Positions 1 to 64,000 of a DNA stretch of 64,000 nucleotides are shown piece by piece. A program made the position numbers and the translations under genes. The first letter of the stretch is position 1. Every line of letters begins with the position of its first letter. The notes below the pieces were generated by a model, which was not told the origin of the DNA, did not search any database, and saw nothing but the letters and a program-made list of their open reading frames with translations. This DNA is from Candidatus Sulfotelmatobacter sp. (GTDB taxonomy: Bacteria > Acidobacteriota > Terriglobia > Terriglobales > Acidobacteriaceae): the NCBI GenBank assembly GCA_036500765.1, contig DASYBM010000004.1, positions 1,922,001 to 1,986,000 on the forward strand. Reading direction: 5' to 3'.

Positions 1-774
1 TATCGAACTCTCTTCCCGGTGGTGGGCTGGCGTGGCATGTTCGTGGTGGGAGCGCTGCCCGCGTTTCTGGTTATTTATATTCGCACCAAGGTGGAGGAGT
101 CGCCGGCATGGCTGCAAGGGCGCGGCGCGGCGGGGTCGAAAGATCAGACGAATAAGAACATTTTCGGGTATCTCGGAACGTTTGCTTTCCTCATCGTGCT
201 GATGTTCGCGTTCAATTCCTTCAGTCACGGCACGCAGGATCTTTATCCGACCTTTCTAGAAAGAAATATGAAGTTCACACCCCAGGTGACAGGCCTGATC
301 GTAATCATCTACAACGTGGGAGCGCTGCTGGGCGGAATTTTGTTTGGAACGTGGTCGGAATACATTGGCCGGCGCAAGGCCATCGTGATCGCAGCCTTGC
401 TGGCGATTCCGGTAATCCCGCTATGGGCATATTCGCATACTGCGCCGATGCTGGCGTTGGGTGGATTTCTGATGCAGTTTATGGTGCAGGGAGCATGGGG
501 AGTAATTCCGGCACATTTGAACGAACTTTCGCCTCCGGCGGTGCGGGGCACGCTGCCGGGATTCGCGTATCAGATTGGCAATCTGCTTTCTTCGCGCAAT
601 TCCGTAATTCAAGCAAAGCTGGCGGAGAGCCGTTACGGGGGAAAATTTCCGCCCGTTCTGGCTTGGACGGTGCTGCTCATTGCCAGCGTGGTTGCGATTG
701 TTGCAGGCATTGGAACAGAACGGCGAGGTGCGGATTTATCGGAGACGAGTCGGCGGGGTAAAACGATTTTCTAA
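1..774 (+). CDS. MFS transporter, C-terminal part (cut by window edge)
   Basis: The reading frame is open from base 1, so the gene starts to the left of the window and about 257 residues are visible. They hold roughly seven hydrophobic segments. After the central loop comes an MFS loop motif of the G-x-x-x-(D/E)-x-x-G-R-R-x type, seen as GTWSEYIGRRKA. This is known in sugar/organic-acid MFS carriers (the sialate, shikimate and lactate type). I infer inner-membrane import of a small organic solute; the substrate cannot be told from this half. The stop is TAA at 772-774, and a GTGTGC/GCACAC hairpin (777-796) follows without a T tract. The next gene is 178 bp away on the same strand and looks independent. 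Confidence 0.85.
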   Translation, partial: YRTLFPVVGWRGMFVVGALPAFLVIYIRTKVEESPAWLQGRGAAGSKDQTNKNIFGYLGTFAFLIVLMFAFNSFSHGTQDLYPTFLERNMKFTPQVTGLIVIIYNVGALLGGILFGTWSEYIGRRKAIVIAALLAIPVIPLWAYSHTAPMLALGGFLMQFMVQGAWGVIPAHLNELSPPAVRGTLPGFAYQIGNLLSSRNSVIQAKLAESRYGGKFPPVLAWTVLLIASVVAIVAGIGTERRGADLSETSRRGKTIF

Positions 775-952
775 AGGTGTGCAAGAATTGGCACACTGGG
801 GACCGTGGCACTAAGGAAGGATTGTCAGGCGCTAATTCCTGTGTTACGGTAGGTTAAATTTCACGCCTTCGTAGATTTCATTCATGGGATCCCAGTTGTC
901 AGTTGCTCGTGTGTGAATGCGTGTATCGACGTGTACCTGAGGTAGCGCCACG

Positions 953-1450
953 ATGAAAGAAATTATGGAACCCGTACAGGCCGAAGAATCCTCTGAGAAG
1001 GAAAATTTCGCGAACCGCAAGCTGATTCGGCCCACGCTGCCGCGCGCAGAGAATTACAATAGCTATAACTCGGCTGCCATGCCGGCGCAGGAAAGACGCG
1101 AGCGCCCGGAGCTGCCCGAGCGCGGAGAGCGCATGGATCGAGTAGATCGTGGGGATCGTAGTGAGCGAGCCGACCGCAGCGAACGCGGCGATCGTTCAAT
1201 GGGCCCGGGCGGGGGCAAGAAGCCGGCGCCTCCCGACCAGACCAATGCGGAGAATTTCTATTATCAGAAGCAGATGCAGTCGCGGACTCCGATGGTGATC
1301 GTGCTGCAAGATGGCGAAGAAGTACGCGGCATTATCGAATGGTACGATCGGAATTGCATCAAAGTGAACCGCGATAATGGCGATGCGAATCTGATGATCT
1401 ACAAGCCGGCAATCAAATACATGTTTAAAGAAGGCGAGAACCAGCGCTAG
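953..1450 (+). CDS. hfq: Hfq-like RNA chaperone with long N-terminal RD-rich extension
   Basis: 165 residues, against about 70-100 for usual Hfq. The Sm fold is at the C-terminus (about residues 100-157). Sm1 reads [21 protein letters not shown] and resembles the Hfq strand pair around the conserved G-x-I-x-x-x-D. Sm2 reads [11 protein letters not shown] in place of the usual VYKHAIS, so the structural His of the YKH motif is Pro here. Residues 56-82 are a low-complexity run of ER/DR units (RxDR repeats), probably disordered and RNA-binding. Hfq pairs sRNAs with mRNAs in the cytoplasm. The ATG at 953 follows a GAGG at about 939; ATG 965 is an alternative. The gene seems monocistronic. It could instead be a distinct Sm-like protein. 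Confidence 0.8.
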
Positions 1451-1463
1451 CGCCGAGGTCCAC

Positions 1464-1488
1464 TTCTCGCGCAGAGAACGCGCGAGAA
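1464..1488 (+). terminator. Hairpin downstream of the Hfq-like gene
   Basis: TTCTCGCGC (1464-1472) pairs perfectly with GCGCGAGAA (1480-1488) across a 7-nt loop, starting 13 bp after the stop codon. A T6 run occurs only at about 1509, not directly after the stem, so it may be a weak terminator or an mRNA-stabilising hairpin. Confidence 0.5.
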
Positions 1489-1541
1489 ATGGGGCGCCCG
1501 TTCCGCAGTTTTTTCTTACGTCGGGAGCTACAATAACTCCC

Positions 1542-3383
1542 ATGCCTCTCTCCCGTAGACGCTTTCTGCAATCGGCTGCGTTGGCATCAACCGCGAGCTT
1601 GCTTCCTGGCTTACGGCAGTCGGCCTTAGCTTTTCCCTCTTACGGAGCATCCCTTTCCGGAGCGTCCTCTTCCATTCGTTCGACCCCGCTGGACGAGTTC
1701 AGCTACGGCGACGTTGTTCTTCACAGCGAGCTGCATGAGGAACAACTGAAGCAGACTTTATCCGTGCTGATGGAGCTAAATGACGATGCGCTGTTGAAAC
1801 CGTTTCGCGCGATGGCTGGACAATCGGCTCCGGGCGAGGATTTGGGCGGATGGTACCGCTACGATCCTGACAACGATCAACGCAAGTTCGACTCGGGGTT
1901 CGCGCCGGGATCGACGTTTGGACAGTGGGTATCGGCGCTGTCGCGGATGTATGCCATCACCGGATCGCAGGCGGCGCGGGAGAAAGTGTTGCGGCTGAAC
2001 CGGCTTTACGCGCAGACCATCGACGGACAGTTTTACGAGAAGACCCGCTTCCCTGCTTATACCTACGACAAGCTGGTGTGTGGGCTGATGGATTCGCATA
2101 AGTTTGCCGGGGATCCGGATGCATTCAAGATTCTGGAAAAAAGCAGCGACACGGCGCTGCCGCATCTTCCCGGCAAGGCGATTGAGCATGGACAGGTCTG
2201 GCGACCGGGCAAAGACGAGTCGTTTACCTGGGACGAGTCGTACACGATGCCGGAGAATCTTTTTCTGGCGTACCAGCGCGGCGCGGGAGAACGGTATCGC
2301 AAGCTGGGCGTGCAGTATTTGAATGACACATTTTTCGACCGCCTGGCGGCGGGAAAAAATGACTTGGCAGGGCGGCATGCCTATAGCCACGTGAATGCGC
2401 TCAGTTCGGCGATGCAAGCCTATCTGACGACAGCGAGCGAGAAGCATCTGCAGGCGGCGAAGAATGGTTTCGCTATCGTCGCAGCGCAGAGTTTCGCGAC
2501 CGGCGGTTGGGGGCCGGATGAGCAACTGCGTGCCACTGGCAGCTCCGACATTTACGACAGCCTTACGAAGACTCACAACAGCTTTGAAACGCCTTGCGGA
2601 TCGTACGCCCACTTCAAGGTTACGCGCTATCTGCTGCGCGTGACGGGCGACTCGAGCTATGGCGATAGCATGGAGCGCGTGATGTACAACACCGTGCTCG
2701 GCGCGAAGCCGCTCCACGCCGACGGGACCGCCTACTATTATTCAGACTACAACTTCAAGGGGCGCAAGGTTTATTCGGATCATCGCTGGCCATGCTGCTC
2801 GGGGACGCTTCCGCAGGTGGTTGCCGATTATCGGATCAATACTTACTTTCGCGATCCGCGCGGAGTGTATGTGAATCTCTACATTCCTTCGACGCTGCGC
2901 TGGATGCGGGACGGGGCGCAGCTCGAATTGACGCAGGAGAGCGAGTATCCGTATGACTCGCACGTGCAGTTTAAAGTGAAGACGTCGAAGGCTGCGGAGT
3001 TTGCCGTGAATTTGCGGATTCCAGCGTGGGCAGAGGGAGCGTCGTTCGCCGTGAACGGCAAGCGGGAGGCCGCGCAGGCTGGGAGTTTCGCGCAGGTACA
3101 GCGCTCGTGGAAGAATGGCGACCGCATTGATCTCGAGCTTCCAATGACGACGCGGCTGGAAGCGATTGATGCGCAACATCCCGACACGGTCGCCGTGATG
3201 GTGGGGCCGCTGGTGCTGTTTGGGGATCAAGTTCGCGGGCTGACGCGAGCGAATCTCTTAGCTGCGAAGCGCATGGCGCCCGGGATATGGCATGTGTCGC
3301 CAGATGGCAATATCGTGATGAAGATGCTGTCTTGGACGTTGATCGAGGATCAGTCATATACGACGTATTTTCGAGTCACGTAG
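1542..3383 (+). CDS. Tat-exported GH127-type (DUF1680) glycoside hydrolase
   Basis: 613 residues. The N-terminus MPLSRRRFLQSAALAS is a twin-arginine signal, so the protein is folded and then exported. The body matches the beta-L-arabinofuranosidase (GH127/DUF1680) family: an alpha/alpha barrel, then a beta-sandwich from about residue 440. Visible family signatures are FETPCGSYAHFK (Glu349, Cys352), the block SMERVMYNTVLGAKPL, and WPCCSGTLPQ with paired Cys418-Cys419. In characterised GH127 enzymes a Glu and three Cys bind zinc and one Cys is the nucleophile. Here the first Glu and Cys are three apart (ExxC) rather than two, so this may be a separate subfamily. The likely role is trimming arabinose-containing plant polysaccharide outside the inner membrane. 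It stands alone; the next gene is convergent. Confidence 0.8.
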   Translation: MPLSRRRFLQSAALASTASLLPGLRQSALAFPSYGASLSGASSSIRSTPLDEFSYGDVVLHSELHEEQLKQTLSVLMELNDDALLKPFRAMAGQSAPGEDLGGWYRYDPDNDQRKFDSGFAPGSTFGQWVSALSRMYAITGSQAAREKVLRLNRLYAQTIDGQFYEKTRFPAYTYDKLVCGLMDSHKFAGDPDAFKILEKSSDTALPHLPGKAIEHGQVWRPGKDESFTWDESYTMPENLFLAYQRGAGERYRKLGVQYLNDTFFDRLAAGKNDLAGRHAYSHVNALSSAMQAYLTTASEKHLQAAKNGFAIVAAQSFATGGWGPDEQLRATGSSDIYDSLTKTHNSFETPCGSYAHFKVTRYLLRVTGDSSYGDSMERVMYNTVLGAKPLHADGTAYYYSDYNFKGRKVYSDHRWPCCSGTLPQVVADYRINTYFRDPRGVYVNLYIPSTLRWMRDGAQLELTQESEYPYDSHVQFKVKTSKAAEFAVNLRIPAWAEGASFAVNGKREAAQAGSFAQVQRSWKNGDRIDLELPMTTRLEAIDAQHPDTVAVMVGPLVLFGDQVRGLTRANLLAAKRMAPGIWHVSPDGNIVMKMLSWTLIEDQSYTTYFRVT

Positions 3384-3482
3384 GTTTGTCAGAGGTTTTG
3401 GAGGCGGCCGCCTTTGGCCCTCGCATGAACCCCACGAAAAAGGCTCCCACGAATGTCGCCTGCGGACCCAACTTCCATAACT

Positions 3483-3971
3483 CTAATTTAATGGGCTGCC
3501 GCAGGTTGTCGCCACGTAGCTGATATTAGGTCCGATCCAGTGAACCCCGACGCGAGTTACAAATTGACCTTTTGGGCAATCGAGGTTCTTGTCGCCTTTG
3601 TCATTAGGGAGCTTCTCACCTTGCGGGTTGGATGAATAGATTTCTCCCTGGGACCCGTTCTTCAAGGCTCCGCTCAAGTCCGCAAATTTGTCCTTGGTGA
3701 GCCGTTCGACTATCGGATCAGCCTTCGTTCTTATAAGCGCGAGCTGTTCCTGGCCCGCTCTTTCAAGTTGCGCCTTGGCTTCTTTCACAAATGGATCGAG
3801 AGCGCGGACTTCGTCCGTTAGCTCTTTCACATTTGCCGCTTCAACTTTGACCCAGCTTCCTAGGCCGGCAACCGAGATGCCTAAGAACAATGCAACGGTT
3901 GCCGCAAGGTTGAACCTCGACTCAAGCTTCTCAACACGTTTCTCAAGTGCTTGGAGCCTGTCTTCAGGCAT
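3483..3971 (-). CDS. Unknown membrane-anchored coiled-coil protein
   Basis: 162 residues, not recognised. The N-terminus (residues 1-20, RLQALEKRVEKLESR) is a short heptad coiled coil. One hydrophobic segment follows (about 22-42), then a charged helical stretch (48-95). The C-terminal segment is small and cysteine-containing, LDCPKGQFVTRVGVHW ... ATTCG, and looks like a mini beta domain closed by a Cys pair. I infer a single-pass protein with the C-terminus outside the cytoplasm. It lies 54 bp downstream of the Sel1-like gene on the same strand and may be co-transcribed with it. Its 3' end faces the GH127 gene. Confidence 0.55.
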   Translation of the reverse strand: MPEDRLQALEKRVEKLESRFNLAATVALFLGISVAGLGSWVKVEAANVKELTDEVRALDPFVKEAKAQLERAGQEQLALIRTKADPIVERLTKDKFADLSGALKNGSQGEIYSSNPQGEKLPNDKGDKNLDCPKGQFVTRVGVHWIGPNISYVATTCGSPLN

Positions 3972-4025
3972 TTTGATTCGCCTCCTCTGATTCTCAATTC
4001 GGAATATAGCGCTAGTCGGCGTTTC

Positions 4026-4988
4026 CTAGTTGCCAACTTGGAATAGGATTCCCCGTGCATCACCAGCCAGAGGAGGTCTTTTGTCGCACTTGAAATTCGA
4101 TTGGACACCCTCTAAGGCGCCCTTGCCTCTCCGCGTAACGTGAAGGTCCACCCGCACGACTCCGAAGAAGGAATTCTCGGAGGTATCGTAATGGAGTGGC
4201 AGGTAATCCGGTGTATAGCCCCCGATGACCAAAGTAAGCACGTCGGTTAGGTCGGCGTACCACAGTCCCCCTACCAACTCGCAAGCTGGATTGTTGTAGT
4301 TGTGGCTTTGACACTGCTCGTATGAATAACCCCAACCGTTGTTGTGCCACGCAACGGCATGTCCCCATGCATCCGCGGCCCCTATTTGGTAAATTAGGCT
4401 GCCGCTCGTGTCGTAGGAGGGCGCGTTGTTGTAGTCGCCTTTCGCCACGTTGCTGGGAAGTCCTACTTGGCAATCGTACAGGCCCGCCAACTCCTCCTCG
4501 ATGAGTCGGATTTGGCCGGGCTGGTACTTTTGTTGCGCCGATTTCCTCAAGAGATCTCTGGCATGCGTAAATTTGGCCGTAATACAGGCCTGATACTGTT
4601 CCGTGGGTTTGTCGTTGCACATTCCTGAATATGTCAGTAGGAACTCTGCATACATCATTTGCCCGCGCGGGTCTCCTAACTTCGCGGCTTTTTCGTACAG
4701 GGCGGCGGCGTGCCCTATGGTCTCTCCAGAAAATCTGGTGCCTTCGCAAGAGGGGCATTGCTTATCCTCGTCACGTGGCCTAATCAAGTCATCAGCTTCA
4801 GCAACCAGCTTGGCAGCGGAAGCCACGGTACCAGCTGCATTGGCAGCCTTGGCGGCAGGCCGATGCTGAGAGGGCGATTTTTCCGGAGTCGTCGGAGCGC
4901 TCTGCCCGTAAGTGAAGGCAGAATGTACCGCGATCATCACAGCCACTGCTATAACGCCGGCGTTGTTAACCCTTTGCGACAGAAACAT
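4026..4988 (-). CDS. Secreted protein with Sel1/TPR-like repeat, unknown function
   Basis: With the ATG at 4988 the product is 320 residues. It opens with a signal peptide (FLSQRVNNAGVIAVAVMIAV ... AFTYGQS). This start follows a GGGAGAGG ribosome site; a longer open frame to 5183 would run into the divergent gene. Residues about 90-120 (GHAAALYEKAAKLGDPRGQ) match one Sel1-like helical repeat, preceded by a CPSC pair. The C-terminal half is rich in Tyr, Asn and Trp and carries several Cys; I do not recognise it. Sel1 repeats are protein-binding scaffolds, so an envelope adaptor is possible. It is divergent from a ToxR/CadC-type regulator, which may control it. Confidence 0.6.
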   Translation of the reverse strand: MFLSQRVNNAGVIAVAVMIAVHSAFTYGQSAPTTPEKSPSQHRPAAKAANAAGTVASAAKLVAEADDLIRPRDEDKQCPSCEGTRFSGETIGHAAALYEKAAKLGDPRGQMMYAEFLLTYSGMCNDKPTEQYQACITAKFTHARDLLRKSAQQKYQPGQIRLIEEELAGLYDCQVGLPSNVAKGDYNNAPSYDTSGSLIYQIGAADAWGHAVAWHNNGWGYSYEQCQSHNYNNPACELVGGLWYADLTDVLTLVIGGYTPDYLPLHYDTSENSFFGVVRVDLHVTRRGKGALEGVQSNFKCDKRPPLAGDARGILFQVGN

Positions 4989-5165
4989 TTTCCTCTCCCG
5001 AAAGCATTTATTTTGTCTACTTCCAAACTTGCTTGTGCTTGGCAAGACACAACCGCGCACGCTCCGATGGTCTTCGCAGGTCGTCTTGCCTTGCCTCCGA
5101 CTTGCTGCGACAATGAACTCCCCGTCGTTGAAAGTCTTTACCGGAACCTTACGTTTTCTTGAAAT

Positions 5166-7118
5166 ATGGCCGCCCCGAACCAAACCGCTCCTTGCCAGTG
5201 CTATTGCTTTGGCGATTTTCTGCTCGACACGGGAGCGCGGTCGCTAACATCGCGGAATGAGACTATCCCGCTGACGCTGAAGGAGTTCGACACGCTAGTC
5301 GTCCTGGTCGAGTCGGCTGGGCAGGCGGTCGAAAAGGAATTCTTGATCAGCCGGGTGTGGCCGGACAGCTTTGTCGGCGATGGCAGCCTCGCCAAGAATA
5401 TTTCTATCTTGCGAAAGCACATTGGGGCCGAAGCGATCCAGACGGTGCCGAAACATGGCTACCGTTTCGCCGCGCCGGTTTCACTGGCTTCGACGCCTGT
5501 CAGAATTCCGGAGAATCGGATTGTCGAGCCCAAGGATACGGACCTGCGCCTGATCGCGCCGCCGCCGAGCTTGGCTCGTTCCCGCCGCGCCTGGCTGGTC
5601 GGAGCGGGCGTCGTGTGCATAGTTCTGCTTCTTGCGGCACCCGCTGTCTTGCGTTGGCACCTTTGGTCCGCCGAACTCGCGAACCAAAACCCGGCCCGGG
5701 TCGCGGTGCTGCCGTTTCGCAACCTCTCTGCCGCATCCGGCAATGACTACTTTTCCGACGGCATCGCGGAAGAGCTAATCACCGCCTTGGGCCAGATTGA
5801 TGGGGAACGCCTGCGGGTTTTGGCCAACGGGAGTTCGGGCGAATACAAGGCGACGAACAAGAGCCTTTTGCGGGTTGCCAAGGAATTGAATGTTCAATTT
5901 CTGCTCCAGGGCACGGTCGCGCTGCAGAATAAACAGGTGGACGTCAACGTTCATTTGGTGAGAGCTGCAGACCAAAGCGTGATGTGGGCAGCGAAGTATT
6001 CGCGGCCAATCGCGGAGCTTCCCCGCATTCAGACCGAAATTACGGAGTCGATAGCCCGCGAAGTAGAAGCGCGCCTCCTCCCGGATGCCGTCTCATCGCG
6101 GCAGCGCCAGACTCTTGACCCCCTTGCCTACGATGCCTACCTTCATGGCCGAATGGACTTGGAGCACAAGAATCCGGCAGCGTCGCAGAAGGCGTTGGAA
6201 GAGTTTCGACAGGTAACCGTTCTTGACTCGAAATACGCGCCCGCTTACGCTGGCATTGCCGAGACATACATAAATCTGGCGGGCAATACGCCCACTCAGG
6301 CCGCCTATGCCTACGCCAAAGAGGCTGCGCTTACCGCCATTCGGCTAGACGAACACCTGGCCGAAGCGCATCGTGATCTTGCGTGGATTCTGGACAACAA
6401 TGAATCCGATAGGCCGGGCGCAAGGCGGGAATACCAGCGCGCACTTCAACTCAACCCTAGCGACGCGCGTTCTCACCATTGGTTTGCCCAGTACCTAGTG
6501 GCGCAGCAACAGCCGCAGGAGGCTTTGCGCGAGGCGAAGACCGGGCTCGATTTGGACCCAATTTCCTTGTCATCGAATTACAACTACGCCTTCATGCTGA
6601 TCGAGGCGGGTCAGTACGACGCCGCGATTGCGCACCTTGAGCATCTGCGGCTGCGCGAACCGGAGAACGAAGTGGTCTATGGGTATCTGGGAATCGCTTA
6701 TGATCGGAAACACTTGGAAGAAAAATCGGCGGAGTCCTTTCAGCGCGCCGCCGATTTGAGCGGACTTCACAAGCAGTATGAGGCGAACGTCGCCAGAAGT
6801 CTGGCGCTTGCCGGCAAAACCGCAAACGCTAGGGCAATCGTATCGAGGCTGCAAGGAGAGATGGACAGAGGAATCTGGATGCCGGCGGTCAATCTCTCGC
6901 TCGCATATTTTGCGCTCGGAGACCAGCCGCGGGGATTTTCGTTGTTGCGAAAGGCTCTTCAAGAGCACTCGTGCACGGCCATCGAACTCGACTACGAGCC
7001 CATGTTTGTAGCTCAGAAAAGCGATCCCCGGTTAGTTGCCCTTCGCGATCAATTTCACTTGAGAGGCCCATTTGAAAGCGCGCCCGACTCCTCAACAGGG
7101 CATGCAGAATCTCGCTAA
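5166..7118 (+). CDS. CadC/ToxR-type winged-helix regulator with TM segment and TPR domain
   Basis: 650 residues. Residues about 14-105 are an OmpR/PhoB-type winged helix (Trans_reg_C): FGDFLLDTGARSL, PLTLKEFDTLVVL, then SILRKHIG ... IQTVPKHGYRF. A single membrane segment lies at 143-163. Next comes a TolB/adenylate-cyclase-associated-like domain starting RVAVLPFRNLSAASGNDYFSDGIAEEL (179 on). From about 310 to the end are tandem TPRs. This layout is known for membrane-bound one-component regulators that sense outside or envelope signals and bind DNA directly. The divergent Sel1-like gene (4026-4988) is a plausible target through the 177-bp spacer. Its signal is unknown. Confidence 0.85.
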   Translation: MAAPNQTAPCQCYCFGDFLLDTGARSLTSRNETIPLTLKEFDTLVVLVESAGQAVEKEFLISRVWPDSFVGDGSLAKNISILRKHIGAEAIQTVPKHGYRFAAPVSLASTPVRIPENRIVEPKDTDLRLIAPPPSLARSRRAWLVGAGVVCIVLLLAAPAVLRWHLWSAELANQNPARVAVLPFRNLSAASGNDYFSDGIAEELITALGQIDGERLRVLANGSSGEYKATNKSLLRVAKELNVQFLLQGTVALQNKQVDVNVHLVRAADQSVMWAAKYSRPIAELPRIQTEITESIAREVEARLLPDAVSSRQRQTLDPLAYDAYLHGRMDLEHKNPAASQKALEEFRQVTVLDSKYAPAYAGIAETYINLAGNTPTQAAYAYAKEAALTAIRLDEHLAEAHRDLAWILDNNESDRPGARREYQRALQLNPSDARSHHWFAQYLVAQQQPQEALREAKTGLDLDPISLSSNYNYAFMLIEAGQYDAAIAHLEHLRLREPENEVVYGYLGIAYDRKHLEEKSAESFQRAADLSGLHKQYEANVARSLALAGKTANARAIVSRLQGEMDRGIWMPAVNLSLAYFALGDQPRGFSLLRKALQEHSCTAIELDYEPMFVAQKSDPRLVALRDQFHLRGPFESAPDSSTGHAESR

Positions 7119-7218
7119 CCCCGTTTACGGGCTAGATGCTCCCGTTGACAATCTTACTTATCTTCCTTAGCATCAATAACTTGAAGCGCCATTTTTGATC
7201 CTGCACGCGGAGCCGCTT

Positions 7219-7488
7219 GTGATTAAGCTCGATATTATTAACGAAGTGGTGGCCAAGACGGGCATTACCAAGACCAAGGCCGAGCTGGCCGTGGAGACGG
7301 TCTTTGAAAGTATGAAGAAGGCTCTGGCCGGCGGCAATCGCATTGAGCTGCGGGGATTTGGCGTGTTCAATGTGCGTCCGCGCAAGACTGGCATCGGGCG
7401 CAATCCACGCACGGGCGCTGAAGTTTCGATTCCACCTGGAAGGGCTGTGCGCTTCAAGCCGGGGAAAGAATTGCAGTCGATCGACTGA
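7219..7488 (+). CDS. HU/IHF-family DNA-binding protein
   Basis: 89 residues, the normal HU length. I chose the GTG at 7219 because GGAG sits 6 bases before it and the protein then begins VIKLDIINEVVAKTG as in family members. An upstream TTG at 7195 would add eight unconserved residues. The DNA-binding arm shows the signature GFGVFNVRPRKTGIGRNPRTG, with the conserved Pro in the intercalating arm, and ends FKPGKEL. HU dimers bend and compact DNA in the nucleoid. The gene is alone; a perfect 8-bp hairpin follows at 7538. Confidence 0.95.
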   Translation: MIKLDIINEVVAKTGITKTKAELAVETVFESMKKALAGGNRIELRGFGVFNVRPRKTGIGRNPRTGAEVSIPPGRAVRFKPGKELQSID

Positions 7489-7537
7489 GCCGGTGCTCCG
7501 CCGCGCTGAAGCCGGCTTCCTTTCGCCCGTCTTTTGC

Positions 7538-7557
7538 GATATGCCTGAAGGCATATC
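7538..7557 (+). terminator. Perfect 8-bp stem with TGAA loop after HU
   Basis: GATATGCC, loop TGAA, GGCATATC: a perfect stem-loop 50 bp after the HU stop. No T run follows, so it may be a REP-like hairpin that protects mRNA ends rather than an intrinsic terminator. Confidence 0.45.
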
Positions 7558-7678
7558 CTGATACGAATCGCTCTGATCGGAGAATTGTCCGCCCCGGAGC
7601 AGCTGTCCCCACACAAAGCTCTCCATCGTAGTAGCATCAGAAAAGGGTCCCGAACGTCGGGGTGCCCCGCCCAGAATC

Positions 7679-8701
7679 ATGTCGGACCTGAATTCGCCGC
7701 TTTCGTCAGAGTCGCAATCATCGTCGAGCACGCTTGAGTACTATCACGCGCTACCGAAACCTGCTGGCAAGCCGCCGCGGGAGCGCTATTGGCTGCATGC
7801 GTTGCTTTTTCTGGGCACCGTTTTCACGACTCTGGTAGTGGGCGCGCGGATGGAGTTCAACTTTCTGCATAATTTGCCGCCGTTTGCCGCCGCTGACGAA
7901 TGGCTTCCCTTCTTCCCTTTGGGATGGATCGTGGCGCAACCGTCGCGGCTGCTGCTGGGCGTTCCGTTTTCGGGGACGCTGTTGCTTATCCTGTTCACGC
8001 ATGAGATGGGGCACTATCTATTCTGTCGCTACTACGGAGTGCGGGCGACGCTTCCCTTTTTTATCCCAGCGCCTACGCTGATCGGGACGCTGGGCGCAGT
8101 GATTCGGATCAAGTCGCCGATCCGGACCCGCGCCGCGCTGTTTGATATCGGCATCGCAGGGCCGATCGCGGGATTTGTCGTGGCCGTCGCGGCGCTGGGG
8201 GTGGCGCTGAATCTTTCGAAGCCGCTTCCGCATGGCATTGGACCTTCGGATTTGCGATTGGGATTTCCGGCGATTTTCTATTTCATGCATGATCTGCTGC
8301 GCAGCGTTGTTCCGGGCCACGCCATTGCGGAGTTGCCTTTGAGCCGGGTCTACCTGCACCCAGTGGCTGTTGCCGCCTGGGTGGGGATGTTTGCGACTGC
8401 GTTGAACCTGCTGCCCAGCAGCCAGTTAGATGGCGGGCACATCGTTTATGCGCTGGCGCCGCGAGCGCATCGTATTATTTCGTGGATGACGGTCATCGCC
8501 CTGGTCTTTCTGGGCCGCGCGAATATGAGTTGGCGAGTCTGGGCCGGGCTGCTCATTGTGATGAATGTGATGACCTACCGTCAGCAACAGGCACCCGAGT
8601 ATCCGCTGCTTCCCGTCAGCCGGTGGCCGCTAGCCGTGCTGGCGATCATCATGCTAGCGTTGACATTCACTATCTCGCCGTTTCAGATGGCCTGGCGATA
8701 G
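7679..8701 (+). CDS. Site-2 protease-like M50 membrane metallopeptidase
   Basis: 340 residues, polytopic. The zinc site HEMGH is at 108-112 within a membrane segment, and the third ligand sits in SSQLDGGHIVYAL (Asp251). Both are typical of site-2 protease-family enzymes. Between them lies ALFDIGIAGPIAGFVVAV, the conserved GxxG segment next to the active site. There is no PDZ domain, so it is the compact class. Family members cut transmembrane segments, for example of anti-sigma factors; the substrate here is unknown. The first 35 residues are Ser-rich and cytosolic. It is monocistronic, with no partner nearby. Confidence 0.85.
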   Translation: MSDLNSPLSSESQSSSSTLEYYHALPKPAGKPPRERYWLHALLFLGTVFTTLVVGARMEFNFLHNLPPFAAADEWLPFFPLGWIVAQPSRLLLGVPFSGTLLLILFTHEMGHYLFCRYYGVRATLPFFIPAPTLIGTLGAVIRIKSPIRTRAALFDIGIAGPIAGFVVAVAALGVALNLSKPLPHGIGPSDLRLGFPAIFYFMHDLLRSVVPGHAIAELPLSRVYLHPVAVAAWVGMFATALNLLPSSQLDGGHIVYALAPRAHRIISWMTVIALVFLGRANMSWRVWAGLLIVMNVMTYRQQQAPEYPLLPVSRWPLAVLAIIMLALTFTISPFQMAWR

Positions 8702-8735
8702 TCATCGACGCAAGCCTGTAAATCTGTCGAGCTTT

Positions 8736-8821
8736 TCTCGGTCAGGCTTTCTCTCTCGCAATCTCGGTCAAGCTTTCTCGAGTTAACCGGCCTCGAGTTA
8801 ACCGGCTTCGAATTAACCAAG
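8736..8821 (+). repeat. Two sets of direct repeats upstream of the secreted protein gene
   Basis: An 18-bp direct repeat TCTCGGTCARGCTTTCTC occurs at 8736-8753 and 8762-8779 (26-bp period). A 15-bp tandem TCGAGTTAACCGGCY follows directly at 8778-8792 and 8793-8807, with a degraded third copy at 8808-8821. TATTAATATT at 8822-8831 is a possible -10 region. The next gene starts at 8906 with a good AAGGAG site. Confidence 0.7.
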
Positions 8822-8905
8822 TATTAATATTCACCCTCTTCGAAAGTTGCTTCTAAAACGTGACCTCCGGAGATCTCCGGGCAATCCTTCCAAGGAGAAG
8901 TAACC

Positions 8906-9919
8906 ATGAAAGTTCCGCATGCTATGCGCATGATCGCACTTTGTGTCGCGATCATTCCAGTCGCCGCCCTGTCACAGGTCACTGCGGTGGCTCCCTATAC
9001 CGTCTCCGTTTTCGCCTCCAGCGTCACCAATGTTTACTTTCAACCGGACTCCATTGCCGTGCTCGACAATCACATCTTCATTGGCTTTGGCAATGGAGCT
9101 GCACCCGATGGCTCCGATGGCAAGAGCAGCACGATCGTGGAATACGATCGCAATGGAAACGTTATCACCAGCTATAGCGTCAAGGGCCACAACGACGGAC
9201 TCAAAGTCGATCCGCGTACCCAGCAACTGTGGGCGATGCAGAACGAGGACGGGAACCCGAACCTCGTAATCATCGACCCGGTCGCGCACACGCAAACGGT
9301 CTATACGTTCGCGACGCCGGCACACGGTGGCGGCTACGACGATATTGCATTCAGCGGAGGCAATGTCTATTTCAGCTGTTCCAATCCACAATACAATCCG
9401 AACACAAAGCCCGCGATTGTGCGCGGCCAGATCAGCGGCACCATGGTGAACGTAACCCCGGTGTTGATGGGCAATGCCACGGCCACCGACATTCCTACCG
9501 ATAGCCCGGTTACGTTGAATCTACAAGACCCAGACTCGATGAAATTCGATCCCCTGGGAGACCTTGTGCTCGACAGCCAGGCCGATGCAGAGTTGATTAT
9601 CGTGCACCATCCGGGGGCGATTGATCAAACCGCCTATCATGTGGCGCTCACGCTGGATGGCGCGTCGGTACAAATCGACGACACCGTTTATGCCGGAGCC
9701 TCGCACGGAGTAATTCTGGTTTCGGACCGCGATGGCGAAACGATTTACTCGATTTCCCGGGACATTTTCGCACCCAGTGACGCCTATTCGGCGGCGCTGA
9801 CTTCGGTGGCCAGAACAGATCTGGGGACGGGTGTGCTTACAAACGTAGTTACGGGAATGGTGAGTCCGCACGGCATGGCTTTTCTGCGGGATGAGGGCGC
9901 ACAGGGCCGCAAAAAGTAG
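8906..9919 (+). CDS. Secreted beta-propeller-like protein, unknown function
   Basis: 337 residues with an N-terminal signal peptide (about 1-24, MIALCVAIIPVAALSQ). The ATG at 8906 follows AAGGAG at optimal spacing. The mature part has short repeated blade-like strands: SIAVLDNHIFIGFGNG, DGLKVDPRTQQLWAMQNED, MKFDPLGDLVLDSQADAELI and SPHGMAFL. This pattern resembles six-bladed NHL/SMP-30-like propellers. I see no catalytic signature and assign no reaction. An exported lactonase-like or binding propeller is possible. Its promoter region carries the two direct-repeat sets at 8736-8821, and it ends at a strong hairpin shared with priA. Confidence 0.6.
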   Translation: MKVPHAMRMIALCVAIIPVAALSQVTAVAPYTVSVFASSVTNVYFQPDSIAVLDNHIFIGFGNGAAPDGSDGKSSTIVEYDRNGNVITSYSVKGHNDGLKVDPRTQQLWAMQNEDGNPNLVIIDPVAHTQTVYTFATPAHGGGYDDIAFSGGNVYFSCSNPQYNPNTKPAIVRGQISGTMVNVTPVLMGNATATDIPTDSPVTLNLQDPDSMKFDPLGDLVLDSQADAELIIVHHPGAIDQTAYHVALTLDGASVQIDDTVYAGASHGVILVSDRDGETIYSISRDIFAPSDAYSAALTSVARTDLGTGVLTNVVTGMVSPHGMAFLRDEGAQGRKK

Positions 9920-9931
9920 ACAGCAACCACC

Positions 9932-9960
9932 AGGGCGGTCGAGATCTTGTCGGCCGCCCT
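9932..9960. terminator. Bidirectional terminator between convergent genes
   Basis: AGGGCGGTCGA (9932-9942) pairs with TCGGCCGCCCT (9950-9960), with one G-U pair and a 7-nt loop, then TCATTT. It lies in the 54-bp gap between the stop of the secreted protein gene and the priA stop, so it can serve both strands. Confidence 0.75.
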
Positions 9961-9973
9961 TCATTTACTCCGG

Positions 9974-12535
<2,562 letters not shown>

Positions 12536-12563
12536 GGGTTGTTTAGAAGGATAAACCAGGGAT

Positions 12564-12637
12564 TCGGTCGTCGGTCGTTAGTCTTCGGTCGTTAGTCTTC
12601 GGTCGTTAGTCGTCGCTGTTAGTCGTCGGTCGTTAGC
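12564..12637. repeat. 14-bp tandem repeats (GTCGTTAG family)
   Basis: Unit TCGGTCGTTAGTCT at 12571-12584 and 12585-12598, then TCGGTCGTTAGTCG at 12599-12612, a 13-bp variant at 12613-12625 and a fifth partial copy to 12637. It lies between the priA start and the udg stop. The same motif builds the repeats at about 23921, 25871, 29374 and 50330. The complementary arm seen at those loci is missing here. A GCTTCGACT...CGCTCAGCGTCAT stretch follows (12668-12725), resembling the third family near the aldehyde dehydrogenase genes. Confidence 0.8.
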
Positions 12638-12737
12638 AACCATCGCCTAACTTGATGTGCTCTTGGGGATGCTTCGACTGCGTAGATCGAACGCTTCGCG
12701 ATCGATTTACTTCGCTCAGCGTCATAGGGTATCGATT

Positions 12738-13631
12738 TTAATCAGACTTTTTCGGCGGCTCCAGTCCGAGGTATTTCATGACCATCTGTAAATCTTTCCA
12801 CGCTTCGCCTTTCTGTCGCGGATCGCGCAGCAGAAATGCGGGATGGTAGGTGACGGCAAGTTTTGTGCCCTGCCAGGTTGGATCGCTGCTGCGTGCGCCG
12901 GCCGGCATGAAGTCGTAGAAGCGGCCGCGCAATTCTGACATCGATGCATTCATGGCAAGCAGATTTTTCGCCGCGACTGCGCCGAGCGCAACCACAACTT
13001 TGGGCTTGATCACCGCGATCTGGCGCATCAGAAACGGCGAGCAAGTTTCGCATTCGTCGCGCTCGGGCGTGCGGTTGCCCGGTGGGCGGCACTTCACGAC
13101 GTTCGCGATGTAGACATCTTCGCGGCGAATGCCCATAGCTTTGATCATGTTGTTGAGCAACTGTCCGGCGCGGCCGACGAAAGGCTCGCCCTGCGTGTCT
13201 TCGTCGGCGCCGGGGCCTTCGCCAATGAACATTAGATCGGCGCGCGGATTGCCGACGCCAAACACGATCTGCTTGCGACCCTGCTTATGTAGTTTGCAGC
13301 GCGTGCAGTCGCCGAGGTCTTCACGAATCAGTTGGAGTGCGGTGACGGGATCGGTGGCCGCCTGCTCTGCGTGCGGAGTCAGGACGGTGAGAATATTTTT
13401 GTTAGCGGCGGTTGCAGCTACTGAGGATTTTCTTGCCATGTCCTCTTCGAGTTCCTGAGGTGTGGAAATCAGATCTTCCTGAAATGGATTGTCGTCGATG
13501 ATGGCAGCGGGTGTGCCGGATTCCGAAACTGGCGCGTCGCGGCGGTAGAAATCGTAGATGCCCATTTCGTGGCAGTAGCGGACTCGTTCGGCGAGCGCAC
13601 GGCGTAGATCGGGATTTATTGTCGTCGGCAC
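12738..13631 (-). CDS. Type-4 (iron-sulfur) uracil-DNA glycosylase
   Basis: 297 residues with the GTG at 13631; ATG 13565 is a shorter alternative, and longer frames would overlap coaBC. The glycosylase domain is C-terminal (about 95-297). It shows the 4Fe-4S cysteines [17 protein letters not shown] and CETCSPF, the water-activating motif [20 protein letters not shown], and the late motif [15 protein letters not shown]. It removes uracil left by cytosine deamination or misincorporation. The first 90 residues ([24 protein letters not shown]) precede an acidic linker and seem conserved in relatives, which favours the GTG start. It sits between coaBC and priA on the same strand, a plausible repair/restart neighbourhood. 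Confidence 0.9.
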
Positions 13632-13647
13632 TGTTGGGACTGACGAG

Positions 13648-13653
13648 ATTATA
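13648..13653 (-). promoter_or_regulatory. Perfect TATAAT -10 box just ahead of udg
   Basis: On the minus strand TATAAT occupies 13653-13648, about 17 bp before the GTG at 13631. Transcription would then start within about 10 bases of the start codon, giving a nearly leaderless mRNA. The -35 region is not a good match. Confidence 0.4.
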
Positions 13654-13717
13654 CGGCTTGCGCTGGAAGTAGGGATTCTGCGACTGCTTCGGACCAGGTT
13701 GACAAAGGAGATGGCGT

Positions 13718-14953
13718 TTACACTTTGATTGGCGCTTTTCGGTGCTGGCGCAGTCGCACGATCTGGTCGAGAACGCGTTGCGCGACCTCCCACTTCGTTG
13801 TTTCCGGGACCTCGATAACTTCCTCGCGAGTGATGATGGTCACGGCGTTGCGGTCGGAATCAAAGCCTACGCCCTCGCGGGAAACGTCGTTGACGACGAT
13901 CGCGTCGAGATTCTTCGATACCAGCTTCTGGCGTGCGTTCTCCAGCACATTTTCGGTTTCGGCGGCGAAGCCCACAATAATTTGGGTTGTTTTCTTCAGT
14001 GACAGTTCTTGCAGAATGTCGGACGTGTTCTCGAGCTCCAAAGTCATGGGGCCCTTGCGCTTGATCTTCTGGCCAGCGGCGGCTTTGGGGCGATAGTCGG
14101 AAACGGCGGCGGTCTTGATGACGATGCTGGCCTGTGGAAAGAATTTGAGGACAGCGTCGCGCATTTCTTCGGTGGATTCGACACGGTTGACCTCGGCGGC
14201 TCCGGGTGGAGTGAGCGCAGTCGGCCCGCTGACCAGAAGCACGCGAGCGCCGCGGCGTAACGCGGCCTCGGCGAGAGCGTAACCCATGCGTCCGCTGGAG
14301 CGGTTGGTGAGATAGCGCACGGGATCCATTTTCTCGCGGGTCGGGCCGGCGGTGATCAGTATCGTTTCGCCGCTGAGATCCTGCGCAGCGCCGAGGGCTT
14401 CCATCACCGCGGCGACAATGGCTTCATTCTCCGCGAGCCGCCCCGGGCCAGTCATTCCGCAGGCCAGGTAACCCGCGTCCGGCTCGACGACCTTCACGCC
14501 CCGCTGCCGCAGGGTCTGGAGATTCGCCTGGCTCGCGGGATGATTCCACATATTGACGTTCATGGCGGGCGCGACGACCACGGGCGCGGTGGTCGCGAGA
14601 TAAAGCGTGGTCAGAAAATCACTCGCAATGCCCTGTGCAAAGTGTGCCAGAACATCGGCGGTAGCGGGCGCGACCAGGAGCGCGTCTATGGATTGCGCGA
14701 CCGCGATGTGCTCGATGGCCGAATCGATGTTGGGCTGGGGCCGTTCACCCTGACCGTGTGCTTCGCCGGCGGAGAACATGCCGGTAATCACTTTCTCTCC
14801 GGAGAGCGCGGCGAAGGTGAGGGGGCGCACGAACTCCTGGGCGGCACGCGTCATCACGACTTGCACGCGAATGCCACGGTCTTGAAGCAGGCGAACAATC
14901 TCTGCCGCTTTGTAGGCCGCGATACCGCCGGTGACGCCCAGAGCAATCTTCAT
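13718..14953 (-). CDS. coaBC: Bifunctional phosphopantothenoylcysteine synthetase/decarboxylase
   Basis: 411 residues with the ATG at 14953, where the protein begins MKIALGVTGGIAAYKAAE as CoaC does; an upstream TTG would read through an inverted repeat. The N-terminal flavin decarboxylase half has the catalytic His in MNVNMWNHPA and the substrate clamp GYLACGMTGPGRLAE. The CoaB half begins ETILITAGPTREKMDPVRYLTNRSSGRMGYALAEA. It converts 4'-phosphopantothenate and cysteine to 4'-phosphopantetheine on the way to coenzyme A. It is in the conserved gmk-rpoZ-coaBC-priA gene order, downstream of rpoZ. Confidence 0.96.
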   Translation of the reverse strand: MKIALGVTGGIAAYKAAEIVRLLQDRGIRVQVVMTRAAQEFVRPLTFAALSGEKVITGMFSAGEAHGQGERPQPNIDSAIEHIAVAQSIDALLVAPATADVLAHFAQGIASDFLTTLYLATTAPVVVAPAMNVNMWNHPASQANLQTLRQRGVKVVEPDAGYLACGMTGPGRLAENEAIVAAVMEALGAAQDLSGETILITAGPTREKMDPVRYLTNRSSGRMGYALAEAALRRGARVLLVSGPTALTPPGAAEVNRVESTEEMRDAVLKFFPQASIVIKTAAVSDYRPKAAAGQKIKRKGPMTLELENTSDILQELSLKKTTQIIVGFAAETENVLENARQKLVSKNLDAIVVNDVSREGVGFDSDRNAVTIITREEVIEVPETTKWEVAQRVLDQIVRLRQHRKAPIKV

Positions 14954-14957
14954 AATT

Positions 14958-15045
14958 ATTGTTGATTGTTGATTTTCGATTGTCGATTCAAAACCGTTGC
15001 CCAAGGCCGTTCAACCGACAATCAACAACCACGAAATCAACAATC
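14958..15045. repeat. GTTGATTG-type inverted repeat between rpoZ and coaBC
   Basis: The left arm (14958-14988) is built of GATTGTTGATTTTCGATTG variants. The right arm (15016-15045) holds CGACAATCAACAACC and AAATCAACAATC, the reverse complement with mismatches. The layout, short near-tandem units followed by their complement, is that of the GTCGTTAG loci with a different sequence. Confidence 0.65.
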
Positions 15046-15058
15046 CTGGTCTTCCCAA

Positions 15059-15292
15059 TCAGTCCTGGCCCAGGGCCTTATCGAGCGCGTCTTCGGCCTG
15101 CTCGGCGGCGGTGCGAGTCTCTGGAATTTCCCACTTCACCTTGCCGGCGCGGATCTCATCCTGGGCGATGCGGCAGGGCTTGCGGGAATTGGTATCGACC
15201 ACGGGCGGCGCGCCGGATTGAAGTTGGCGCGCGCGGCGGGCTGCCACCAGAATGTAGCGATAGTTGCTGTCAAAGCCTTCGATCAACTTCAT
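15059..15292 (-). CDS. rpoZ: RNA polymerase omega subunit
   Basis: 77 residues. MKLIEGFDSNYRYILVAARRARQLQSG is the conserved omega N-terminus; the second half (IAQDEIRAGKVKW) is the usual short tail. Omega helps assemble beta-prime into RNA polymerase and in other bacteria mediates ppGpp effects. It lies between gmk (172 bp upstream) and coaBC, as in many phyla. Confidence 0.93.
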   Translation of the reverse strand: MKLIEGFDSNYRYILVAARRARQLQSGAPPVVDTNSRKPCRIAQDEIRAGKVKWEIPETRTAAEQAEDALDKALGQD

Positions 15293-15463
15293 TGGGACTC
15301 TCCCTCAAGAAATCTGGTTTGAAGTCTATCTGCGCCGAAGATCGAATTTCGATTGCGAAAACTCGACCTCAAGCATTCACATGATCCAGCTAAGCGGACC
15401 CGCTCGATTTCGCTCACGGCTTCCGACGCCCGCTTCGGCGTCCCTAAAATGATACCGCGAAAT

Positions 15464-16171
15464 CTAAGGATGTGCCGAAGGCGGGGGAGTACGAAAGGAC
15501 GCCAGGATGGGTCCTACCTTTTCGCGGATATTGGCCAGTCGATGAACGTCGGCTTGTTCCACGATTTTCTGCTCGGCAACGGACAGAGGCGCACGGGATC
15601 GCAACAGGCGTTGCGACAGGACGATCGACTCCAGGATCTCGATGGATTCCTCGAGTTTGTCGTTGATCAGAATGTAGTCGTACTTGTCGTAGTTCTCGAG
15701 TTCACGGCTGGCCGCGGACAAACGGCGCTGGATGGTCTCTTCCGGGTCCTCGCTGCGTTTGCGCAGGCGCCATTCCAGAGTCTTGCGGTCCGGAGGCAAC
15801 ACAAAAGTGCTGACGGCATCGGGCAGTTTTTCTTTCACTTGCCTTGCGCCCTGCACATCAATGTCGAGCAGCAGGTCGTGGCCCTTCTCCGCCGCCTCGC
15901 GGACATAGCATCTCGCCGTGCCATAAAAATTGCGATCGAATTCGGCGTGCTCCAGGAATTCATCGGCAAGAATCATTTGTTCGAACTCTTCGCGCGAAAC
16001 GAAATGATACTGCTTGCCATTCTGCTCGCTGCCACGGGGGGCGCGGGTTGTGTACGAAATGGAAAAATCGAGCTCTGGAACCAGCTTGAGCAGCTCGTTG
16101 ACAAGGGTCGATTTGCCCGAGCCTGAGGGCGCTGAAATGATGTAGATAATGGGATTGTAGGTTGAGCTCAT
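15464..16171 (-). CDS. gmk: Guanylate kinase
   Basis: 235 residues; the kinase core is about 200, with an extra Pro-rich tail. P-loop SAPSGSGKSTLVNELL at 13-28, GMP-binding segment SISYTTRAPRGSEQNGKQYHFVS, and the catalytic-lid region RKRSEDPEETIQRRL. It phosphorylates GMP and dGMP to the diphosphates. Its ATG overlaps the yicC stop by 4 bases (ATGA), a translational coupling seen with the same gene pair elsewhere. Confidence 0.96.
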   Translation of the reverse strand: MSSTYNPIIYIISAPSGSGKSTLVNELLKLVPELDFSISYTTRAPRGSEQNGKQYHFVSREEFEQMILADEFLEHAEFDRNFYGTARCYVREAAEKGHDLLLDIDVQGARQVKEKLPDAVSTFVLPPDRKTLEWRLRKRSEDPEETIQRRLSAASRELENYDKYDYILINDKLEESIEILESIVLSQRLLRSRAPLSVAEQKIVEQADVHRLANIREKVGPILASFRTPPPSAHP

Positions 16172-17097
16172 TCCAGGTTTTGCACCTGCTCGCGCGATTT
16201 TTCGATTTCCGCTTTCATCGCCAGACCGGCCTCGGTAATTTTCAGCGCTTCACCCGCCAGTCCGGACGTTTTGGACAGAAGGGTGTTGGCCTCGCGGTTC
16301 ATCTCCTGCAACAGAAAGTCGAGCTTCTTGCCAATCTCGCCACCGGCTTCCAGCAATCCCAGAAAATGCTGCACATGAGTTTCGAGGCGCACGATTTCCT
16401 CCTGAATGTCGCTGCGATCGACCAGCAGAGCCGCTTCCTGCAACGCGCGTTCTTTGTCGACGCTCGCACCCAGCAATTCCTGTAAGCGGGACTGCAATCG
16501 CTCGCTGTAGTTCTGCAATACGGCCCGGCGATGCTGCTGCACGCTTTTTCCGGCTTCGACCAGATGGGCCATGCGCTCGCGCAGTTCGCGGGCAATGCCG
16601 CGGCCTTCTTCTTCGCGCATTACATTCAGGCGCTCGAGCGCCTCGCCGACTTTCGCCATGACCGCAGATTCAATCTCGCCATCAGCGCTGTCGTTGGCGG
16701 AATCGAGCGCGCCAGGAATGCGCAGAACCGCGTTGAGGTCGGGAGTAGTAGCCAGGGAAAACTCGGCGGCAGCGGCGCGGAAGGCGGCAATGTAGCCGCC
16801 GACAATCTCGCGATTCAGCGAGAATGTTTCACCGGTCGAGCGCTCCAGGCTGAGCGAAACTTCGAGGTGGCCGCGCCCTATTTTTTCTTTGAGCAGGCGC
16901 CGCAGCTGCATTTCGAGAGAATCGGTGCCCGAAGGCAGCCGGAAGTGCAGATCCAGAAAACGATGGTTGACCGACTTCAGCGACAGCGCGAAGGCCATCC
17001 GCCCATTGGAGGACGATGAAGCTTCTTTGCTGCCGCCCTCTGGACGGCGGATCTCACCTTTTACCTGACCAAAACCTGTCATCGAGCGTATGGGCAT
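16168..17097 (-). CDS. YicC/YloC-family endoribonuclease
   Basis: 309 residues with the ATG at 17097, beginning MPIRSMTGFGQVKGE, the diagnostic N-terminus. The C-terminal half (DUF1732) reads RLETHVQHFLGLLEAGGEIGKKLDFLLQEMNREANTLLSKT. Members cleave structured RNA and affect sRNA decay in Enterobacteria. The start is 11 bp after the msbA-like stop, and the end overlaps gmk by 4 bp, so the three are probably one transcript. Confidence 0.93.
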   Translation of the reverse strand: MPIRSMTGFGQVKGEIRRPEGGSKEASSSSNGRMAFALSLKSVNHRFLDLHFRLPSGTDSLEMQLRRLLKEKIGRGHLEVSLSLERSTGETFSLNREIVGGYIAAFRAAAAEFSLATTPDLNAVLRIPGALDSANDSADGEIESAVMAKVGEALERLNVMREEEGRGIARELRERMAHLVEAGKSVQQHRRAVLQNYSERLQSRLQELLGASVDKERALQEAALLVDRSDIQEEIVRLETHVQHFLGLLEAGGEIGKKLDFLLQEMNREANTLLSKTSGLAGEALKITEAGLAMKAEIEKSREQVQNLE

Positions 17098-17108
17098 AGG
17101 GCCTGTTC

Positions 17109-18953
17109 TCAAGTTTCCGCGACAACTTTCGGCGAATCCGCGTTGGCAAACTGTAATTCGTAGAGACGCCGGTACGTTCCTAGCTTGGTCATCAACTCTT
17201 CGTGCCGGCCGATGTCGGCGATCGTACCGTTCTCGATTACCACAATGCGATCCGCACGTCTGACAGTCGACAACCGGTGCGCGATTACGAACACGGTGCG
17301 GCCGCTCATCAGATTGTGCAGAGCGGATTGCACCAGGGCCTCGGACTCGCTGTCGAGCGCCGACGTGGCTTCGTCCAGAATGAGGACGGGCGCATCCTTC
17401 AGCAGCGCCCGCGCAATGGCCAGACGCTGGCGCTCGCCGCCGGAAAGCCGCACGCCCCGTTCTCCGATTACAGTATCGTAACCGGCGGGTAGCGCCATAA
17501 TGAAATCGTGCGCCAGCGCGGCGCGGGCCGCAGCCTCGACTTCTTTCTGCGGAACGTGCGGCTGGCCGTACGCGATATTGTTGCGGACGGTGTCGTTGAA
17601 CAGAACCGTTTCCTGGGTGACGATGCCCACCTGCGCCCGCAGCGACGCCAGGGTCACGTCGCGGAGGTCGTGGCCGTCGATCAGCAAACGACCGCGGGTC
17701 ACATCAAAGAAGCGCGGAATCAGGTGGACCAGCGTGCTCTTGCCGGCTCCACTGGAGCCGACGACTGCGAGAATTTCGCCGCCCTTCACTTCGAGGTCTA
17801 TGTCGCGCAGAATTTCCCGGGAATCGTCGCCATCCGCCTGGTAAGAAAAACCGACGCCTTCAAATCGAATGCTCTTCGAAAACTTGGGAAGCGACCTGGC
17901 GCCGGCTTTTTCCAGGACGGCATCCTCGGCGTCCATGAATTTGAACAACTGCGATGACGCTCCCAGTGCCTGCTGAAAACCGTTATTGAAAATGGCAAAC
18001 TTGCGCACCGGGTTATAGAGCGCCAGGACGGCTGCCACGAAAGTGACGAAGGCTCCCAAGGTAAATTCGTCGTGAATGATCTGGCTGCGGCCTAAAAGCA
18101 GCAGCAGCGCGATGGCGATCGCCCCGAACGTGTCCATGAGCGGAGAACTGATGGCCGCGGCCGCGACTGAACGAAGGTTGGCCCGAAACAAGCGCTGCGC
18201 CGCGCTGCGGAAGCGCGCAATTTCCCACGACTCCATCCCGAAAGCTTTCACGATCCGGTTGCCGGTGATGGTCTCATGCAGAATATTCTGCACGTCAGCC
18301 AACTGATCCTGCCCGCGCCGCGTCGTCGACCGGACGCGCCGGCCGATGCGCACCGCCGAATAAATAATGAACGGCACAAACAGCAGCAGCACCCACGCCA
18401 ACTGCCGCCCCAGCACTACAACCAGGATGGCAGTAAAGACGAACGTGAAGAACTGCTGAAGGAACTCCGCCAGCACGCTCGACATGGCGAACTGCACGCG
18501 CTCAATGTCGTTGATGATCGTCGAGATCAGGGTTCCGGTTGCATGCCTTTGAAAGAAAGCCACCGACCGCCGCAACACCGAGTTATACAGCTCGTTGCGC
18601 AGGTTGGTGATCATGCCGAAGCCGGCATGGTTCACGAGATAAGTGCCGGAGTAGTCGAAAAGTCCTTTGAGCACAGTTGACGCGACCAAGGCGAAAGCCA
18701 CGACCGTCCAGGCATTGTGAAACTGCGAGGGAACAAATTCCTGCAAGTAAACGGGTCGATCGATTTTCGGAATCGTGAACAGGAGAATATTTTCGGAGCC
18801 GGAGGATGGGTTCAACACGCGATCGAGAATCGGTTTCAAGAGAAGCAGGCGAAATGCCTCAAGAAATCCGACGGCCGCGAGCAACACTATGCCGGAAACC
18901 AGTTGCAGCAGAAACGGAAACACATATCGCAGCAGGCGCATCAGTTGACGCAT
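17109..18953 (-). CDS. MsbA-like lipid/multidrug ABC exporter
   Basis: 614 residues. The ATG at 18953 follows GGGAG at 5 bases; 18980 is a weaker alternative. It is a half-transporter: six membrane segments (about 1-320), then one ATPase domain with Walker A VGSSGAGKSTLVHLIPRF, signature LSGGERQRLAIARALL, Walker B VLILDEATSALDSES and switch AHRLSTVRRADRIVV. Homodimers of this type flip lipid A-core (MsbA) or drugs. The lpt genes nearby show that the cell makes LPS, which favours the MsbA role. It is the first gene of the yicC-gmk group. Confidence 0.88.
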   Translation of the reverse strand: MRQLMRLLRYVFPFLLQLVSGIVLLAAVGFLEAFRLLLLKPILDRVLNPSSGSENILLFTIPKIDRPVYLQEFVPSQFHNAWTVVAFALVASTVLKGLFDYSGTYLVNHAGFGMITNLRNELYNSVLRRSVAFFQRHATGTLISTIINDIERVQFAMSSVLAEFLQQFFTFVFTAILVVVLGRQLAWVLLLFVPFIIYSAVRIGRRVRSTTRRGQDQLADVQNILHETITGNRIVKAFGMESWEIARFRSAAQRLFRANLRSVAAAAISSPLMDTFGAIAIALLLLLGRSQIIHDEFTLGAFVTFVAAVLALYNPVRKFAIFNNGFQQALGASSQLFKFMDAEDAVLEKAGARSLPKFSKSIRFEGVGFSYQADGDDSREILRDIDLEVKGGEILAVVGSSGAGKSTLVHLIPRFFDVTRGRLLIDGHDLRDVTLASLRAQVGIVTQETVLFNDTVRNNIAYGQPHVPQKEVEAAARAALAHDFIMALPAGYDTVIGERGVRLSGGERQRLAIARALLKDAPVLILDEATSALDSESEALVQSALHNLMSGRTVFVIAHRLSTVRRADRIVVIENGTIADIGRHEELMTKLGTYRRLYELQFANADSPKVVAET

Positions 18954-19102
18954 GAGACTCCCGCGCGGTGCACGCCGCAAGCCCTGGCTGCCAGTCGAAT
19001 GAGCATGAGTTGCAAAGCCTTATTCTACTTGAGTGCCGCGAAGCGCCGTTTCAGCTTTGAATGGGCCCGCCGACGACGCGCCGCACAAAACGACTGTAGA
19101 TA

Positions 19103-20044
19103 TCACTTCGGACTGTCGCGGTGCGCAACCTTGATGCGATATCCGGCGCGCCGCAGATGCTTGGCCACGTCTTCGGCGATCATCACCGACCGGTGCTGCC
19201 CACCGGTGCAGCCGAATGCGATCGTGAGATAACTCTTGCCCTCATGGATGTAGTGGGGCAGCAAATAAACGAGGAGATCGGAGATGCGCGAAATGAACTC
19301 CCGCGTCTGCGGAAACGATCGTATATATTTCGCCACGCGCGGATCGCGCCCTGTCAGCGGCCGGAATTCCGGAACGAAGTGCGGATTGGGCAGAAAACGC
19401 ACGTCAAAAACCAGATCGGCGTCCTCGGGAACGCCGTGACGAAATCCAAAACTGACACAAGAGACCAGGATTCCTTTTTCGGTCGACTGCTCATGAAAAC
19501 GCTCGTGAATGTGATCGCGTAGTTCATGAACGTTAAACTTGGAAGTGTCAATGACGAAATCGGCCAGTCGCCGGATCGCGCCCAGATGACGGCGCTCCGC
19601 CTTGAGCGCGGATTTTACCGGCGAGTCGGTGCCTAGGGGATGCGGCCGCCGCGTCTCGCTGAAACGACGTACCAGCACGGAATCCGAAGCCTCGAGGAAT
19701 ACAACCTTGGTCGGAATCATGCGCCGGACGGACTTCAGAATGCCTGGCAGTTGCTCCAGCTTCGAGCCTTCGCGTACATCGACGACCAATGCAGTGCGGC
19801 GAATCTCGGCCGACTGCACCGCCAAGTCGGCAAATTGCGGAATCAACTGGACTGGCAGGTTATCGACGCAGTAGTAGCCCAGATCCTCAAAGGCCTTCAA
19901 CACCGAGGCCTTGCCGGACCCGCTCATGCCGGTGATGATGACCAGTTCGGGCGGATGCTGCGCGCGGGAAGGCTTCTTGACGGGAGCGTGGACTTTCTTC
20001 GGCTGATTTTTCTTCGCCTGGCCAGCAGAACGACGGGACGCCAT
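19103..20044 (-). CDS. rapZ: RNase adapter RapZ
   Basis: 313 residues from the ATG at 20044; an ATG at 20134 would add 30 residues. A basic 35-residue leader (QAKKNQPKKVHAPVKKPSR) precedes the P-loop IITGMSGSGKASVLKAFEDLGYYCVDNLP. The C-terminal domain carries the conserved GCTGGQHRSVMIAEDVAKHL. RapZ binds nucleotide sugar or amino-sugar signals and guides RNase E/sRNA turnover in Enterobacteria; in other phyla its role is less known. It is upstream of the msbA-like gene on the same strand. In Proteobacteria rapZ neighbours rpoN-hpf, which here lies 3 kb away. Confidence 0.9.
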   Translation of the reverse strand: MASRRSAGQAKKNQPKKVHAPVKKPSRAQHPPELVIITGMSGSGKASVLKAFEDLGYYCVDNLPVQLIPQFADLAVQSAEIRRTALVVDVREGSKLEQLPGILKSVRRMIPTKVVFLEASDSVLVRRFSETRRPHPLGTDSPVKSALKAERRHLGAIRRLADFVIDTSKFNVHELRDHIHERFHEQSTEKGILVSCVSFGFRHGVPEDADLVFDVRFLPNPHFVPEFRPLTGRDPRVAKYIRSFPQTREFISRISDLLVYLLPHYIHEGKSYLTIAFGCTGGQHRSVMIAEDVAKHLRRAGYRIKVAHRDSPK

Positions 20045-20198
20045 GAAATGGATAGTAGCATCGGGCGCGGCGTATTTTTGGTTGCCAACTGAGATACCGG
20101 CATCGGCGATAGGCAACGCCGCTTTCTGGCTCATTGCCAGCGGCCAAACGGAAATCCGGATTGTATCCAGACCCGCGTCGCCTGTAAGCTAATGCGTC

Positions 20199-21155
20199 AT
20201 GAAGAAGTTCGAAGAGCTCACAGAACGCGAAGTGCTGGCCCTGGCCATCGCTTTGGAAGAAGAAGACGAGCGGGTGTATGCCGATTTTGCCGAGGGCTTG
20301 CGGCCGGACTATCCGGCGACCGCTTCCATGTTTGACGGCATGCGCGAGGAAGAGTCGGGACACCGCCGCCGCTTGCTCGAACTTTTTCAAAAAAAATTCG
20401 GGGAGCACATTCCGCTGATTCGCCGCCAGGATGTGCGTGGCTTCGTCGAACGCCCGGCGCTTTGGCTGGTGCGTCCGCTGCGCATTGAAGCCGTGCGCAA
20501 AGAAGCGTCGACCATGGAGGTCGAGACCCGGCGCTTCTATGAAAAAGCTGCCGATCGAACCCAGGACGCGAGCATCCGGCAACTGCTGGACGATCTGGCC
20601 CGCGAAGAGCGTGAACATGAAGAACGCGCCCAGGAGCTCGACAAGCAGAAGCTTCCCGACAGCGTGAAGGCCGACGAAGAAGTCGCGCAACGGCGTTTGT
20701 TCGTGTTGCAAATTGTTCAGCCCGGCTTGGCGGGATTGATGGATGGATCGGTATCGACGCTCGCGCCGGTATTCGCCGCCGCCTTCGCGACGAAGAATAG
20801 TCATGAGGCATTTCTGGTTGGACTGGCGGCTTCGGCGGGCGCAGGCATCAGCATGGGATTCGCCGAAGCGCTTTCCGACGACGGCAGTTTAACCGGGCGC
20901 GGCCATCCCTGGGTGCGAGGCGTGATCTGCGGCGCAATGACGGCTTTGGGAGGCATCGGTCACACGCTGCCGTTTCTTCTACCCGACTTCCGGGCGGCGC
21001 TTTGGGCCGCGGGCATCGTCGTGGTAGCGGAGTTGGGCGTGATCACTTGGATTCGCCGTCGCTACATGGACACGCCCTGGGTCTCCGCCGCGCTGCAAGT
21101 TGGACTGGGCGGCGCGCTCGTGTTCATTACCGGAGTGCTGATCGGGAGCTCGTGA
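20199..21155 (+). CDS. MbfA-type ferritin-like/VIT1 iron exporter
   Basis: 318 residues. Residues 1-165 form a ferritin-like four-helix domain with ExxH iron ligands: [46 protein letters not shown] and [15 protein letters not shown]. Residues about 170-318 are a VIT1-like membrane domain beginning [23 protein letters not shown] with several segments. This erythrin/VIT1 fusion is known as MbfA in rhizobia, where it exports iron and protects from peroxide. Iron bound in the cytosolic domain would be passed to the transporter. It is divergent from rapZ; the 154-bp spacer shows no clear iron box to my eye. Confidence 0.88.
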
Positions 21156-21162
21156 GTCTTTC

Positions 21163-21289
21163 GTAGCGACGTCGTCCCGGCGGCGGGGCGTCTCGCCCGC
21201 CGCGCCTCATTTCCTCGAAAAGTCTAAGCGGTCTCTTGCTCTCCGAGAGCGGGACGCTCTCGGGACAGCCGGCGAGACGCCGGCGCTAC
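21163..21289. repeat. GTAGCG...CGCTAC palindromic element
   Basis: Starts GTAGCGACG and ends CGGCGCTAC. Inside are stems such as GCGGGGCGTC/GGCGGGC, GAGAGCGGGACGCTCTC and GCCGGCGAGACGCCGGC. Related copies are at 33001-33178 and 54706-54752. The rest of this 393-bp gap (21290-21548) holds a T6 run at about 21327, the CACTGATCACTGATT near-repeats (21484-21514) and a GGAGAG ribosome site; I see no gene. Confidence 0.7.
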
Positions 21290-21548
21290 GTCGCTTTATG
21301 GCGCGTGGCGAGCGGATGGGGCGCTTTTTTCGTAGAACTGGTTTTGCAGTGAGAATCAAGTTCCACTAATCGAAACCTATTATTGCCCTAATCCGCCGGT
21401 TCGAAGAGAATCTGCCGCCAAGTGAAAGTGGCCTGGGATCGGAAGTCAGAGATTCGTAGTGTGCGGAGTGCTCGATTCCAGATCTCACTGACCGTTGGCC
21501 ACTGATCACTGATTCCCAGTTCGATATTTCCAGTTCGAGGAGAGAAGC

Positions 21549-23081
21549 ATGAAGTCTTGCGCATTGAAGTGGTCGGGGGGCATGGTTCTCATGCTCCTAG
21601 CAGGATCACTGTTCGTACAATCGATGGCTGGACAGCAGTCCCTCCCCACTCCGTCCGATCTTCCAGCGAAAATGCAAGAAACAAAACAGCCGGTCCCGGC
21701 CAAGCACAAACTCGGGCCGCTGGAAATTTCGGTGAATTGGCGCACGCGCGCCGAGGGCTGGTATTGGTTTCAGGCTCCGACGGGAAATAGCGAATACGGC
21801 CTGTGGGATTCTTTGCTGCGCTTGGGAATCGGACAGACGGGCGAGCGCTTCGACTGGTTCCTCGAAGGCGAACAGCCATCCATTCTCGGCCTGCCGAACG
21901 ACGCCGTGGTTGCCGCGCCGCAAGGCCAACTCGGACTGGGCGCGAACTATTACGTAGCGAACAACAATCACACCGATGTAGCCAACGGCTTCGTCAAGCA
22001 AGCCTTTGTGAATTTCAAGAACCTCGGGCCGGCCGGTCTAAAAATAGGGCGATTCGAGTATTTCGATGGACTGGAAGTGAAGCCCAAAGATGCGCTGCTC
22101 GCCACCGTCATCCAAACCCGCATTTCGAGCCGCCTGATTTCGAACTTCGCTTTTACCGCGGTACAGCGATCGTTTGACGGAGTCCAACTCTCGGCGAGTT
22201 CCGGAGAGAACAACTTCACATTTTTCGGCGCGCGGCCGACGCAAGGAGTATTTCAGGTCAAAGGAATGGATGAACTCGATGTGGACACTTACTACGGAGC
22301 GTACACCCGGTCGGTCGAAACACCACAGTCCGCGGGCGAGTTGCGCATATTTGCTCTGGGCTATATCGATCATCGCACGACGGTGCTGAAAACAGACAAC
22401 CGTTCCGCGGCGGTTCGTGCTGCCGATTTCGGAAAAATTGAGATCGCTACCTGGGGCGCGGACTACGCCCACGTTTTCAATACCAATGCCGCCGGAAAGT
22501 TCGACTTTCTGGTGTGGGGCGCGCTGCAAACCGGCTCGTGGGGCGGCCTTGCTCAACATGCGTCCGCGTTCGTCGGCGAGGCTGGCTGGCAACCACCCAT
22601 CCCAGTGCTGAAGCCGTGGATCAGCGCGGGTTATTCCTATGGCAGCGGCGATGGGAATAACAAAGACTCAACCCACGGTACTTTCTTTCAAGTTCTGCCT
22701 ACGCCTCGCCAGTACGCGCGCTTCCCTTTTTACAACATGATGAACAATGAAGATTTGTACGGCACGGTCAATGTGAAGCCATTCTCGAAGCTAGGATTGC
22801 GGAGTGAAGTGCACACGCTTCGCTTGGCGAATGCGGCGGACTTTTGGTACTCGGGTGGTGGCGCGTTCCAGCCTAAAACTTTCGGCTATACCGGTCGGCC
22901 CAGCAATGGAAACCGAGGCCTAGGCAATGTGTGGGATGTGAGCGCAGACTATCAGGTGACGCCGTCGTTCGGCACCACGCTTTACTATGGCCATGCCTGG
23001 GGCAAGGGCGTGATCGACTCGATCTATCCGAGAGATCCGAATGGGCAGTTGATCTTTTTGGAAACGAACTATCACTTCTAA
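21549..23081 (+). CDS. Alginate-export-like outer-membrane beta-barrel porin
   Basis: 510 residues. A signal peptide (about 1-28, GGMVLMLLAGSLFVQSMAGQ) is followed by a beta-barrel-type sequence of alternating strands ending in a C-terminal Phe (FLETNYHF), the outer-membrane insertion signal. The segments LEISVNWRTRAEGWYW, FVKQAFVNFKNLGPAGLKIGRFEY and the late TPSFGTTLYYGHAWGKGV fit the alginate-export (AlgE-like) domain. I infer a channel for an anionic or sugar solute; the substrate is not visible. The start follows GAGGAGAG. It stands alone and is convergent with hpf. Confidence 0.78.
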   Translation: MKSCALKWSGGMVLMLLAGSLFVQSMAGQQSLPTPSDLPAKMQETKQPVPAKHKLGPLEISVNWRTRAEGWYWFQAPTGNSEYGLWDSLLRLGIGQTGERFDWFLEGEQPSILGLPNDAVVAAPQGQLGLGANYYVANNNHTDVANGFVKQAFVNFKNLGPAGLKIGRFEYFDGLEVKPKDALLATVIQTRISSRLISNFAFTAVQRSFDGVQLSASSGENNFTFFGARPTQGVFQVKGMDELDVDTYYGAYTRSVETPQSAGELRIFALGYIDHRTTVLKTDNRSAAVRAADFGKIEIATWGADYAHVFNTNAAGKFDFLVWGALQTGSWGGLAQHASAFVGEAGWQPPIPVLKPWISAGYSYGSGDGNNKDSTHGTFFQVLPTPRQYARFPFYNMMNNEDLYGTVNVKPFSKLGLRSEVHTLRLANAADFWYSGGGAFQPKTFGYTGRPSNGNRGLGNVWDVSADYQVTPSFGTTLYYGHAWGKGVIDSIYPRDPNGQLIFLETNYHF

Positions 23082-23153
23082 CAAACTGCACTTTGCGGTC
23101 CTGCGATCACTGTCGCACCCACCCAAAGGGCACAGCCGATCTTCACTTGGCCT

Positions 23154-23243
23154 GGACGGGTCAAAGGCCCGTCCCCACACAATCAAAATAGCAGTTAAAA
23201 GCGAACAGGTAGAGCTGAAAGCTGACGGCTGAAAGCTGAGAGT
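23154..23243. repeat. Hairpin plus AGCTGAAAGCTGA near-tandem repeats after the porin gene
   Basis: GGACGGG (23154-23160) pairs with CCCGTCC (23168-23174) and may end both convergent transcripts. At 23212-23243 GCTGAAAGCTGACGGCTGA variants repeat in near-tandem, a sequence unrelated to but built like the GTCGTTAG arrays. Confidence 0.5.
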
Positions 23244-23247
23244 TGTC

Positions 23248-23862
23248 TTACGGCGCCTCGATTAACTCCATCTTGCCGTCCCGCGTGCGATGCAGAATCA
23301 TCAACTTGCCTTTCGGGTCGCGAAAGATAAAGACGTCGCGATCCTTGAAGTGAGCTTCTTTGATCGCTTCTTCGAGCGTCATGGGACGCATGGCGACGGC
23401 CTCATCCGAGCGCACCAGATGAACCTCAGTGGTCTTGGCCACGGCGGGATACTTGTGCACCATCACCGGAACCGCTGTCTTCTCTGAAAGGCCGACCACG
23501 GTCGTCAACTCTTCCTGCGGCGATGTGCTGTGGCCGTTCCACTTTTTGACTTCTTCGCTCTTGCGAGCCGAGCGCTTCTTCGACATCCAGCGCGTCTTAT
23601 ATTTCACCGCCTGTTTCTCAAGATGGTCGAGAGCTTCATTGACGGCGATGGTCATGTCCTTGGCTTGAGCCAGGCCGACCAGCGGGCCGTTGCGGGGGCT
23701 GATAGTGATTTCGGCTTTGTGGCGATGCTTTTCGACGGCCAGAATAACCTTGGTCTCAAATTTGTCGCCCAGAATTTTGCGGATTTTGGTGAGGCCGGTT
23801 TCTACTTCTTTGCGGATGGCGGTGGTGACGACGTACTGTCTTCCCGTGTACTCCACGTTCAT
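23248..23862 (-). CDS. hpf: Ribosome hibernation promoting factor, long form
   Basis: 204 residues. The N-terminal ribosome-binding beta-alpha domain is at 1-105 (MNVEYTGRQYVVTTAIRKEVE ... LVGLAQAKDMTIAVNEALDHLEKQ). A linker and a C-terminal dimerisation domain follow (about 145-202, VHLVRSDEAVAMRPMTLEEAIKEA ... KLMILHRTRDGKMELIE). Long HPF joins two ribosomes into inactive 100S particles in stationary phase. The start has a GAGGGGG site. It follows rpoN, as in the Proteobacterial rpoN-hpf order. Confidence 0.94.
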   Translation of the reverse strand: MNVEYTGRQYVVTTAIRKEVETGLTKIRKILGDKFETKVILAVEKHRHKAEITISPRNGPLVGLAQAKDMTIAVNEALDHLEKQAVKYKTRWMSKKRSARKSEEVKKWNGHSTSPQEELTTVVGLSEKTAVPVMVHKYPAVAKTTEVHLVRSDEAVAMRPMTLEEAIKEAHFKDRDVFIFRDPKGKLMILHRTRDGKMELIEAP

Positions 23863-23920
23863 GAGCGCCCCCTCGTAGACTTAATGATCGGATAAAAACG
23901 GGCACTGCATTAAAACAAGC

Positions 23921-24007
23921 TGTCGGTCGTTGGTCGTCAGTCGTCGGCTAAACATCAATCTCGTCAGCCGTCGTCGCTAACGACGGACGACCGAAGGCCG
24001 ACGACGC
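23921..24007. repeat. GTCGTTAG-family imperfect inverted repeat between rpoN and hpf
   Basis: The left arm GTCGGTCGTTGGTCGTCAG with TCGTCGGCTAA (23922-23951) faces a right arm with CGCTAACGACGGACGACCG and GGCCGACGACG (23975-24006), its imperfect complement. It could fold as a long stem in the spacer between rpoN and hpf. Confidence 0.75.
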
Positions 24008-24009
24008 CT

Positions 24010-25869
24010 TTATTTCTTCACTCTCCGCTGGTGCGTGCTCGGAATGCGCATATCTTCGCGGTATTTAGCAACCGTGCGGCGAGTCACCTGAATGCCCTGT
24101 GATTGCAGAATCCGCGTGATCTGCTCGTCGGTCAGCGGACGGCTGGGATCTTCTTCCTCGATGAGCTTCTTGACCCGGCGTTTGAGGATCAGCAGCGATG
24201 TGCCACCGCCCTCCGGACCCTGCACGCTCTCGCTGAAGAAATACCGCAGCTCGAATACGCCCTGGGGAGTGTGGGCGTACTTGTTGGCCACAGCCCGGCT
24301 TACCGTCGAAGGATGCACGCCGATTTCTTCGGCCACCTCCTTGATCATCATGGGTTTCAGTTGATCGATGCCTCGTTCGAGAAAATCCTGCTGGCGGGCG
24401 ACGATGACATAGCAGACTTTTGTGATCGTCTGCTTGCGCTGCTCGATGTTCTTGATGAGCTGAATTGCGCTCTTGTAGCGCTCTTTGACGTAGTCGCGCG
24501 TGCTCTTTTCATTGACGCCGTCGCGCGTCACTAATTTCTTGTAAGCCGGATTCAGGCGCAGCTGCGGCAGGTCTTCGTCGTTCATGATCACGAGCCACTC
24601 GTCGCCGTGCTTCACGAAAGCGACGTCAGGCTCGATGAGGCGCGCCTGTACTTTGTTGTAGCGCAGACCGGGACGGGGATCGAGCGTACGAATGTAATCG
24701 AGCGCCGCTTGCACGGCTTCAATGGGACGGCCGATCGCCTTGCCGATCTCTTTGTGCTGCTTATTTTGCAGGCCGCGTAGATGCTGGTCGACCACAGCCA
24801 TCGCGTCCTGCAAAAGTTGTGCCGTGCCGTTGCCGTTCTTGTGCAGTGCGAGCTGGGCCTGATGATAACGAAGCTGGTGAAGCAGGCAATCGCGCAAATC
24901 CCTGCAAGCCACGCCGGGCGGATCGAGTTGGCGGACGACTTCCAGCGCCTCGTGCAGATCGGCGGCGGTGAAGTTGGGCCTGTAAATCGAGGCTGGCTGC
25001 GACGTGCGGTCGGGCGCGGGAGCCGTCGCGGCAGCGGAATTACCGGAGCGGGTCGAGAAAGATGCTTCCGGGTGCGGCTCCGCTGGCGGCAAGATCCCGG
25101 CAACGTCGCTGTAGCCTGCATCGACATTCGCCGCGTTGATGAGATCGGCGCTAAGTTCTACGCTCTTATCGATTTCGACAGAGTCGCCTTCGTTAGAATC
25201 GGCGATCCCTTCAAGCTCTGAAGCTTCTTCGCTCTCGGCTTCCGGCTCGGAGGCGACCTCCGTCAAACCCAGCGCTTGCGCCTCGTTGACAATATTCTTT
25301 GCGGTTTCCGCATCGGCCTCGGGCGCCGCAGGTGGAGCTATACCAAGTAACTCCTCATCACTGGCGATCAGGTATCCGTCTTCATTCAAATTGCCGATGA
25401 TCACGTCGGCGGCTTCGCGCACCTCCGGGCGCAGGCTGAGCGCGCCCAACTGCCAGGCCAGGTGATCCGTAAGATTCGTGGGCTTGGAGAGAAAATTCTC
25501 AAACGAAGGACGCTCAATGTCCTCCATCTCGCTGTGCGTCCGGTAACCGGGATCGAGATAATCCTGGAAGAACGAGCCGAAATCGATCTCTTCGAACGGA
25601 TCTTTCTTTTCGACCGCGGCGATGGGATTTTCTTCGGTGCTGGCGGTAGCCGCGCGCTCGCGATCTTCTTCTTTCTTCCCGACTTCGTCGAGCAGAGGAA
25701 CTGAGTCTTCGAGCTCTTCGAGAACGGGGTTCTCGACCATCTCGGCGTTGATCATGTCTTTGAGCTCAAGCTTGTTGAGCGCAAGGACAGAAACCATCTG
25801 CACCAGCCCCGGAGTGAGGATCTGGCGCTGCGAGAGCTTTACGTTGAGCCTGTGTTGAAGAAGAACCAT
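24010..25869 (-). CDS. rpoN: RNA polymerase sigma-54 factor
   Basis: 619 residues, longer than the usual 430-500. Region I is Gln/Leu-rich (LSQRQILTPGLVQMVSVLALNKLELKDMI). The core-binding and helix-turn-helix region includes VAEEIGVHPSTVSRAVANKYAHTPQGVFELRYFF. The C-terminal RpoN box is RRTVAKYRE (about 601-609). The extra length is an acidic, Ala/Glu-rich region II at about residues 170-300. Sigma-54 directs -24/-12 promoters and needs an AAA+ activator, none of which is in this window. It sits downstream of lptB and upstream of hpf. Confidence 0.95.
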   Translation of the reverse strand: MVLLQHRLNVKLSQRQILTPGLVQMVSVLALNKLELKDMINAEMVENPVLEELEDSVPLLDEVGKKEEDRERAATASTEENPIAAVEKKDPFEEIDFGSFFQDYLDPGYRTHSEMEDIERPSFENFLSKPTNLTDHLAWQLGALSLRPEVREAADVIIGNLNEDGYLIASDEELLGIAPPAAPEADAETAKNIVNEAQALGLTEVASEPEAESEEASELEGIADSNEGDSVEIDKSVELSADLINAANVDAGYSDVAGILPPAEPHPEASFSTRSGNSAAATAPAPDRTSQPASIYRPNFTAADLHEALEVVRQLDPPGVACRDLRDCLLHQLRYHQAQLALHKNGNGTAQLLQDAMAVVDQHLRGLQNKQHKEIGKAIGRPIEAVQAALDYIRTLDPRPGLRYNKVQARLIEPDVAFVKHGDEWLVIMNDEDLPQLRLNPAYKKLVTRDGVNEKSTRDYVKERYKSAIQLIKNIEQRKQTITKVCYVIVARQQDFLERGIDQLKPMMIKEVAEEIGVHPSTVSRAVANKYAHTPQGVFELRYFFSESVQGPEGGGTSLLILKRRVKKLIEEEDPSRPLTDEQITRILQSQGIQVTRRTVAKYREDMRIPSTHQRRVKK

Positions 25870-25870
25870 G

Positions 25871-25991
25871 TCGTCGGCTTTGGTCGTCGGTCGTTAGTCG
25901 TTGGTCGTTAGTCGTTACTCGCCGGTCATTCGCCACTGGCCTCTGTTCGTTTGGATTTTGCCAACGACCGACGACTGGCGACCAACGACGC
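25871..25991. repeat. GTCGTTAG-family imperfect inverted repeat between lptB and rpoN
   Basis: The left part repeats GGTCGTCGGTCGTTAG and TTGGTCGTTAGTCGTTAC units. The right part (about 25960-25990) holds CCAACGACCGACGACTGG and CGACCAACGACG, the complement. The spacer between these two co-directional genes consists almost wholly of this element. Confidence 0.78.
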
Positions 25992-25996
25992 TTTTC

Positions 25997-26728
25997 TCAC
26001 ACCAGCGAGAAACTCTCTCCCAAATACACCCTTCGCACTTCCGGATCGCCGGCCAACTGCTCTGGCTTTCCTTGCCGAAAAATTCTGCCACCATCGATGA
26101 TGTACGCCCGATCGGTGACTGAAAGAGTTTCGCGTACGTTGTGATCCGTGATCAAGACACCGATGCCGCTGGCCCTCAGACTGCTGATAATCTTCTGCAA
26201 GTCAAGCACGGCAATGGGATCGATTCCCGAAAACGGTTCGTCCAGCAAAATAAACGTGGGATTGATGCACAGGCAGCGCGCAATTTCCACGCGCCGGCGC
26301 TCTCCCCCGGAAAGCGCATATCCGCGATTCTGCCGGATGTGCTCCAGTCCCAGTTCGTCGATGAATTTTTCCATCTTCTCGCGGCGCTCGTGCCAGGACA
26401 TCGGCTGCGCTTCCAGCACCGCGAGGATGTTCTCTTCTACCGTTAGTTTGCGAAAAACCGATGCTTCTTGTGGGAGATAGCTGATGCCATACTGACGAGC
26501 CCGCAAATACATGGGGACGTCGGTAATGTCCTGACCGTCATACACCACGCGGCCAGTGTCGGGAGGGATCAGGCCCACGATGGCGTAAAACGTGGTGGTC
26601 TTACCTGCGCCGTTCGGGCCTAATAATCCAACAACTTCGCCCTGCCCGACTACCAGGCTGACCCCATTTACAACGCGCCGGCCACGATACGATTTGCCAA
26701 TTTCTTCCGTGGCCAAGGTACGCATCAT
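25997..26728 (-). CDS. lptB: LPS export ABC transporter ATPase LptB
   Basis: 243 residues, the family length. Walker [20 protein letters not shown], the Q-loop segment [21 protein letters not shown] that typifies LptB, signature [15 protein letters not shown], Walker [16 protein letters not shown] and switch [19 protein letters not shown]. LptB powers LptFG to pull LPS out of the inner membrane. It starts 24 bp after the LptC/A fusion gene and is followed by rpoN. Confidence 0.96.
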
Positions 26729-26751
26729 CGTCCACGCATTTAGCTTGCCAT

Positions 26752-29352
26752 TTACCGGGCCACTCGTGTTTGAGTTACCACAGGAGTACTTGCTTCGCCT
26801 TCTACGAGCACCCTATCATCGCGTCTGAAGAAAGTCAACGAAACCCCGGTAATCTTGCCCTGTTCGGCATCAAAAATGCTGGGCGGTCCGCCAGTCAGGA
26901 CAAACTTGTCGTCGGCCGCCGTATAAACCAGCCGCTGGCCGTTGGCGTGGCGCGTCGGCTGCTGAATCACGACATCGCCTTCAGCCACCATACGGTCGAG
27001 TTGACCGGGGTGGCTAAATGATTGAGGGCTCGAGGTTTGATTGCGAGGCAGGAGGTAGGCATCGGCGCTTTTCGCGGAAGCTGTGAAGTCTGCGCCTTTG
27101 GCCGCGACTCCGCCTTCATAGTGAATCTTGCGCTCGGAGTCGGCATAAGTCAGCTCGGCCGCAGTGATGGAAATCGGGCTCGATTTTGGAATCGGAGTTG
27201 TTTTGTCAGGTTTTTTTCCGAATATCTTTCCAGTAGCAGGGCTGCTTTCCAGCTTAGCCGCTTCCGTCGGAGGCTGATCGCTCTGAACCTTCTCCATTGG
27301 AGCCTTCTTCACTACTTCTGCTTCGGTCTGCGCCTTCTCGGTCTGCGCTTTCTCGGTCTGCGCTTTCTCGGTCTGCACCAGAATCGTCTGCACCGGATGG
27401 GTCGCCGTCCCTTGGGCGTCGACGAATCGGCGATCGCGGTCGAACTCGATGGTGGGTGCTTCAATAATGTTGGCATCTTGCCAGAGGCGTGCGTTTCCTG
27501 AGTAAACGGCCGTTCCTGCGGTATTGCGAGCAGTCATGCTCTGCGCCGTCACGTGAATCGGCGAGGAAGATGCCAGGAGAGCCCCGTCGGGTTGTTCCTT
27601 CAGTTCGCTGTAAGTGGTCTTGACGTCGCCCTCGGCCAGAGCGTCGCCCGTGGCGCGATTCATGCGGACGACCTTCGCCGTGATCGCCATCCCTCCGGTC
27701 GACACGCGCGGGCTGCCCGCAAGGGTAAGAATCTGATCCCCCGGCGTATAGAGCGCCGAATTGGCCCAGGCTTGCGTCCGCTTGTCGGCCGGCTGCCCAT
27801 CGGAATAGACGACGTTGCCCGTCTGGATCACGGATTCAATACCGCCTTGCGCAAGAAAAGTAGCATCGATCGCCTGACTGGTACTGACGCGATCGGGCTG
27901 ATTGGGGGAGGAGCTGACGATGCGTGCATTGGGCGCCCCATGGATGTGATCAATGTGGTTTGCACCGTCAGATGTGGCGAATTGCGCGCGAAATTTGCCT
28001 GCGGTCACAACCGTGCGCGGCACTGAAGCCGGCAGCGTCCCCGGACCAAGCCCTGCGGGATTAAGCTTTGCCGAGGAAAAAGGCTCCACCTCGACAATCG
28101 TAATCTGCGCCGCGCCGGACGTTTCCGCCTGCTTCAGGATGTGTCCCTGGTCCACCATGAAGTCAATGACGGGCGCGGTTAGCTCAAAATCGCGCGGACC
28201 GGCGACCTTTGCTTCTGCTTTGTCACTTGTCTCACTGTCAGTCTTCTGGGTAAGCCGCACTCCGCCGAGAGCGTGGACCTTCTGGAGTTGGTTTTGACCG
28301 GCAAAGTCGAGGATCACACGGCCGGCATCGCCTTGCATCGGTTGCGGACCGTTCTGCTCGATGTGCACGCTGCCGGTTAGAGTCGCCGTCCGCAGCAAGT
28401 CTTGCTTTCCTTCCAGCAGAAATTCAGCCTGGTCGGCGCGGCTGCGCAGTTCCGAAGCCGGTGGCTGCGCTGCGAAATCTGGAATCGTCGAATTATTCTT
28501 GGAGTCATTGGCGGCCTTACCTTGCATGCGCGTGACCGTGGTGACATCCCCGGTGGCCAAAACTCGCCCCACCTGATTCTCCTGACCCAGATAAAATACT
28601 GCGCGGTCCGATCGCACGGTTCCGTCGGCGCGCTGAAGGCGCGGATGATCGAGGACGACCTCGCGGGGATCACTGGTGATGACGGCGTGGTCGGCCTCGA
28701 TGACGGCGGCATTAATGACGCCCGCATTCGGACTGTTCAGCACCACGTGAATCTGCGACGACAACGTCAGCGTGTTGGCCTTGCCCGCGTACTGCACACC
28801 CACGGCCCAACCGCTAGCCTGCGGCGTTCGGAACTCGACACGCGCCGCAGTCACGGCATTCCCCGTATTTTTGTTAAACACGAGGTCGCGCGTCTTGAGG
28901 TGAATCGGATTCTTAATTTCTTTCGGCGTGGATTGATCTGGACTCACCAACCCGGCGGGATTTGCCACCAGGTCGATCTGCACGTCGCCCTTGGCGGTCA
29001 CGTCGCCGGTTTTTTCGTTATAGGCAAAATCATCGCCGTAAATCTGGTCGAAGCGCGAGGAGTCGCGCCCGTAGAGCACGATGCTGACGTTGTGCAGTTC
29101 GGCGTTGCCGTTGAGCTTGAACTGCTTCACATCGCTGGCCTGCACCGTAAAAAGCGTGCGCTTGCCATCCGACTTCGAAAACTGGAATCCGTTGGCCGTC
29201 TGCTTGATGTCATACCCAATCTTTCCAGGAATTTGCTTCAGCACGCTGGTGGCCTTCGAACGCGCATAGAAATACATTCCCACCACCACCACCGAGAGCA
29301 GCACGGCGGTCGCAGCCAGCAATCGGCGCAGACGGTAGATCTTGAGCGGCAT
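26752..29352 (-). CDS. LptC-LptA/OstA fusion, LPS transport periplasmic bridge protein
   Basis: 866 residues, several times the length of LptC or LptA alone (about 190 each). The N-terminus is one membrane anchor (about 10-28, [20 protein letters not shown]), then an LptC-like domain, then repeated OstA/LptA beta-jellyroll stretches (for example [87 protein letters not shown]). Residues about 655-700 are a low-complexity linker with QTEKA repeats encoded by a 15-bp tandem (27324-27375). The product likely carries LPS across the periplasm. It is directly upstream of lptB. Acidobacterial LptC/LptA fusions are expected, but the exact domain count needs structure prediction. Confidence 0.85.
27324..27375 (-). 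repeat. 15-bp minisatellite inside the LptC/A gene
   Basis: CGGTCTG recurs exactly at 27324, 27339, 27354 and 27369 (15-bp period, unit CGGTCTGCGCTTTCT). It encodes the QTEKA repeats in a linker. The copy number could vary without shifting the frame. Confidence 0.85.
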
Positions 29353-29373
29353 CTGGGTTAAGTGTAATGCAGG

Positions 29374-29548
29374 CTTCGGTCGTCAGTCGTCAGTCTTCAG
29401 TCTTCGGTCGGCGGTCATTCGTCGTTGGTCATTCGTCGTTAGTCGTTCGTCGTTAGCCGATGGTCGTTAGTTAAACCTTTCAGCCCGGATGTGTGTTGGC
29501 GGCGAGGGGCCAACGACCGACGACTAACGACCGCCCAGCGACCAACGC
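29374..29548. repeat. Large GTCGTTAG-family array between divergent genes
   Basis: About 100 bp of GTCGTCAG, GTCATTCGTCGTT and GTCGTTAG variants (29374-29470) are followed by the complementary arm CCAACGACCGACGACTAACG (29510-29529) and CGACCAACG. It fills the 218-bp gap between the LptC/A start and the ABC ATPase start. Any promoters for those two genes must lie within or beside it. Confidence 0.78.
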
Positions 29549-29570
29549 TCACTCAGCTAAACTGTCTGCG

Positions 29571-30365
29571 ATGACGAATCGCGCCCCAAAGCCGCCGCTC
29601 CTGGACTTCCACAACCTGCGCGTAATGCGCGGCCAGAAGATTGCGCTCGATGACTTCAGCCTGCGCATCGCGGCCGACGAGCATGTGGCGATCCTCGGAC
29701 CGAACGGCTGCGGCAAATCCACTTTGATCAAGACAATTACCCGTGAGGGCTATCCAGTTGCGCGGCCGGATTCTTTCATGTCAATTCTGGGAGAAGAAAC
29801 GTGGAACGTCTTCGACCTGCGAGCCCGCCTCGGCATCGTGTCCAACGATCTGATGCTCACTTGTACCGGCGACGCGACGGGCCGAGAGGTCGTCCTTTCG
29901 GGCTTCTTCAGCAGCAACGCCATCTATTTCAATCACGTCGTCGATTCCAGGCAGAGGGCATCAGCCGACGCCGCGCTCGCTGCCCTGAAGATATCGCATC
30001 TCGCAGACCGCCCCGTCTGCGAGATGTCGTCAGGCGAGGCTCGCCGCGTGTTGATCGCGCGGGCGCTCGTTCACCAACCCGGCGCGCTGCTATTCGACGA
30101 GCCCTGCAACTCGCTCGACCTTTCGGCGCAACAGAGCCTGCGCCAAACTATGCGCTCGCTGGCCAACTCCGGAACCGCAATAATCCTCGTGACCCACGAA
30201 CTCGCCGACATCGTCCCCGAAATCGGCCGCGTAGTGTTAATGGATCGCGGACGCGTAGTCGCCGACGGCCCCAAAGAAGAAATCCTGCAAGTCGACCGCC
30301 TGGCGGCTTTGTTCGGAGTCGGCGTCGAAATGACCCGCCGCGACGGGCATTATCATCTGTGGTGA
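29571..30365 (+). CDS. ABC transporter ATP-binding protein (ModF-like)
   Basis: 264 residues from the ATG at 29571; a longer frame would only translate the repeat array. Walker A ILGPNGCGKSTLIKTITRE, signature MSSGEARRVLIARAL, Walker B GALLFDEPCNSLDLS and switch VTHELADIVPEIGRVV. The signature SSGEARR (not LSGGQ) and the overall pattern resemble single-domain ModF/iron-type ATPases. No permease or binding protein adjoins it, so either the partner is elsewhere or it acts without one. Its stop is 7 bp from the end of the convergent ParE toxin gene. Confidence 0.8.
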   Translation: MTNRAPKPPLLDFHNLRVMRGQKIALDDFSLRIAADEHVAILGPNGCGKSTLIKTITREGYPVARPDSFMSILGEETWNVFDLRARLGIVSNDLMLTCTGDATGREVVLSGFFSSNAIYFNHVVDSRQRASADAALAALKISHLADRPVCEMSSGEARRVLIARALVHQPGALLFDEPCNSLDLSAQQSLRQTMRSLANSGTAIILVTHELADIVPEIGRVVLMDRGRVVADGPKEEILQVDRLAALFGVGVEMTRRDGHYHLW

Positions 30366-30372
30366 GAAGGAG

Positions 30373-30684
30373 TCAGGTCCGCTCTTTCATGATGCGCCTC
30401 AGATTTCTTCGGCCATGCAGAACAGCGACAACCTGAATCGGCGACATATCGGGTCGGTAAACGATCGAGTAGTTGGGATATCGCGTCAGAGTCCAGAATC
30501 GCAGCGAACGCTTTGTAAGGTCGGCGCGGGAATGGCCCCGCTCCGGCGCATCTGCAACGAATGCGCAAGCCTCAAAGATCGCTTGTTCCACCCGGTCGGC
30601 CGATTCCTTGCTGTCCTTGGCGATGTAGCTCCAGATGTCGAAAATGTCAGCTTTGGCGAGGCGAGTGAGGGTGAAGCCGCTCAT
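30373..30684 (-). CDS. ParE/RelE-family toxin
   Basis: 103 residues. The fold pattern is that of ParE: LTRLAKADIFDIWSYIAKDSKESADRVEQAI, then SLRFWTLTRYPNYSIVYRP and the C-terminal VVAVLHGRRNLRRIM. ParE toxins poison gyrase; RelE-type relatives cut mRNA on ribosomes. The sequence resembles the ParE branch, which lacks the RelE catalytic residues. It overlaps the antitoxin by 4 bp. Confidence 0.88.
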   Translation of the reverse strand: MSGFTLTRLAKADIFDIWSYIAKDSKESADRVEQAIFEACAFVADAPERGHSRADLTKRSLRFWTLTRYPNYSIVYRPDMSPIQVVAVLHGRRNLRRIMKERT

Positions 30685-30956
30685 CGTTTGGACGCGCGAT
30701 TTTGACTCCAGTCGTCCTTCATCTCTTGAATCTCACGGCGCGCCTGAGCACCGTCAATCAAATCGCCACGCTCGGCCTGCAAAAATCCCTCCTCGATATG
30801 CGCGGTTAAGGCCCGCCGCTCCTCATCGGTCCAGCTCTCCTCAGCATCCTGGGCTTCCAGAGCGCGGCGGAAAACCTCTTCGACACTGGAATAAGCTCCG
30901 CTGGAGAGCCGCTTGTTGACCAATGTTTCCAGGTCCCGGGGCAGATTGACTTGCAT
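30681..30956 (-). CDS. ParD-like antitoxin
   Basis: 91 residues from the ATG at 30956, which has AAGGAGG 7 bases upstream; a GTG at 30962 is too close to that site. A ribbon-helix-helix N-terminus (MQVNLPRDLETLVNKRLSSGAYSSVEEVFRRAL) is followed by an acidic toxin-wrapping tail. It should neutralise the ParE toxin and repress the operon. The pair lies 24 bp downstream of recJ on the same strand. Confidence 0.88.
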   Translation of the reverse strand: MQVNLPRDLETLVNKRLSSGAYSSVEEVFRRALEAQDAEESWTDEERRALTAHIEEGFLQAERGDLIDGAQARREIQEMKDDWSQNRASKR

Positions 30957-30980
30957 GACCACTCCTCCTTCCCGATGGTA

Positions 30981-32996
30981 TCAATTCCCTTCTTCTGAAT
31001 CCACGGCTGGCATCGACCGCTTCACCGCCCCCCGGAAGTCACGCAGCGAAAGTTCCAGGCCACCGTAATCTGGATGATCGTTGTGGCCGATGGTGAAAGC
31101 AACATCGATCGCGTCTCCCGCCAGTAGCGGAGCCTGCGCCAGCCGCTCAGCCATGTGCCATCCGAGCGCGTCGTAAGTGATTCTTAATCCAGTTCTCAGT
31201 TCTCGGTTCTCAGTTCTCAGTTGCGTCGCGCTTGCTGCATAGCCTTCGGCAACCGCTGCTGTTTTTTCGCTGCGTCGAATTGCGGCGCCATCGGGATGAC
31301 AGCGCGGCGTCGCCAGAATCGCGGCCACAGAAAGTTCAGACGGAGAAAATTCTGCCGGAATAAGTTCGGCCACAGGAATCTCTGATAATTCTGACGGTGC
31401 GGGCCTTCCCCATTCTCCCGCTCTCAGCTTCAGCTTTACGTGCTTGTCCTTGAGAACGCGCGGAGGCGCCGTCAACTGCGCGCCGCGCGCAGCAAATATC
31501 GGCTCAGGATTCCCCATGCCGTACGGTTCAAGCAGTTGGAGCGCCTGATACAGCTCCCGAGTGATTTCGCTTAGATCAAGTTCCGCATCGAGATCGAGAA
31601 CCGGATCGAAATCCGCCGCAGTCAGCCGGCTTCGGGCAAAAGCATCCAACTGCGCCCTCAGATCGGCGATATTCGCCGAGGGCATGGCGAATCCGCAAGC
31701 GTGCGAATGCCCGCCATACCGCGAAAAAAGACCGCCGCAGGATTCGATTGCCTCCAGCAGATGGAACGCGCGAATCGAGCGGCCAGAGCCGAACGCCTCT
31801 GCGCCATCGCGCGAAATCACCAGCGCCGGCCGATTATATTTCTCTACCACTCGCGTCGCCGTAATGCCGATGACGCCGCGGTGCCAGCCTTCGCCATCGA
31901 CGACAATGCAGTAGGCGTCCGGGAGCGCCGGATCAGCTATAAATCGCTCCTCGACCGCGCGCAGAATTCTGCGCTCTTCCTCCTGGCGGTCGGAATTGAG
32001 ACGATCGAGTTTCGCAGCCAGTTCGCGCGCTCGCACTGCATCTTTCACGCTGAACAGTTCAATCACATCGCGAGCCACATCCATGCGCCCGGCGGCATTG
32101 ATGCGGGGTGCGATGCGGAAGCCAACTTCCGCCGACGTCGGCGCACGCTTGGTAGAAATCTGCGCAACTTCGAGCAACGCTTTCAGCCCAGGATTCACCG
32201 CCTTGCACAGCGCATGGAGCCCGAGCGAGGCGAAAACACGATTCTCGCCCGTCAACGGCACGGCATCGGCGATGGTCGCAATCGCCACGATCTTCATAAA
32301 TGACATCAGCAATTTATTCTGAACGCCGGCATCGAGCCGCCGCTGCATCAGTCCCTGCGCCAGCTTGAAAGCCACGCCTGCGCCGCATAGTTGCTTATAC
32401 GGGTATTCGCATCCCTTCTGATTGGGATTCACGACAGCCAGCGCATTCGGCACACCATCAAGGCCGGGGAGATGATGGTCAGTAACGATCAGGTCGACGC
32501 CGAGGCGCTGCGCCGTTTCCGCGGGAGCAAAGGCGCGAATGCCCATATCCACGCTGACGATCAGCCGAATGCCCGCCGCCGCGGCGCGCTCGATCACATC
32601 GTCGCGCATGTCGTAGCCTTCGCGAATGCGGTGCGGAACATGAAAGTCGGCTGCGCCTCCACAAAGTTCGATCGCTGTCTTCAGAATGATGACTGCCATC
32701 GTACCGTCGACGTCATAGTCGCCGTAAATCAGGATCGTCTCTTTGCGCTCGATGGCGGCGTCGATGCGATTCACCGCCGCCGGCAGGCCCGTCATAAGCT
32801 CGGGGGCGTGGAGATGCGAAAGTCGAGGCCAGAGATAACGTCGCGCGGAATCCAGATCGGCGATGCCACGACGCGCCAGCAGCGGCGCGAGAATGTGCGC
32901 TGCGTTGGGAACGCCGCCCAGCGTCGAGTCTGAACGCAACTCGGCGGCCAGAGAAGCGACTATCGTTGCATCTGTCGGCTTTTGAATCCACTGCAT
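30981..32996 (-). CDS. recJ: Single-strand DNA exonuclease RecJ
   Basis: 671 residues, against about 570-580 usually. DHH-phosphoesterase motifs: ILIYGDYDVDGTMAVIIL (about 92), VSVDMGI, VTDHHLPG (about 171-178) and, in the DHHA1 part, SRYGGHSHACGFAMP. RecJ degrades 5' single strands in recombination and mismatch repair. The excess is a spacer at about residues 525-605 that splits the C-terminal OB-like fold between HVKLKLRAGE and ITYDALGWHMAERL. It includes LRTENRELRTG, the translation of a short near-tandem DNA repeat (31191-31222). The reading frame stays open, so the enzyme may be active with a long loop. Confidence 0.93.
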   Translation of the reverse strand: MQWIQKPTDATIVASLAAELRSDSTLGGVPNAAHILAPLLARRGIADLDSARRYLWPRLSHLHAPELMTGLPAAVNRIDAAIERKETILIYGDYDVDGTMAVIILKTAIELCGGAADFHVPHRIREGYDMRDDVIERAAAAGIRLIVSVDMGIRAFAPAETAQRLGVDLIVTDHHLPGLDGVPNALAVVNPNQKGCEYPYKQLCGAGVAFKLAQGLMQRRLDAGVQNKLLMSFMKIVAIATIADAVPLTGENRVFASLGLHALCKAVNPGLKALLEVAQISTKRAPTSAEVGFRIAPRINAAGRMDVARDVIELFSVKDAVRARELAAKLDRLNSDRQEEERRILRAVEERFIADPALPDAYCIVVDGEGWHRGVIGITATRVVEKYNRPALVISRDGAEAFGSGRSIRAFHLLEAIESCGGLFSRYGGHSHACGFAMPSANIADLRAQLDAFARSRLTAADFDPVLDLDAELDLSEITRELYQALQLLEPYGMGNPEPIFAARGAQLTAPPRVLKDKHVKLKLRAGEWGRPAPSELSEIPVAELIPAEFSPSELSVAAILATPRCHPDGAAIRRSEKTAAVAEGYAASATQLRTENRELRTGLRITYDALGWHMAERLAQAPLLAGDAIDVAFTIGHNDHPDYGGLELSLRDFRGAVKRSMPAVDSEEGN
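31191..31222 (-). repeat. AGTTCTC near-tandem repeats inside recJ
   Basis: AGTTCTC occurs at 31191, 31213 and in variants between (AGTTCTCAGTTCTCGG). It is translated as LRTENRELRTG. It is built like the intergenic near-tandem repeats, but is in frame within the gene. Confidence 0.6.
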
Positions 32997-33000
32997 GAAT

Positions 33001-33178
33001 GTAGCGCCGGCATCCCTTCGACTCCGCTCAGGGCAGGCCCTGCCGGCTGTCCCGGGGGCGTCCCGCCCTCGGCGTCGGTGAGCGACGATCAGCTTAAACC
33101 TTTTGCAGAGTATTTGCTTCCAGCGCGGCGGGCGAGACGCCCGCCGGACAGCCGCCGGGACGGCGGCAGCTACTTGCC
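33001..33178. repeat. GTAGCG...GCTAC palindromic element with a nested CCTTCGACT repeat
   Basis: Starts GTAGCGCCGGC and ends GGCGGCAGCTAC. Compared with 54727-54752 (reverse complement), the small loop between the two GCCGGC arms is replaced by a stretch carrying CCTTCGACTCCGCTCAGGG (33015-33033). It fills the whole gap between the recJ start and the next gene. Confidence 0.75.
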
Positions 33179-33183
33179 TTAGC

Positions 33184-33678
33184 CTAGTTTTCCTCGTCCT
33201 GATCGGGCTCGTCCATGGTGAGTCCGCCGAATTCGTCGGACACCTCGAGCAGATGCTGGTAGCGGTCGTACCACTCGGTGCTGACTTCGCACAGAAACAT
33301 CGATCCCTGGTAGGCCCAGCCCAGCTGCAAAAATCCTACGCGTCCGACGTGGGCCCGCAGCCAGCGCGCATCTTCAACATCTTCGCCATCGGTGAACTCC
33401 GAATTCGTCAGGCGCTGCACCATGTCATCCAGTTCGGTGCGCTCCAGCGTCCACGAATGCATAGTGAGAAACGGCGCGCCGGCGGACTTGGCCAGCTCGA
33501 CAAAATCTTTCCAGCCGTCCGGATTGCCGGCCATCTCCCACATCACGCACTGCACTTCGTCAAAATCCACGTAGCCGTGAAAGCGGCGCATGCCGTGGCC
33601 TTCAATGAAGGCAACCATGTCGTCTTTTATGGTGGAAAGATCGTCTGGCGTGGAAGACATGTTGGGAAAAGCGCTCAA
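33184..33678 (-). CDS. Conserved protein of unknown function
   Basis: 164 residues (158 if it starts at ATG 33660). Soluble and acidic, with no signal peptide, membrane segment or recognisable active site. Features: a long central alpha/beta block (MRRFHGYVDFDEVQCVMWEMAG, WKDFVELAKSAGAPFLTMHSWTLERTELDDMV), then WLRAHVGRVGFLQLGWAYQGSMFLCEV and an acidic tail DEPDQDEEN. I do not recognise the family. It is on the recJ strand, upstream of recJ, with a palindromic element between. Confidence 0.65.
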   Translation of the reverse strand: MSAFPNMSSTPDDLSTIKDDMVAFIEGHGMRRFHGYVDFDEVQCVMWEMAGNPDGWKDFVELAKSAGAPFLTMHSWTLERTELDDMVQRLTNSEFTDGEDVEDARWLRAHVGRVGFLQLGWAYQGSMFLCEVSTEWYDRYQHLLEVSDEFGGLTMDEPDQDEEN

Positions 33679-33720
33679 GCGATTATTGTATGCTGTTCGC
33701 CCCTTCGGTGCCAGCGCAGC

Positions 33721-33750
33721 TCACGTGGCCCCTGACGCATTCGTCCGGGG
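33721..33750. repeat. Half copy of the CACGTGG palindromic element
   Basis: TCACGTGGCCCCTGACGCAT then TCGTCCGGGG: one arm of the family found complete at 38861, 49141 and 53511. The opposite arm is missing. Confidence 0.65.
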
Positions 33751-33772
33751 CTTTTGGGGGCCCGGAGCAGCA

Positions 33773-34849
33773 TCACCGCGCCGGCGTCCGTGCCGTCATC
33801 AGCCCAACAAACATGCGGTAGAACTTCTCCGTATCGAGATCGAACTGAATGTCGACTAAATGCGCGCCGAGATGCGACCCATCGCTAGCCGCCCAGGTGA
33901 GAGTGTTTCCGTAACCCGCGCCGTGATCCAGATTCACCGCCATATAACGGGACTCACTCTTCGTGATCAGCGTGGGATCAATCCAGGCCTCAGCAGCCAG
34001 TTCGTCCCACATCACGTCGGCGCCCGGCGTGAGCATGGCGAATCGCGCAATGTAACGTGCCAGCGGCGTGCTGCTCGCTTCGATCTGCTTCACCAGCGCC
34101 GCCGTCATGTGAGTCTTGATCGAAATATCAGTCGGCGTGCAGACGATCTTCTTCCAGGGCGCGCGCAGCACGATTTCCGCCGCCTCCGGATCGAACCAGA
34201 AATTAAATTCGTGCCGGGGATTGTTCAGAAATTCCGGCTCGTCGGTTTGCGGGCTCAAGCCTCCACCCATAAAGACCAGTTCCTGCGCGAGTTCCGGAAA
34301 CTGCGGGTCGAGCGAAATGGCCAAGGCCAGATTCGTCATCGGCCCGCCTTCATAGACGGTCACTTCATGTGGAAACTTCCGCACCATGCGAATCAGAAAA
34401 TGCGCGGCGTCTTCGTCGGCAGGCTTGGTTGTGGGCGCGCCCTCGGGAAGCGGAGGCACTACCGAAGCCTCGTGCCACCAGCGATCGTCCCAGGCGCCGG
34501 CATAGTCGACGTTTCCATAGCGCTGCTGCCACATCTGCGCGTCTTCGCGCGTACGAACCAGCGGAAACGTGGCCCCGGGCACAACCGGAATATCCGTGCG
34601 GCCCATAATTTCCAGCAACCGCAGCGTGTGCGCCACTTCCTCATCGCGCCACTGATCCCCGCTCACCACCGTAATCCCCAACACCTCCACCTGCGGCGAC
34701 TGAATCATCACCATCAGCGTCTGCATGTTGCTGCCGCCCGGCCCGGAACAGTCTTCGTTGATGATGACCTTGCGCCGCGCCTGCGCGGAGGTAAAGGAAC
34801 TCGTCAGCAAAATAGCCAGGGCCGACACAGCAAGCTTGCGATTTCGCAT
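33773..34849 (-). CDS. Exported nucleoside hydrolase-like protein with altered metal motif
   Basis: 358 residues from the ATG at 34849, which has AGAGGAG 8 bases upstream. A signal peptide (about 1-24, LAVSALAILLTSSFTSAQA) predicts periplasmic location. The body follows the inosine-uridine hydrolase fold: LGITVVSGDQWRDEEVAHTLRLLEIMGR, TVYEGGPMTNLALAISLDP and ELVFMGGGL. The calcium motif at the N-terminus, normally DTDxGxDD, reads NEDCSGPGGSN (31-41), so most metal-binding aspartates are lost. It may be a different hydrolase, or a binding protein. It lies downstream of the TonB receptor gene on the same strand (148-bp gap), which may import its substrate. Confidence 0.8.
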   Translation of the reverse strand: MRNRKLAVSALAILLTSSFTSAQARRKVIINEDCSGPGGSNMQTLMVMIQSPQVEVLGITVVSGDQWRDEEVAHTLRLLEIMGRTDIPVVPGATFPLVRTREDAQMWQQRYGNVDYAGAWDDRWWHEASVVPPLPEGAPTTKPADEDAAHFLIRMVRKFPHEVTVYEGGPMTNLALAISLDPQFPELAQELVFMGGGLSPQTDEPEFLNNPRHEFNFWFDPEAAEIVLRAPWKKIVCTPTDISIKTHMTAALVKQIEASSTPLARYIARFAMLTPGADVMWDELAAEAWIDPTLITKSESRYMAVNLDHGAGYGNTLTWAASDGSHLGAHLVDIQFDLDTEKFYRMFVGLMTARTPAR

Positions 34850-34997
34850 GGGCGCTTCTCCTCTACACCAACCAGTGCAAATTACACCAACCAGGGCAAA
34901 TGTCATTTCGAGCGCAGAAAAATGGCGCGTTTTGCGCGCCATTTTTCGGAGTCGAGAAACCTGCTTTTCTTACGCCGAGCCTGAATCAAAGGTCTCC

Positions 34998-37900
34998 CTA
35001 GAAGATCACCTTCAAGGCGAGCTGGATTAACCGCGGATCGTTCAATGTATTGTTGATCACTCCGAAACTGGACGGGCTATCCACGTCTTGCATGGAAGAC
35101 GCGCTGGTGCCCGGCAGATAGAAGTGAGGATGGTTCAACAGATTGAAGAATTCCGCCCGGAACTGCACATAAGTTCCCTCGCGAAATGACATCGGAAAAT
35201 CTTTGATCACGGAAAAATCTGTGTTGACGAAGCGCGGCCCGTACAAAGGCGCCCGCGCCGAATTGCCAAGCTCGCCCGGGAGAGCATCCTCGAATGCGCA
35301 AGGATTAAACCAGTGCGAAAGGGTGTGGACCGCAGTAGGGATATTGCTTGGATTTCCGTTGCATGTTGGATTCGCCGCTACGGGTCCGGCTACATTCGGA
35401 TTTCCCACTTCATTGGGACGGTTCAGGCTGTTTCCGTTCCACGCGAAGTTGACGCCGGAGCCGCTGAAGTTGCCGTTATTGCTGGCGACCACAAACAGTG
35501 GGAAGCCGGAAATCGCCTTCTCGATCACATTCAACTTCCAATCGCCGAATACGGCATTGGTTGCGCCATTCCATCCGCTGCCAAATTTCTTGCCTTTGCC
35601 GAACGGCAGGTCATAAAGCACGCTCGCGGTGAACTGGTTGTTGAGGTTGATCTGCGACAGGCTCCAATCCAATTTGTTCGCTCCCGGCAGCGGCCAGTAC
35701 ATGGCACCGGGGAGCGTTCCCAAGCCATCCGGGAAGCCGGAATCGAAGGCTCGTGAATAGGTATAGCTCAGGAGCGCATAGAGTCCGTGCCGCGCATTTT
35801 TTTCCGCCTTCACTTGCAGCGAGTCGTAGCGGGCGCGGCCGTTGTCGCTGTTGTTGTCGATGGAAACGAATTCCCCATAAGGAGCGGCAAAGTACGTTCC
35901 TCCGGGGCCGCAACCCAATGTGTAGCCCGGAGTCGCATTCGGACCTCCGGCACAGGCCGTAGGCGAGCCGATATTCTGATTCAGTCCATCATTCAGGATG
36001 TGCGTGCTCCGCGCGCCCGCATAGCCCACGGTCATCACCACTTCACCCGGCAACTGGTGCTCCACATTCAAATTGAACTGCTGCACCATGCCTTGTTTGA
36101 AGTTGAGCGGTTGGGTTTGGATTGTCCCCGTAAAACTGTCCGGATTGGGTGCCGAGAGAATTGGCGACAGTGTAGTGGGTTGCAGGAAACTCAGCTGCAC
36201 ACCGCAATTTGTCGGTGTCGCCGAACTCGCGTTGCCATAAGGACAGGGGCTTCCCTGAATTCCCAATGGGTTCGCGGCGCTGACGGGACTGCCCGCGAAG
36301 TTGTTGAAGTTGTCGACTTCGGCGTAGTAAGAAGGATTCTGCCATAGTCCCTGCGCGCCCTGACTCCAAGCTGAGTCGTGGTAGATGGCATAACCGCCTC
36401 GCACTACGGTGCTGCTGTTCCCCAGCGGCTTCCAGGCAAACCCGATGCGTGGCTCCAAAGCCGTCTTGTCGAATTTGACGCCTACATTCCCGCCCGTTCG
36501 AGTACAGTTCGTGCATCCGCTAATTCCGGGCGCGGAACCGGCGATCAGATATTGGCCGGTCGTATAGTCGAAGTTGGCCTGCCGCCCTTCTGCCTCGGTG
36601 ATGGGCGTAGTTAACGACCAGGCCAGCCCTAAGTTGACCGTCAGGTTGTCAGATACGCGCCAGTCATCCTGCACAAACGGCCGGAACATCTTCCAGCGCC
36701 GGCCGGTCGTCGCACCCAGAAAAGTCTGATCGTGAATCGATCCGCCGACCTGCCCAAGCAACAGGTCGGCAGTCGCGTCACCCGTATAGCTTCCGAATAC
36801 GAGGAAGTAGCCATCCCCGAATCCGTTGGTCAGAACATTCATCTGGTTGGCGCGAATGCCAACGCCCACGCGGACATTATGTTTACCGCGAATCATATCC
36901 AGCGTATCGGATACGTAAAAGACGTTCGTCCCGCCCTGGAAGGGCGAAAATCCGCGGTCGCCGACCGACCAGTAGCCGGTAAGCTGCGTCGAACTCAGGC
37001 CGCAACCAACGCAATCCTTGCTGGATTGGTTCAGACTCGCGGGATATCCCGTGATGCTGTCGCACGCCGCGCCCAAGTCTGCGCCCTGAATGCCCAGTTT
37101 CGCCGCTTCGCAGGTTCCCGTACCGTACGACAAAATGTGATTGAAGATGCGGTTGAACCCGGCGGTGAATTGGTTGATGGTCCGATCAGAGAAAAGGTGT
37201 GTCTCCGAGACCGCCACGTTGCGCCCGTGGTTGGTGATGTTCTGCGTGCTGGCAAAAGCGCCCGCCTCGGCAAATCCCGGCGAACCACCCGGCACGAACG
37301 AAACCGCCTGATCGTAGCTGAAGCGCGCAAACATCGAGTCTTTGCTTGAGAAATTGTGGTCCAGGCGAATATCGAATTCACCTTCGTTCAGTTTCCTGAC
37401 CGGTGTGTTCGTATAGTTGTAGCCCAAGCTCGGATTGCTGGCATTGCTCGTTGGGTAGAGATCAATCAGCGATTTGCCGGCAGGATCGAACATCGCCGCA
37501 GGAATAATGTCGCATGGCACGCCACCCGTTTGGGTTCCGTCTGGATTAGGTGCTACAGGAGTGAGTGTCCCGCCAACGTTATTGCAAACAAATGGTGTCG
37601 GCACTAAAGGCAACGCGGTGCTCCCATAGGGGTTCAGCAGTTGTACGGTATTGGGATTCCCGAACGGATCGTTACTGTAATCCCCACCCATCATCGCGGG
37701 CGTCGGAACCAGCCCCGTGAACGGGATCCCATGCCGTTGCCTCTTGGCCTGATAATCGAGAAAGAAGAACGTCTTGTCTTTCACAATCGCTCCGCCCAAG
37801 GCTCCGCCGAACTGGTTGAGATTGAATTGTTGGTTCGGCGCAGGAGTGCCGAAATCATAGGTTTTGGCGTCGAGTTTCGTGTTGCGGAAAAATTCAAACA

Positions 37901-38699
37901 GCGATCCATGCAACTGGTTCGATCCCGACTTGGTGGTCACCAGCACGGTCGGGCCCGCGCGTGTCCCATATTCCGCCGAGTAGTTGTAAGTGAGAACCTT
38001 AAATTCCTGAATGGCATCAATCGACGGCAGAATCGCGATGCCGCCCGCCGTCAACTCGTTATTGTCCACACCGTCGAGCAGCCAGTCCGTGCTCTGCGCC
38101 CGTGAGCCGCCCACCGAAAGAGAATAGGTCCCGCGCGCCGAAACTTCGCTGCTCGGACCGCCATTGAAAAAGCTGGCAGGATTGGTTTCTTGCGTTACGC
38201 CGGGCGTCAGGGTCGCCAATTGCACAAAATCGCGGCCATTCAAGGGAAGTTCCGCCACTTCCTGCGACGTGATCACCTGGCCCAGGGTCGGATTCGTGGT
38301 CTGCACCGCCACTTCGGTCGCGTTGACCTCAACGCTGGTCGTGACCGATGCAGGCACCAGTTTGAAATCGAGCTCGCGATGTTCGTCGAGTTGCAGACGA
38401 ACGTCTTTGGCCTCCGAAGCTTTGAAGCCGGCGGCCTCCGCCCGAATCGTGTAGTCAGCCACTCCGAGTAAGGGAACGAGATAGTGTCCCGAATCATCGC
38501 TCATCGCTTCGCGCGACACGTTCGTGGACTGGGCTGTGACGGTGACCTTGGCGCCAGGCACAACCGCGCCGGAGTTGTCCGTTACCGTCCCTGAGAAACT
38601 GCCGGTCGCCTGACCATGCAAGAGCGGGCTGCATAGCGGGCTTCCTAGAACGACCAGCGAACACACTACCAGCGCGAAAAGCTTTTGATGGCTCGACAT
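34998..38699 (-). CDS. Oar-like TonB-dependent outer-membrane receptor
   Basis: 1,233 residues. Signal peptide 1-29, then a carboxypeptidase-regulatory (CNA-B-like) beta domain (about 32-110, GSFSGTVTDNSGAVVPGAKVTVT). A plug region follows with VITSQEVAELPLNGRDFVQLATLTPGV and STDWLLDGVDNNE. From about 250 to the end is a large beta-barrel that finishes IQLALKVIF, with the terminal Phe expected for outer-membrane proteins. This layout is typical of the very expanded Acidobacterial receptors thought to take up plant oligosaccharides or other large ligands. The ligand is unknown. It is the only TonB-type receptor in the window and precedes the exported nucleoside hydrolase-like gene. Confidence 0.92.
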   Translation of the reverse strand: MSSHQKLFALVVCSLVVLGSPLCSPLLHGQATGSFSGTVTDNSGAVVPGAKVTVTAQSTNVSREAMSDDSGHYLVPLLGVADYTIRAEAAGFKASEAKDVRLQLDEHRELDFKLVPASVTTSVEVNATEVAVQTTNPTLGQVITSQEVAELPLNGRDFVQLATLTPGVTQETNPASFFNGGPSSEVSARGTYSLSVGGSRAQSTDWLLDGVDNNELTAGGIAILPSIDAIQEFKVLTYNYSAEYGTRAGPTVLVTTKSGSNQLHGSLFEFFRNTKLDAKTYDFGTPAPNQQFNLNQFGGALGGAIVKDKTFFFLDYQAKRQRHGIPFTGLVPTPAMMGGDYSNDPFGNPNTVQLLNPYGSTALPLVPTPFVCNNVGGTLTPVAPNPDGTQTGGVPCDIIPAAMFDPAGKSLIDLYPTSNASNPSLGYNYTNTPVRKLNEGEFDIRLDHNFSSKDSMFARFSYDQAVSFVPGGSPGFAEAGAFASTQNITNHGRNVAVSETHLFSDRTINQFTAGFNRIFNHILSYGTGTCEAAKLGIQGADLGAACDSITGYPASLNQSSKDCVGCGLSSTQLTGYWSVGDRGFSPFQGGTNVFYVSDTLDMIRGKHNVRVGVGIRANQMNVLTNGFGDGYFLVFGSYTGDATADLLLGQVGGSIHDQTFLGATTGRRWKMFRPFVQDDWRVSDNLTVNLGLAWSLTTPITEAEGRQANFDYTTGQYLIAGSAPGISGCTNCTRTGGNVGVKFDKTALEPRIGFAWKPLGNSSTVVRGGYAIYHDSAWSQGAQGLWQNPSYYAEVDNFNNFAGSPVSAANPLGIQGSPCPYGNASSATPTNCGVQLSFLQPTTLSPILSAPNPDSFTGTIQTQPLNFKQGMVQQFNLNVEHQLPGEVVMTVGYAGARSTHILNDGLNQNIGSPTACAGGPNATPGYTLGCGPGGTYFAAPYGEFVSIDNNSDNGRARYDSLQVKAEKNARHGLYALLSYTYSRAFDSGFPDGLGTLPGAMYWPLPGANKLDWSLSQINLNNQFTASVLYDLPFGKGKKFGSGWNGATNAVFGDWKLNVIEKAISGFPLFVVASNNGNFSGSGVNFAWNGNSLNRPNEVGNPNVAGPVAANPTCNGNPSNIPTAVHTLSHWFNPCAFEDALPGELGNSARAPLYGPRFVNTDFSVIKDFPMSFREGTYVQFRAEFFNLLNHPHFYLPGTSASSMQDVDSPSSFGVINNTLNDPRLIQLALKVIF

Positions 38700-38860
38700 T
38701 CTTCAGCCCCTTTTTGGCGACTCTCTACTCAAAGAGTTCGCGCAAAGAAAAAGACCCTCCCGCTTCCTGGGTGAAGTTAGGAGGTCCCCGACCGCAGACT
38801 CGGCTTATAAATTGCCGCTCCCTGGTTAGTCAAGAATTTTCGTACGGGAAACACCTGAAC

Positions 38861-38950
38861 CGCGTGGCCCCGGACGCATTTGTCCGGGGGAAAAATGGCA
38901 CAGACGGGTGTACGAGGCTGGCGGACGAATGCGTCCGCCGCCACGTGATT
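38861..38950. repeat. Complete CACGTGG palindromic element
   Basis: The left arm CGTGGCCCCGGACGCATT (38863-38880) continues TGTCCGGGG. The right arm GGCGGACGAATGCGTCCGCC is followed by GCCACGTG (to 38947). Each arm is itself a stem (GGACG/CGTCC) and the two arms are inverted copies. It lies between the ribokinase stop and the receptor start. Confidence 0.8.
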
Positions 38951-38988
38951 CGTGCCCGCGGTTCCAAAACGGGCACGTCGACGAAATT

Positions 38989-39918
38989 TCAGGATCGCGC
39001 CGCCCACTCGGCATCGAAGCGGGCGCGGTCGTAAAAAGATTTCTGCGTACCCACGCCCGTAGTCGACAATCCGGCATAGAGGTTCGCGCGTCGCACCGCT
39101 TCTTTTTCCGCCACTCCCTCGCCGAGAAAAACCGCAAAGCTGCCAATGAACGCATCCCCCGCGCCCGTACTGTCGACGCTGCTCACCGCGAACGGCGGCA
39201 CATGCTCGCAGCCGTCACAGCTGGCCAGGAGAGATCCATTCGCTCCCAGCGTGATAATCACGCGGCGAATGCCGCCGTCCACCAACTTCTCGGCGCACTT
39301 CTTCGCGTCGTCCACAGTCTTCACCGGCAAACCGGTGATGGTCTCGGCTTCCGTCTCGTTGGGAACAAAGTAGTCGAGATCCTTCAGCGCCGCTATATCA
39401 ATCGGCTGCGCCGGCGCAGGATTCACGATGCACCGGATTCCGTGCTTGCGTGCGAATGCGACGGTGTAAAAAACCGTCTCCACCGGAATCTCGAATTGCA
39501 GCACGATGCAGTCGGCGGTCTTCAGCGTTTCGGCGGCGGCATCAACATCGGCCGGCTTCAGCGCGTCATTCGCGCCCTTCACCACCAGAATTCGGTTCTG
39601 CCCGTTGCGCTCGACAAAGATGGGAGCCACTCCGCTCGATAGTCCCTCGACCTGCTTCACGTGAGTTGGATCGATCCCCTGCTTGCGAAAATTCTCAATC
39701 GTCGCCGGACCGAACAAGTCGCTCCCCACCCGCGCCACCATAAACACTTCCGCCCCGCACAACCGCGCCGCCACCGCCTGGTTCGCCCCCTTGCCTCCGA
39801 AACCCAAATCGAATTTCGGAGCAAACAAAGTCTCCCCGGGCTTGGGAAACTGATCGGTGAACGTAGTCAAATCAATATTAGCGCTGCCAATCACCGCAAT
39901 GCGAGGCCGCTTTGACAT
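38989..39918 (-). CDS. rbsK: Ribokinase
   Basis: 309 residues from the ATG at 39918, preceded by GGAAGG. PfkB-family signatures: N-terminal GSANIDLTTFTDQFPKPGET and GFGGKGANQAVAARLCGAEVFMVARVG, C-terminal VSSVDSTGAGDAFIGSFAVFL with the catalytic Asp of the GAGD motif. It phosphorylates D-ribose to ribose-5-phosphate. The two nucleoside hydrolase genes in the window would supply ribose. A ribose transporter is not adjacent. Confidence 0.92.
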   Translation of the reverse strand: MSKRPRIAVIGSANIDLTTFTDQFPKPGETLFAPKFDLGFGGKGANQAVAARLCGAEVFMVARVGSDLFGPATIENFRKQGIDPTHVKQVEGLSSGVAPIFVERNGQNRILVVKGANDALKPADVDAAAETLKTADCIVLQFEIPVETVFYTVAFARKHGIRCIVNPAPAQPIDIAALKDLDYFVPNETEAETITGLPVKTVDDAKKCAEKLVDGGIRRVIITLGANGSLLASCDGCEHVPPFAVSSVDSTGAGDAFIGSFAVFLGEGVAEKEAVRRANLYAGLSTTGVGTQKSFYDRARFDAEWAARS

Positions 39919-40090
39919 AGTCGTAGCCTTCCCTGAAGCAGGCCGAAGTCTAGTTACCAAAGCTTAACCGTGTCAACGCATTAACACCTGCGTACCTGAA
40001 AACCAGCGTATTCTTGCTTCAGGAAAAGCGTCATGTCGCCATTTTCCTACTAGCCTCCATCAGTCGGGGAACTTAAGCTAACAGACATCA

Positions 40091-41230
40091 GTGATCGAGC
40101 AACAGATTAACGAATTCTTTGGTGATGCCGAGTCTACCGGCTTTGGAACGGGTTGGTGGAGTGGCGTCTTGTCGGCCTTCTTCGGATTTCTTTCCTTCGG
40201 CGGAGTTGTGTGTCTGCATTTTCCTCAACTTCTAAGCTCTCCTGAACTGCGTCCGCATTATCCAATGCACACGATGCGGGTTTTAATTCAATGCCTCATC
40301 GTGGGCGCGATTGTATTCGGAATTATTTCTTCGATTCGGCGCAAGAAAAAAACTTTGGCCTTGACTGGAATGTTGCTGGCCATAGCGGCCACGGCTTTGG
40401 GCGGATCAAGCGTGCAGATCAACGGCTCTCTCCGCAACGGGCCCGCAATCGGCCTCGACTGGTTTTTGCTTGATTTGTTTTTGATGGCACTGATCTATGT
40501 GCCACTCGAAAGGATCTGGCCGCAGTATCCACAGCAAGGAACGTTCAGAAAGGAGTGGACCTTGGATGTGGTTTATTTCATGTCCACTCATCTACCGATT
40601 CAAATTTTATCTTTTCTGGTCTTATTGCCCGCGACGCAAGCTGTCAAATATTTGGGCGTTCCGATTCTGCAACACTCCATCGCTCGGCTGCCCTGGCTTT
40701 TGCAATTTTTCCTGGCGGTTGTGGTGGCGGACGTGGCCGAATATTTTATTCATCTGGCTTTGCACAAAGTGCCTTTTCTTTGGCGTTTTCATGCCATTCA
40801 CCACTCTTCGAAGGCGCTTGATTGGATCGCAGGTTCACGCTCTCACTTCGTAGACGACACGCTTGTGCGCGGATTCATCCTGGTTCCGCTCATGCTGGGA
40901 TTTTCGCAATCGATCCTCATGGCGTATTTAATCTTTGTTACGCTTCACGCCACCTGGACTCATTACAATTTCGGCCCCAGCGCAAAATGGATCGAAAAAT
41001 ATGTGGTAATGCCCCGATACCATCATTGGCACCATACTTCGCAAAAAGAGGGAATCGACAAGAACTTCGCGATTCACTTTCCGTGGATCGACAGAATTTT
41101 CGGAACTTACTATTATCCCGACCACTGGCCGGAACGCTACGGACTGGATGGCGAAGAGATCGCGCCCGGCTTTGTGGGACAGACCATCGAAGCCTTCACC
41201 GGAAAGAAAAAGAGCGGCCTAAAAATCTAG
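40091..41230 (+). CDS. Sterol desaturase/fatty acid hydroxylase-family membrane di-iron enzyme
   Basis: 379 residues, GTG start. About seven membrane segments; the first 150 residues are an extra N-terminal membrane part. Histidine clusters of the family: HLALH (221-225), HAIHHSS (234-240), and RYHHWHHTS (309-317) with late HF/HW residues. Such enzymes hydroxylate or desaturate lipid acyl chains or hopanoid/sterol rings using O2 and a di-iron site. The substrate cannot be assigned. Its last 12 bases overlap the 3' end of the convergent desaturase gene. Confidence 0.86.
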   Translation: MIEQQINEFFGDAESTGFGTGWWSGVLSAFFGFLSFGGVVCLHFPQLLSSPELRPHYPMHTMRVLIQCLIVGAIVFGIISSIRRKKKTLALTGMLLAIAATALGGSSVQINGSLRNGPAIGLDWFLLDLFLMALIYVPLERIWPQYPQQGTFRKEWTLDVVYFMSTHLPIQILSFLVLLPATQAVKYLGVPILQHSIARLPWLLQFFLAVVVADVAEYFIHLALHKVPFLWRFHAIHHSSKALDWIAGSRSHFVDDTLVRGFILVPLMLGFSQSILMAYLIFVTLHATWTHYNFGPSAKWIEKYVVMPRYHHWHHTSQKEGIDKNFAIHFPWIDRIFGTYYYPDHWPERYGLDGEEIAPGFVGQTIEAFTGKKKSGLKI

Positions 41231-42076
41231 CGCATCGAGGGGAACATCCTGGGGCAGGATTACACCTCTGGCTGTCGCCTTCACCAGGCCAAGAGATTTC
41301 ATAATCTTGACCGTCAGAAATCCAAAGTCGTATTCCGATTCGTGATGGCTTAGCCGCAGAAGAGTCTGATAGCGGTGATGATTGTTCTGCAAACATGCGC
41401 TAAAAGTCGCCGTCACGGGTAACCACTCGCCAATGTTCATGGCGTTGTCTGGCTCATCCGGATACCGCCGGTATCCGAATTCTCGAGTGTGGGTCCAGTA
41501 GTTCTGAATCATGTTCACCCACAGCGCGAAGATTCGCGTTCCAACCCACATGACCAGAACAAACTTCAGATTTCCAACCAGCCTCCACAAAAGGTAAAAA
41601 CTCAAGGACTGCGCAACGACGGCAAACCATGGATTGGCCACGAACCGCATAGAGGGCGCCTGCAAAATGTCATCTCCCGCTAAATCTTCACTGCACCGAT
41701 AAGGCTTTGCGCAGAGATACATGGTTCGCCAAAATCCGTCGACAGCGAGTTTATTGGGATCCCCATCATGGTCGGAATTCTTGTGATGCAGCCGGTGGCG
41801 ATTTACCCAAGTGGTCGGATTTACATAGAGGCCGAAGGTGTTGTTCAAGATGGTGACTGTTTTTATGAACCACGGCTTGTAGTCCAGCGCGCGGTGTGCA
41901 ACTCCCATGTGAAGAATATCGGCCAAATACAGACCGCAAAGAAACCAGGCGGAGACAAAATAAACTTCGCCGATCAGCAGCCCCTTCCAGGGTCCCAGGT
42001 GACCTGGAGCGGAATACATGCAGGCCGGCATGTATAGAAAAATTATGAGATAGCCTGTGAGGTTGTAAGTTTTCAC
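41219..42076 (-). CDS. Membrane fatty acid desaturase
   Basis: 285 residues with the GTG at 42076 (SD GGAG five bases before), starting VKTYNLTGYLIIFLYMPAC. Upstream in-frame sequence is antisense to the amidohydrolase gene and not plausible. Acyl-CoA/acyl-lipid desaturase boxes: HMGVAHRALDYKP (HxxxxH), NRHRLHHKNSDHDGDP (HxxHH), QNYWTHTREF, and NNHHRYQTLLRLSHHESEYD. It has four or so membrane helices. It introduces a double bond into acyl chains, probably adjusting membrane fluidity. It is divergent from the ureidopropionase gene and tail-to-tail with the sterol-desaturase-family gene. Confidence 0.88.
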   Translation of the reverse strand: MKTYNLTGYLIIFLYMPACMYSAPGHLGPWKGLLIGEVYFVSAWFLCGLYLADILHMGVAHRALDYKPWFIKTVTILNNTFGLYVNPTTWVNRHRLHHKNSDHDGDPNKLAVDGFWRTMYLCAKPYRCSEDLAGDDILQAPSMRFVANPWFAVVAQSLSFYLLWRLVGNLKFVLVMWVGTRIFALWVNMIQNYWTHTREFGYRRYPDEPDNAMNIGEWLPVTATFSACLQNNHHRYQTLLRLSHHESEYDFGFLTVKIMKSLGLVKATARGVILPQDVPLDALDF

Positions 42077-42259
42077 ATGACTCCGAGTAATTTGCTCAAG
42101 CTGAAATCGGGATTGCTCTCGGCTAACAGGCGAAAGCAGGTAAAGTCTATAGCAGGCCGTCCTGCACTCGCCAGAAATATTCTGCTCTGTCTGCCATCCG
42201 TTTTGCTCGCGGAACTCTGCTATAGTTTCGTTCCTCAAGAAAAGTTCTGGGAGGTTCCC

Positions 42260-43153
42260 ATGCCCCGCAATGTCCGCTGCGCCCTGATTCAAGCCAGCAA
42301 CGCCATCAGCACCGATCGTCCGCTCGCGCAGATCAGGAAAGCGATGATCGACAAGCACCTCAAACTGATCGAGCAGGCGGCCAAAAAGAAAACTCAGATC
42401 CTCTGCCTCCAGGAACTTTTCTACGGCCCATATTTCTGCGCCGAACAAAACGCCCGCTGGTATGAACTCACCGAGCGCGTCCCCGACGGACCCACCACGC
42501 AGCTCATGCAGAAGATCGCGAAGAAGCATCGCATGGTGATCGTCGTTCCCGTCTACGAAGAGCAAATGCCCGGCGTGTATTTCAATACTGCCGCGGTGAT
42601 CGACGCGGACGGCAGCTATCTCGGCAAATATCGCAAGCATCACATCCCGCACTGCCATCCCGGCTTCTGGGAGAAGTTTTATTTCACTCCCGGCGATCTC
42701 GGCTATCCGGTGTTCGAAACGAAATATGCGCGGGTCGGCGTTTACATTTGCTACGACCGCCATTTTCCGGAGGGCGCGCGCATTCTCGGACTCAACGGCG
42801 CTGAGATCGTATTCAATCCTTCGGCCACCGTCGCCGGCCTCTCTGAATATTTATGGGAACTCGAGCAGCCCGCGCACGCCGTGGCCAATGGTTATTTTGT
42901 AGGCGCGATCAATCGCGTCGGCACCGAGAAGCCGTGGAGCATCGGCGAATTCTACGGGAAAAGTTATTTCTGCAATCCGCGCGGCAAAATCATCGCCCAG
43001 GCCAGCCGCGATAAAGACGAAGTGGTAGTCGCCGATCTCGACCTCGACATGATCGCCGAAGTTCGCAAGGTATGGCAGTTCTTCCGCGACCGCCGCCCCG
43101 AGAGTTACGGCCCCATCGCCACGCAGAGTTCGTCGTCGGTAGCGGCGGATTGA
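42260..43153 (+). CDS. Beta-ureidopropionase/N-carbamoyl amidohydrolase (nitrilase superfamily)
   Basis: 297 residues; the ATG at 42260 has GGGAGG 5 bases upstream. The nitrilase catalytic triad is visible: Glu52 (LQELFYGPYFC), Lys126 (GKYRKHHIP) and Cys164 (YICYDRHFPEGARI). The overall sequence fits beta-ureidopropionase or N-carbamoylputrescine amidase. Beta-ureidopropionase releases CO2 and ammonia from N-carbamoyl-beta-alanine. Dihydropyrimidinase (46399) and an NCS1 permease (43830) nearby strongly favour the pyrimidine role over polyamine synthesis. The 183-bp spacer before it is the divergent promoter region shared with the desaturase. Confidence 0.87.
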   Translation: MPRNVRCALIQASNAISTDRPLAQIRKAMIDKHLKLIEQAAKKKTQILCLQELFYGPYFCAEQNARWYELTERVPDGPTTQLMQKIAKKHRMVIVVPVYEEQMPGVYFNTAAVIDADGSYLGKYRKHHIPHCHPGFWEKFYFTPGDLGYPVFETKYARVGVYICYDRHFPEGARILGLNGAEIVFNPSATVAGLSEYLWELEQPAHAVANGYFVGAINRVGTEKPWSIGEFYGKSYFCNPRGKIIAQASRDKDEVVVADLDLDMIAEVRKVWQFFRDRRPESYGPIATQSSSSVAAD

Positions 43154-43274
43154 CTGCGGGACGTATCGCATCCGGGCATGCTGGGCTCCGCCAAGTAGTG
43201 GACGACGTAGCCTCCATGTATCCCGCTCAGACAGCGCGCTTGCTTTTGCCTATACAATTGCATATCACAGCGCT

Positions 43275-43583
43275 ATGATGAACTTGGATGCGAACGGCTT
43301 CGATTGGGATCGCGGCAATCGGGCCAAGTGCGAGAAACATGGACTTTCCGTCGCCGACATCGAAGATGTTTTTGCCCGGCCTCTTGCGATTCTGCCGGAT
43401 AGCGCACATTCCCAGCGCGAGCGCCGATTTCGCGCGGTCGGCCGTACAGAACGAGGGCGCGGAGTCTTCATCGTTTTCACGCTTCGAAGCAAAGGCACTG
43501 AGGTTCTGACCCGTCCCGTCAGCGCACGTTACATGCACAAGAAAGAGTTCGATGCCTTCGAAAAAGAAAATCCCGGCCTTTAA
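43275..43583 (+). CDS. brnT: BrnT-family toxin
   Basis: 102 residues. The family pattern is clear: FDWDRGNRAKCEKHGLSVADIEDVF, then the strand block FRAVGRTERGRGVFIVFTLRSK and the C-terminal TRPVSARYMHKKEFDAFE with the conserved Arg and Lys. BrnT is a RelE-fold ribonuclease that stops translation. It overlaps the next gene by 32 bp. Confidence 0.88.
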   Translation: MMNLDANGFDWDRGNRAKCEKHGLSVADIEDVFARPLAILPDSAHSQRERRFRAVGRTERGRGVFIVFTLRSKGTEVLTRPVSARYMHKKEFDAFEKENPGL

Positions 43584-43812
43584 AACCGATCGCGCAGCCG
43601 CGGCCTTCGTCGACCGCGCCGACCTGTCGCAATATGACCTTTCGGGAGCGCAACTGGTTCGCTTCGAGATTAAGCGCAAAGACAAGTCCATCAACTTGCG
43701 CTTGTCCGAGGAACTTTTCGATGCGGTCCGCAAGCGCGCCGCCCGTGCCGGCCTGCCCTATCAGCGCTTTATTCGACTAGCGCTGGAACAAGCTGTCAGC
43801 GGACAAAAATAG
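43552..43812 (+). CDS. brnA: BrnA/CopG-type antitoxin
   Basis: 86 residues. The N-terminus binds the toxin; the C-terminus is a ribbon-helix-helix (VRFEIKRKDKSINLRLSEELFDAVRKRAARAGLPYQRFIRLALEQAV), the reverse of the ParD order, as is usual for BrnA. It should neutralise BrnT and repress the pair. The toxin-first order also matches brnTA. The module interrupts the ureidopropionase-permease pair. Confidence 0.85.
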   Translation: MPSKKKIPAFKTDRAAAAFVDRADLSQYDLSGAQLVRFEIKRKDKSINLRLSEELFDAVRKRAARAGLPYQRFIRLALEQAVSGQK

Positions 43813-43829
43813 ACTGCGCAAAACAATCG

Positions 43830-45236
43830 ATGGCCACCACCAGCGAACAATTCCGCTCCCGCATCGAGTCCAGCCCGCTCTACAACGAAGACCTCGCGCC
43901 CGCCAGCGCCGATCGCCGCCACTGGGGTACTTACAATTTTGCCGCGCTCTGGATTTTCATGTCGGTGAACATCCTCACCTATATGCTGGCCGCGAGCCTC
44001 ATTCAAGGCGGCATGAACTGGAAGCAGGCCCTGTTCACCGTTTTTCTCGGGAACACAATTGTGCTGGCGCCGATGCTGCTGAACTCCCATCCTGGCGCGA
44101 AGTACGGAATCCCCTTCCCCGTCTTGGCGCGCGCTTCGTTCGGAGTGCTCGGCGCGAACGTTGCCGCCGTGCTGCGCGCCCTGGTCGCCTGCGGATGGTT
44201 CGGCATTCAGACCTGGATTGGCGGCGAAGCCATCAGCACGCTGCTCGCAACGCTGTTTCCCGCATGGAAAGATTTCCCATACGGCGCCGCCGTCTGCTTC
44301 ATGATTTTCTGGCTGATTAATCTTCTGGTCGTTCTGAAGGGAATCGAATATATCCGGATACTCCAAGGCATCAGCGCGCCTATCCTGCTCGGCGTCGGAC
44401 TGCTTCTGCTGGGCTGGGCGTATCATGCGGCGGGCGGTTTCGGGCCGATGTTTTCCGTGCCCTCGAAATTCACCAACTTTCCGGACTTCCTCAAGTTTCT
44501 CATTCCCGCGCTGAACGGCACTGTTGGCTTCTGGGCAACGGTTTCGCTGAACATCCCCGACTTCACACGCTTCGCGCGCAATCAGCGCGAGCAGGTTCTC
44601 GGCCAGGCACTGGCCTTGCCTACAACGATGACACTCTATTCTTTCGTCGGCATCGTCGTGACCTCGGCGACGGTGGTGATTTACGGCAAAGCCATCTGGG
44701 ATCCGGTGCAACTGCTCAGCCGCTTTCATTCGCCGGTCGCGGTTGTGATTTCGCTGGTCGCGATTCTGCTGGCCACGCTAAACGTAAACATCGGCGCCAA
44801 TGTCGTCTCGCCCGCTAACGATTTCTCGAACCTCTGGCCGAAGAAGATCAGCTTTCGCACCGGCGGCGTCATTACCTGCTTCATGGGGATCGCGCTCATG
44901 CCGTGGAAGCTGCTTTCGAGTTACAGCACGTTCATCATGGGATGGCTCGGTGGCTACGCGGCATTTCTGGGACCGGTCGCGGGAATTATGATTTGCGATT
45001 ATTTCGTGATCCGCCGCCGCGTGCTCGTGCTCGATGATTTGTATCTCCGTGGCGGCGTCTACGAATATTCGCGGGGCTTTAACTGGCGCGCAGTGATCGC
45101 GCTGGCATTGGGCTCGGGCACCGCGTTGATCGGCCTGGCAGTTCCCTCGCTGCGCGCGCTCTACGACTATTCCTGGTTCGTCGGCTTCGCAGTCGCGTTC
45201 GTTGCCTATTACGCAATGATGAAAAAACCCACGTAG
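43830..45236 (+). CDS. NCS1-family nucleobase/hydantoin-type permease
   Basis: 468 residues, about 12 membrane segments. NCS1 signatures: LYNEDLAPASADRRHWGTYNFAALWIFMSVN at the N-terminus, YGIPFPVLARASFGVLGANV and IQTWIGGEAI. The family imports uracil, cytosine, allantoin or hydantoins with Na+ or H+. The neighbours (ureidopropionase, dihydropyrimidinase) suggest uracil, dihydropyrimidine or hydantoin as substrate. It starts 17 bp after the antitoxin gene. Its stop codon lies inside a CACGTGG-family repeat. Confidence 0.9.
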   Translation: MATTSEQFRSRIESSPLYNEDLAPASADRRHWGTYNFAALWIFMSVNILTYMLAASLIQGGMNWKQALFTVFLGNTIVLAPMLLNSHPGAKYGIPFPVLARASFGVLGANVAAVLRALVACGWFGIQTWIGGEAISTLLATLFPAWKDFPYGAAVCFMIFWLINLLVVLKGIEYIRILQGISAPILLGVGLLLLGWAYHAAGGFGPMFSVPSKFTNFPDFLKFLIPALNGTVGFWATVSLNIPDFTRFARNQREQVLGQALALPTTMTLYSFVGIVVTSATVVIYGKAIWDPVQLLSRFHSPVAVVISLVAILLATLNVNIGANVVSPANDFSNLWPKKISFRTGGVITCFMGIALMPWKLLSSYSTFIMGWLGGYAAFLGPVAGIMICDYFVIRRRVLVLDDLYLRGGVYEYSRGFNWRAVIALALGSGTALIGLAVPSLRALYDYSWFVGFAVAFVAYYAMMKKPT

Positions 45237-45314
45237 CGGCGGACGCATTCGTCCGCCAGCGGTGCGTAAAACACATGACATGCGCGCGCGTCGGACGAAT
45301 GCGTGCGGGGCTAC
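45228..45314. repeat. CACGTGG-family element spanning two convergent gene ends
   Basis: CCCACGTAGCGGCGGACGCA TTCGTCCGCC (45227-45257) and the inverted CGGACGAATGCGTGCGGGG (45292-45310). It includes the permease stop codon and reaches the oxidoreductase stop at 45311. With only 74 bp between the genes, it is the likely site where both transcripts end. Confidence 0.7.
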
Positions 45315-46297
45315 ACGCTTGCGAGCACTTCCCGCGACCAAACTTCCAACGATTCTTCTTCATCCCCGCACATCAGATAAATATTGAACTGCGTAACTCC
45401 AACATCGGCGAGCGCCTGCAACTTCTTGCGATGCGCCTCCGCCGGCCCGATCAGCGTGAAGCGATCAATCACTTCGTCGGAGACGAAATCGGCGTTGTCG
45501 CTGCCCACCTCGCAGTGATGCTGATAGTCATAGCCACCACGATCCTGCACAAACGAAGTCAACGCCGGCGGTAAATCTTCCGGCTTGTACTGGCGGATCA
45601 AGTCCATCACATGATTCGAAACCAGCGCCGGAAACCAGCGCACCCGTTCGCGCGCCACTTTCAAATCGTCCGAAATCCACACCGGCGCCGCCGCCACCAC
45701 TTCGATCTTGCTCGCATCGCGTCCCGCCGCCTTCGCGCCTTCTTTCACGAAACCCAAACACCACGCGATCAATGCCGGGTCGGCAAACTGCAAAATAATT
45801 CCGTCGGCCACGCGGCCCGCCATGTGCAACACCTTCGGCCCGTAGCCCGCAATCCATACTCGCGGAGAGTCTTTCGCCCAACTCAGCCGCGTGGCCTGGC
45901 CCTCATGCTGTACTTCCCTGCCGGAAGTCAGATCGCGAAATTCTTTCACCGCGGCTTCCAGTTGCGACCAGCTCACCGGCTTCTTGCCCATCACGCGCCG
46001 CGAACTGTCGCCGCGGCCGATGCCCAGTTCCATGCGTCCGCCGGAAATCAGGTTGAGGGTGGCGAACAGGCTCGCCGTCACGGTTAGATCGCGCGTCGCA
46101 GGATTGGTCACGCACGTGCCCAGTCGCATGCGCTTCGTGTTCATCGCCATGAGCGTGAGCAGAGGATACGGTTCCTTCCAAAGCACGTGCGAGTCGAAAA
46201 TCCAGCCATATTCAAATCCCGCGCCTTCGGCCTGTTTGGTAAGACCGACGATGCGATCGATGGAGATATCGGGTTTCAGAGCAATGCCGAATTTCAT
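45311..46297 (-). CDS. Luciferase-like (LLM) flavin-dependent oxidoreductase
   Basis: 328 residues, one LLM TIM barrel: MKFGIALKPDISIDRIVGLTKQAEGAGFEYGWIFDSHVLW, RMRLGTCVTNPATRDLTVTASLFATLNLISGGRMELGIGRGDS and VWIAGYGPKVLHMAGRVADGIILQ. The family uses FMN or F420; the cofactor cannot be told here. It is divergent from dihydropyrimidinase, with a 101-bp shared spacer. The uracil monooxygenase RutA belongs to the same superfamily, so a role on a pyrimidine-type ring is a reasonable guess. It is not close enough in visible sequence to call RutA. Confidence 0.82.
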   Translation of the reverse strand: MKFGIALKPDISIDRIVGLTKQAEGAGFEYGWIFDSHVLWKEPYPLLTLMAMNTKRMRLGTCVTNPATRDLTVTASLFATLNLISGGRMELGIGRGDSSRRVMGKKPVSWSQLEAAVKEFRDLTSGREVQHEGQATRLSWAKDSPRVWIAGYGPKVLHMAGRVADGIILQFADPALIAWCLGFVKEGAKAAGRDASKIEVVAAAPVWISDDLKVARERVRWFPALVSNHVMDLIRQYKPEDLPPALTSFVQDRGGYDYQHHCEVGSDNADFVSDEVIDRFTLIGPAEAHRKKLQALADVGVTQFNIYLMCGDEEESLEVWSREVLASV

Positions 46298-46398
46298 GGC
46301 TGGATCCTCTCAATGAAGCTGGCGGACGAGTTGAAGTGCGGCAGTGTAGCATAGAATGCTTTCTTCTCACCCGGCGCAAGCCGCCGACGGAGGGCTTG

Positions 46399-47796
46399 AT
46401 GGGCTTCGACACAATCATCCGCAATGGTTCCGTCGTCACTGCGACCGATTCATACATCGCTGATGTAGCTATCACCGACGGCAAGATCGTCGCGGTCGGA
46501 AACGATCTGCCGTCGCAGAACGCAACGAAAATTCTGGATGCGTCGGGCAAGCTTGTGCTCCCGGGCGGAATCGATGTGCACACGCATCTCGACATGCCCT
46601 TTGGCGGCACCACCAGCGCCGACGACTTTGAAACCGGAACGCGCGCGGCCGCGTTCGGCGGAACGACCACGCTGATCGACTTCGCGATTCAATACAAAGG
46701 CCAGCCCTTGCGCCAGGCCTTCGACACCTGGATGGGCAAGGCTGCGAGCAAAGCCGTCTGCGATTACGCCTTTCACTGCATCGTCACCGACGTTTCCGGC
46801 GGGCAACTCGGCGAGATGAACGATTTGGTGCACGAAGGCGTGACCAGCTTCAAACTTTTTATGGCGTATCCCGGCGTCTTCATGCTCGACGATGGAAGCA
46901 TCTTTAAAGCTTTGCAGACCACGGCGAAGAACGGCGGCATGGTTTGCATGCACGCGGAAAACGGAAGCGCGATCGATGTGATCGTGCAGCAGGCGCTGGC
47001 AGAGGGAAAGCGCGCCCCGAAGTATCACGCGTTGACTCGTCCCACGACCGCCGAGGCCGAAGCCGTCGGACGCGCGATTGCTCTGGCCGAGATGGCGGGC
47101 GCGCCGATCTATATCGTCCACTTGAGCTGCAACGATGCGCTGGAAAAAATTCGCGAGGCCCGCGATCGCGGACTTCCCGTCTACGCCGAGACTTGTCCGC
47201 AGTATCTGTATCTCTCGCTCGAAAACATGGACGCGCCTGGCTTCGAAGGCGCGAAATACGTTTTCACTCCGCCGCTACGCGAAAAGTGGCATCAGGAAAA
47301 ATTGTGGAACGGCCTTAAGCACGATCACCTGCAAGTCGTCTCCACCGATCATTGTCCGTTCTGTTTCAAAGAGCAAAAAGAAATGGGGCGCGACGATTTC
47401 ACGAAGATCCCCAACGGAGGTCCCGGCGTGGAGCATCGCATGAGCCTGATTTATTCCGGCGGCGTGGCCAGCGGACGCTTCAGCGCGAATCGTTTTGTCG
47501 AACTGGTTTCAACGACGCCCGCGAAATTGTTCGGACTATATCCGCGCAAAGGGACGATCGCAGTCGGCAGCGACGCCGATCTCGTGATCTTCGATCCCAA
47601 ACGCAAACACACCATTAGCGCCAAAACGCACCACATGCGCGTGGACTACTCGATGTTCGAAGGCATCGAAGTCACCGGCATGCCGGATGTAGTTCTGTCG
47701 AGAGGAAGAGTTGTCGTTGACGGAGAAAAGTTTCTGGGCCGCGCCGGCCAAGGAGAATTCCTGCGAAGATCGACCTACGCCCAAGTCAACGGCTGA
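46399..47796 (+). CDS. hydA: Dihydropyrimidinase (D-hydantoinase family)
   Basis: 465 residues; the ATG at 46399 has GGAGG 6 bases upstream and gives the usual MGFDTIIRNGSVVTATDSYIADVAI start. Binuclear-metal amidohydrolase ligands: His61 and His63 (DVHTHLDMPFGG), carboxylated Lys152 (VTSFKLFMAYPG), His in CMHAENG and IVHLSC, and Asp in STDHCPF. It opens dihydrouracil or dihydrothymine to N-carbamoyl-beta-amino acids, the substrate of the ureidopropionase at 42260. The 5'-substituted hydantoins are alternative substrates. Confidence 0.94.
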   Translation: MGFDTIIRNGSVVTATDSYIADVAITDGKIVAVGNDLPSQNATKILDASGKLVLPGGIDVHTHLDMPFGGTTSADDFETGTRAAAFGGTTTLIDFAIQYKGQPLRQAFDTWMGKAASKAVCDYAFHCIVTDVSGGQLGEMNDLVHEGVTSFKLFMAYPGVFMLDDGSIFKALQTTAKNGGMVCMHAENGSAIDVIVQQALAEGKRAPKYHALTRPTTAEAEAVGRAIALAEMAGAPIYIVHLSCNDALEKIREARDRGLPVYAETCPQYLYLSLENMDAPGFEGAKYVFTPPLREKWHQEKLWNGLKHDHLQVVSTDHCPFCFKEQKEMGRDDFTKIPNGGPGVEHRMSLIYSGGVASGRFSANRFVELVSTTPAKLFGLYPRKGTIAVGSDADLVIFDPKRKHTISAKTHHMRVDYSMFEGIEVTGMPDVVLSRGRVVVDGEKFLGRAGQGEFLRRSTYAQVNG

Positions 47797-48156
47797 GGCT
47801 GACAAGGTGATGCCGAAAAGGAGCGCTAGACTTGAGAGAGACGATGTGGGGACAGCCGCCCTCGGCTGTCCGGTCGAGCGAAGCTCGACGACTGCTGCCG
47901 GTAGCTCCGCCAAATGCCCTGCGCGGCGATTCTGCGTCGCGTGTGCGCATTCCGACACTACCGGTCGACCCCATGGTCGGCGCTTTTTTGACGCCCGCTG
48001 CGGGCGAGTTACATCGATTTAGTGATCGAATTTAAAATCAATGCCATCAGTAAGTTACAAGGAATTTATTGCACATGGGTTTAGCTCTAGAAATACCTAT
48101 GGCCTCAAGCTCTTACAGACCAGTGCACCATTATTAGTGCAGCGTCCTGTGCAAAA
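47797..48156. other. 360-bp intergenic region without a gene
   Basis: I see no credible gene here. GACAGCCG/CGGCTGTC (47851-47870) and GTCGAGC/GCTCGAC (47873-47889) are two adjacent perfect hairpins after hydA. GTCGACC/GGTCG-type pieces and a CGCCCG/CGGGCG stem follow at 47992-48007 near a T6 run. The remainder, to the stop of the next gene, is AT-richer and featureless. Confidence 0.6.
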
Positions 48157-49131
48157 CTATCGCAGAGCTCGATACAACATCTCTTTCCATCGTCGGTTAT
48201 CGATAGTCCAACAGACCTTGGCTCGACCCTTCGCAATGGCAGTCGTCCACACCGTCCGGTTGCGTTCATCGTCGGCGACATTCAGGCGATCAACTACGGT
48301 CATCCCTCGCGTGAGTTCACTCTCAGTTTCGACCTCGACATAGTGTTCGCTCGAGTCGGTGCCTATTGCGGGATCAAGCGCGAGACACATGGCGACCGGA
48401 TCGGGCAGGCAGATGCCGTCTTCACCAGTCTGAATCTTGTAGGCGACCCGCGCGTGGCTGTTGCACTCGATAGCGAAGCGGGCGAGCGGCGTGTTGAATT
48501 TCTCCACCTGCGCAATGTCGCTGGGAGTGAGTACAGCTTCACCGCGGCAGAGATGCCAGCCGATCAGTTCGACGGCGAGGCCGCTTCGCATCACGATGGC
48601 CGCTGCGTCGGGGTCGACCCAGATGTTGTATTCGGCCGCGGGAGTCACGTTGCCTTCGCAGCACGGATTGCCGCCCATGATGACGCAGCGGCTGACCTTG
48701 CCCGCGATCGACGGCTGGCGCGAGAGCGCCAGCGCAATGTTGGTCAGCGGTCCCAGCGTTACGAGAACGAGTCCGGGATTCGCCTCAATGGTTTCGATGA
48801 TGGCATCGACCGCATGCGCTGGCTGCGGCGATTGCCGCGGCGCGGGATAGTTGTGGTCGCCCAGTCCGTCGCGTCCGTGAAACCAGGTTGCATTCTCATA
48901 CGCGCGCAGCAGCGGCTTGGCCGCGCCGGAATAAACGGGCACGTTCGCTCCGCATAATTCAACGGTATAGAGCGCGTTGCGCGTCGCCTGGGCCACAGGA
49001 ACGTTGCCGGCAACGACAGTGATCGCGGCCACGCGGACGTCCGACGCTCGCAACGCCATAATGATCGCGACCGCGTCGTCAGAGGCGGTGTCGGTATCGA
49101 TGAGAAATGTGCGCGGCACGGGCGTAAGCAT
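48157..49131 (-). CDS. Inosine-uridine-type nucleoside hydrolase
   Basis: 324 residues, no signal peptide, so cytoplasmic. The calcium site is intact: FLIDTDTASDDAVAIIMAL (Asp12, Asp14, Asp18, Asp19). Other family blocks: ITVVAGNVPVAQATRNALYTVELCG, LVTLGPLTNIALALSRQP, CVIMGGN and AAEYNIWVDPDAA. It splits ribonucleosides into base and ribose, feeding ribokinase (38989). It contrasts with the exported, motif-altered relative at 33773. Base preference cannot be predicted. Confidence 0.93.
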   Translation of the reverse strand: MLTPVPRTFLIDTDTASDDAVAIIMALRASDVRVAAITVVAGNVPVAQATRNALYTVELCGANVPVYSGAAKPLLRAYENATWFHGRDGLGDHNYPAPRQSPQPAHAVDAIIETIEANPGLVLVTLGPLTNIALALSRQPSIAGKVSRCVIMGGNPCCEGNVTPAAEYNIWVDPDAAAIVMRSGLAVELIGWHLCRGEAVLTPSDIAQVEKFNTPLARFAIECNSHARVAYKIQTGEDGICLPDPVAMCLALDPAIGTDSSEHYVEVETESELTRGMTVVDRLNVADDERNRTVWTTAIAKGRAKVCWTIDNRRWKEMLYRALR

Positions 49132-49140
49132 AGCAGAAGG

Positions 49141-49280
49141 CTCACGTGGCCCCCGGACGCATTCGTCCGGGGAGGTGTCCCTAAGTACAGCGTCAGGACA
49201 CTATCCGTCGAGCCCGTTGACAGGCTGGCGGACCCTTCGACTTCGCTCAGGGCAAGCTGCGTCCGCCGCCACGTGATTCG
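49141..49280. repeat. CACGTGG element interrupted by a CCTTCGACTTCGCTCAGGG repeat
   Basis: Left arm TCACGTGGCCCCCGGACGCA TTCGTCCGGGG at 49142-49172. In the right arm GGCTGGCGGAC (49223-49233) and GCGTCCGCCGCCACGTG (49259-49275) are separated by 25 bp (49234-49258) holding CCTTCGACTTCGCTCAGGG. The intact copy at 38918-38947 has only GAAT there. Confidence 0.8.
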
Positions 49281-49342
49281 TACTCGACTTGTGGCATGCG
49301 GCCAAGAAGAGTACAGTTAACCGCTTTGCCACGGAGACCGGA

Positions 49343-50320
49343 ATGTTTACGCCGCCAAGTCTGACGATTGCGTTGTTGATGATGATCACCAGCGCCATCT
49401 GCTGGGGGTCCTGGGCCAACACTTTCAAGGGCGTCAAGAATTATCGCTTCGAACTTTTTTATTGGGATTATGCGATCGGAATTTTTCTGATCTCTCTCGT
49501 CCTCGCCTTCACCATGGGCAGCAGCGGCCACGATGCCAACAGTTTTCTGAACAACGTCGCCTCTGCCGGCCCGACCAACATGATTTCAGCTATGGTGGGC
49601 GGAGCGATTTTCAATCTGGCCAATCTGCTGCTGGTCGCGGCCATCGACTTGGCGGGGCTAGCGGTCGCATTTCCGGTTTCGATCGGAATCGCGCTGGTGG
49701 TCGGCGTTGTGCTGAATTACGTTCTGCAACCGCAGGGCAGCGCTCTGCTGCTGGCTGCGGGCGTGGCGTGCGCGCTGATCGCGGTGATTCTGGATGGCAA
49801 AGCTTACGGCAACCTGAAGCGCGCGGCCAGCGGAACGTCGCGCAAGAGCATTATCCTCTGCGTGGTTTCGGGAACGTTGATGGGCCTGTGGAGTCCGTTC
49901 TCGACCTACGCGATGACGCGCGGAAATCCGCTCACGCCTTACAGCGGCGTCGTATTTCTCACGCTGGGGGCGCTGCTGTCGTGCTTTATCTGGAACCTGT
50001 ATTTTATGAAGCATCCCATCGTGGGCGAACCGGTGAGCTTGAGCGGCTTTTTCGGCGGCCCGCCTTCGGGCCATTTGCTGGGATTGCTGGGCGGCGTGAT
50101 CTGGGGGCTGGGCACGGTTTTCAATCTGACCGCGGGCAAACTCACAGGACAGGCGATCTCCTATGCGATCGGGCAATCGGCTCCGATGGTGGCGGCGTTG
50201 TGGGGAGTGCTGGCGTGGAAAGAATTCGAGGGCTCGGGGGCGCGCGCAAAAATTTATTTAGCGTTGATGTTTGTTTTCTACGGGCTGGCTATTGTGCTGG
50301 TCGCGCGCGCGAACGGATAG
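49343..50320 (+). CDS. GRP/ureide-permease-like transporter (DMT superfamily)
   Basis: 325 residues from the ATG at 49343 (GGAG 6-7 bases upstream), with ten membrane segments. Segments such as AICWGSWANTFKGVKNYRFELFYWDYAIG, NLANLLLVAAIDLAGLAVAFPVSIG and GLLGGVIWGLGTVFNLTAGK fit the glucose/ribose-uptake and ureide-permease branch. Plant ureide permeases carry allantoin and uracil; bacterial GRP proteins carry sugars such as ribose. Either fits the nucleoside context, and I cannot choose between them. It is convergent with nupC and divergent from the nucleoside hydrolase. Confidence 0.75.
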   Translation: MFTPPSLTIALLMMITSAICWGSWANTFKGVKNYRFELFYWDYAIGIFLISLVLAFTMGSSGHDANSFLNNVASAGPTNMISAMVGGAIFNLANLLLVAAIDLAGLAVAFPVSIGIALVVGVVLNYVLQPQGSALLLAAGVACALIAVILDGKAYGNLKRAASGTSRKSIILCVVSGTLMGLWSPFSTYAMTRGNPLTPYSGVVFLTLGALLSCFIWNLYFMKHPIVGEPVSLSGFFGGPPSGHLLGLLGGVIWGLGTVFNLTAGKLTGQAISYAIGQSAPMVAALWGVLAWKEFEGSGARAKIYLALMFVFYGLAIVLVARANG

Positions 50321-50329
50321 GCAATCTGG

Positions 50330-50393
50330 TCGTTAGTCGTTGGTCTTAGGAGTCTTAGGCCTTCGCTAACGACTAACGACCAACGACTAACGA
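50330..50393. repeat. Perfect 16-bp inverted repeat of the GTCGTTAG family between convergent genes
   Basis: TCGTTAGTCGTTGGTC (50330-50345) and GACCAACGACTAACGA (50378-50393) are exact reverse complements with a 32-bp loop, followed by CGATTTT. It lies between two convergent stops and could end both transcripts. Confidence 0.85.
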
Positions 50394-50405
50394 CGATTTT
50401 CCCCT

Positions 50406-51632
50406 CTAAAGTAGCATGCCGGCGATCGACGCCGACATCAGATTGGCCATGGTTCCGGCGAGCATGGCGCGCACGCCGAGGCGAGCCAAGTCGCCGCGGC
50501 GGTTCGGAGCCAGCGCGCCGATGCCGCCGATTTGAATTCCGATCGAGCTGAAGTTGGCGAAGCCGCACAGCGCGAAGGTCGCGATGGTAAACGATCGCGG
50601 ATCGAGCGTGGCCTTCATCTGGCCGAGTTTGGTGAAGGCGACGAGTTCGTTCAGCACCATGCGCGTGCCCAGCAGGTTGCCCACCGCGGTGCAATCCTGT
50701 TTCGGAATGCCGATCACCCACGCGATCGGCGCAAAGACGTATCCGAAGATCTTCTCGATGCTGTCGGGGAACCAGGCGATGTGATTGTGAATGCCCCCGA
50801 AGATGCCGTCGGCGAGCGCGATGAGCGCGAGAAACGCGATCAGCATAGCGCCGATATTGAGCGCCATGTGCAGGCCGTCGCCGGTGCCGCGGGCGATGGC
50901 GCCGAGAAGATTTTCTGTCTCTTTACCCGGTTCGTCTTCGGGCATCACGACGCGGCCGGCGGTTTTGGGCTGCTCGGTTTCGGGCACAAGCATCTTCGAA
51001 ATCAAAATCGTCCCCGGCGCGGTCATGATCACGGCGCTGAGCACATGCCTGGGTTCCGCGCCGAAGGCGAAGTAGGCCGCCATGATGGACCCTGAAACGT
51101 GCGCCATGCCGCTCGTCATCACCGTCATGAGTTCGGAGCGGGTGAGATCGGGCAGGAACGGGCGAATGGTGACCGGCGCTTCGGTCTGTCCCATAAAGAT
51201 GCTGGCGGCGACGTTGAGCGACTCGGCGCCGCTGGCGCCCATGATGCGCGTCATGAGCCAGGCGGCGATGCGGATCACGAATTGCATGATGCCGAAGTAG
51301 TACAGGATGGCGAAGAGCGCGCAAATAAAAATGACGACGGGAAGCACCTGGAAGGCAAAGATGAAACCGATGCTGGAGCGCTGCTTTCCCAGTTCGCCGA
51401 AAATAAATTCCGAGCCCACATAGGCATAGTTGAGCACGCGCTGAGCGGCATCGCCTGCCGCTTGAAATATGGCTCGGCCTTTGGGAACGCGCAGCACAAA
51501 GATCGCAAACACGATTTGCAAGCCCAATCCCCAAGCCACGGTCTTGACGCGAATGGCGCGGCGGTTGGTGGAGAAAGCGAAGGCGAGCGCGAGCATGGTC
51601 AACAGGCCAAGAATTCCCGTGAATCGTCCCAT
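50406..51632 (-). CDS. Concentrative nucleoside transporter (CNT/NupC family)
   Basis: 408 residues. An N-terminal helix group is followed by the CNT core: GFIFAFQVLPVVIFICALFAILYYFGIMQ, GASGAESLNVAASIFMGQTEAPVTIRPFLPDLTRSELMTVM with the substrate-binding QTEAP motif, and FALCGFANFSSIGIQIGGIGALAP. It imports nucleosides with H+ or Na+. Its ATG follows the phosphorylase stop with no gap, so cdd, the phosphorylase gene and this gene form one operon: import, deaminate, phosphorolyse. Confidence 0.94.
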   Translation of the reverse strand: MGRFTGILGLLTMLALAFAFSTNRRAIRVKTVAWGLGLQIVFAIFVLRVPKGRAIFQAAGDAAQRVLNYAYVGSEFIFGELGKQRSSIGFIFAFQVLPVVIFICALFAILYYFGIMQFVIRIAAWLMTRIMGASGAESLNVAASIFMGQTEAPVTIRPFLPDLTRSELMTVMTSGMAHVSGSIMAAYFAFGAEPRHVLSAVIMTAPGTILISKMLVPETEQPKTAGRVVMPEDEPGKETENLLGAIARGTGDGLHMALNIGAMLIAFLALIALADGIFGGIHNHIAWFPDSIEKIFGYVFAPIAWVIGIPKQDCTAVGNLLGTRMVLNELVAFTKLGQMKATLDPRSFTIATFALCGFANFSSIGIQIGGIGALAPNRRGDLARLGVRAMLAGTMANLMSASIAGMLL

Positions 51633-52996
<1,364 letters not shown>

Positions 52997-53000
<4 letters not shown>

Positions 53001-53407
53001 TGTAAGCGGAATCCTTCTGGAAGGAGTTCGGTGATGTGCGCCTGCCTGGGGCCGGCGGCGGTCTGAAAGAATATGGTTGCGTCGGGACCGAATTCATAAA
53101 TCACCTGGCGACACGCGCCGCACGGGGAGCAGGCCACTCCATGATCGTTGGCGACGGCGACTGCCTGGATCTCGATCTTCGGGCCAAGTTGCGCGACTGC
53201 GGTAAAGATGGCGGTGCGCTCGGCACAGTTGGTCATGCCGTAGGAAGCGTTCTCGACATTGCAGCCGGAAAAGATTTTTCCGTTGGTCAGCAGGACGGCG
53301 GCGCCGACGCGGAAATTGGAATAGGGGGCGTGGGCATTTTTCATCACTTTGATGGCGGCTTGCTCCAGCTTCTTGCGCAGGCCGGCAGAGATTGGTTTCT
53401 TGGACAT
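52997..53407 (-). CDS. cdd: Cytidine deaminase
   Basis: 136 residues from the ATG at 53407; upstream in-frame sequence is repeat. Zinc site and catalytic Glu: Cys61-Ala-Glu63 (MTNCAERTAIFTA) and Cys96/Cys99 (ACSPCGACRQVIYEF). The substrate block is APYSNFRVGAAVL and CNVENASYGM. It deaminates cytidine and deoxycytidine to uridine forms, which the next gene then phosphorolyses. It is the first gene of the cdd-phosphorylase-nupC operon and divergent from deoC. Confidence 0.95.
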
Positions 53408-53510
53408 GGAAAACGAGCTGTGTACTGCGGCGAAATCGCTTCGCTGAATCGCGCCATTGTAAACCCTGAGATGGAGTTGCCGGATTTTTTCTCGTTGTCG
53501 CGCACCTGGA

Positions 53511-53577
53511 TCACGTGGCCCCGGACGCATTCGGCCGGCGGCCCTGGCGGGCGGACGAATGCGTCCGCCCCCACGTG
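53511..53577. repeat. Compact CACGTGG palindromic element between cdd and deoC
   Basis: TCACGTGGCCCCGGACGCAT TCGGCCGG, a short loop, then GGCGGACGAATGCGTCCGCC CCCACGTG. The outer CACGTGG/CCACGTG pair (53512-53518 and 53571-53577) and an inner stem in each half give a cruciform-like shape. It lies in the divergent spacer of the two nucleoside operons. Confidence 0.8.
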
Positions 53578-53647
53578 TTCGGCGTCGCTACCGACAGTGG
53601 ATCCCATTCGCGTTGTGCGATTGGGCTGCCGTACAATATCCAACGCG

Positions 53648-54670
53648 ATGTCAGTCGAGCGCAAAGCTAAGAGTGAAGCCGCGTCCGCGAACGCGATCGC
53701 CACGCTGGCGGGAAATGCATTGCTCTCGAATTCTGGAATTCCTCTCGATCTGAATTGGGTGCGGGACGTTCGTGTGAACACGAGCGCCGTGGAGCGCCGC
53801 GCACAGTCGCAAACTGCGCGACGCACGGTGAAGAAAGAGTGGCAGGCTGCCTGGCTATTGCGCGCCATTACTTGCATGGACCTGACGACGCTCTCCGGCG
53901 ACGATACGGACGAGCGCGTGCGGCGACTGTGCGCGAAGGCGCGGCAGCCTCTGCAACACGAACTCGTACAGAAACTCGGCATCGAGGAACTCGGCATCAA
54001 GGTGGGCGCAGTTTGCGTTTATCACGCTTTCATCGAAACGGCGGTGCATGCGCTGGAAGGCAGCGGCATTCCGGTTGCAGCAGTCTCCACTGGATTTCCT
54101 GCGGGCCTGTCGCCGATGAGCGAGCGGGTTGCGGAAATTCGCCGCTCGGTGGAAGCGGGAGCGCATGAGATCGACGTGGTCATCACCCGCGCTCAGGTTT
54201 TTGGCGGGCGCTGGCAGGCGCTCTACGATGAAGTCGCGGAGTTTAAGTCTGCGTGCGCCGGCAAGGCGCACATGAAAGTCATTCTCGGCACGGGCGATCT
54301 ACTGACTTACCGCAATGTTGCTCGCGCGAGTTTTGTGGCCATGATGGCGGGCGCGGATTTCATCAAGACTTCCACGGGGAAAGAACCGACGAACGCCACG
54401 CTGCCGGTGAGTCTGGTGATGGTTCGCGCCATTCGCGAATACGCGCAGAATACCGGGATGGCGGTTGGTTTCAAGCCTGCGGGAGGAATTCGCACTGCGA
54501 AACAGTCGCTCGATTGGCTGGCGATGATGAAAGAGGAACTGGGTGTGTCGTGGACACGGGCCGAGTTGTTTCGCTTCGGTGCGAGCGGCTTGCTGGGAGA
54601 TATTGAGCGGCAACTGGAGCACTATGCGACAGGACGGTACTCGGCGGAGTATCGGCATCCGATTGCGTAA
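53648..54670 (+). CDS. deoC: Deoxyribose-phosphate aldolase
   Basis: 340 residues with the ATG at 53648; upstream in-frame sequence overlaps cdd and is not coding. It belongs to the longer DeoC type (about 320-340), against about 220-260 for the short bacterial type. The Schiff-base Lys is in AGADFIKTSTGKEPTNATLP, and the assisting Lys in AVGFKPAGGIRTAKQSL. Also visible are VCVYHAFIETAVHALEGSGIPVAAVSTGFPAG and EIDVVITRAQVFGGRW. It splits deoxyribose-5-phosphate into glyceraldehyde-3-phosphate and acetaldehyde. The following aldehyde dehydrogenase genes could remove the acetaldehyde. A phosphopentomutase is not in the window. Confidence 0.93.
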   Translation: MSVERKAKSEAASANAIATLAGNALLSNSGIPLDLNWVRDVRVNTSAVERRAQSQTARRTVKKEWQAAWLLRAITCMDLTTLSGDDTDERVRRLCAKARQPLQHELVQKLGIEELGIKVGAVCVYHAFIETAVHALEGSGIPVAAVSTGFPAGLSPMSERVAEIRRSVEAGAHEIDVVITRAQVFGGRWQALYDEVAEFKSACAGKAHMKVILGTGDLLTYRNVARASFVAMMAGADFIKTSTGKEPTNATLPVSLVMVRAIREYAQNTGMAVGFKPAGGIRTAKQSLDWLAMMKEELGVSWTRAELFRFGASGLLGDIERQLEHYATGRYSAEYRHPIA

Positions 54671-54705
54671 CTTTCGAAAGGACCAGCCGTTGAAAGTTTG
54701 CAACA

Positions 54706-54752
54706 GCGAGGGCGGGACGCCCTCGCGACAGCCGGCGGGACGCCGGCGCTAC
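54706..54752. repeat. Compact GCGAGGGCGGG / GCCGGCGGGACGCCGGC element
   Basis: GCGAGGGC (54706-54713) pairs with GCCCTCGC, and GCCGGC (54731-54736) with GCCGGC after GGGAC, ending GCTAC. It is the short form of the element seen at 21163 and 33001. It sits between deoC and the ALDH16-type gene. Confidence 0.75.
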
Positions 54753-54768
54753 AAAAGATCGAACTGAA

Positions 54769-57225
54769 ATGAGTATCGCGGAAAAATTCGTTTCTATGGA
54801 GTACGGGCCTGCTCCCGAAGATCCGAAGGAGGCGCTGGTTTGGCTGGAGCGACACTCGCGCCGGTTTGGTCACTTTATCGGTGGAGTGTGGCAAGCTCCT
54901 GCGGCGGGAGAATACTTCGACACGATTGATCCTTCCAATGGTGAAAAGTTGGCGGCGATTGCCCAAGGCGGCGCCGCTGACGTTGACGCCGCCGTTCGCG
55001 CTGCGCGCGCGGCGTCCCCAAAATGGCGCGCGCTCACGCCGCATGTTCGTGCTCGCTATCTCTATGCGCTCGCGCGGCTGGTGCAGAAGCATTCGAGGCT
55101 GCTGGCTGTTCTCGAAACCATGGACAACGGCAAGCCCATCCGCGAGAGCCGCGACATCGACATTCCTCTGGTGGCGCGGCATTTTTACTACCATGCTGGG
55201 TGGGCGCAGTTGCTGGAACAGGAGTTTCCAGGGTACGAACCGTGCGGCGTCGTTGGACAAATTATCCCGTGGAATTTTCCGCTGCTGATGCTGGCTTGGA
55301 AGATTGCGCCGGCGCTGGCCACGGGAAACACGGTCGTGTTGAAGCCCGCCGAATTTACTCCGCTGACCGCGCTCGTGTTCGCGGAACTTTGTCTTGAAGC
55401 GGAATTGCCGGCTGGCGTCGTCAACATCGTGACTGGCGACGGCTCGACGGGCGAGGCGCTGGTAAAGCATCCGGATGTGGACAAGATTGCATTCACGGGC
55501 TCGACTGAAGTGGGACGCGCCATTCGTGGTGCGACGGCTGCGAGTCATAAGAAGCTCTCGCTGGAACTGGGCGGCAAGTCTCCGTTCATTATTTTCGAAG
55601 ACGCCGACCTCGATAGCGCAGTCGAGGGCCTGGTCGATGGAATCTGGTTCAATCAGGGGCAAGTGTGCTGCGCGGGCTCACGCCTGCTGATGCAGGAAAG
55701 CATCGCGGAGCCGCTGATGGCGAAGATTCGCGACCGCATGAGCACGCTGCGTATTGGATCTCCGCTGGATAAGGCGATCGACATTGGCGCGATTGTGGCG
55801 CGTGTGCAACTGGAACGCATCGAGCGCATGGTGGCGCAAGGCGTTGCGGACGGAGCGACTTGCTGGCAGCCGCAGGTTGTGCTGCCCGCGCGCGGATTTT
55901 TTTATCCGCCGACGCTGTTGAGCAATGTACATCCCACGTCGATTGTCGCGCAGCAGGAAATTTTCGGACCGGTGCTGGCGGCCATGACGTTCCGCACGCC
56001 GAAAGAAGCCGTTGAACTCGCCAACAACACGGTGTATGGCTTAGCGTCGTGCGTGTGGAGCGAGAACATCAACGTCGCGCTGCACGTGGCCGCGCAAATC
56101 AAGGCTGGGGTGGTGTGGGTGAACTGCACGAACATGTTCGACGCGGCCTGCGGCTTTGGCGGATATCGCGAGAGCGGATATGGCCGCGAAGGCGGACGCG
56201 AAGGGCTGATGGAGTATATGGAGCCTTCTTGGTTCAAGCATGCGACGAAGTTGGCTCCTACAACACCAGAAGAGAAGTCCTCACCCTTCGACAAGCTCAG
56301 GGCAGGCTTTCTCGCAACAGACGCGAGAAGTGGGGCACCCAGCGATGGGGCACGCAGCGCGGATGAGGCTGACGCTTCCGCCCCTGCGATTGACCGCACG
56401 GTGAAGCTTTACATTGGCGGAAAGCAGGCGCGTCCGGACTCGGGCTACAGCATGGAAGTTCGATCGGCGGATGGACGACTTCTGGGCGAAGCTCCTCTGG
56501 GCAATCGCAAAGATATTCGCAACGCCGTGGAAGCGGCGCGCAAGGCTGAAGCGTGGGGCAAGGCTACTGGGCACAACCGCGCGCAGGTCCTCTATTACTG
56601 CGCGGAGAATCTGGCGCAGCGCCAGAACGAGATCATTCATCGCCTGGCGGCAGCGGTCGAGGAGAAACAGGCTGCGGCGGAAGTCGAGCTCGGGATCGAG
56701 CGCATTTTTTCCTATGCGGCGTGGGCTGACAAGTTCGACGGGGCGGCGCACAATCCGCCGTTTCGTAATATTGCCATCGCGATGAACGAGGCCATCGGAA
56801 CGGTCGGCGTGATCTGCCCGACGGATGCACCCCTGCTGGGTTTTCTATCTTTAGTGCTGCCGCTGCTCTGCGTGGGTAATACGGTAATTGCCGTGCCCTC
56901 GGAGAAATATCCGCTCATCACCAGCGATCTCTACCAGCTTTTCGATACCAGCGATCTTCCCGGCGGGGCGGTCAACTTAGTGACGGGCTATGCGTCGCAA
57001 TTGCTGAAGACTCTTGCCGAGCATGACGACGTCGACGCGATCTGGTGCTACGGCGACGAGGCTACTGTCGCGGCCGCGAAGGCAATGTCTACCGGAAATC
57101 TGAAGCAAGTTTGGACCAATGAAGGCCGCGTCATCGACTGGTTCAATCCGAAAGTAGCGGAGGGGCGTTGGTTTCTGGAACATGCGACGCAGGTGAAAAA
57201 TATCTGGGTTCCCTACGGGGAATAG
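54769..57225 (+). CDS. Bipartite ALDH16-type aldehyde dehydrogenase
   Basis: 818 residues, two aldehyde dehydrogenase domains. Domain one (about 30-500) is complete: GVVGQIIPWNFPLLMLAWKIAPALA, FTGSTEVGRAI, the general-base Glu in LELGGKSP and nucleophile Cys300 (NQGQVCCAGSR). Domain two (about 545-818) keeps the NAD-fold pattern (EAIGTVGVICPTDAPLLGFLSLVLPLLCVGNTVI) but lacks a GQxC motif, so it is likely non-catalytic, as in ALDH16A1. The linker (about 505-545) contains SPFDKLRAG, the translation of a dispersed DNA repeat. It lies 98 bp after deoC; a reasonable substrate is acetaldehyde from that enzyme, but this is inference. Confidence 0.9.
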   Translation: MSIAEKFVSMEYGPAPEDPKEALVWLERHSRRFGHFIGGVWQAPAAGEYFDTIDPSNGEKLAAIAQGGAADVDAAVRAARAASPKWRALTPHVRARYLYALARLVQKHSRLLAVLETMDNGKPIRESRDIDIPLVARHFYYHAGWAQLLEQEFPGYEPCGVVGQIIPWNFPLLMLAWKIAPALATGNTVVLKPAEFTPLTALVFAELCLEAELPAGVVNIVTGDGSTGEALVKHPDVDKIAFTGSTEVGRAIRGATAASHKKLSLELGGKSPFIIFEDADLDSAVEGLVDGIWFNQGQVCCAGSRLLMQESIAEPLMAKIRDRMSTLRIGSPLDKAIDIGAIVARVQLERIERMVAQGVADGATCWQPQVVLPARGFFYPPTLLSNVHPTSIVAQQEIFGPVLAAMTFRTPKEAVELANNTVYGLASCVWSENINVALHVAAQIKAGVVWVNCTNMFDAACGFGGYRESGYGREGGREGLMEYMEPSWFKHATKLAPTTPEEKSSPFDKLRAGFLATDARSGAPSDGARSADEADASAPAIDRTVKLYIGGKQARPDSGYSMEVRSADGRLLGEAPLGNRKDIRNAVEAARKAEAWGKATGHNRAQVLYYCAENLAQRQNEIIHRLAAAVEEKQAAAEVELGIERIFSYAAWADKFDGAAHNPPFRNIAIAMNEAIGTVGVICPTDAPLLGFLSLVLPLLCVGNTVIAVPSEKYPLITSDLYQLFDTSDLPGGAVNLVTGYASQLLKTLAEHDDVDAIWCYGDEATVAAAKAMSTGNLKQVWTNEGRVIDWFNPKVAEGRWFLEHATQVKNIWVPYGE
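56284..56306 (+). repeat. CCCTTCGACAAGCTCAGGGC repeat captured in frame
   Basis: CCCTTCGACAAGCTCAGGGC AGG inside the linker of the ALDH16-type gene, read as SPFDKLRAG. It is a variant of the element at 33015, 49234 and 59227. Confidence 0.8.
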
Positions 57226-57276
57226 GGAGCCGTGTTGTGCTCGCGGGTTGGCTTTCGCGACGTGCCGGTTGAGCAT

Positions 57277-57321
57277 GAGATCCTTCGCTTCGCCTGAAAA
57301 ACGGCTCCGCTCAGGAGGACA
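57277..57321. repeat. GAGATCCTTCGC...GCTCAGGA element, copy 1
   Basis: GAGATCCTTCGCTTCGCCTG, AAAAACGGC, TCCGCTCAGGAGGACA. The same layout occurs at 59061-59107 and 59961-60010. The inner GCCTGAAAAACGGC piece and the CCTTCGC/GCTCAGG ends are constant. It lies 50 bp after the ALDH16-type stop. Confidence 0.7.
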
Positions 57322-57440
57322 ACTCCGCTAATATGTGACGCAGGTATGTGTAAGGCGACCCATTCGCAATTGCATTTCTTTTGCCTCGGCGCTAGCATAC
57401 CTCGGTCGCCTTCATTCGCCGGCATCATTACTTCCAAAGT

Positions 57441-57487
57441 GTCTGGCAAGTACGTCTGACCAAAAATGTCTGACCAAGTCGTCTGAC
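57441..57487 (+). promoter_or_regulatory. Four GTCTGRC repeats upstream of an aldehyde dehydrogenase gene
   Basis: GTCTGGC at 57441, GTCTGAC at 57454, 57468 and 57481: a period of 13-14 bp, ending one base before the AAGGAGG ribosome site (57489). Same-face spacing would need about 10-11 bp, so the function is open. It could be an operator array or a leader structure. Confidence 0.5.
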
Positions 57488-57499
57488 TAAGGAGGCCCT

Positions 57500-59005
57500 A
57501 TGGGCATCGCAGTATCCCCCCAGATTCATCCCCAAGTTGCGGAGTTCATCGATAAACCACGAAAAATGTTAATTAACGGCCGGTGGGTGAGCGCCGTCTC
57601 CGGAAAAACCTTTCCCACTTACAATCCCGCTACAGGCGAAGTTCTCGCTCAGGTCGCGGAAGGCGATAGAGAGGACATCAATCAGGCCGTGACGGCCGCT
57701 CGCAATGCCTTTGACAACGGTCCGTGGCGCCGCATGACGGCATCTGAACGCGGCCGCCTTATTTGGAAACTTGCCGATCTGCTCGAGCAGCATACCGAGG
57801 AGTTCGGCTACATCGAGAGTCTCGACAACGGCAAGCCGCTAAATATTGCCAAGGCCGCCGACGTTCCGCTCGCGGTCGATCTATTCCGCTACATGGCAGG
57901 ATGGGCCACCAAGATCGAGGGCAACACGATTCCGCTTTCCGTTCCGTACACGCCGGGCGCAAAGTATCTCGCTTATACGCTGCGCGAGCCGGTCGGAGTT
58001 GTGGGGCAGATCATTCCATGGAATTTCCCGCTGTTGATGGCTGCGTGGAAACTGGGTCCGGCATTGGCCACGGGCTGCACGGTGGTGCTGAAGCCTGCCG
58101 AGCAAACTCCGCTCTCCGCGCTGCGTTTGGGCGAACTGATCATGGAAGCGGGCTTCCCCGAAGGAGTAGTGAATGTTGTTCCCGGCTATGGCGAGACAGC
58201 AGGTGCAGCCCTGGCGGCGCATCCCGACGTGGACAAAGTCGCGTTCACGGGATCGACCGAAGTCGGCAAGCTGATCGTGCACGCCGCCACGGGGAACCTC
58301 AAAAAAGTTTCGCTGGAGCTGGGCGGAAAGTCTCCGAACGTGGTGTTTAAAGACGCCGATCTGGAGACCGCGATTCCGGGCGCGGCCAGCGCCATCTTCT
58401 TCAATCACGGGCAGTGCTGCTGCGCGGGCTCGCGGTTGTACGTCGAGAAATCGATTTACGATCAGGTGGTGGAAGGCGTCGCGGAGCATGCCAGCAAAAT
58501 CAAAGTCGGATCGGGGCTCGATCCGAAAACTGAAATGGGTCCGCTGGTCTCGCAAGAGCAGTTGGACCGGGTTTGCGGATATCTCGAATCAGGAGTAGCG
58601 GAGGGCGCGAAGGCGGCCGCCGGCGGGCACAGAGCCGGCGAACGTGGGTACTTTGTCGAGCCGACCGTTCTGGTGAACACAAAAGAAAACATGAAAGTCG
58701 TGCAGGAAGAAATCTTTGGGCCGGTGGTGACCGCAATGCCGTTCAGCGATCCGGAAGAAATTATTCCGCGGGCGAATAATAGCGACTACGGCCTGGCTGC
58801 GGCGGTTTGGACGCGCGATATCGGCAAGGCGCATCGCATGGCCGAGCAACTTCGCGCCGGCACTGTCTGGATCAACTGCTACAACATCTTCGATGCAGCG
58901 CTGCCCTTCGGAGGTTATAAGCAGTCCGGATGGGGCCGCGAGATGGGGCACGACGCGCTGAATCTTTACACGCAGACCAAGGCGGTTTGTACGCGGATCG
59001 CTTAG
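57500..59005 (+). CDS. NAD-dependent aldehyde dehydrogenase
   Basis: 501 residues, complete single domain close to the ALDH1/2 class. GVVGQIIPWNFPLLMAAWKLGPALATG, FTGSTEVGKLI, general-base Glu in LELGGKSPNVV and nucleophile Cys307 in FNHGQCCCAGSRLY; the C-terminal block PFGGYKQSGWGREMG is also present. It oxidises aldehydes to acids; acetaldehyde from DeoC is a plausible substrate. The start follows AAGGAGG and four GTCTGRC repeats. It is separated from the ALDH16-type gene by 274 bp. Confidence 0.95.
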   Translation: MGIAVSPQIHPQVAEFIDKPRKMLINGRWVSAVSGKTFPTYNPATGEVLAQVAEGDREDINQAVTAARNAFDNGPWRRMTASERGRLIWKLADLLEQHTEEFGYIESLDNGKPLNIAKAADVPLAVDLFRYMAGWATKIEGNTIPLSVPYTPGAKYLAYTLREPVGVVGQIIPWNFPLLMAAWKLGPALATGCTVVLKPAEQTPLSALRLGELIMEAGFPEGVVNVVPGYGETAGAALAAHPDVDKVAFTGSTEVGKLIVHAATGNLKKVSLELGGKSPNVVFKDADLETAIPGAASAIFFNHGQCCCAGSRLYVEKSIYDQVVEGVAEHASKIKVGSGLDPKTEMGPLVSQEQLDRVCGYLESGVAEGAKAAAGGHRAGERGYFVEPTVLVNTKENMKVVQEEIFGPVVTAMPFSDPEEIIPRANNSDYGLAAAVWTRDIGKAHRMAEQLRAGTVWINCYNIFDAALPFGGYKQSGWGREMGHDALNLYTQTKAVCTRIA

Positions 59006-59060
59006 GTGCGGGATTTGCAAGTACCGGTTGACAGTTTTGCTTTCCCGGCGGCGTTTACGC

Positions 59061-59107
59061 GGGAGATCCTTCGCTGCGCCTGAAAAACGGCTACGCTCAG
59101 GATGACA
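59061..59107. repeat. GAGATCCTTCGC...GCTCAGGA element, copy 2
   Basis: GGGAGATCCTTCGCTGCGCC, TGAAAAACGGC, TACGCTCAGGATGACA. It lies 55 bp after the aldehyde dehydrogenase stop, as copy 1 follows the ALDH16-type stop. Confidence 0.7.
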
Positions 59108-59149
59108 TCGCGATTATCAAACTGCATCCTGAGCAGTTTAAAAAATGAC

Positions 59150-59184
59150 AAGGACGGTGGCTCCCGCCGCCGTCCTTTATTTTC
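59150..59184 (+). terminator. Intrinsic terminator after the aldehyde dehydrogenase gene
   Basis: AAGGACGGTGG (59150-59160) pairs with CCGCCGTCCTT (59167-59177), with one G-U pair and a 6-nt loop, followed directly by TATTTTC. It is the best intrinsic terminator in the window. Confidence 0.8.
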
Positions 59185-59262
59185 AGGGGCTAAAGCCCGA
59201 AGATTTGTCGGGACTTCACGCGGCCCCTTCGGCTTCGCTCAGGGCAAGCTCTAAAGGGCCGC
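59183..59262. repeat. Composite repeat: GGGGCTAAAGCCC plus CCTTCGGCTTCGCTCAGGG in a palindrome loop
   Basis: TCAGGGGCTAAAGCCC at 59183-59198 matches the piece inside priA. Next, GCGGCCC (59220-59226) and GGGCCGC (59256-59262) form a stem whose 29-nt loop is CTTCGGCTTCGCTCAGGG followed by CAAGCTCTAAA. It lies just downstream of the pyrR stop. Confidence 0.75.
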
Positions 59263-59273
59263 TCTTCCAGCCG

Positions 59274-59843
59274 TTATTTTTCCATCATCAGAACTTTTTC
59301 CGCATCGTCGATCTCGGTCAACTTGACTTCGATGACTTCGCTGGCAGTAGTCTGAACGTTGCGGCCAACAAACGTTGCTTCGACAGGAATCTCGCGATGT
59401 CCGCGGTCGATCAGCACGCAGAGTTGCACCCGCCGCGGCCGCCCGTGGGAGAAAAGCGCGTCGAGCGCCGCTCGCGTCGTGCGGCCAGTATAGAGAACAT
59501 CATCGACCAGCACAATATTTTTGTCCTCGATCTCGAAGCCAATTTCCTTCTCCTGGACGACCGGCTTCGGTCCCAGCGTCGAGAGATCGTCACGGTAGAA
59601 AGTGATGTCCAAAGTCCCAACCGGAACTTTGGCGTTTTCGATGCGGGTAATGATCTTGCCCAGCCGTTCGGCGATAGGGACTCCGCGGCGGCGAATTCCG
59701 ACCAGTCCCAGGCCATCCACACCACCATTTTTTTCTACGATCTCGTAGGCCAGGCGAACCAGCGTGCGCTCAATTTCCGACGCGGACATAAGTTGCGCCT
59801 TCTGCCGAAGGATTGTGTTGCGTGAAGGAGTCTTTGGATTCAT
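59274..59843 (-). CDS. pyrR: PyrR bifunctional pyrimidine regulator/uracil phosphoribosyltransferase
   Basis: 189 residues. PRPP-binding loop NIVLVDDVLYTGRTTRAALDAL and the N-terminal RTLVRLAYEIVEKNGGVDGLGLVGIRRRGVPIAERL are diagnostic. In Bacillus, PyrR binds pyr mRNA with UMP to cause attenuation and has weak uracil salvage activity. No pyr biosynthesis genes or attenuator are adjacent here. A salvage role next to the nucleoside genes, or regulation of genes elsewhere, is possible. The longer N-terminal 18 residues are not conserved, so a start at the internal Met19 cannot be ruled out. Confidence 0.92.
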   Translation of the reverse strand: MNPKTPSRNTILRQKAQLMSASEIERTLVRLAYEIVEKNGGVDGLGLVGIRRRGVPIAERLGKIITRIENAKVPVGTLDITFYRDDLSTLGPKPVVQEKEIGFEIEDKNIVLVDDVLYTGRTTRAALDALFSHGRPRRVQLCVLIDRGHREIPVEATFVGRNVQTTASEVIEVKLTEIDDAEKVLMMEK

Positions 59844-59960
59844 TCAGGTTCATGCCTCTGCGGGCCGCGAGGCCGGCAACTCAATGTAGTCAACAGGACT
59901 CGCAGAGGTCAAGCGACGGTGGTGGAAATAGTGCACTCCGCGTACGCGCGGGATCGGTTG

Positions 59961-60010
59961 AGCGGGAGATCCCTCTCTTCGCCTGAAATGCGGCTCCGCT
60001 CGGGATGACA
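59961..60010. repeat. GAGATCC...GCTCGGGA element, copy 3
   Basis: AGCGGGAGATCCCTCTCTTC, GCCTGAAATGCGGC, TCCGCTCGGGATGACA, a diverged third copy between the diguanylate cyclase stop and the pyrR start. The rest of this 214-bp spacer shows no feature I can name. Confidence 0.65.
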
Positions 60011-60057
60011 ATCGCGGTTTTTAACACTCAATTCGCGGGAATCTAATCTGAGAGAAA

Positions 60058-61935
60058 TCAAAGCGTGCCTTCGTTCACCGGCTCCGCGACTTCAATCTCC
60101 GCAGTCGCCGCATTCGCAGGTGCTGCCTTCGCGCACGGGCATTCTGTTCGGATAATGCGCGCGAGCGGAGGATCGCCCTTGCAGACTGAGACCAGATCGA
60201 TCTCGTCAGGATTTTGCCCGGCTGCATCGGTCGCCACGATACCAACTCCCTGGTTTCTGCCGAAAGCCTTCGCGCGATACAAGGCCGCATCCGCCAATGC
60301 AATCGACTCCTCCGCGCAAATTGCCTCGAACGCCGCGCGGCTCCAGGGGTAGGCGGACCAACCGACCGAGCAGGTTTTTCTGACTGCGATGCCGTGGCCA
60401 AGCTCGAAGGGCTCCGATGCCATGACTTCGAGAACACGGCTGCAAAATGCGGGGGTCCCGGAGGGATCGGTCGAGCGGCTCATGATGAGAAATTCTTCTC
60501 CGCCCCAGCGCACCAGCACATCGGACTTCCGCACTACGGTGGAAAGCCTGTGCGCCACGAGTTGCAACAAGCGATCTCCCGCTGGATGACCGTGGCGGTC
60601 GTTGACTTCCTTGAAGAAATCGACATCGACCATGATGAATACGAGATCGCGATGATCCATTTTGCGGATGCCGCTGCCGCGCGCGCGCTGATAGTTTCGC
60701 AGCACCTGGCCGGCCTCCGCCGTGAGGATTTCTTCGAGATAACGGCGGTTCCAGACTCCGGTCAGAACATCGGTGAAGGAGATCTCCTGCAATTCAAGAT
60801 TCTTGCGTTGCAGTTCCAGGCTATGCCAGCGCAGCGAATGCTCCTTGTTTTCCAGTTCATCTTTGAGCCGGCACATTTCGTCCAGGTTGTTGCGCGACAA
60901 TTGGAGCAGGGTGAGCAGTTCCCGATCGAGCAGATGCTGCTTGAGAAAAACCAGCGCGCCCATCACGATCATTACAGCTACGGTAAGCAACAAGCGGAAG
61001 GTTCGAACTTTTTGTGGCGCGTCTCCGCCGAACTCAGCCCACGCCACCATAAGGGGGGTGAGGAATACGGCCAGCATGGCGAGACGGGCTTTCCAGATTC
61101 CGTAACTGCGGCTGGGCGGTTCTTCGATGGGATCCTGCGCGGCGGTTTCGCGCGCCAGAAAACCGACCCGGACAAACCATGCCATCCCCGCGACCAGCGG
61201 GACATCGAAGAGGCTGCCGGTGAAGTAGATGTGCAAATCGATCGCTTCGCTGGCCACCAGCGAGGCCACACAATAGAGCAGACTGGCTCCGCAGAGATGG
61301 AAGTAAATGCTTCGCCAGGCACCCCGGCTTTGTCGCCACACGATGACCAGGCCGGCGGTGAGCACGAGTTCTTCGCAGACGTAAAGCAGATCGAAGCTGC
61401 GCCCGTACACGGATTCAACCGGGTGTACGTACTGCCACGGAATCACGATGAATAAATATAAGAACAGCCACCAGGTGAAGAGCAGCGCGAAATCAAGTGT
61501 TCCCACCCGGATGGAGCGGTCGTTCTGTTGCACATGTGGCTGGAGAGCTACCGCGGCCATCATGGGAACGATGTGCAGAAAAAGAATTACGTCGCCGACA
61601 AACGGATTCGGCGCCTCGTGGCGCAGATAGATTTCGACATAAGTCCACAGCACCTGCGAGGCCAGCCACATGGCCAAGCCCAGACCCATCAGCGCCCAAA
61701 ACAGGCGGGCTTTCGGGGCCGCTGTTTTCAGGTTAGGGAGAACCGCAAGGGTGGCGCAGAGCAGCACGACGCTTTGCAGCATGTCGCCGATTGCCGTGAG
61801 AGCAAATCCGCGGGGCACGAATACCGATAACAAAACATGCGCGCACACCACCGCGCACACAATCGCCATCCACCTGCGGGCATGCTGGAGCGGAGAAATT
61901 CCCACGGTTTCGATTGTAGGGTTACGGAAACGCAC
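60058..61935 (-). CDS. Membrane diguanylate cyclase (GGDEF)
   Basis: 625 residues, GTG start. Residues about 20-345 carry nine or ten membrane segments of an unassigned sensor type. A coiled coil follows (about 350-385, LDEMCRLKDELENKEHSLRWHSLELQRKNLELQE), then the GGDEF domain (about 387-560). The active site is RWGGEEF (about 476-482) with DVDFFKEVNDRHGHPAGDRLL. RKSD lies five residues before it, the RxxD inhibitory site. It should make cyclic di-GMP and be feedback-inhibited. The last 60 residues are a variable tail. No EAL domain is present, and the signal sensed is unknown. Confidence 0.92.
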   Translation of the reverse strand: MRFRNPTIETVGISPLQHARRWMAIVCAVVCAHVLLSVFVPRGFALTAIGDMLQSVVLLCATLAVLPNLKTAAPKARLFWALMGLGLAMWLASQVLWTYVEIYLRHEAPNPFVGDVILFLHIVPMMAAVALQPHVQQNDRSIRVGTLDFALLFTWWLFLYLFIVIPWQYVHPVESVYGRSFDLLYVCEELVLTAGLVIVWRQSRGAWRSIYFHLCGASLLYCVASLVASEAIDLHIYFTGSLFDVPLVAGMAWFVRVGFLARETAAQDPIEEPPSRSYGIWKARLAMLAVFLTPLMVAWAEFGGDAPQKVRTFRLLLTVAVMIVMGALVFLKQHLLDRELLTLLQLSRNNLDEMCRLKDELENKEHSLRWHSLELQRKNLELQEISFTDVLTGVWNRRYLEEILTAEAGQVLRNYQRARGSGIRKMDHRDLVFIMVDVDFFKEVNDRHGHPAGDRLLQLVAHRLSTVVRKSDVLVRWGGEEFLIMSRSTDPSGTPAFCSRVLEVMASEPFELGHGIAVRKTCSVGWSAYPWSRAAFEAICAEESIALADAALYRAKAFGRNQGVGIVATDAAGQNPDEIDLVSVCKGDPPLARIIRTECPCAKAAPANAATAEIEVAEPVNEGTL

Positions 61936-61991
61936 AAAAGCATTACTGAGGTAATCAAAAGAACGAGACCGACGTGGGGCGGCTCACTCCC

Positions 61992-63263
61992 CTAAAGTGC
62001 CACGGAGAACTGTTGCACGAAATGGTAAACGTCCTGATACGAGTTATATAAGGGCACGGCAGCTACCCGGAACGTGTCGGGCTCGCGCCAGTCTCCGATG
62101 ACTCCTCCGGCGGTCAATCGGTCGCACAGCTTGCGGCCGTCAGTGGGCATGCGGATGGAGAGTTGGGCACCCCTTCGCTCCTGCTCCGGCGGAGTTATGA
62201 TTGAGAACTTCGGCGAAGCATGTTGGCGGAGCAAAAACTCCATATATGCCGTGAGCGAAATGCTCTTGGCGCGCAAGGCTTCCATGCCGGCCCGAGAAAA
62301 AATCTCCATCGACGCACGCAGAGGAGCCAGAGCAAGAATTGGAGGGTTGCTCAACTGCCAGCCTTCCGCGCCCGGCATGGCATGAAAGTCTGGCCCCATC
62401 TGGAAGCGGACCTTTTCGTCATGTCCCCACCAGCCGGCGAAGCGCGGCAGATGCTGCGCGTGGGCGTGGCGCTCATGGACAAAGCAGCCCGCCACGCATC
62501 CTGGGCCGCCATTCAAATATTTGTAGCTGCACCATACCCCGAAGTCCGGACCCCAGTCGTGGAGGTGGAGCGGAATATTTCCGGAGGCATGCGCCAGGTC
62601 GAATCCGACCACGCATCCCTTGCGATGCCCCGCTTTTGTAACTGCCGCCAAATCGAAGGCCTGTCCGGTCGCGTAGTTCACGCCGCCCAGCAGGATCAGT
62701 GCGATCGAGTCACCCTCGCGTTCGATCAGCGCTTCGATATCTTCGTCGCGCATGCAGGATTCGCCGTCGCGCGGCGTGAGTTCCACCAGCGACGATGCCG
62801 GATCAAATTTATGAAACCGAATCTGAGAAGCCACGGCGTATTGATCCGACGGAAACGCTCCGCGTTCCACCAGAATCTTATGTCTAGCGTTCGTGGGGCG
62901 GTAAAACGACGCCATCATCAGGTGCAGGTTTACGGTGAGCGAATTCATGACCACGACTTCTTCCGGCTGCGCGCCGACCAGAGCCGCGGTCTGCTCGGTC
63001 AGCAGACGGTGGTAGGGCATCCAGGGATTTTTGGCGTGGAAGTGTCCCTCGACGCCGAGATGCGCCCAGTCGCGCAGTTCCTGGTCGAGATAGGCTCGCG
63101 CCGATTTTGGTTGCAGCCCGAGAGAGTGCCCGCACAGGTAGATGCAGTCTTCGCCTGTTTTCGTTTTTGGAATAAAAAAGAGTTCACGAAAATAAGCCAG
63201 GGGATCGCGCTCATCCATGGCAACGGCAAAGTCTCTTCCAATGTGAAACGGTGGAAGGGTCAC
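61992..63263 (-). CDS. kynU: Kynureninase
   Basis: 423 residues, fold type I PLP enzyme. Family blocks: YLCGHSLGLQPKSARAYLDQELRDWAHLGVEGHF, PSDQYAVASQ, Asp222/His225 in GFDLAHASGNIPL, PLP-Lys248 in VWCSYKYLNGGPG, and the late SNPPILALAPLRASMEIFSRAG. It cleaves 3-hydroxykynurenine or kynurenine to (3-hydroxy)anthranilate and alanine. The GTG start overlaps the kmo stop by 4 bases (GTGA), so the two are translationally coupled. Confidence 0.95.
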   Translation of the reverse strand: MTLPPFHIGRDFAVAMDERDPLAYFRELFFIPKTKTGEDCIYLCGHSLGLQPKSARAYLDQELRDWAHLGVEGHFHAKNPWMPYHRLLTEQTAALVGAQPEEVVVMNSLTVNLHLMMASFYRPTNARHKILVERGAFPSDQYAVASQIRFHKFDPASSLVELTPRDGESCMRDEDIEALIEREGDSIALILLGGVNYATGQAFDLAAVTKAGHRKGCVVGFDLAHASGNIPLHLHDWGPDFGVWCSYKYLNGGPGCVAGCFVHERHAHAQHLPRFAGWWGHDEKVRFQMGPDFHAMPGAEGWQLSNPPILALAPLRASMEIFSRAGMEALRAKSISLTAYMEFLLRQHASPKFSIITPPEQERRGAQLSIRMPTDGRKLCDRLTAGGVIGDWREPDTFRVAAVPLYNSYQDVYHFVQQFSVAL

Positions 63264-64000
63264 GCGGCCAGATCCAGAGGCGTGAGTCCGCTGCGAATCA
63301 GCTGGTCAGCCCTTTCCCAATCGAGACCCTCGACCCGATCGATGGACTCGCAGAGCTCGCTGAGGATGCCATCTTGCACTTTTCCGCGCTGCAGTGCGGT
63401 CGCGTAGGGGATGCGATGAAACGTGACCATCGAATACTTGGGCACGAAAAGCCGCGGATATTTCGCTTCGAGCGCCAGCTCAACTTTCTTGCGAAAGAGA
63501 AATCGCGGGTCGGCCACGCGATCTCTCATCTCTACAAAATTTTCCACTGCCAGGTCGGCGATGGCATCGGTATTGATCTTTCGGGCCGACTCAAATTCGC
63601 GGAAGATCCGCGCCCAATCGGTTCCATGGCGATCGAGCAGTTCGAGCAGAACCGAACAATCTTCAAAGCCGCAATTGATTCCTTGCCCAAAAAAGGGAAC
63701 GATCGCATGGGCCGCATCACCGAGCAGAAGAGCGCGGCGATCAATATGCCAGGGAGAACATTTGATCGTAACCATCGCGCCAGTAGGATTGGCAAAGAAA
63801 TTTGCCGCCAGATCCGGCATAAGCGGAATCGCGTCGGGAAAGCGCGCCCGAAAGAATTCCAGCACAAGCTCAGGTGATGTCAGATGGGCAAAGCTGTCGG
63901 GACCTTCAAATGGTAGAAAAAGAATGCAGGCAAATGTGCCGTCGACATTGGGCAAGGCGATGAGCATGTAATTGCCGCGCGGCCAAATGTGAAGCGCATT
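63260..64000 (-). CDS. kmo: Kynurenine 3-monooxygenase, C-terminal part (cut by window edge)
   Basis: The frame is open to base 64000, so the N-terminal FAD-binding part lies outside. Visible: HIWPRGNYMLIALPNVDGTFACILFLPFEG, then the FAD-ribityl motif ALLLGDAAHAIVPFFGQGINCGFEDC, both typical of Kmo. It hydroxylates kynurenine to 3-hydroxykynurenine using NADPH and O2. With kynU it makes 3-hydroxyanthranilate, a precursor for NAD synthesis or further breakdown. The remaining kynurenine-pathway genes may lie to the right. Confidence 0.93.
   Translation of the reverse strand, partial: NALHIWPRGNYMLIALPNVDGTFACILFLPFEGPDSFAHLTSPELVLEFFRARFPDAIPLMPDLAANFFANPTGAMVTIKCSPWHIDRRALLLGDAAHAIVPFFGQGINCGFEDCSVLLELLDRHGTDWARIFREFESARKINTDAIADLAVENFVEMRDRVADPRFLFRKKVELALEAKYPRLFVPKYSMVTFHRIPYATALQRGKVQDGILSELCESIDRVEGLDWERADQLIRSGLTPLDLAA

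Follow-up and report, generated by a model that had tools for sequence, protein, structure and literature searches.

A dispersed repeat of 24 or 25 nt (the module) was identified within other repeats of a Candidatus Sulfotelmatobacter genome, and this unit is very probably mobile. The window under study is a stretch of 64,000 nt, in which the focal copy sits in the tip of a larger palindromic repeat. Fixed boundaries, different hosts, empty and filled sites in both paralogous and orthologous positions, nesting of the module within itself and an in-frame copy in the mnmG gene were all demonstrated at the level of DNA sequence. Taken together, the statement that this is a mobile element of 24/25 nt, which moves in and out precisely at C^YT and has a Y1 nuclease as its proposed mover, is probably correct.

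The focal copy and its surroundings were read directly (Table 1). As first described, the stem GGCGGAC/GCGTCCGCC is split by 25 nt, and both the coordinates and the length proved correct (stem, 49227-49267; insert, 49234-49258). The sequence CCACGTG is located downstream of the 3' arm at 49269-49275. The family member at 38861-38950 reads GGCGGAC-GAAT-GCGTCCGCC, i.e. it has no module. A search of the genome with the stem pattern GGCGGACN{2,32}GTCCGCC produced 45 sites as compared to four for the reversed pattern. Loops of >10 nt were present in four of the 45 sites and a TTCGAC..GCTCA core was found in all four (one being diverged). Two of these long-loop sites have the CACGTGG-type stem and two have the stem GGCGGACACTC^(C/T)TGTCCGCC. 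An Rfam search of 48900-49500 (E up to 5) returned only two matches, both far below gathering scores.

Table 1. Features of the window: the focal element and its parts, an empty member of the same family and further module copies
Feature	Position	Strand	Remarks
Two-hairpin CACGTGG...CCACGTG element	49143..49275	.	Host of the focal module
Inner hairpin, 5' arm GGCGGAC	49227..49233	+	
Focal 25-nt module CCTTCGACTTCGCTCAGGGCAAGCT	49234..49258	+	Stands in for loop GAAT
Inner hairpin, 3' arm GCGTCCGCC	49259..49267	+	
CACGTGG-family copy	38861..38950	+	Inner loop GAAT (empty); left end CGCGTGG
Module copy	33015..33039	+	Ends GGCC not GGCT; in loop of GTAG-type hairpin GCCGGCATC^CTGCCGGC; J57
Module copy, 24 nt, AAG type	56285..56308	+	In 5' arm of CTCAC^TTCTCGC..GCGAGAAGTGGGG hairpin
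Module copy, 25 nt, TTCGGC variant	59226..59250	+	In hairpin GCGGCC^CTAAAGGGCCGC; J59

The module has the form CCTTCGAC(NN|TNC)GCTCAGGGCARGCT. Copy numbers were determined for the whole genome (5.04 Mb in 17 contigs), which belongs to the Ca. Sulfotelmatobacter group of the Acidobacteriota; named relatives of a neighbouring protein were from Candidatus Sulfotelmatobacter and other Acidobacteriota MAGs. The strict module (TTCGACN{2,5}CTCAGGGCARGCT) was detected in 57 copies with none for the reversed control. The core TTCGACN{1,8}GCTCAGG was present 74 times (control, 2) and a core with up to three mismatches 76 times (control, 5). Among 94 fully read copies, 42 were of 24 nt and 52 of 25 nt, the two types differing in the middle two or three bases. 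As these 94 copies were picked by a pattern fixed at most positions, paired changes are hardly visible there and the sameness of the copies elsewhere is partly built in; an unbiased measure of sameness is provided by the 57 strict as compared to 74 core matches in the genome. The module's own hairpin is weak, with RNA parameters giving -1.6 to -2.0 kcal/mol. At least one strict copy was present in 39 of 45 genomes of the genus, in 7 of 16 genomes from the family's other genera, in none of 14 from another family of the order and in 2 of 26 from elsewhere in the class, and the reversed strict pattern gave no matches across all 101 genomes. A second form, CCCCTTCGAC..GCTCAGG(G)(C)TGAA, was observed at five loci (L084, L121, L068, L049 and L152); this form is a module without the CAGGCT tail and replaces part of a GATCCTTCG host. 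Strict modules were also observed in 11 viral_contigs stretches (L418-L428), of which L424, L426 and L418 represent one common context, L418 having a different middle base.

The boundaries of the module were examined using 92 copies read with their flanks, and one set of ends was observed in different hosts. Clustering of 86 junctions (56 from this genome and 30 from genome G005) produced 14 groups of at least two members and 31 singletons; as some groups are branches of one family, the host families are counted as about ten. These hosts comprise GAGATC^CTTCGCT..GGATGACA, CCCCAC^TTCTCGC..GCGAGAAATGGGG, GGCGGACACTC^(C/T)TGTCCGCC, GCCGC^TTCGCGGC, GGACAGCCGC^CTCGGCTGTCC, the REP pair CGAGGGCGAGACGCC^CTCG, GCCGGCATC^CTGCCGGC (some copies of which are preceded by GTAG), GCGGCC^CTGAAGGGCCGC, CAGGTCC^CTC.., TAGATC^CTTCGG.. 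and the CACGTGG family. Insertion takes place at C^YT, with C at position -1 in 52 of the 56 copies from this genome and in 27 of the 30 from G005, C or T at position +1 in 49/56 and 28/30, respectively, and T at position +2 in 47/56 and 25/30.

Excision was performed in silico for 60 strict copies, the 32 of 92 copies failing the strict form being left out. The restored sequence was matched elsewhere in the sampled DNA of the genome for 30 of the 60 copies, and for 29 when the cut was placed one base to the left (i.e. at the ends used for all coordinates). The number of matches fell with other shifts of the cut, to 26 at +1, to 22 and 18 for shifts of 2 nt, to 8 and 6 for shifts of 6 nt, and to one for 12 nt in either direction. 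For the other 30 junctions, a genome-wide search yielded at least nine more spanning matches (J3, J5, J9, J10, J11, J28, J45, J49 and J55), a lower bound because scoring covered 40 of the 305 candidates from the first look. The best empty counterparts were identical over their full length for J47 (46/46), J59 (27/27) and J38 (26/26), and the counterpart of J57 was identical at 42 of 45 positions. In J29, a reversed module copy lies inside another module at CCC^TGAG and its excision generated a 41/41 match to an unbroken copy.

Empty and filled sites were then compared between sister genomes G005 and G014, whose orthologs of the focal locus share 92.9% identity across 3.26 kb. G005 contains 28 strict copies, of which 23 were compared with G014 and five had no two-sided ortholog. 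At eight of the 23 sites, G014 exhibited a single gap of the module's own length, i.e. 24 nt for copies of the 24-nt type (L269, L275, L288 and L289) and 25 nt for copies of the 25-nt type (L272, L273, L283 and L293). Both flanks were well aligned for L269, L272 and L275, and also for L288 bar a further 12-nt gap; one or both flanks were diverged for L273, L283, L289 and L293, with L283 the worst. Five sites were filled in both genomes (L277, L279, L286, L290 and L292), L279 with a one-base gap. The other 10 pairs were counted as neither exact-empty nor filled-in-both: at L281 a split gap amounts to a net 24 nt, L267 likewise has split gaps in a messy alignment, L276 and L280 are diverged, and six were unaligned (L268, cut by unknown bases, and L270, L271, L274, L282 and L284). 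No target duplication was visible at the gap ends of the G005/G014 alignments beyond a one-base ambiguity. Presence in one species combined with clean absence from its sister at several places indicates that the module behaves like a very small movable element. The preliminary description had held that one repeat family entered, or was swapped into, the hairpin tip of another, and had suggested a mobile process; entry of a small repeat into other families through mobility is borne out by the empty counterparts within the genome and at orthologous sites of the sister.

The direction of change was read from outgroups at four loci (L269, L281, L288 and L289) among 30 alignments, most others being too diverged; L272 looks empty in G019 as well. 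L269 is filled in G021 and G024 (with a variant in G004), so its emptiness in G014 is most simply explained by loss, and a shorter hairpin without the module in G001 leaves another reading. L289 is empty in both G021 and G014 and filled in G005, so G005 most simply gained this copy. At L281, G024 carries the module and both G014 and G021 have an empty site; L281 was not present in G004, G025 or G001. At L288, G024 has a diverged filled form, G025 has an empty site, and in G021 the loss extends to part of the hairpin. These patterns indicate both gain and loss, or recurrent use of one site, and the patchy distributions of L281 and L288 could derive from recombination between species or between repeats.

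One filled site is located in a conserved gene. L281 lies in frame in a G005 open reading frame matching the C-terminal domain of MnmG/GidA (PF21680, E 5.1e-7). Extra residues containing ACPERSRR are present in MnmG of G005 and G024 (L409), and there are none in G014 (L320) and G021 (L402). An in-frame module in mnmG indicates that insertion does not strictly depend on a hairpin repeat.

Identical boundaries inside mnmG and in some ten host families whose arms differ are difficult to attribute to gene conversion or template switching among dispersed hairpin repeats, by which the module would be carried passively as a unit without dedicated mobility. This is the strongest of the alternatives, and an unlikely one. 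It draws on the number and similarity of the host repeats and on the patchy presence of L281 and L288 among relatives. The arms at L275/L311 are, however, specific to that locus and do not differ between the two sides of the gap, and four other loci with similar arms that were examined (L177, L184, L348 and L210; two alike) carry different arms. Two further points in favour of conversion come from the focal family itself, in which the filled hairpin is dispersed in the genus and the loop represents a swap (GAAT lost) and not an addition.

In most other host families the module is a pure addition; as GAAT is gone from the focal family, plain insertion does not account for the focal copy. The focal locus was sought in relatives, with 19 loci tried and both flanking genes anchored in five; its neighbours encode a nucleoside hydrolase and a ureide-permease-like protein. 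Neither the module nor a CACGTG-ended element was found in the intergenic space of these five anchored relatives, where the anchor-to-anchor distance was 32-76 nt as compared to about 150 nt here; G018 has a short GGACGAGGCGTCC hairpin in this space. In-place insertion of the focal copy was dropped as an explanation because the entire element is missing from the anchored orthologous space and clean ends are not seen. More than 30 examples of the filled focal hairpin were found among the matches listed, both elsewhere in this genome and in further members of the genus. With the filled hairpin dispersed and the whole element absent from the anchored relatives, a CACGTGG element that was already filled most likely arrived at the focal locus; the hairpin would probably have been filled once and afterwards copied around as a filled unit.

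A preference for hairpin loops had also been proposed, and this claim stands in part. By plain folding, the junction was in a hairpin loop for 26 of 56 own sites as compared to 827 of 2251 C^YT sites chosen at random, even though the host regions fold more strongly (mean of -8.0 versus -4.6 kcal/mol over 44 nt). Plain MFE folding was rejected as a loop test since it detected this little bias, whereas a strict test did detect enrichment. With a perfect stem of at least 6 bp and the junction in a loop of up to 10 nt, strict tips were observed for 20 of 86 module sites, as compared to 78 of 3000 C^YT sites taken at random (Fisher P 5e-13) and 12 of 236 C^YT sites in the neighbourhood (Fisher P 7e-6; copies of one host family are not independent). 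The other 66 of the 86 module sites are not strict tips. Hairpin tips are enriched, yet represent a minority of sites; the enrichment upholds the proposed preference, and the non-tip majority and the near-control share in plain folding do not.

The proposed search of the genome for Y1/HUH transposases produced seven matches to PF01797 (Y1), of which the six listed are all outside the window. Within the genus, 43 of 45 genomes contain PF01797. The number of modules correlated with the number of Y1 matches across these 45 genomes (Spearman 0.46, P 0.002), a value that ignores phylogeny, assembly quality and the clustering of intergenic repeats, and across the 27 genomes of at least 90% completeness (0.46, P 0.017), again ignoring phylogeny. 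Four strict modules were located in 46 Y1 loci (part of all matches) as compared to 0.57 expected (P 0.003, uncorrected for shared ancestry and repeat clustering). No strict module copy was found alongside the six Y1 genes of this genome whose loci were fetched. When the 45 genomes were split by the best-scoring Y1 type among the matches listed, a difference was observed (Mann-Whitney P 0.0009; 23 versus 22 genomes), with some module-rich genomes left without the type. A single responsible RAYT was not found; modules occur near Y1 genes of several types. At one locus (L359, G035:C148), a 157-aa Y1 reading frame has inverted module-like sequences on both sides, the downstream one being strict.

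TnpA_REP enzymes are reported to cut single-stranded REP DNA at CT, and in one case also at CA, with the GTAG motif taking part in site choice by the CT/CA-cutting enzyme (PMC8266576). The insertion point C^YT is compatible with CT cleavage, and the module itself is without GTAG: column counts for the 94 pattern-selected copies contained no GTAG (or GTRG) foot of the kind found in REPs. On the features examined, the module was thus rejected as a GTAG-REP. An IS200/IS605-type element or MITE, for which hairpins near either end and a target of four or five nucleotides are expected, was also rejected, the module being 24-25 nt with at most one weak hairpin and a target of about three bases, C^YT. 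Among candidate movers, a CT-cutting Y1 (HUH) enzyme of the TnpA_REP/RAYT type is the likeliest; that a Y1 enzyme moves the module is, on the genomic associations above, a tentative proposal. In the favoured model, the module would enter and leave the genome precisely at C^YT, mainly in hairpin-forming repeats and often at their tips. Movement would take place on single-stranded DNA, where hairpins extrude, and cutting and joining would be carried out by a Y1 (HUH) nuclease of the TnpA_REP/RAYT kind.

A different route, by way of an RNA intermediate as is said of cyanobacterial SDR elements, appears improbable. The size of 24-25 nt and the nesting in other repeats and in itself (L095) do resemble SDR elements, but the gap ends lack a visible target duplication beyond the one-base ambiguity, and the loss at L269 with exact restoration of the empty site fits cutting and rejoining of DNA better.

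The distribution of the core outside the genus was also examined. A 20-nt core, CCCTTCGACAAGCTCAGGGC, with the tail GAACGG is present on plasmids of Sphingobium, Comamonas and Methylotuvimicrobium (L414, L415 and L416). It lies outside annotated genes in three of four plasmid regions read, those three representing three proteobacterial classes; the fourth region, from Rhodococcus, has a distant match only. Of 395 Acidobacteriota genomes, 148 contain the core pattern, many at chance level. These two observations are what favours chance or convergent selection, with CCTTCGAC..GCTCAGG being favoured at hairpin tips, as a stable loop or a site for a protein, and repeatedly arising or being kept there, an explanation rendered very improbable by the empty strict reversed control in all 101 genomes, by the whole-unit gaps between orthologs and by the tail GGCARGCT, which adds nothing to the tip yet in this genome mostly accompanies the core. 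The broadest form of the mobile-element reading is that the module is a self-contained reversible unit, moved exactly, as single-stranded DNA, by a Y1 enzyme at C^YT of extruded hairpins and now and then of genes, and that TTCGAC-NN(N)-GCTCAG, with varying tails, is the same element in Acidobacteriota and Proteobacteria; in this full extent it is doubtful. A literature search using six 14/15-mers of the core and the peptides that the core would encode produced nothing relevant, and TTCGA was absent from the main text of the RepRanger paper in a term search (PMC12306157).

Other repeats were observed in the window. Repeats of the form GATCCTTCGCT..GCTCAGGATGACA are present at 57251-57322, 59037-59108 and 59940-60011, with a small hairpin, GCCTGAAAAACGGC, between the arms in two of the three copies; these are apparently another case of a hairpin within a hairpin. 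Paired hairpins at 21244-21289, 33127-33172 and 54707-54752 exhibit complementary stem differences between copies, as in GTAG-REP pairs, and two of the three end in GCTAC (GTAG on the other strand). Arrays of near-heptameric units (e.g. GTCGTTAGTCGTCGGTCGT) are located at 12549-12627, 23926-23944, 25865-25950, 29354-29474 and 50329-50347; cyanobacterial SDRs sit in heptameric repeats too.

If the broadest form of the mobile-element reading is true, the module would rank among the smallest mobile DNAs of bacteria and among the most widespread. The module touches on two old questions, namely how REP-like hairpins acquire new tips and how sequences too short for transposon ends can move. A defined unit of 24/25 nt makes boundaries, target and direction open to comparative genomics and to a simple Y1 cleavage assay. 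Should the core in other phyla prove to be this element, there would be a common explanation for a seemingly anonymous class of intergenic repeats in bacteria.

Searches of the literature on SDR, REP, nested or Acidobacteria repeats yielded only four parallels, i.e. SDR elements, REP/RAYT systems, REPs within palindromes and Rickettsia palindromic elements (RPEs). The SDR elements of Nostoc and relatives are reportedly very small mobile repeats of 21-27 nt (Elhai et al., 2008) that are said to sit in other repeats and to nest in themselves, with an RNA intermediate having been proposed. SDR4-6 have a common secondary structure backed by compensatory changes. The module is similarly dispersed at 24/25 nt and found inside other repeats and itself (J29), and resembles SDR elements in size, insertion into other repeats, self-nesting and precise site use. 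SDR elements belong to another phylum and have another target, whereas the module uses C^YT, mostly in hairpin repeats, and exhibits orthologous empty/filled pairs. As parallel small mobile repeats, SDR elements are described in PMC4390886 and PMC3116915, the former giving the insertion point of SDR5 as between nucleotides 3 and 4 of HIP1.

REP/REPIN sequences and their TnpA_REP (RAYT) enzymes are alike in the use of hairpin repeats, in the presence of Y1 genes in nearly all genomes of the genus and in CT cleavage as reported in PMC8266576, and some module hosts are GTAG-type hairpins (J12, J57 and L290), as in REPs. In contrast to a REP, the module is without GTAG, has no clean palindrome, is not regularly beside a Y1 gene and itself enters REPs. 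One family within another is also described in PMC3733652, where the GTAG-23 of T. roseum and the GTAG-15 of A. variabilis are REPs inside a small palindrome and T. roseum has many empty palindrome targets; there, a GTAG-REP enters one palindrome family, whereas here a non-GTAG unit of 24/25 nt enters about ten. The RPEs share with the module in-frame insertion in a conserved gene, here mnmG, and are given as 105-146 bp (PMC2229807), whereas the module adds a net 24 nt, i.e. eight codons, in the one case seen.
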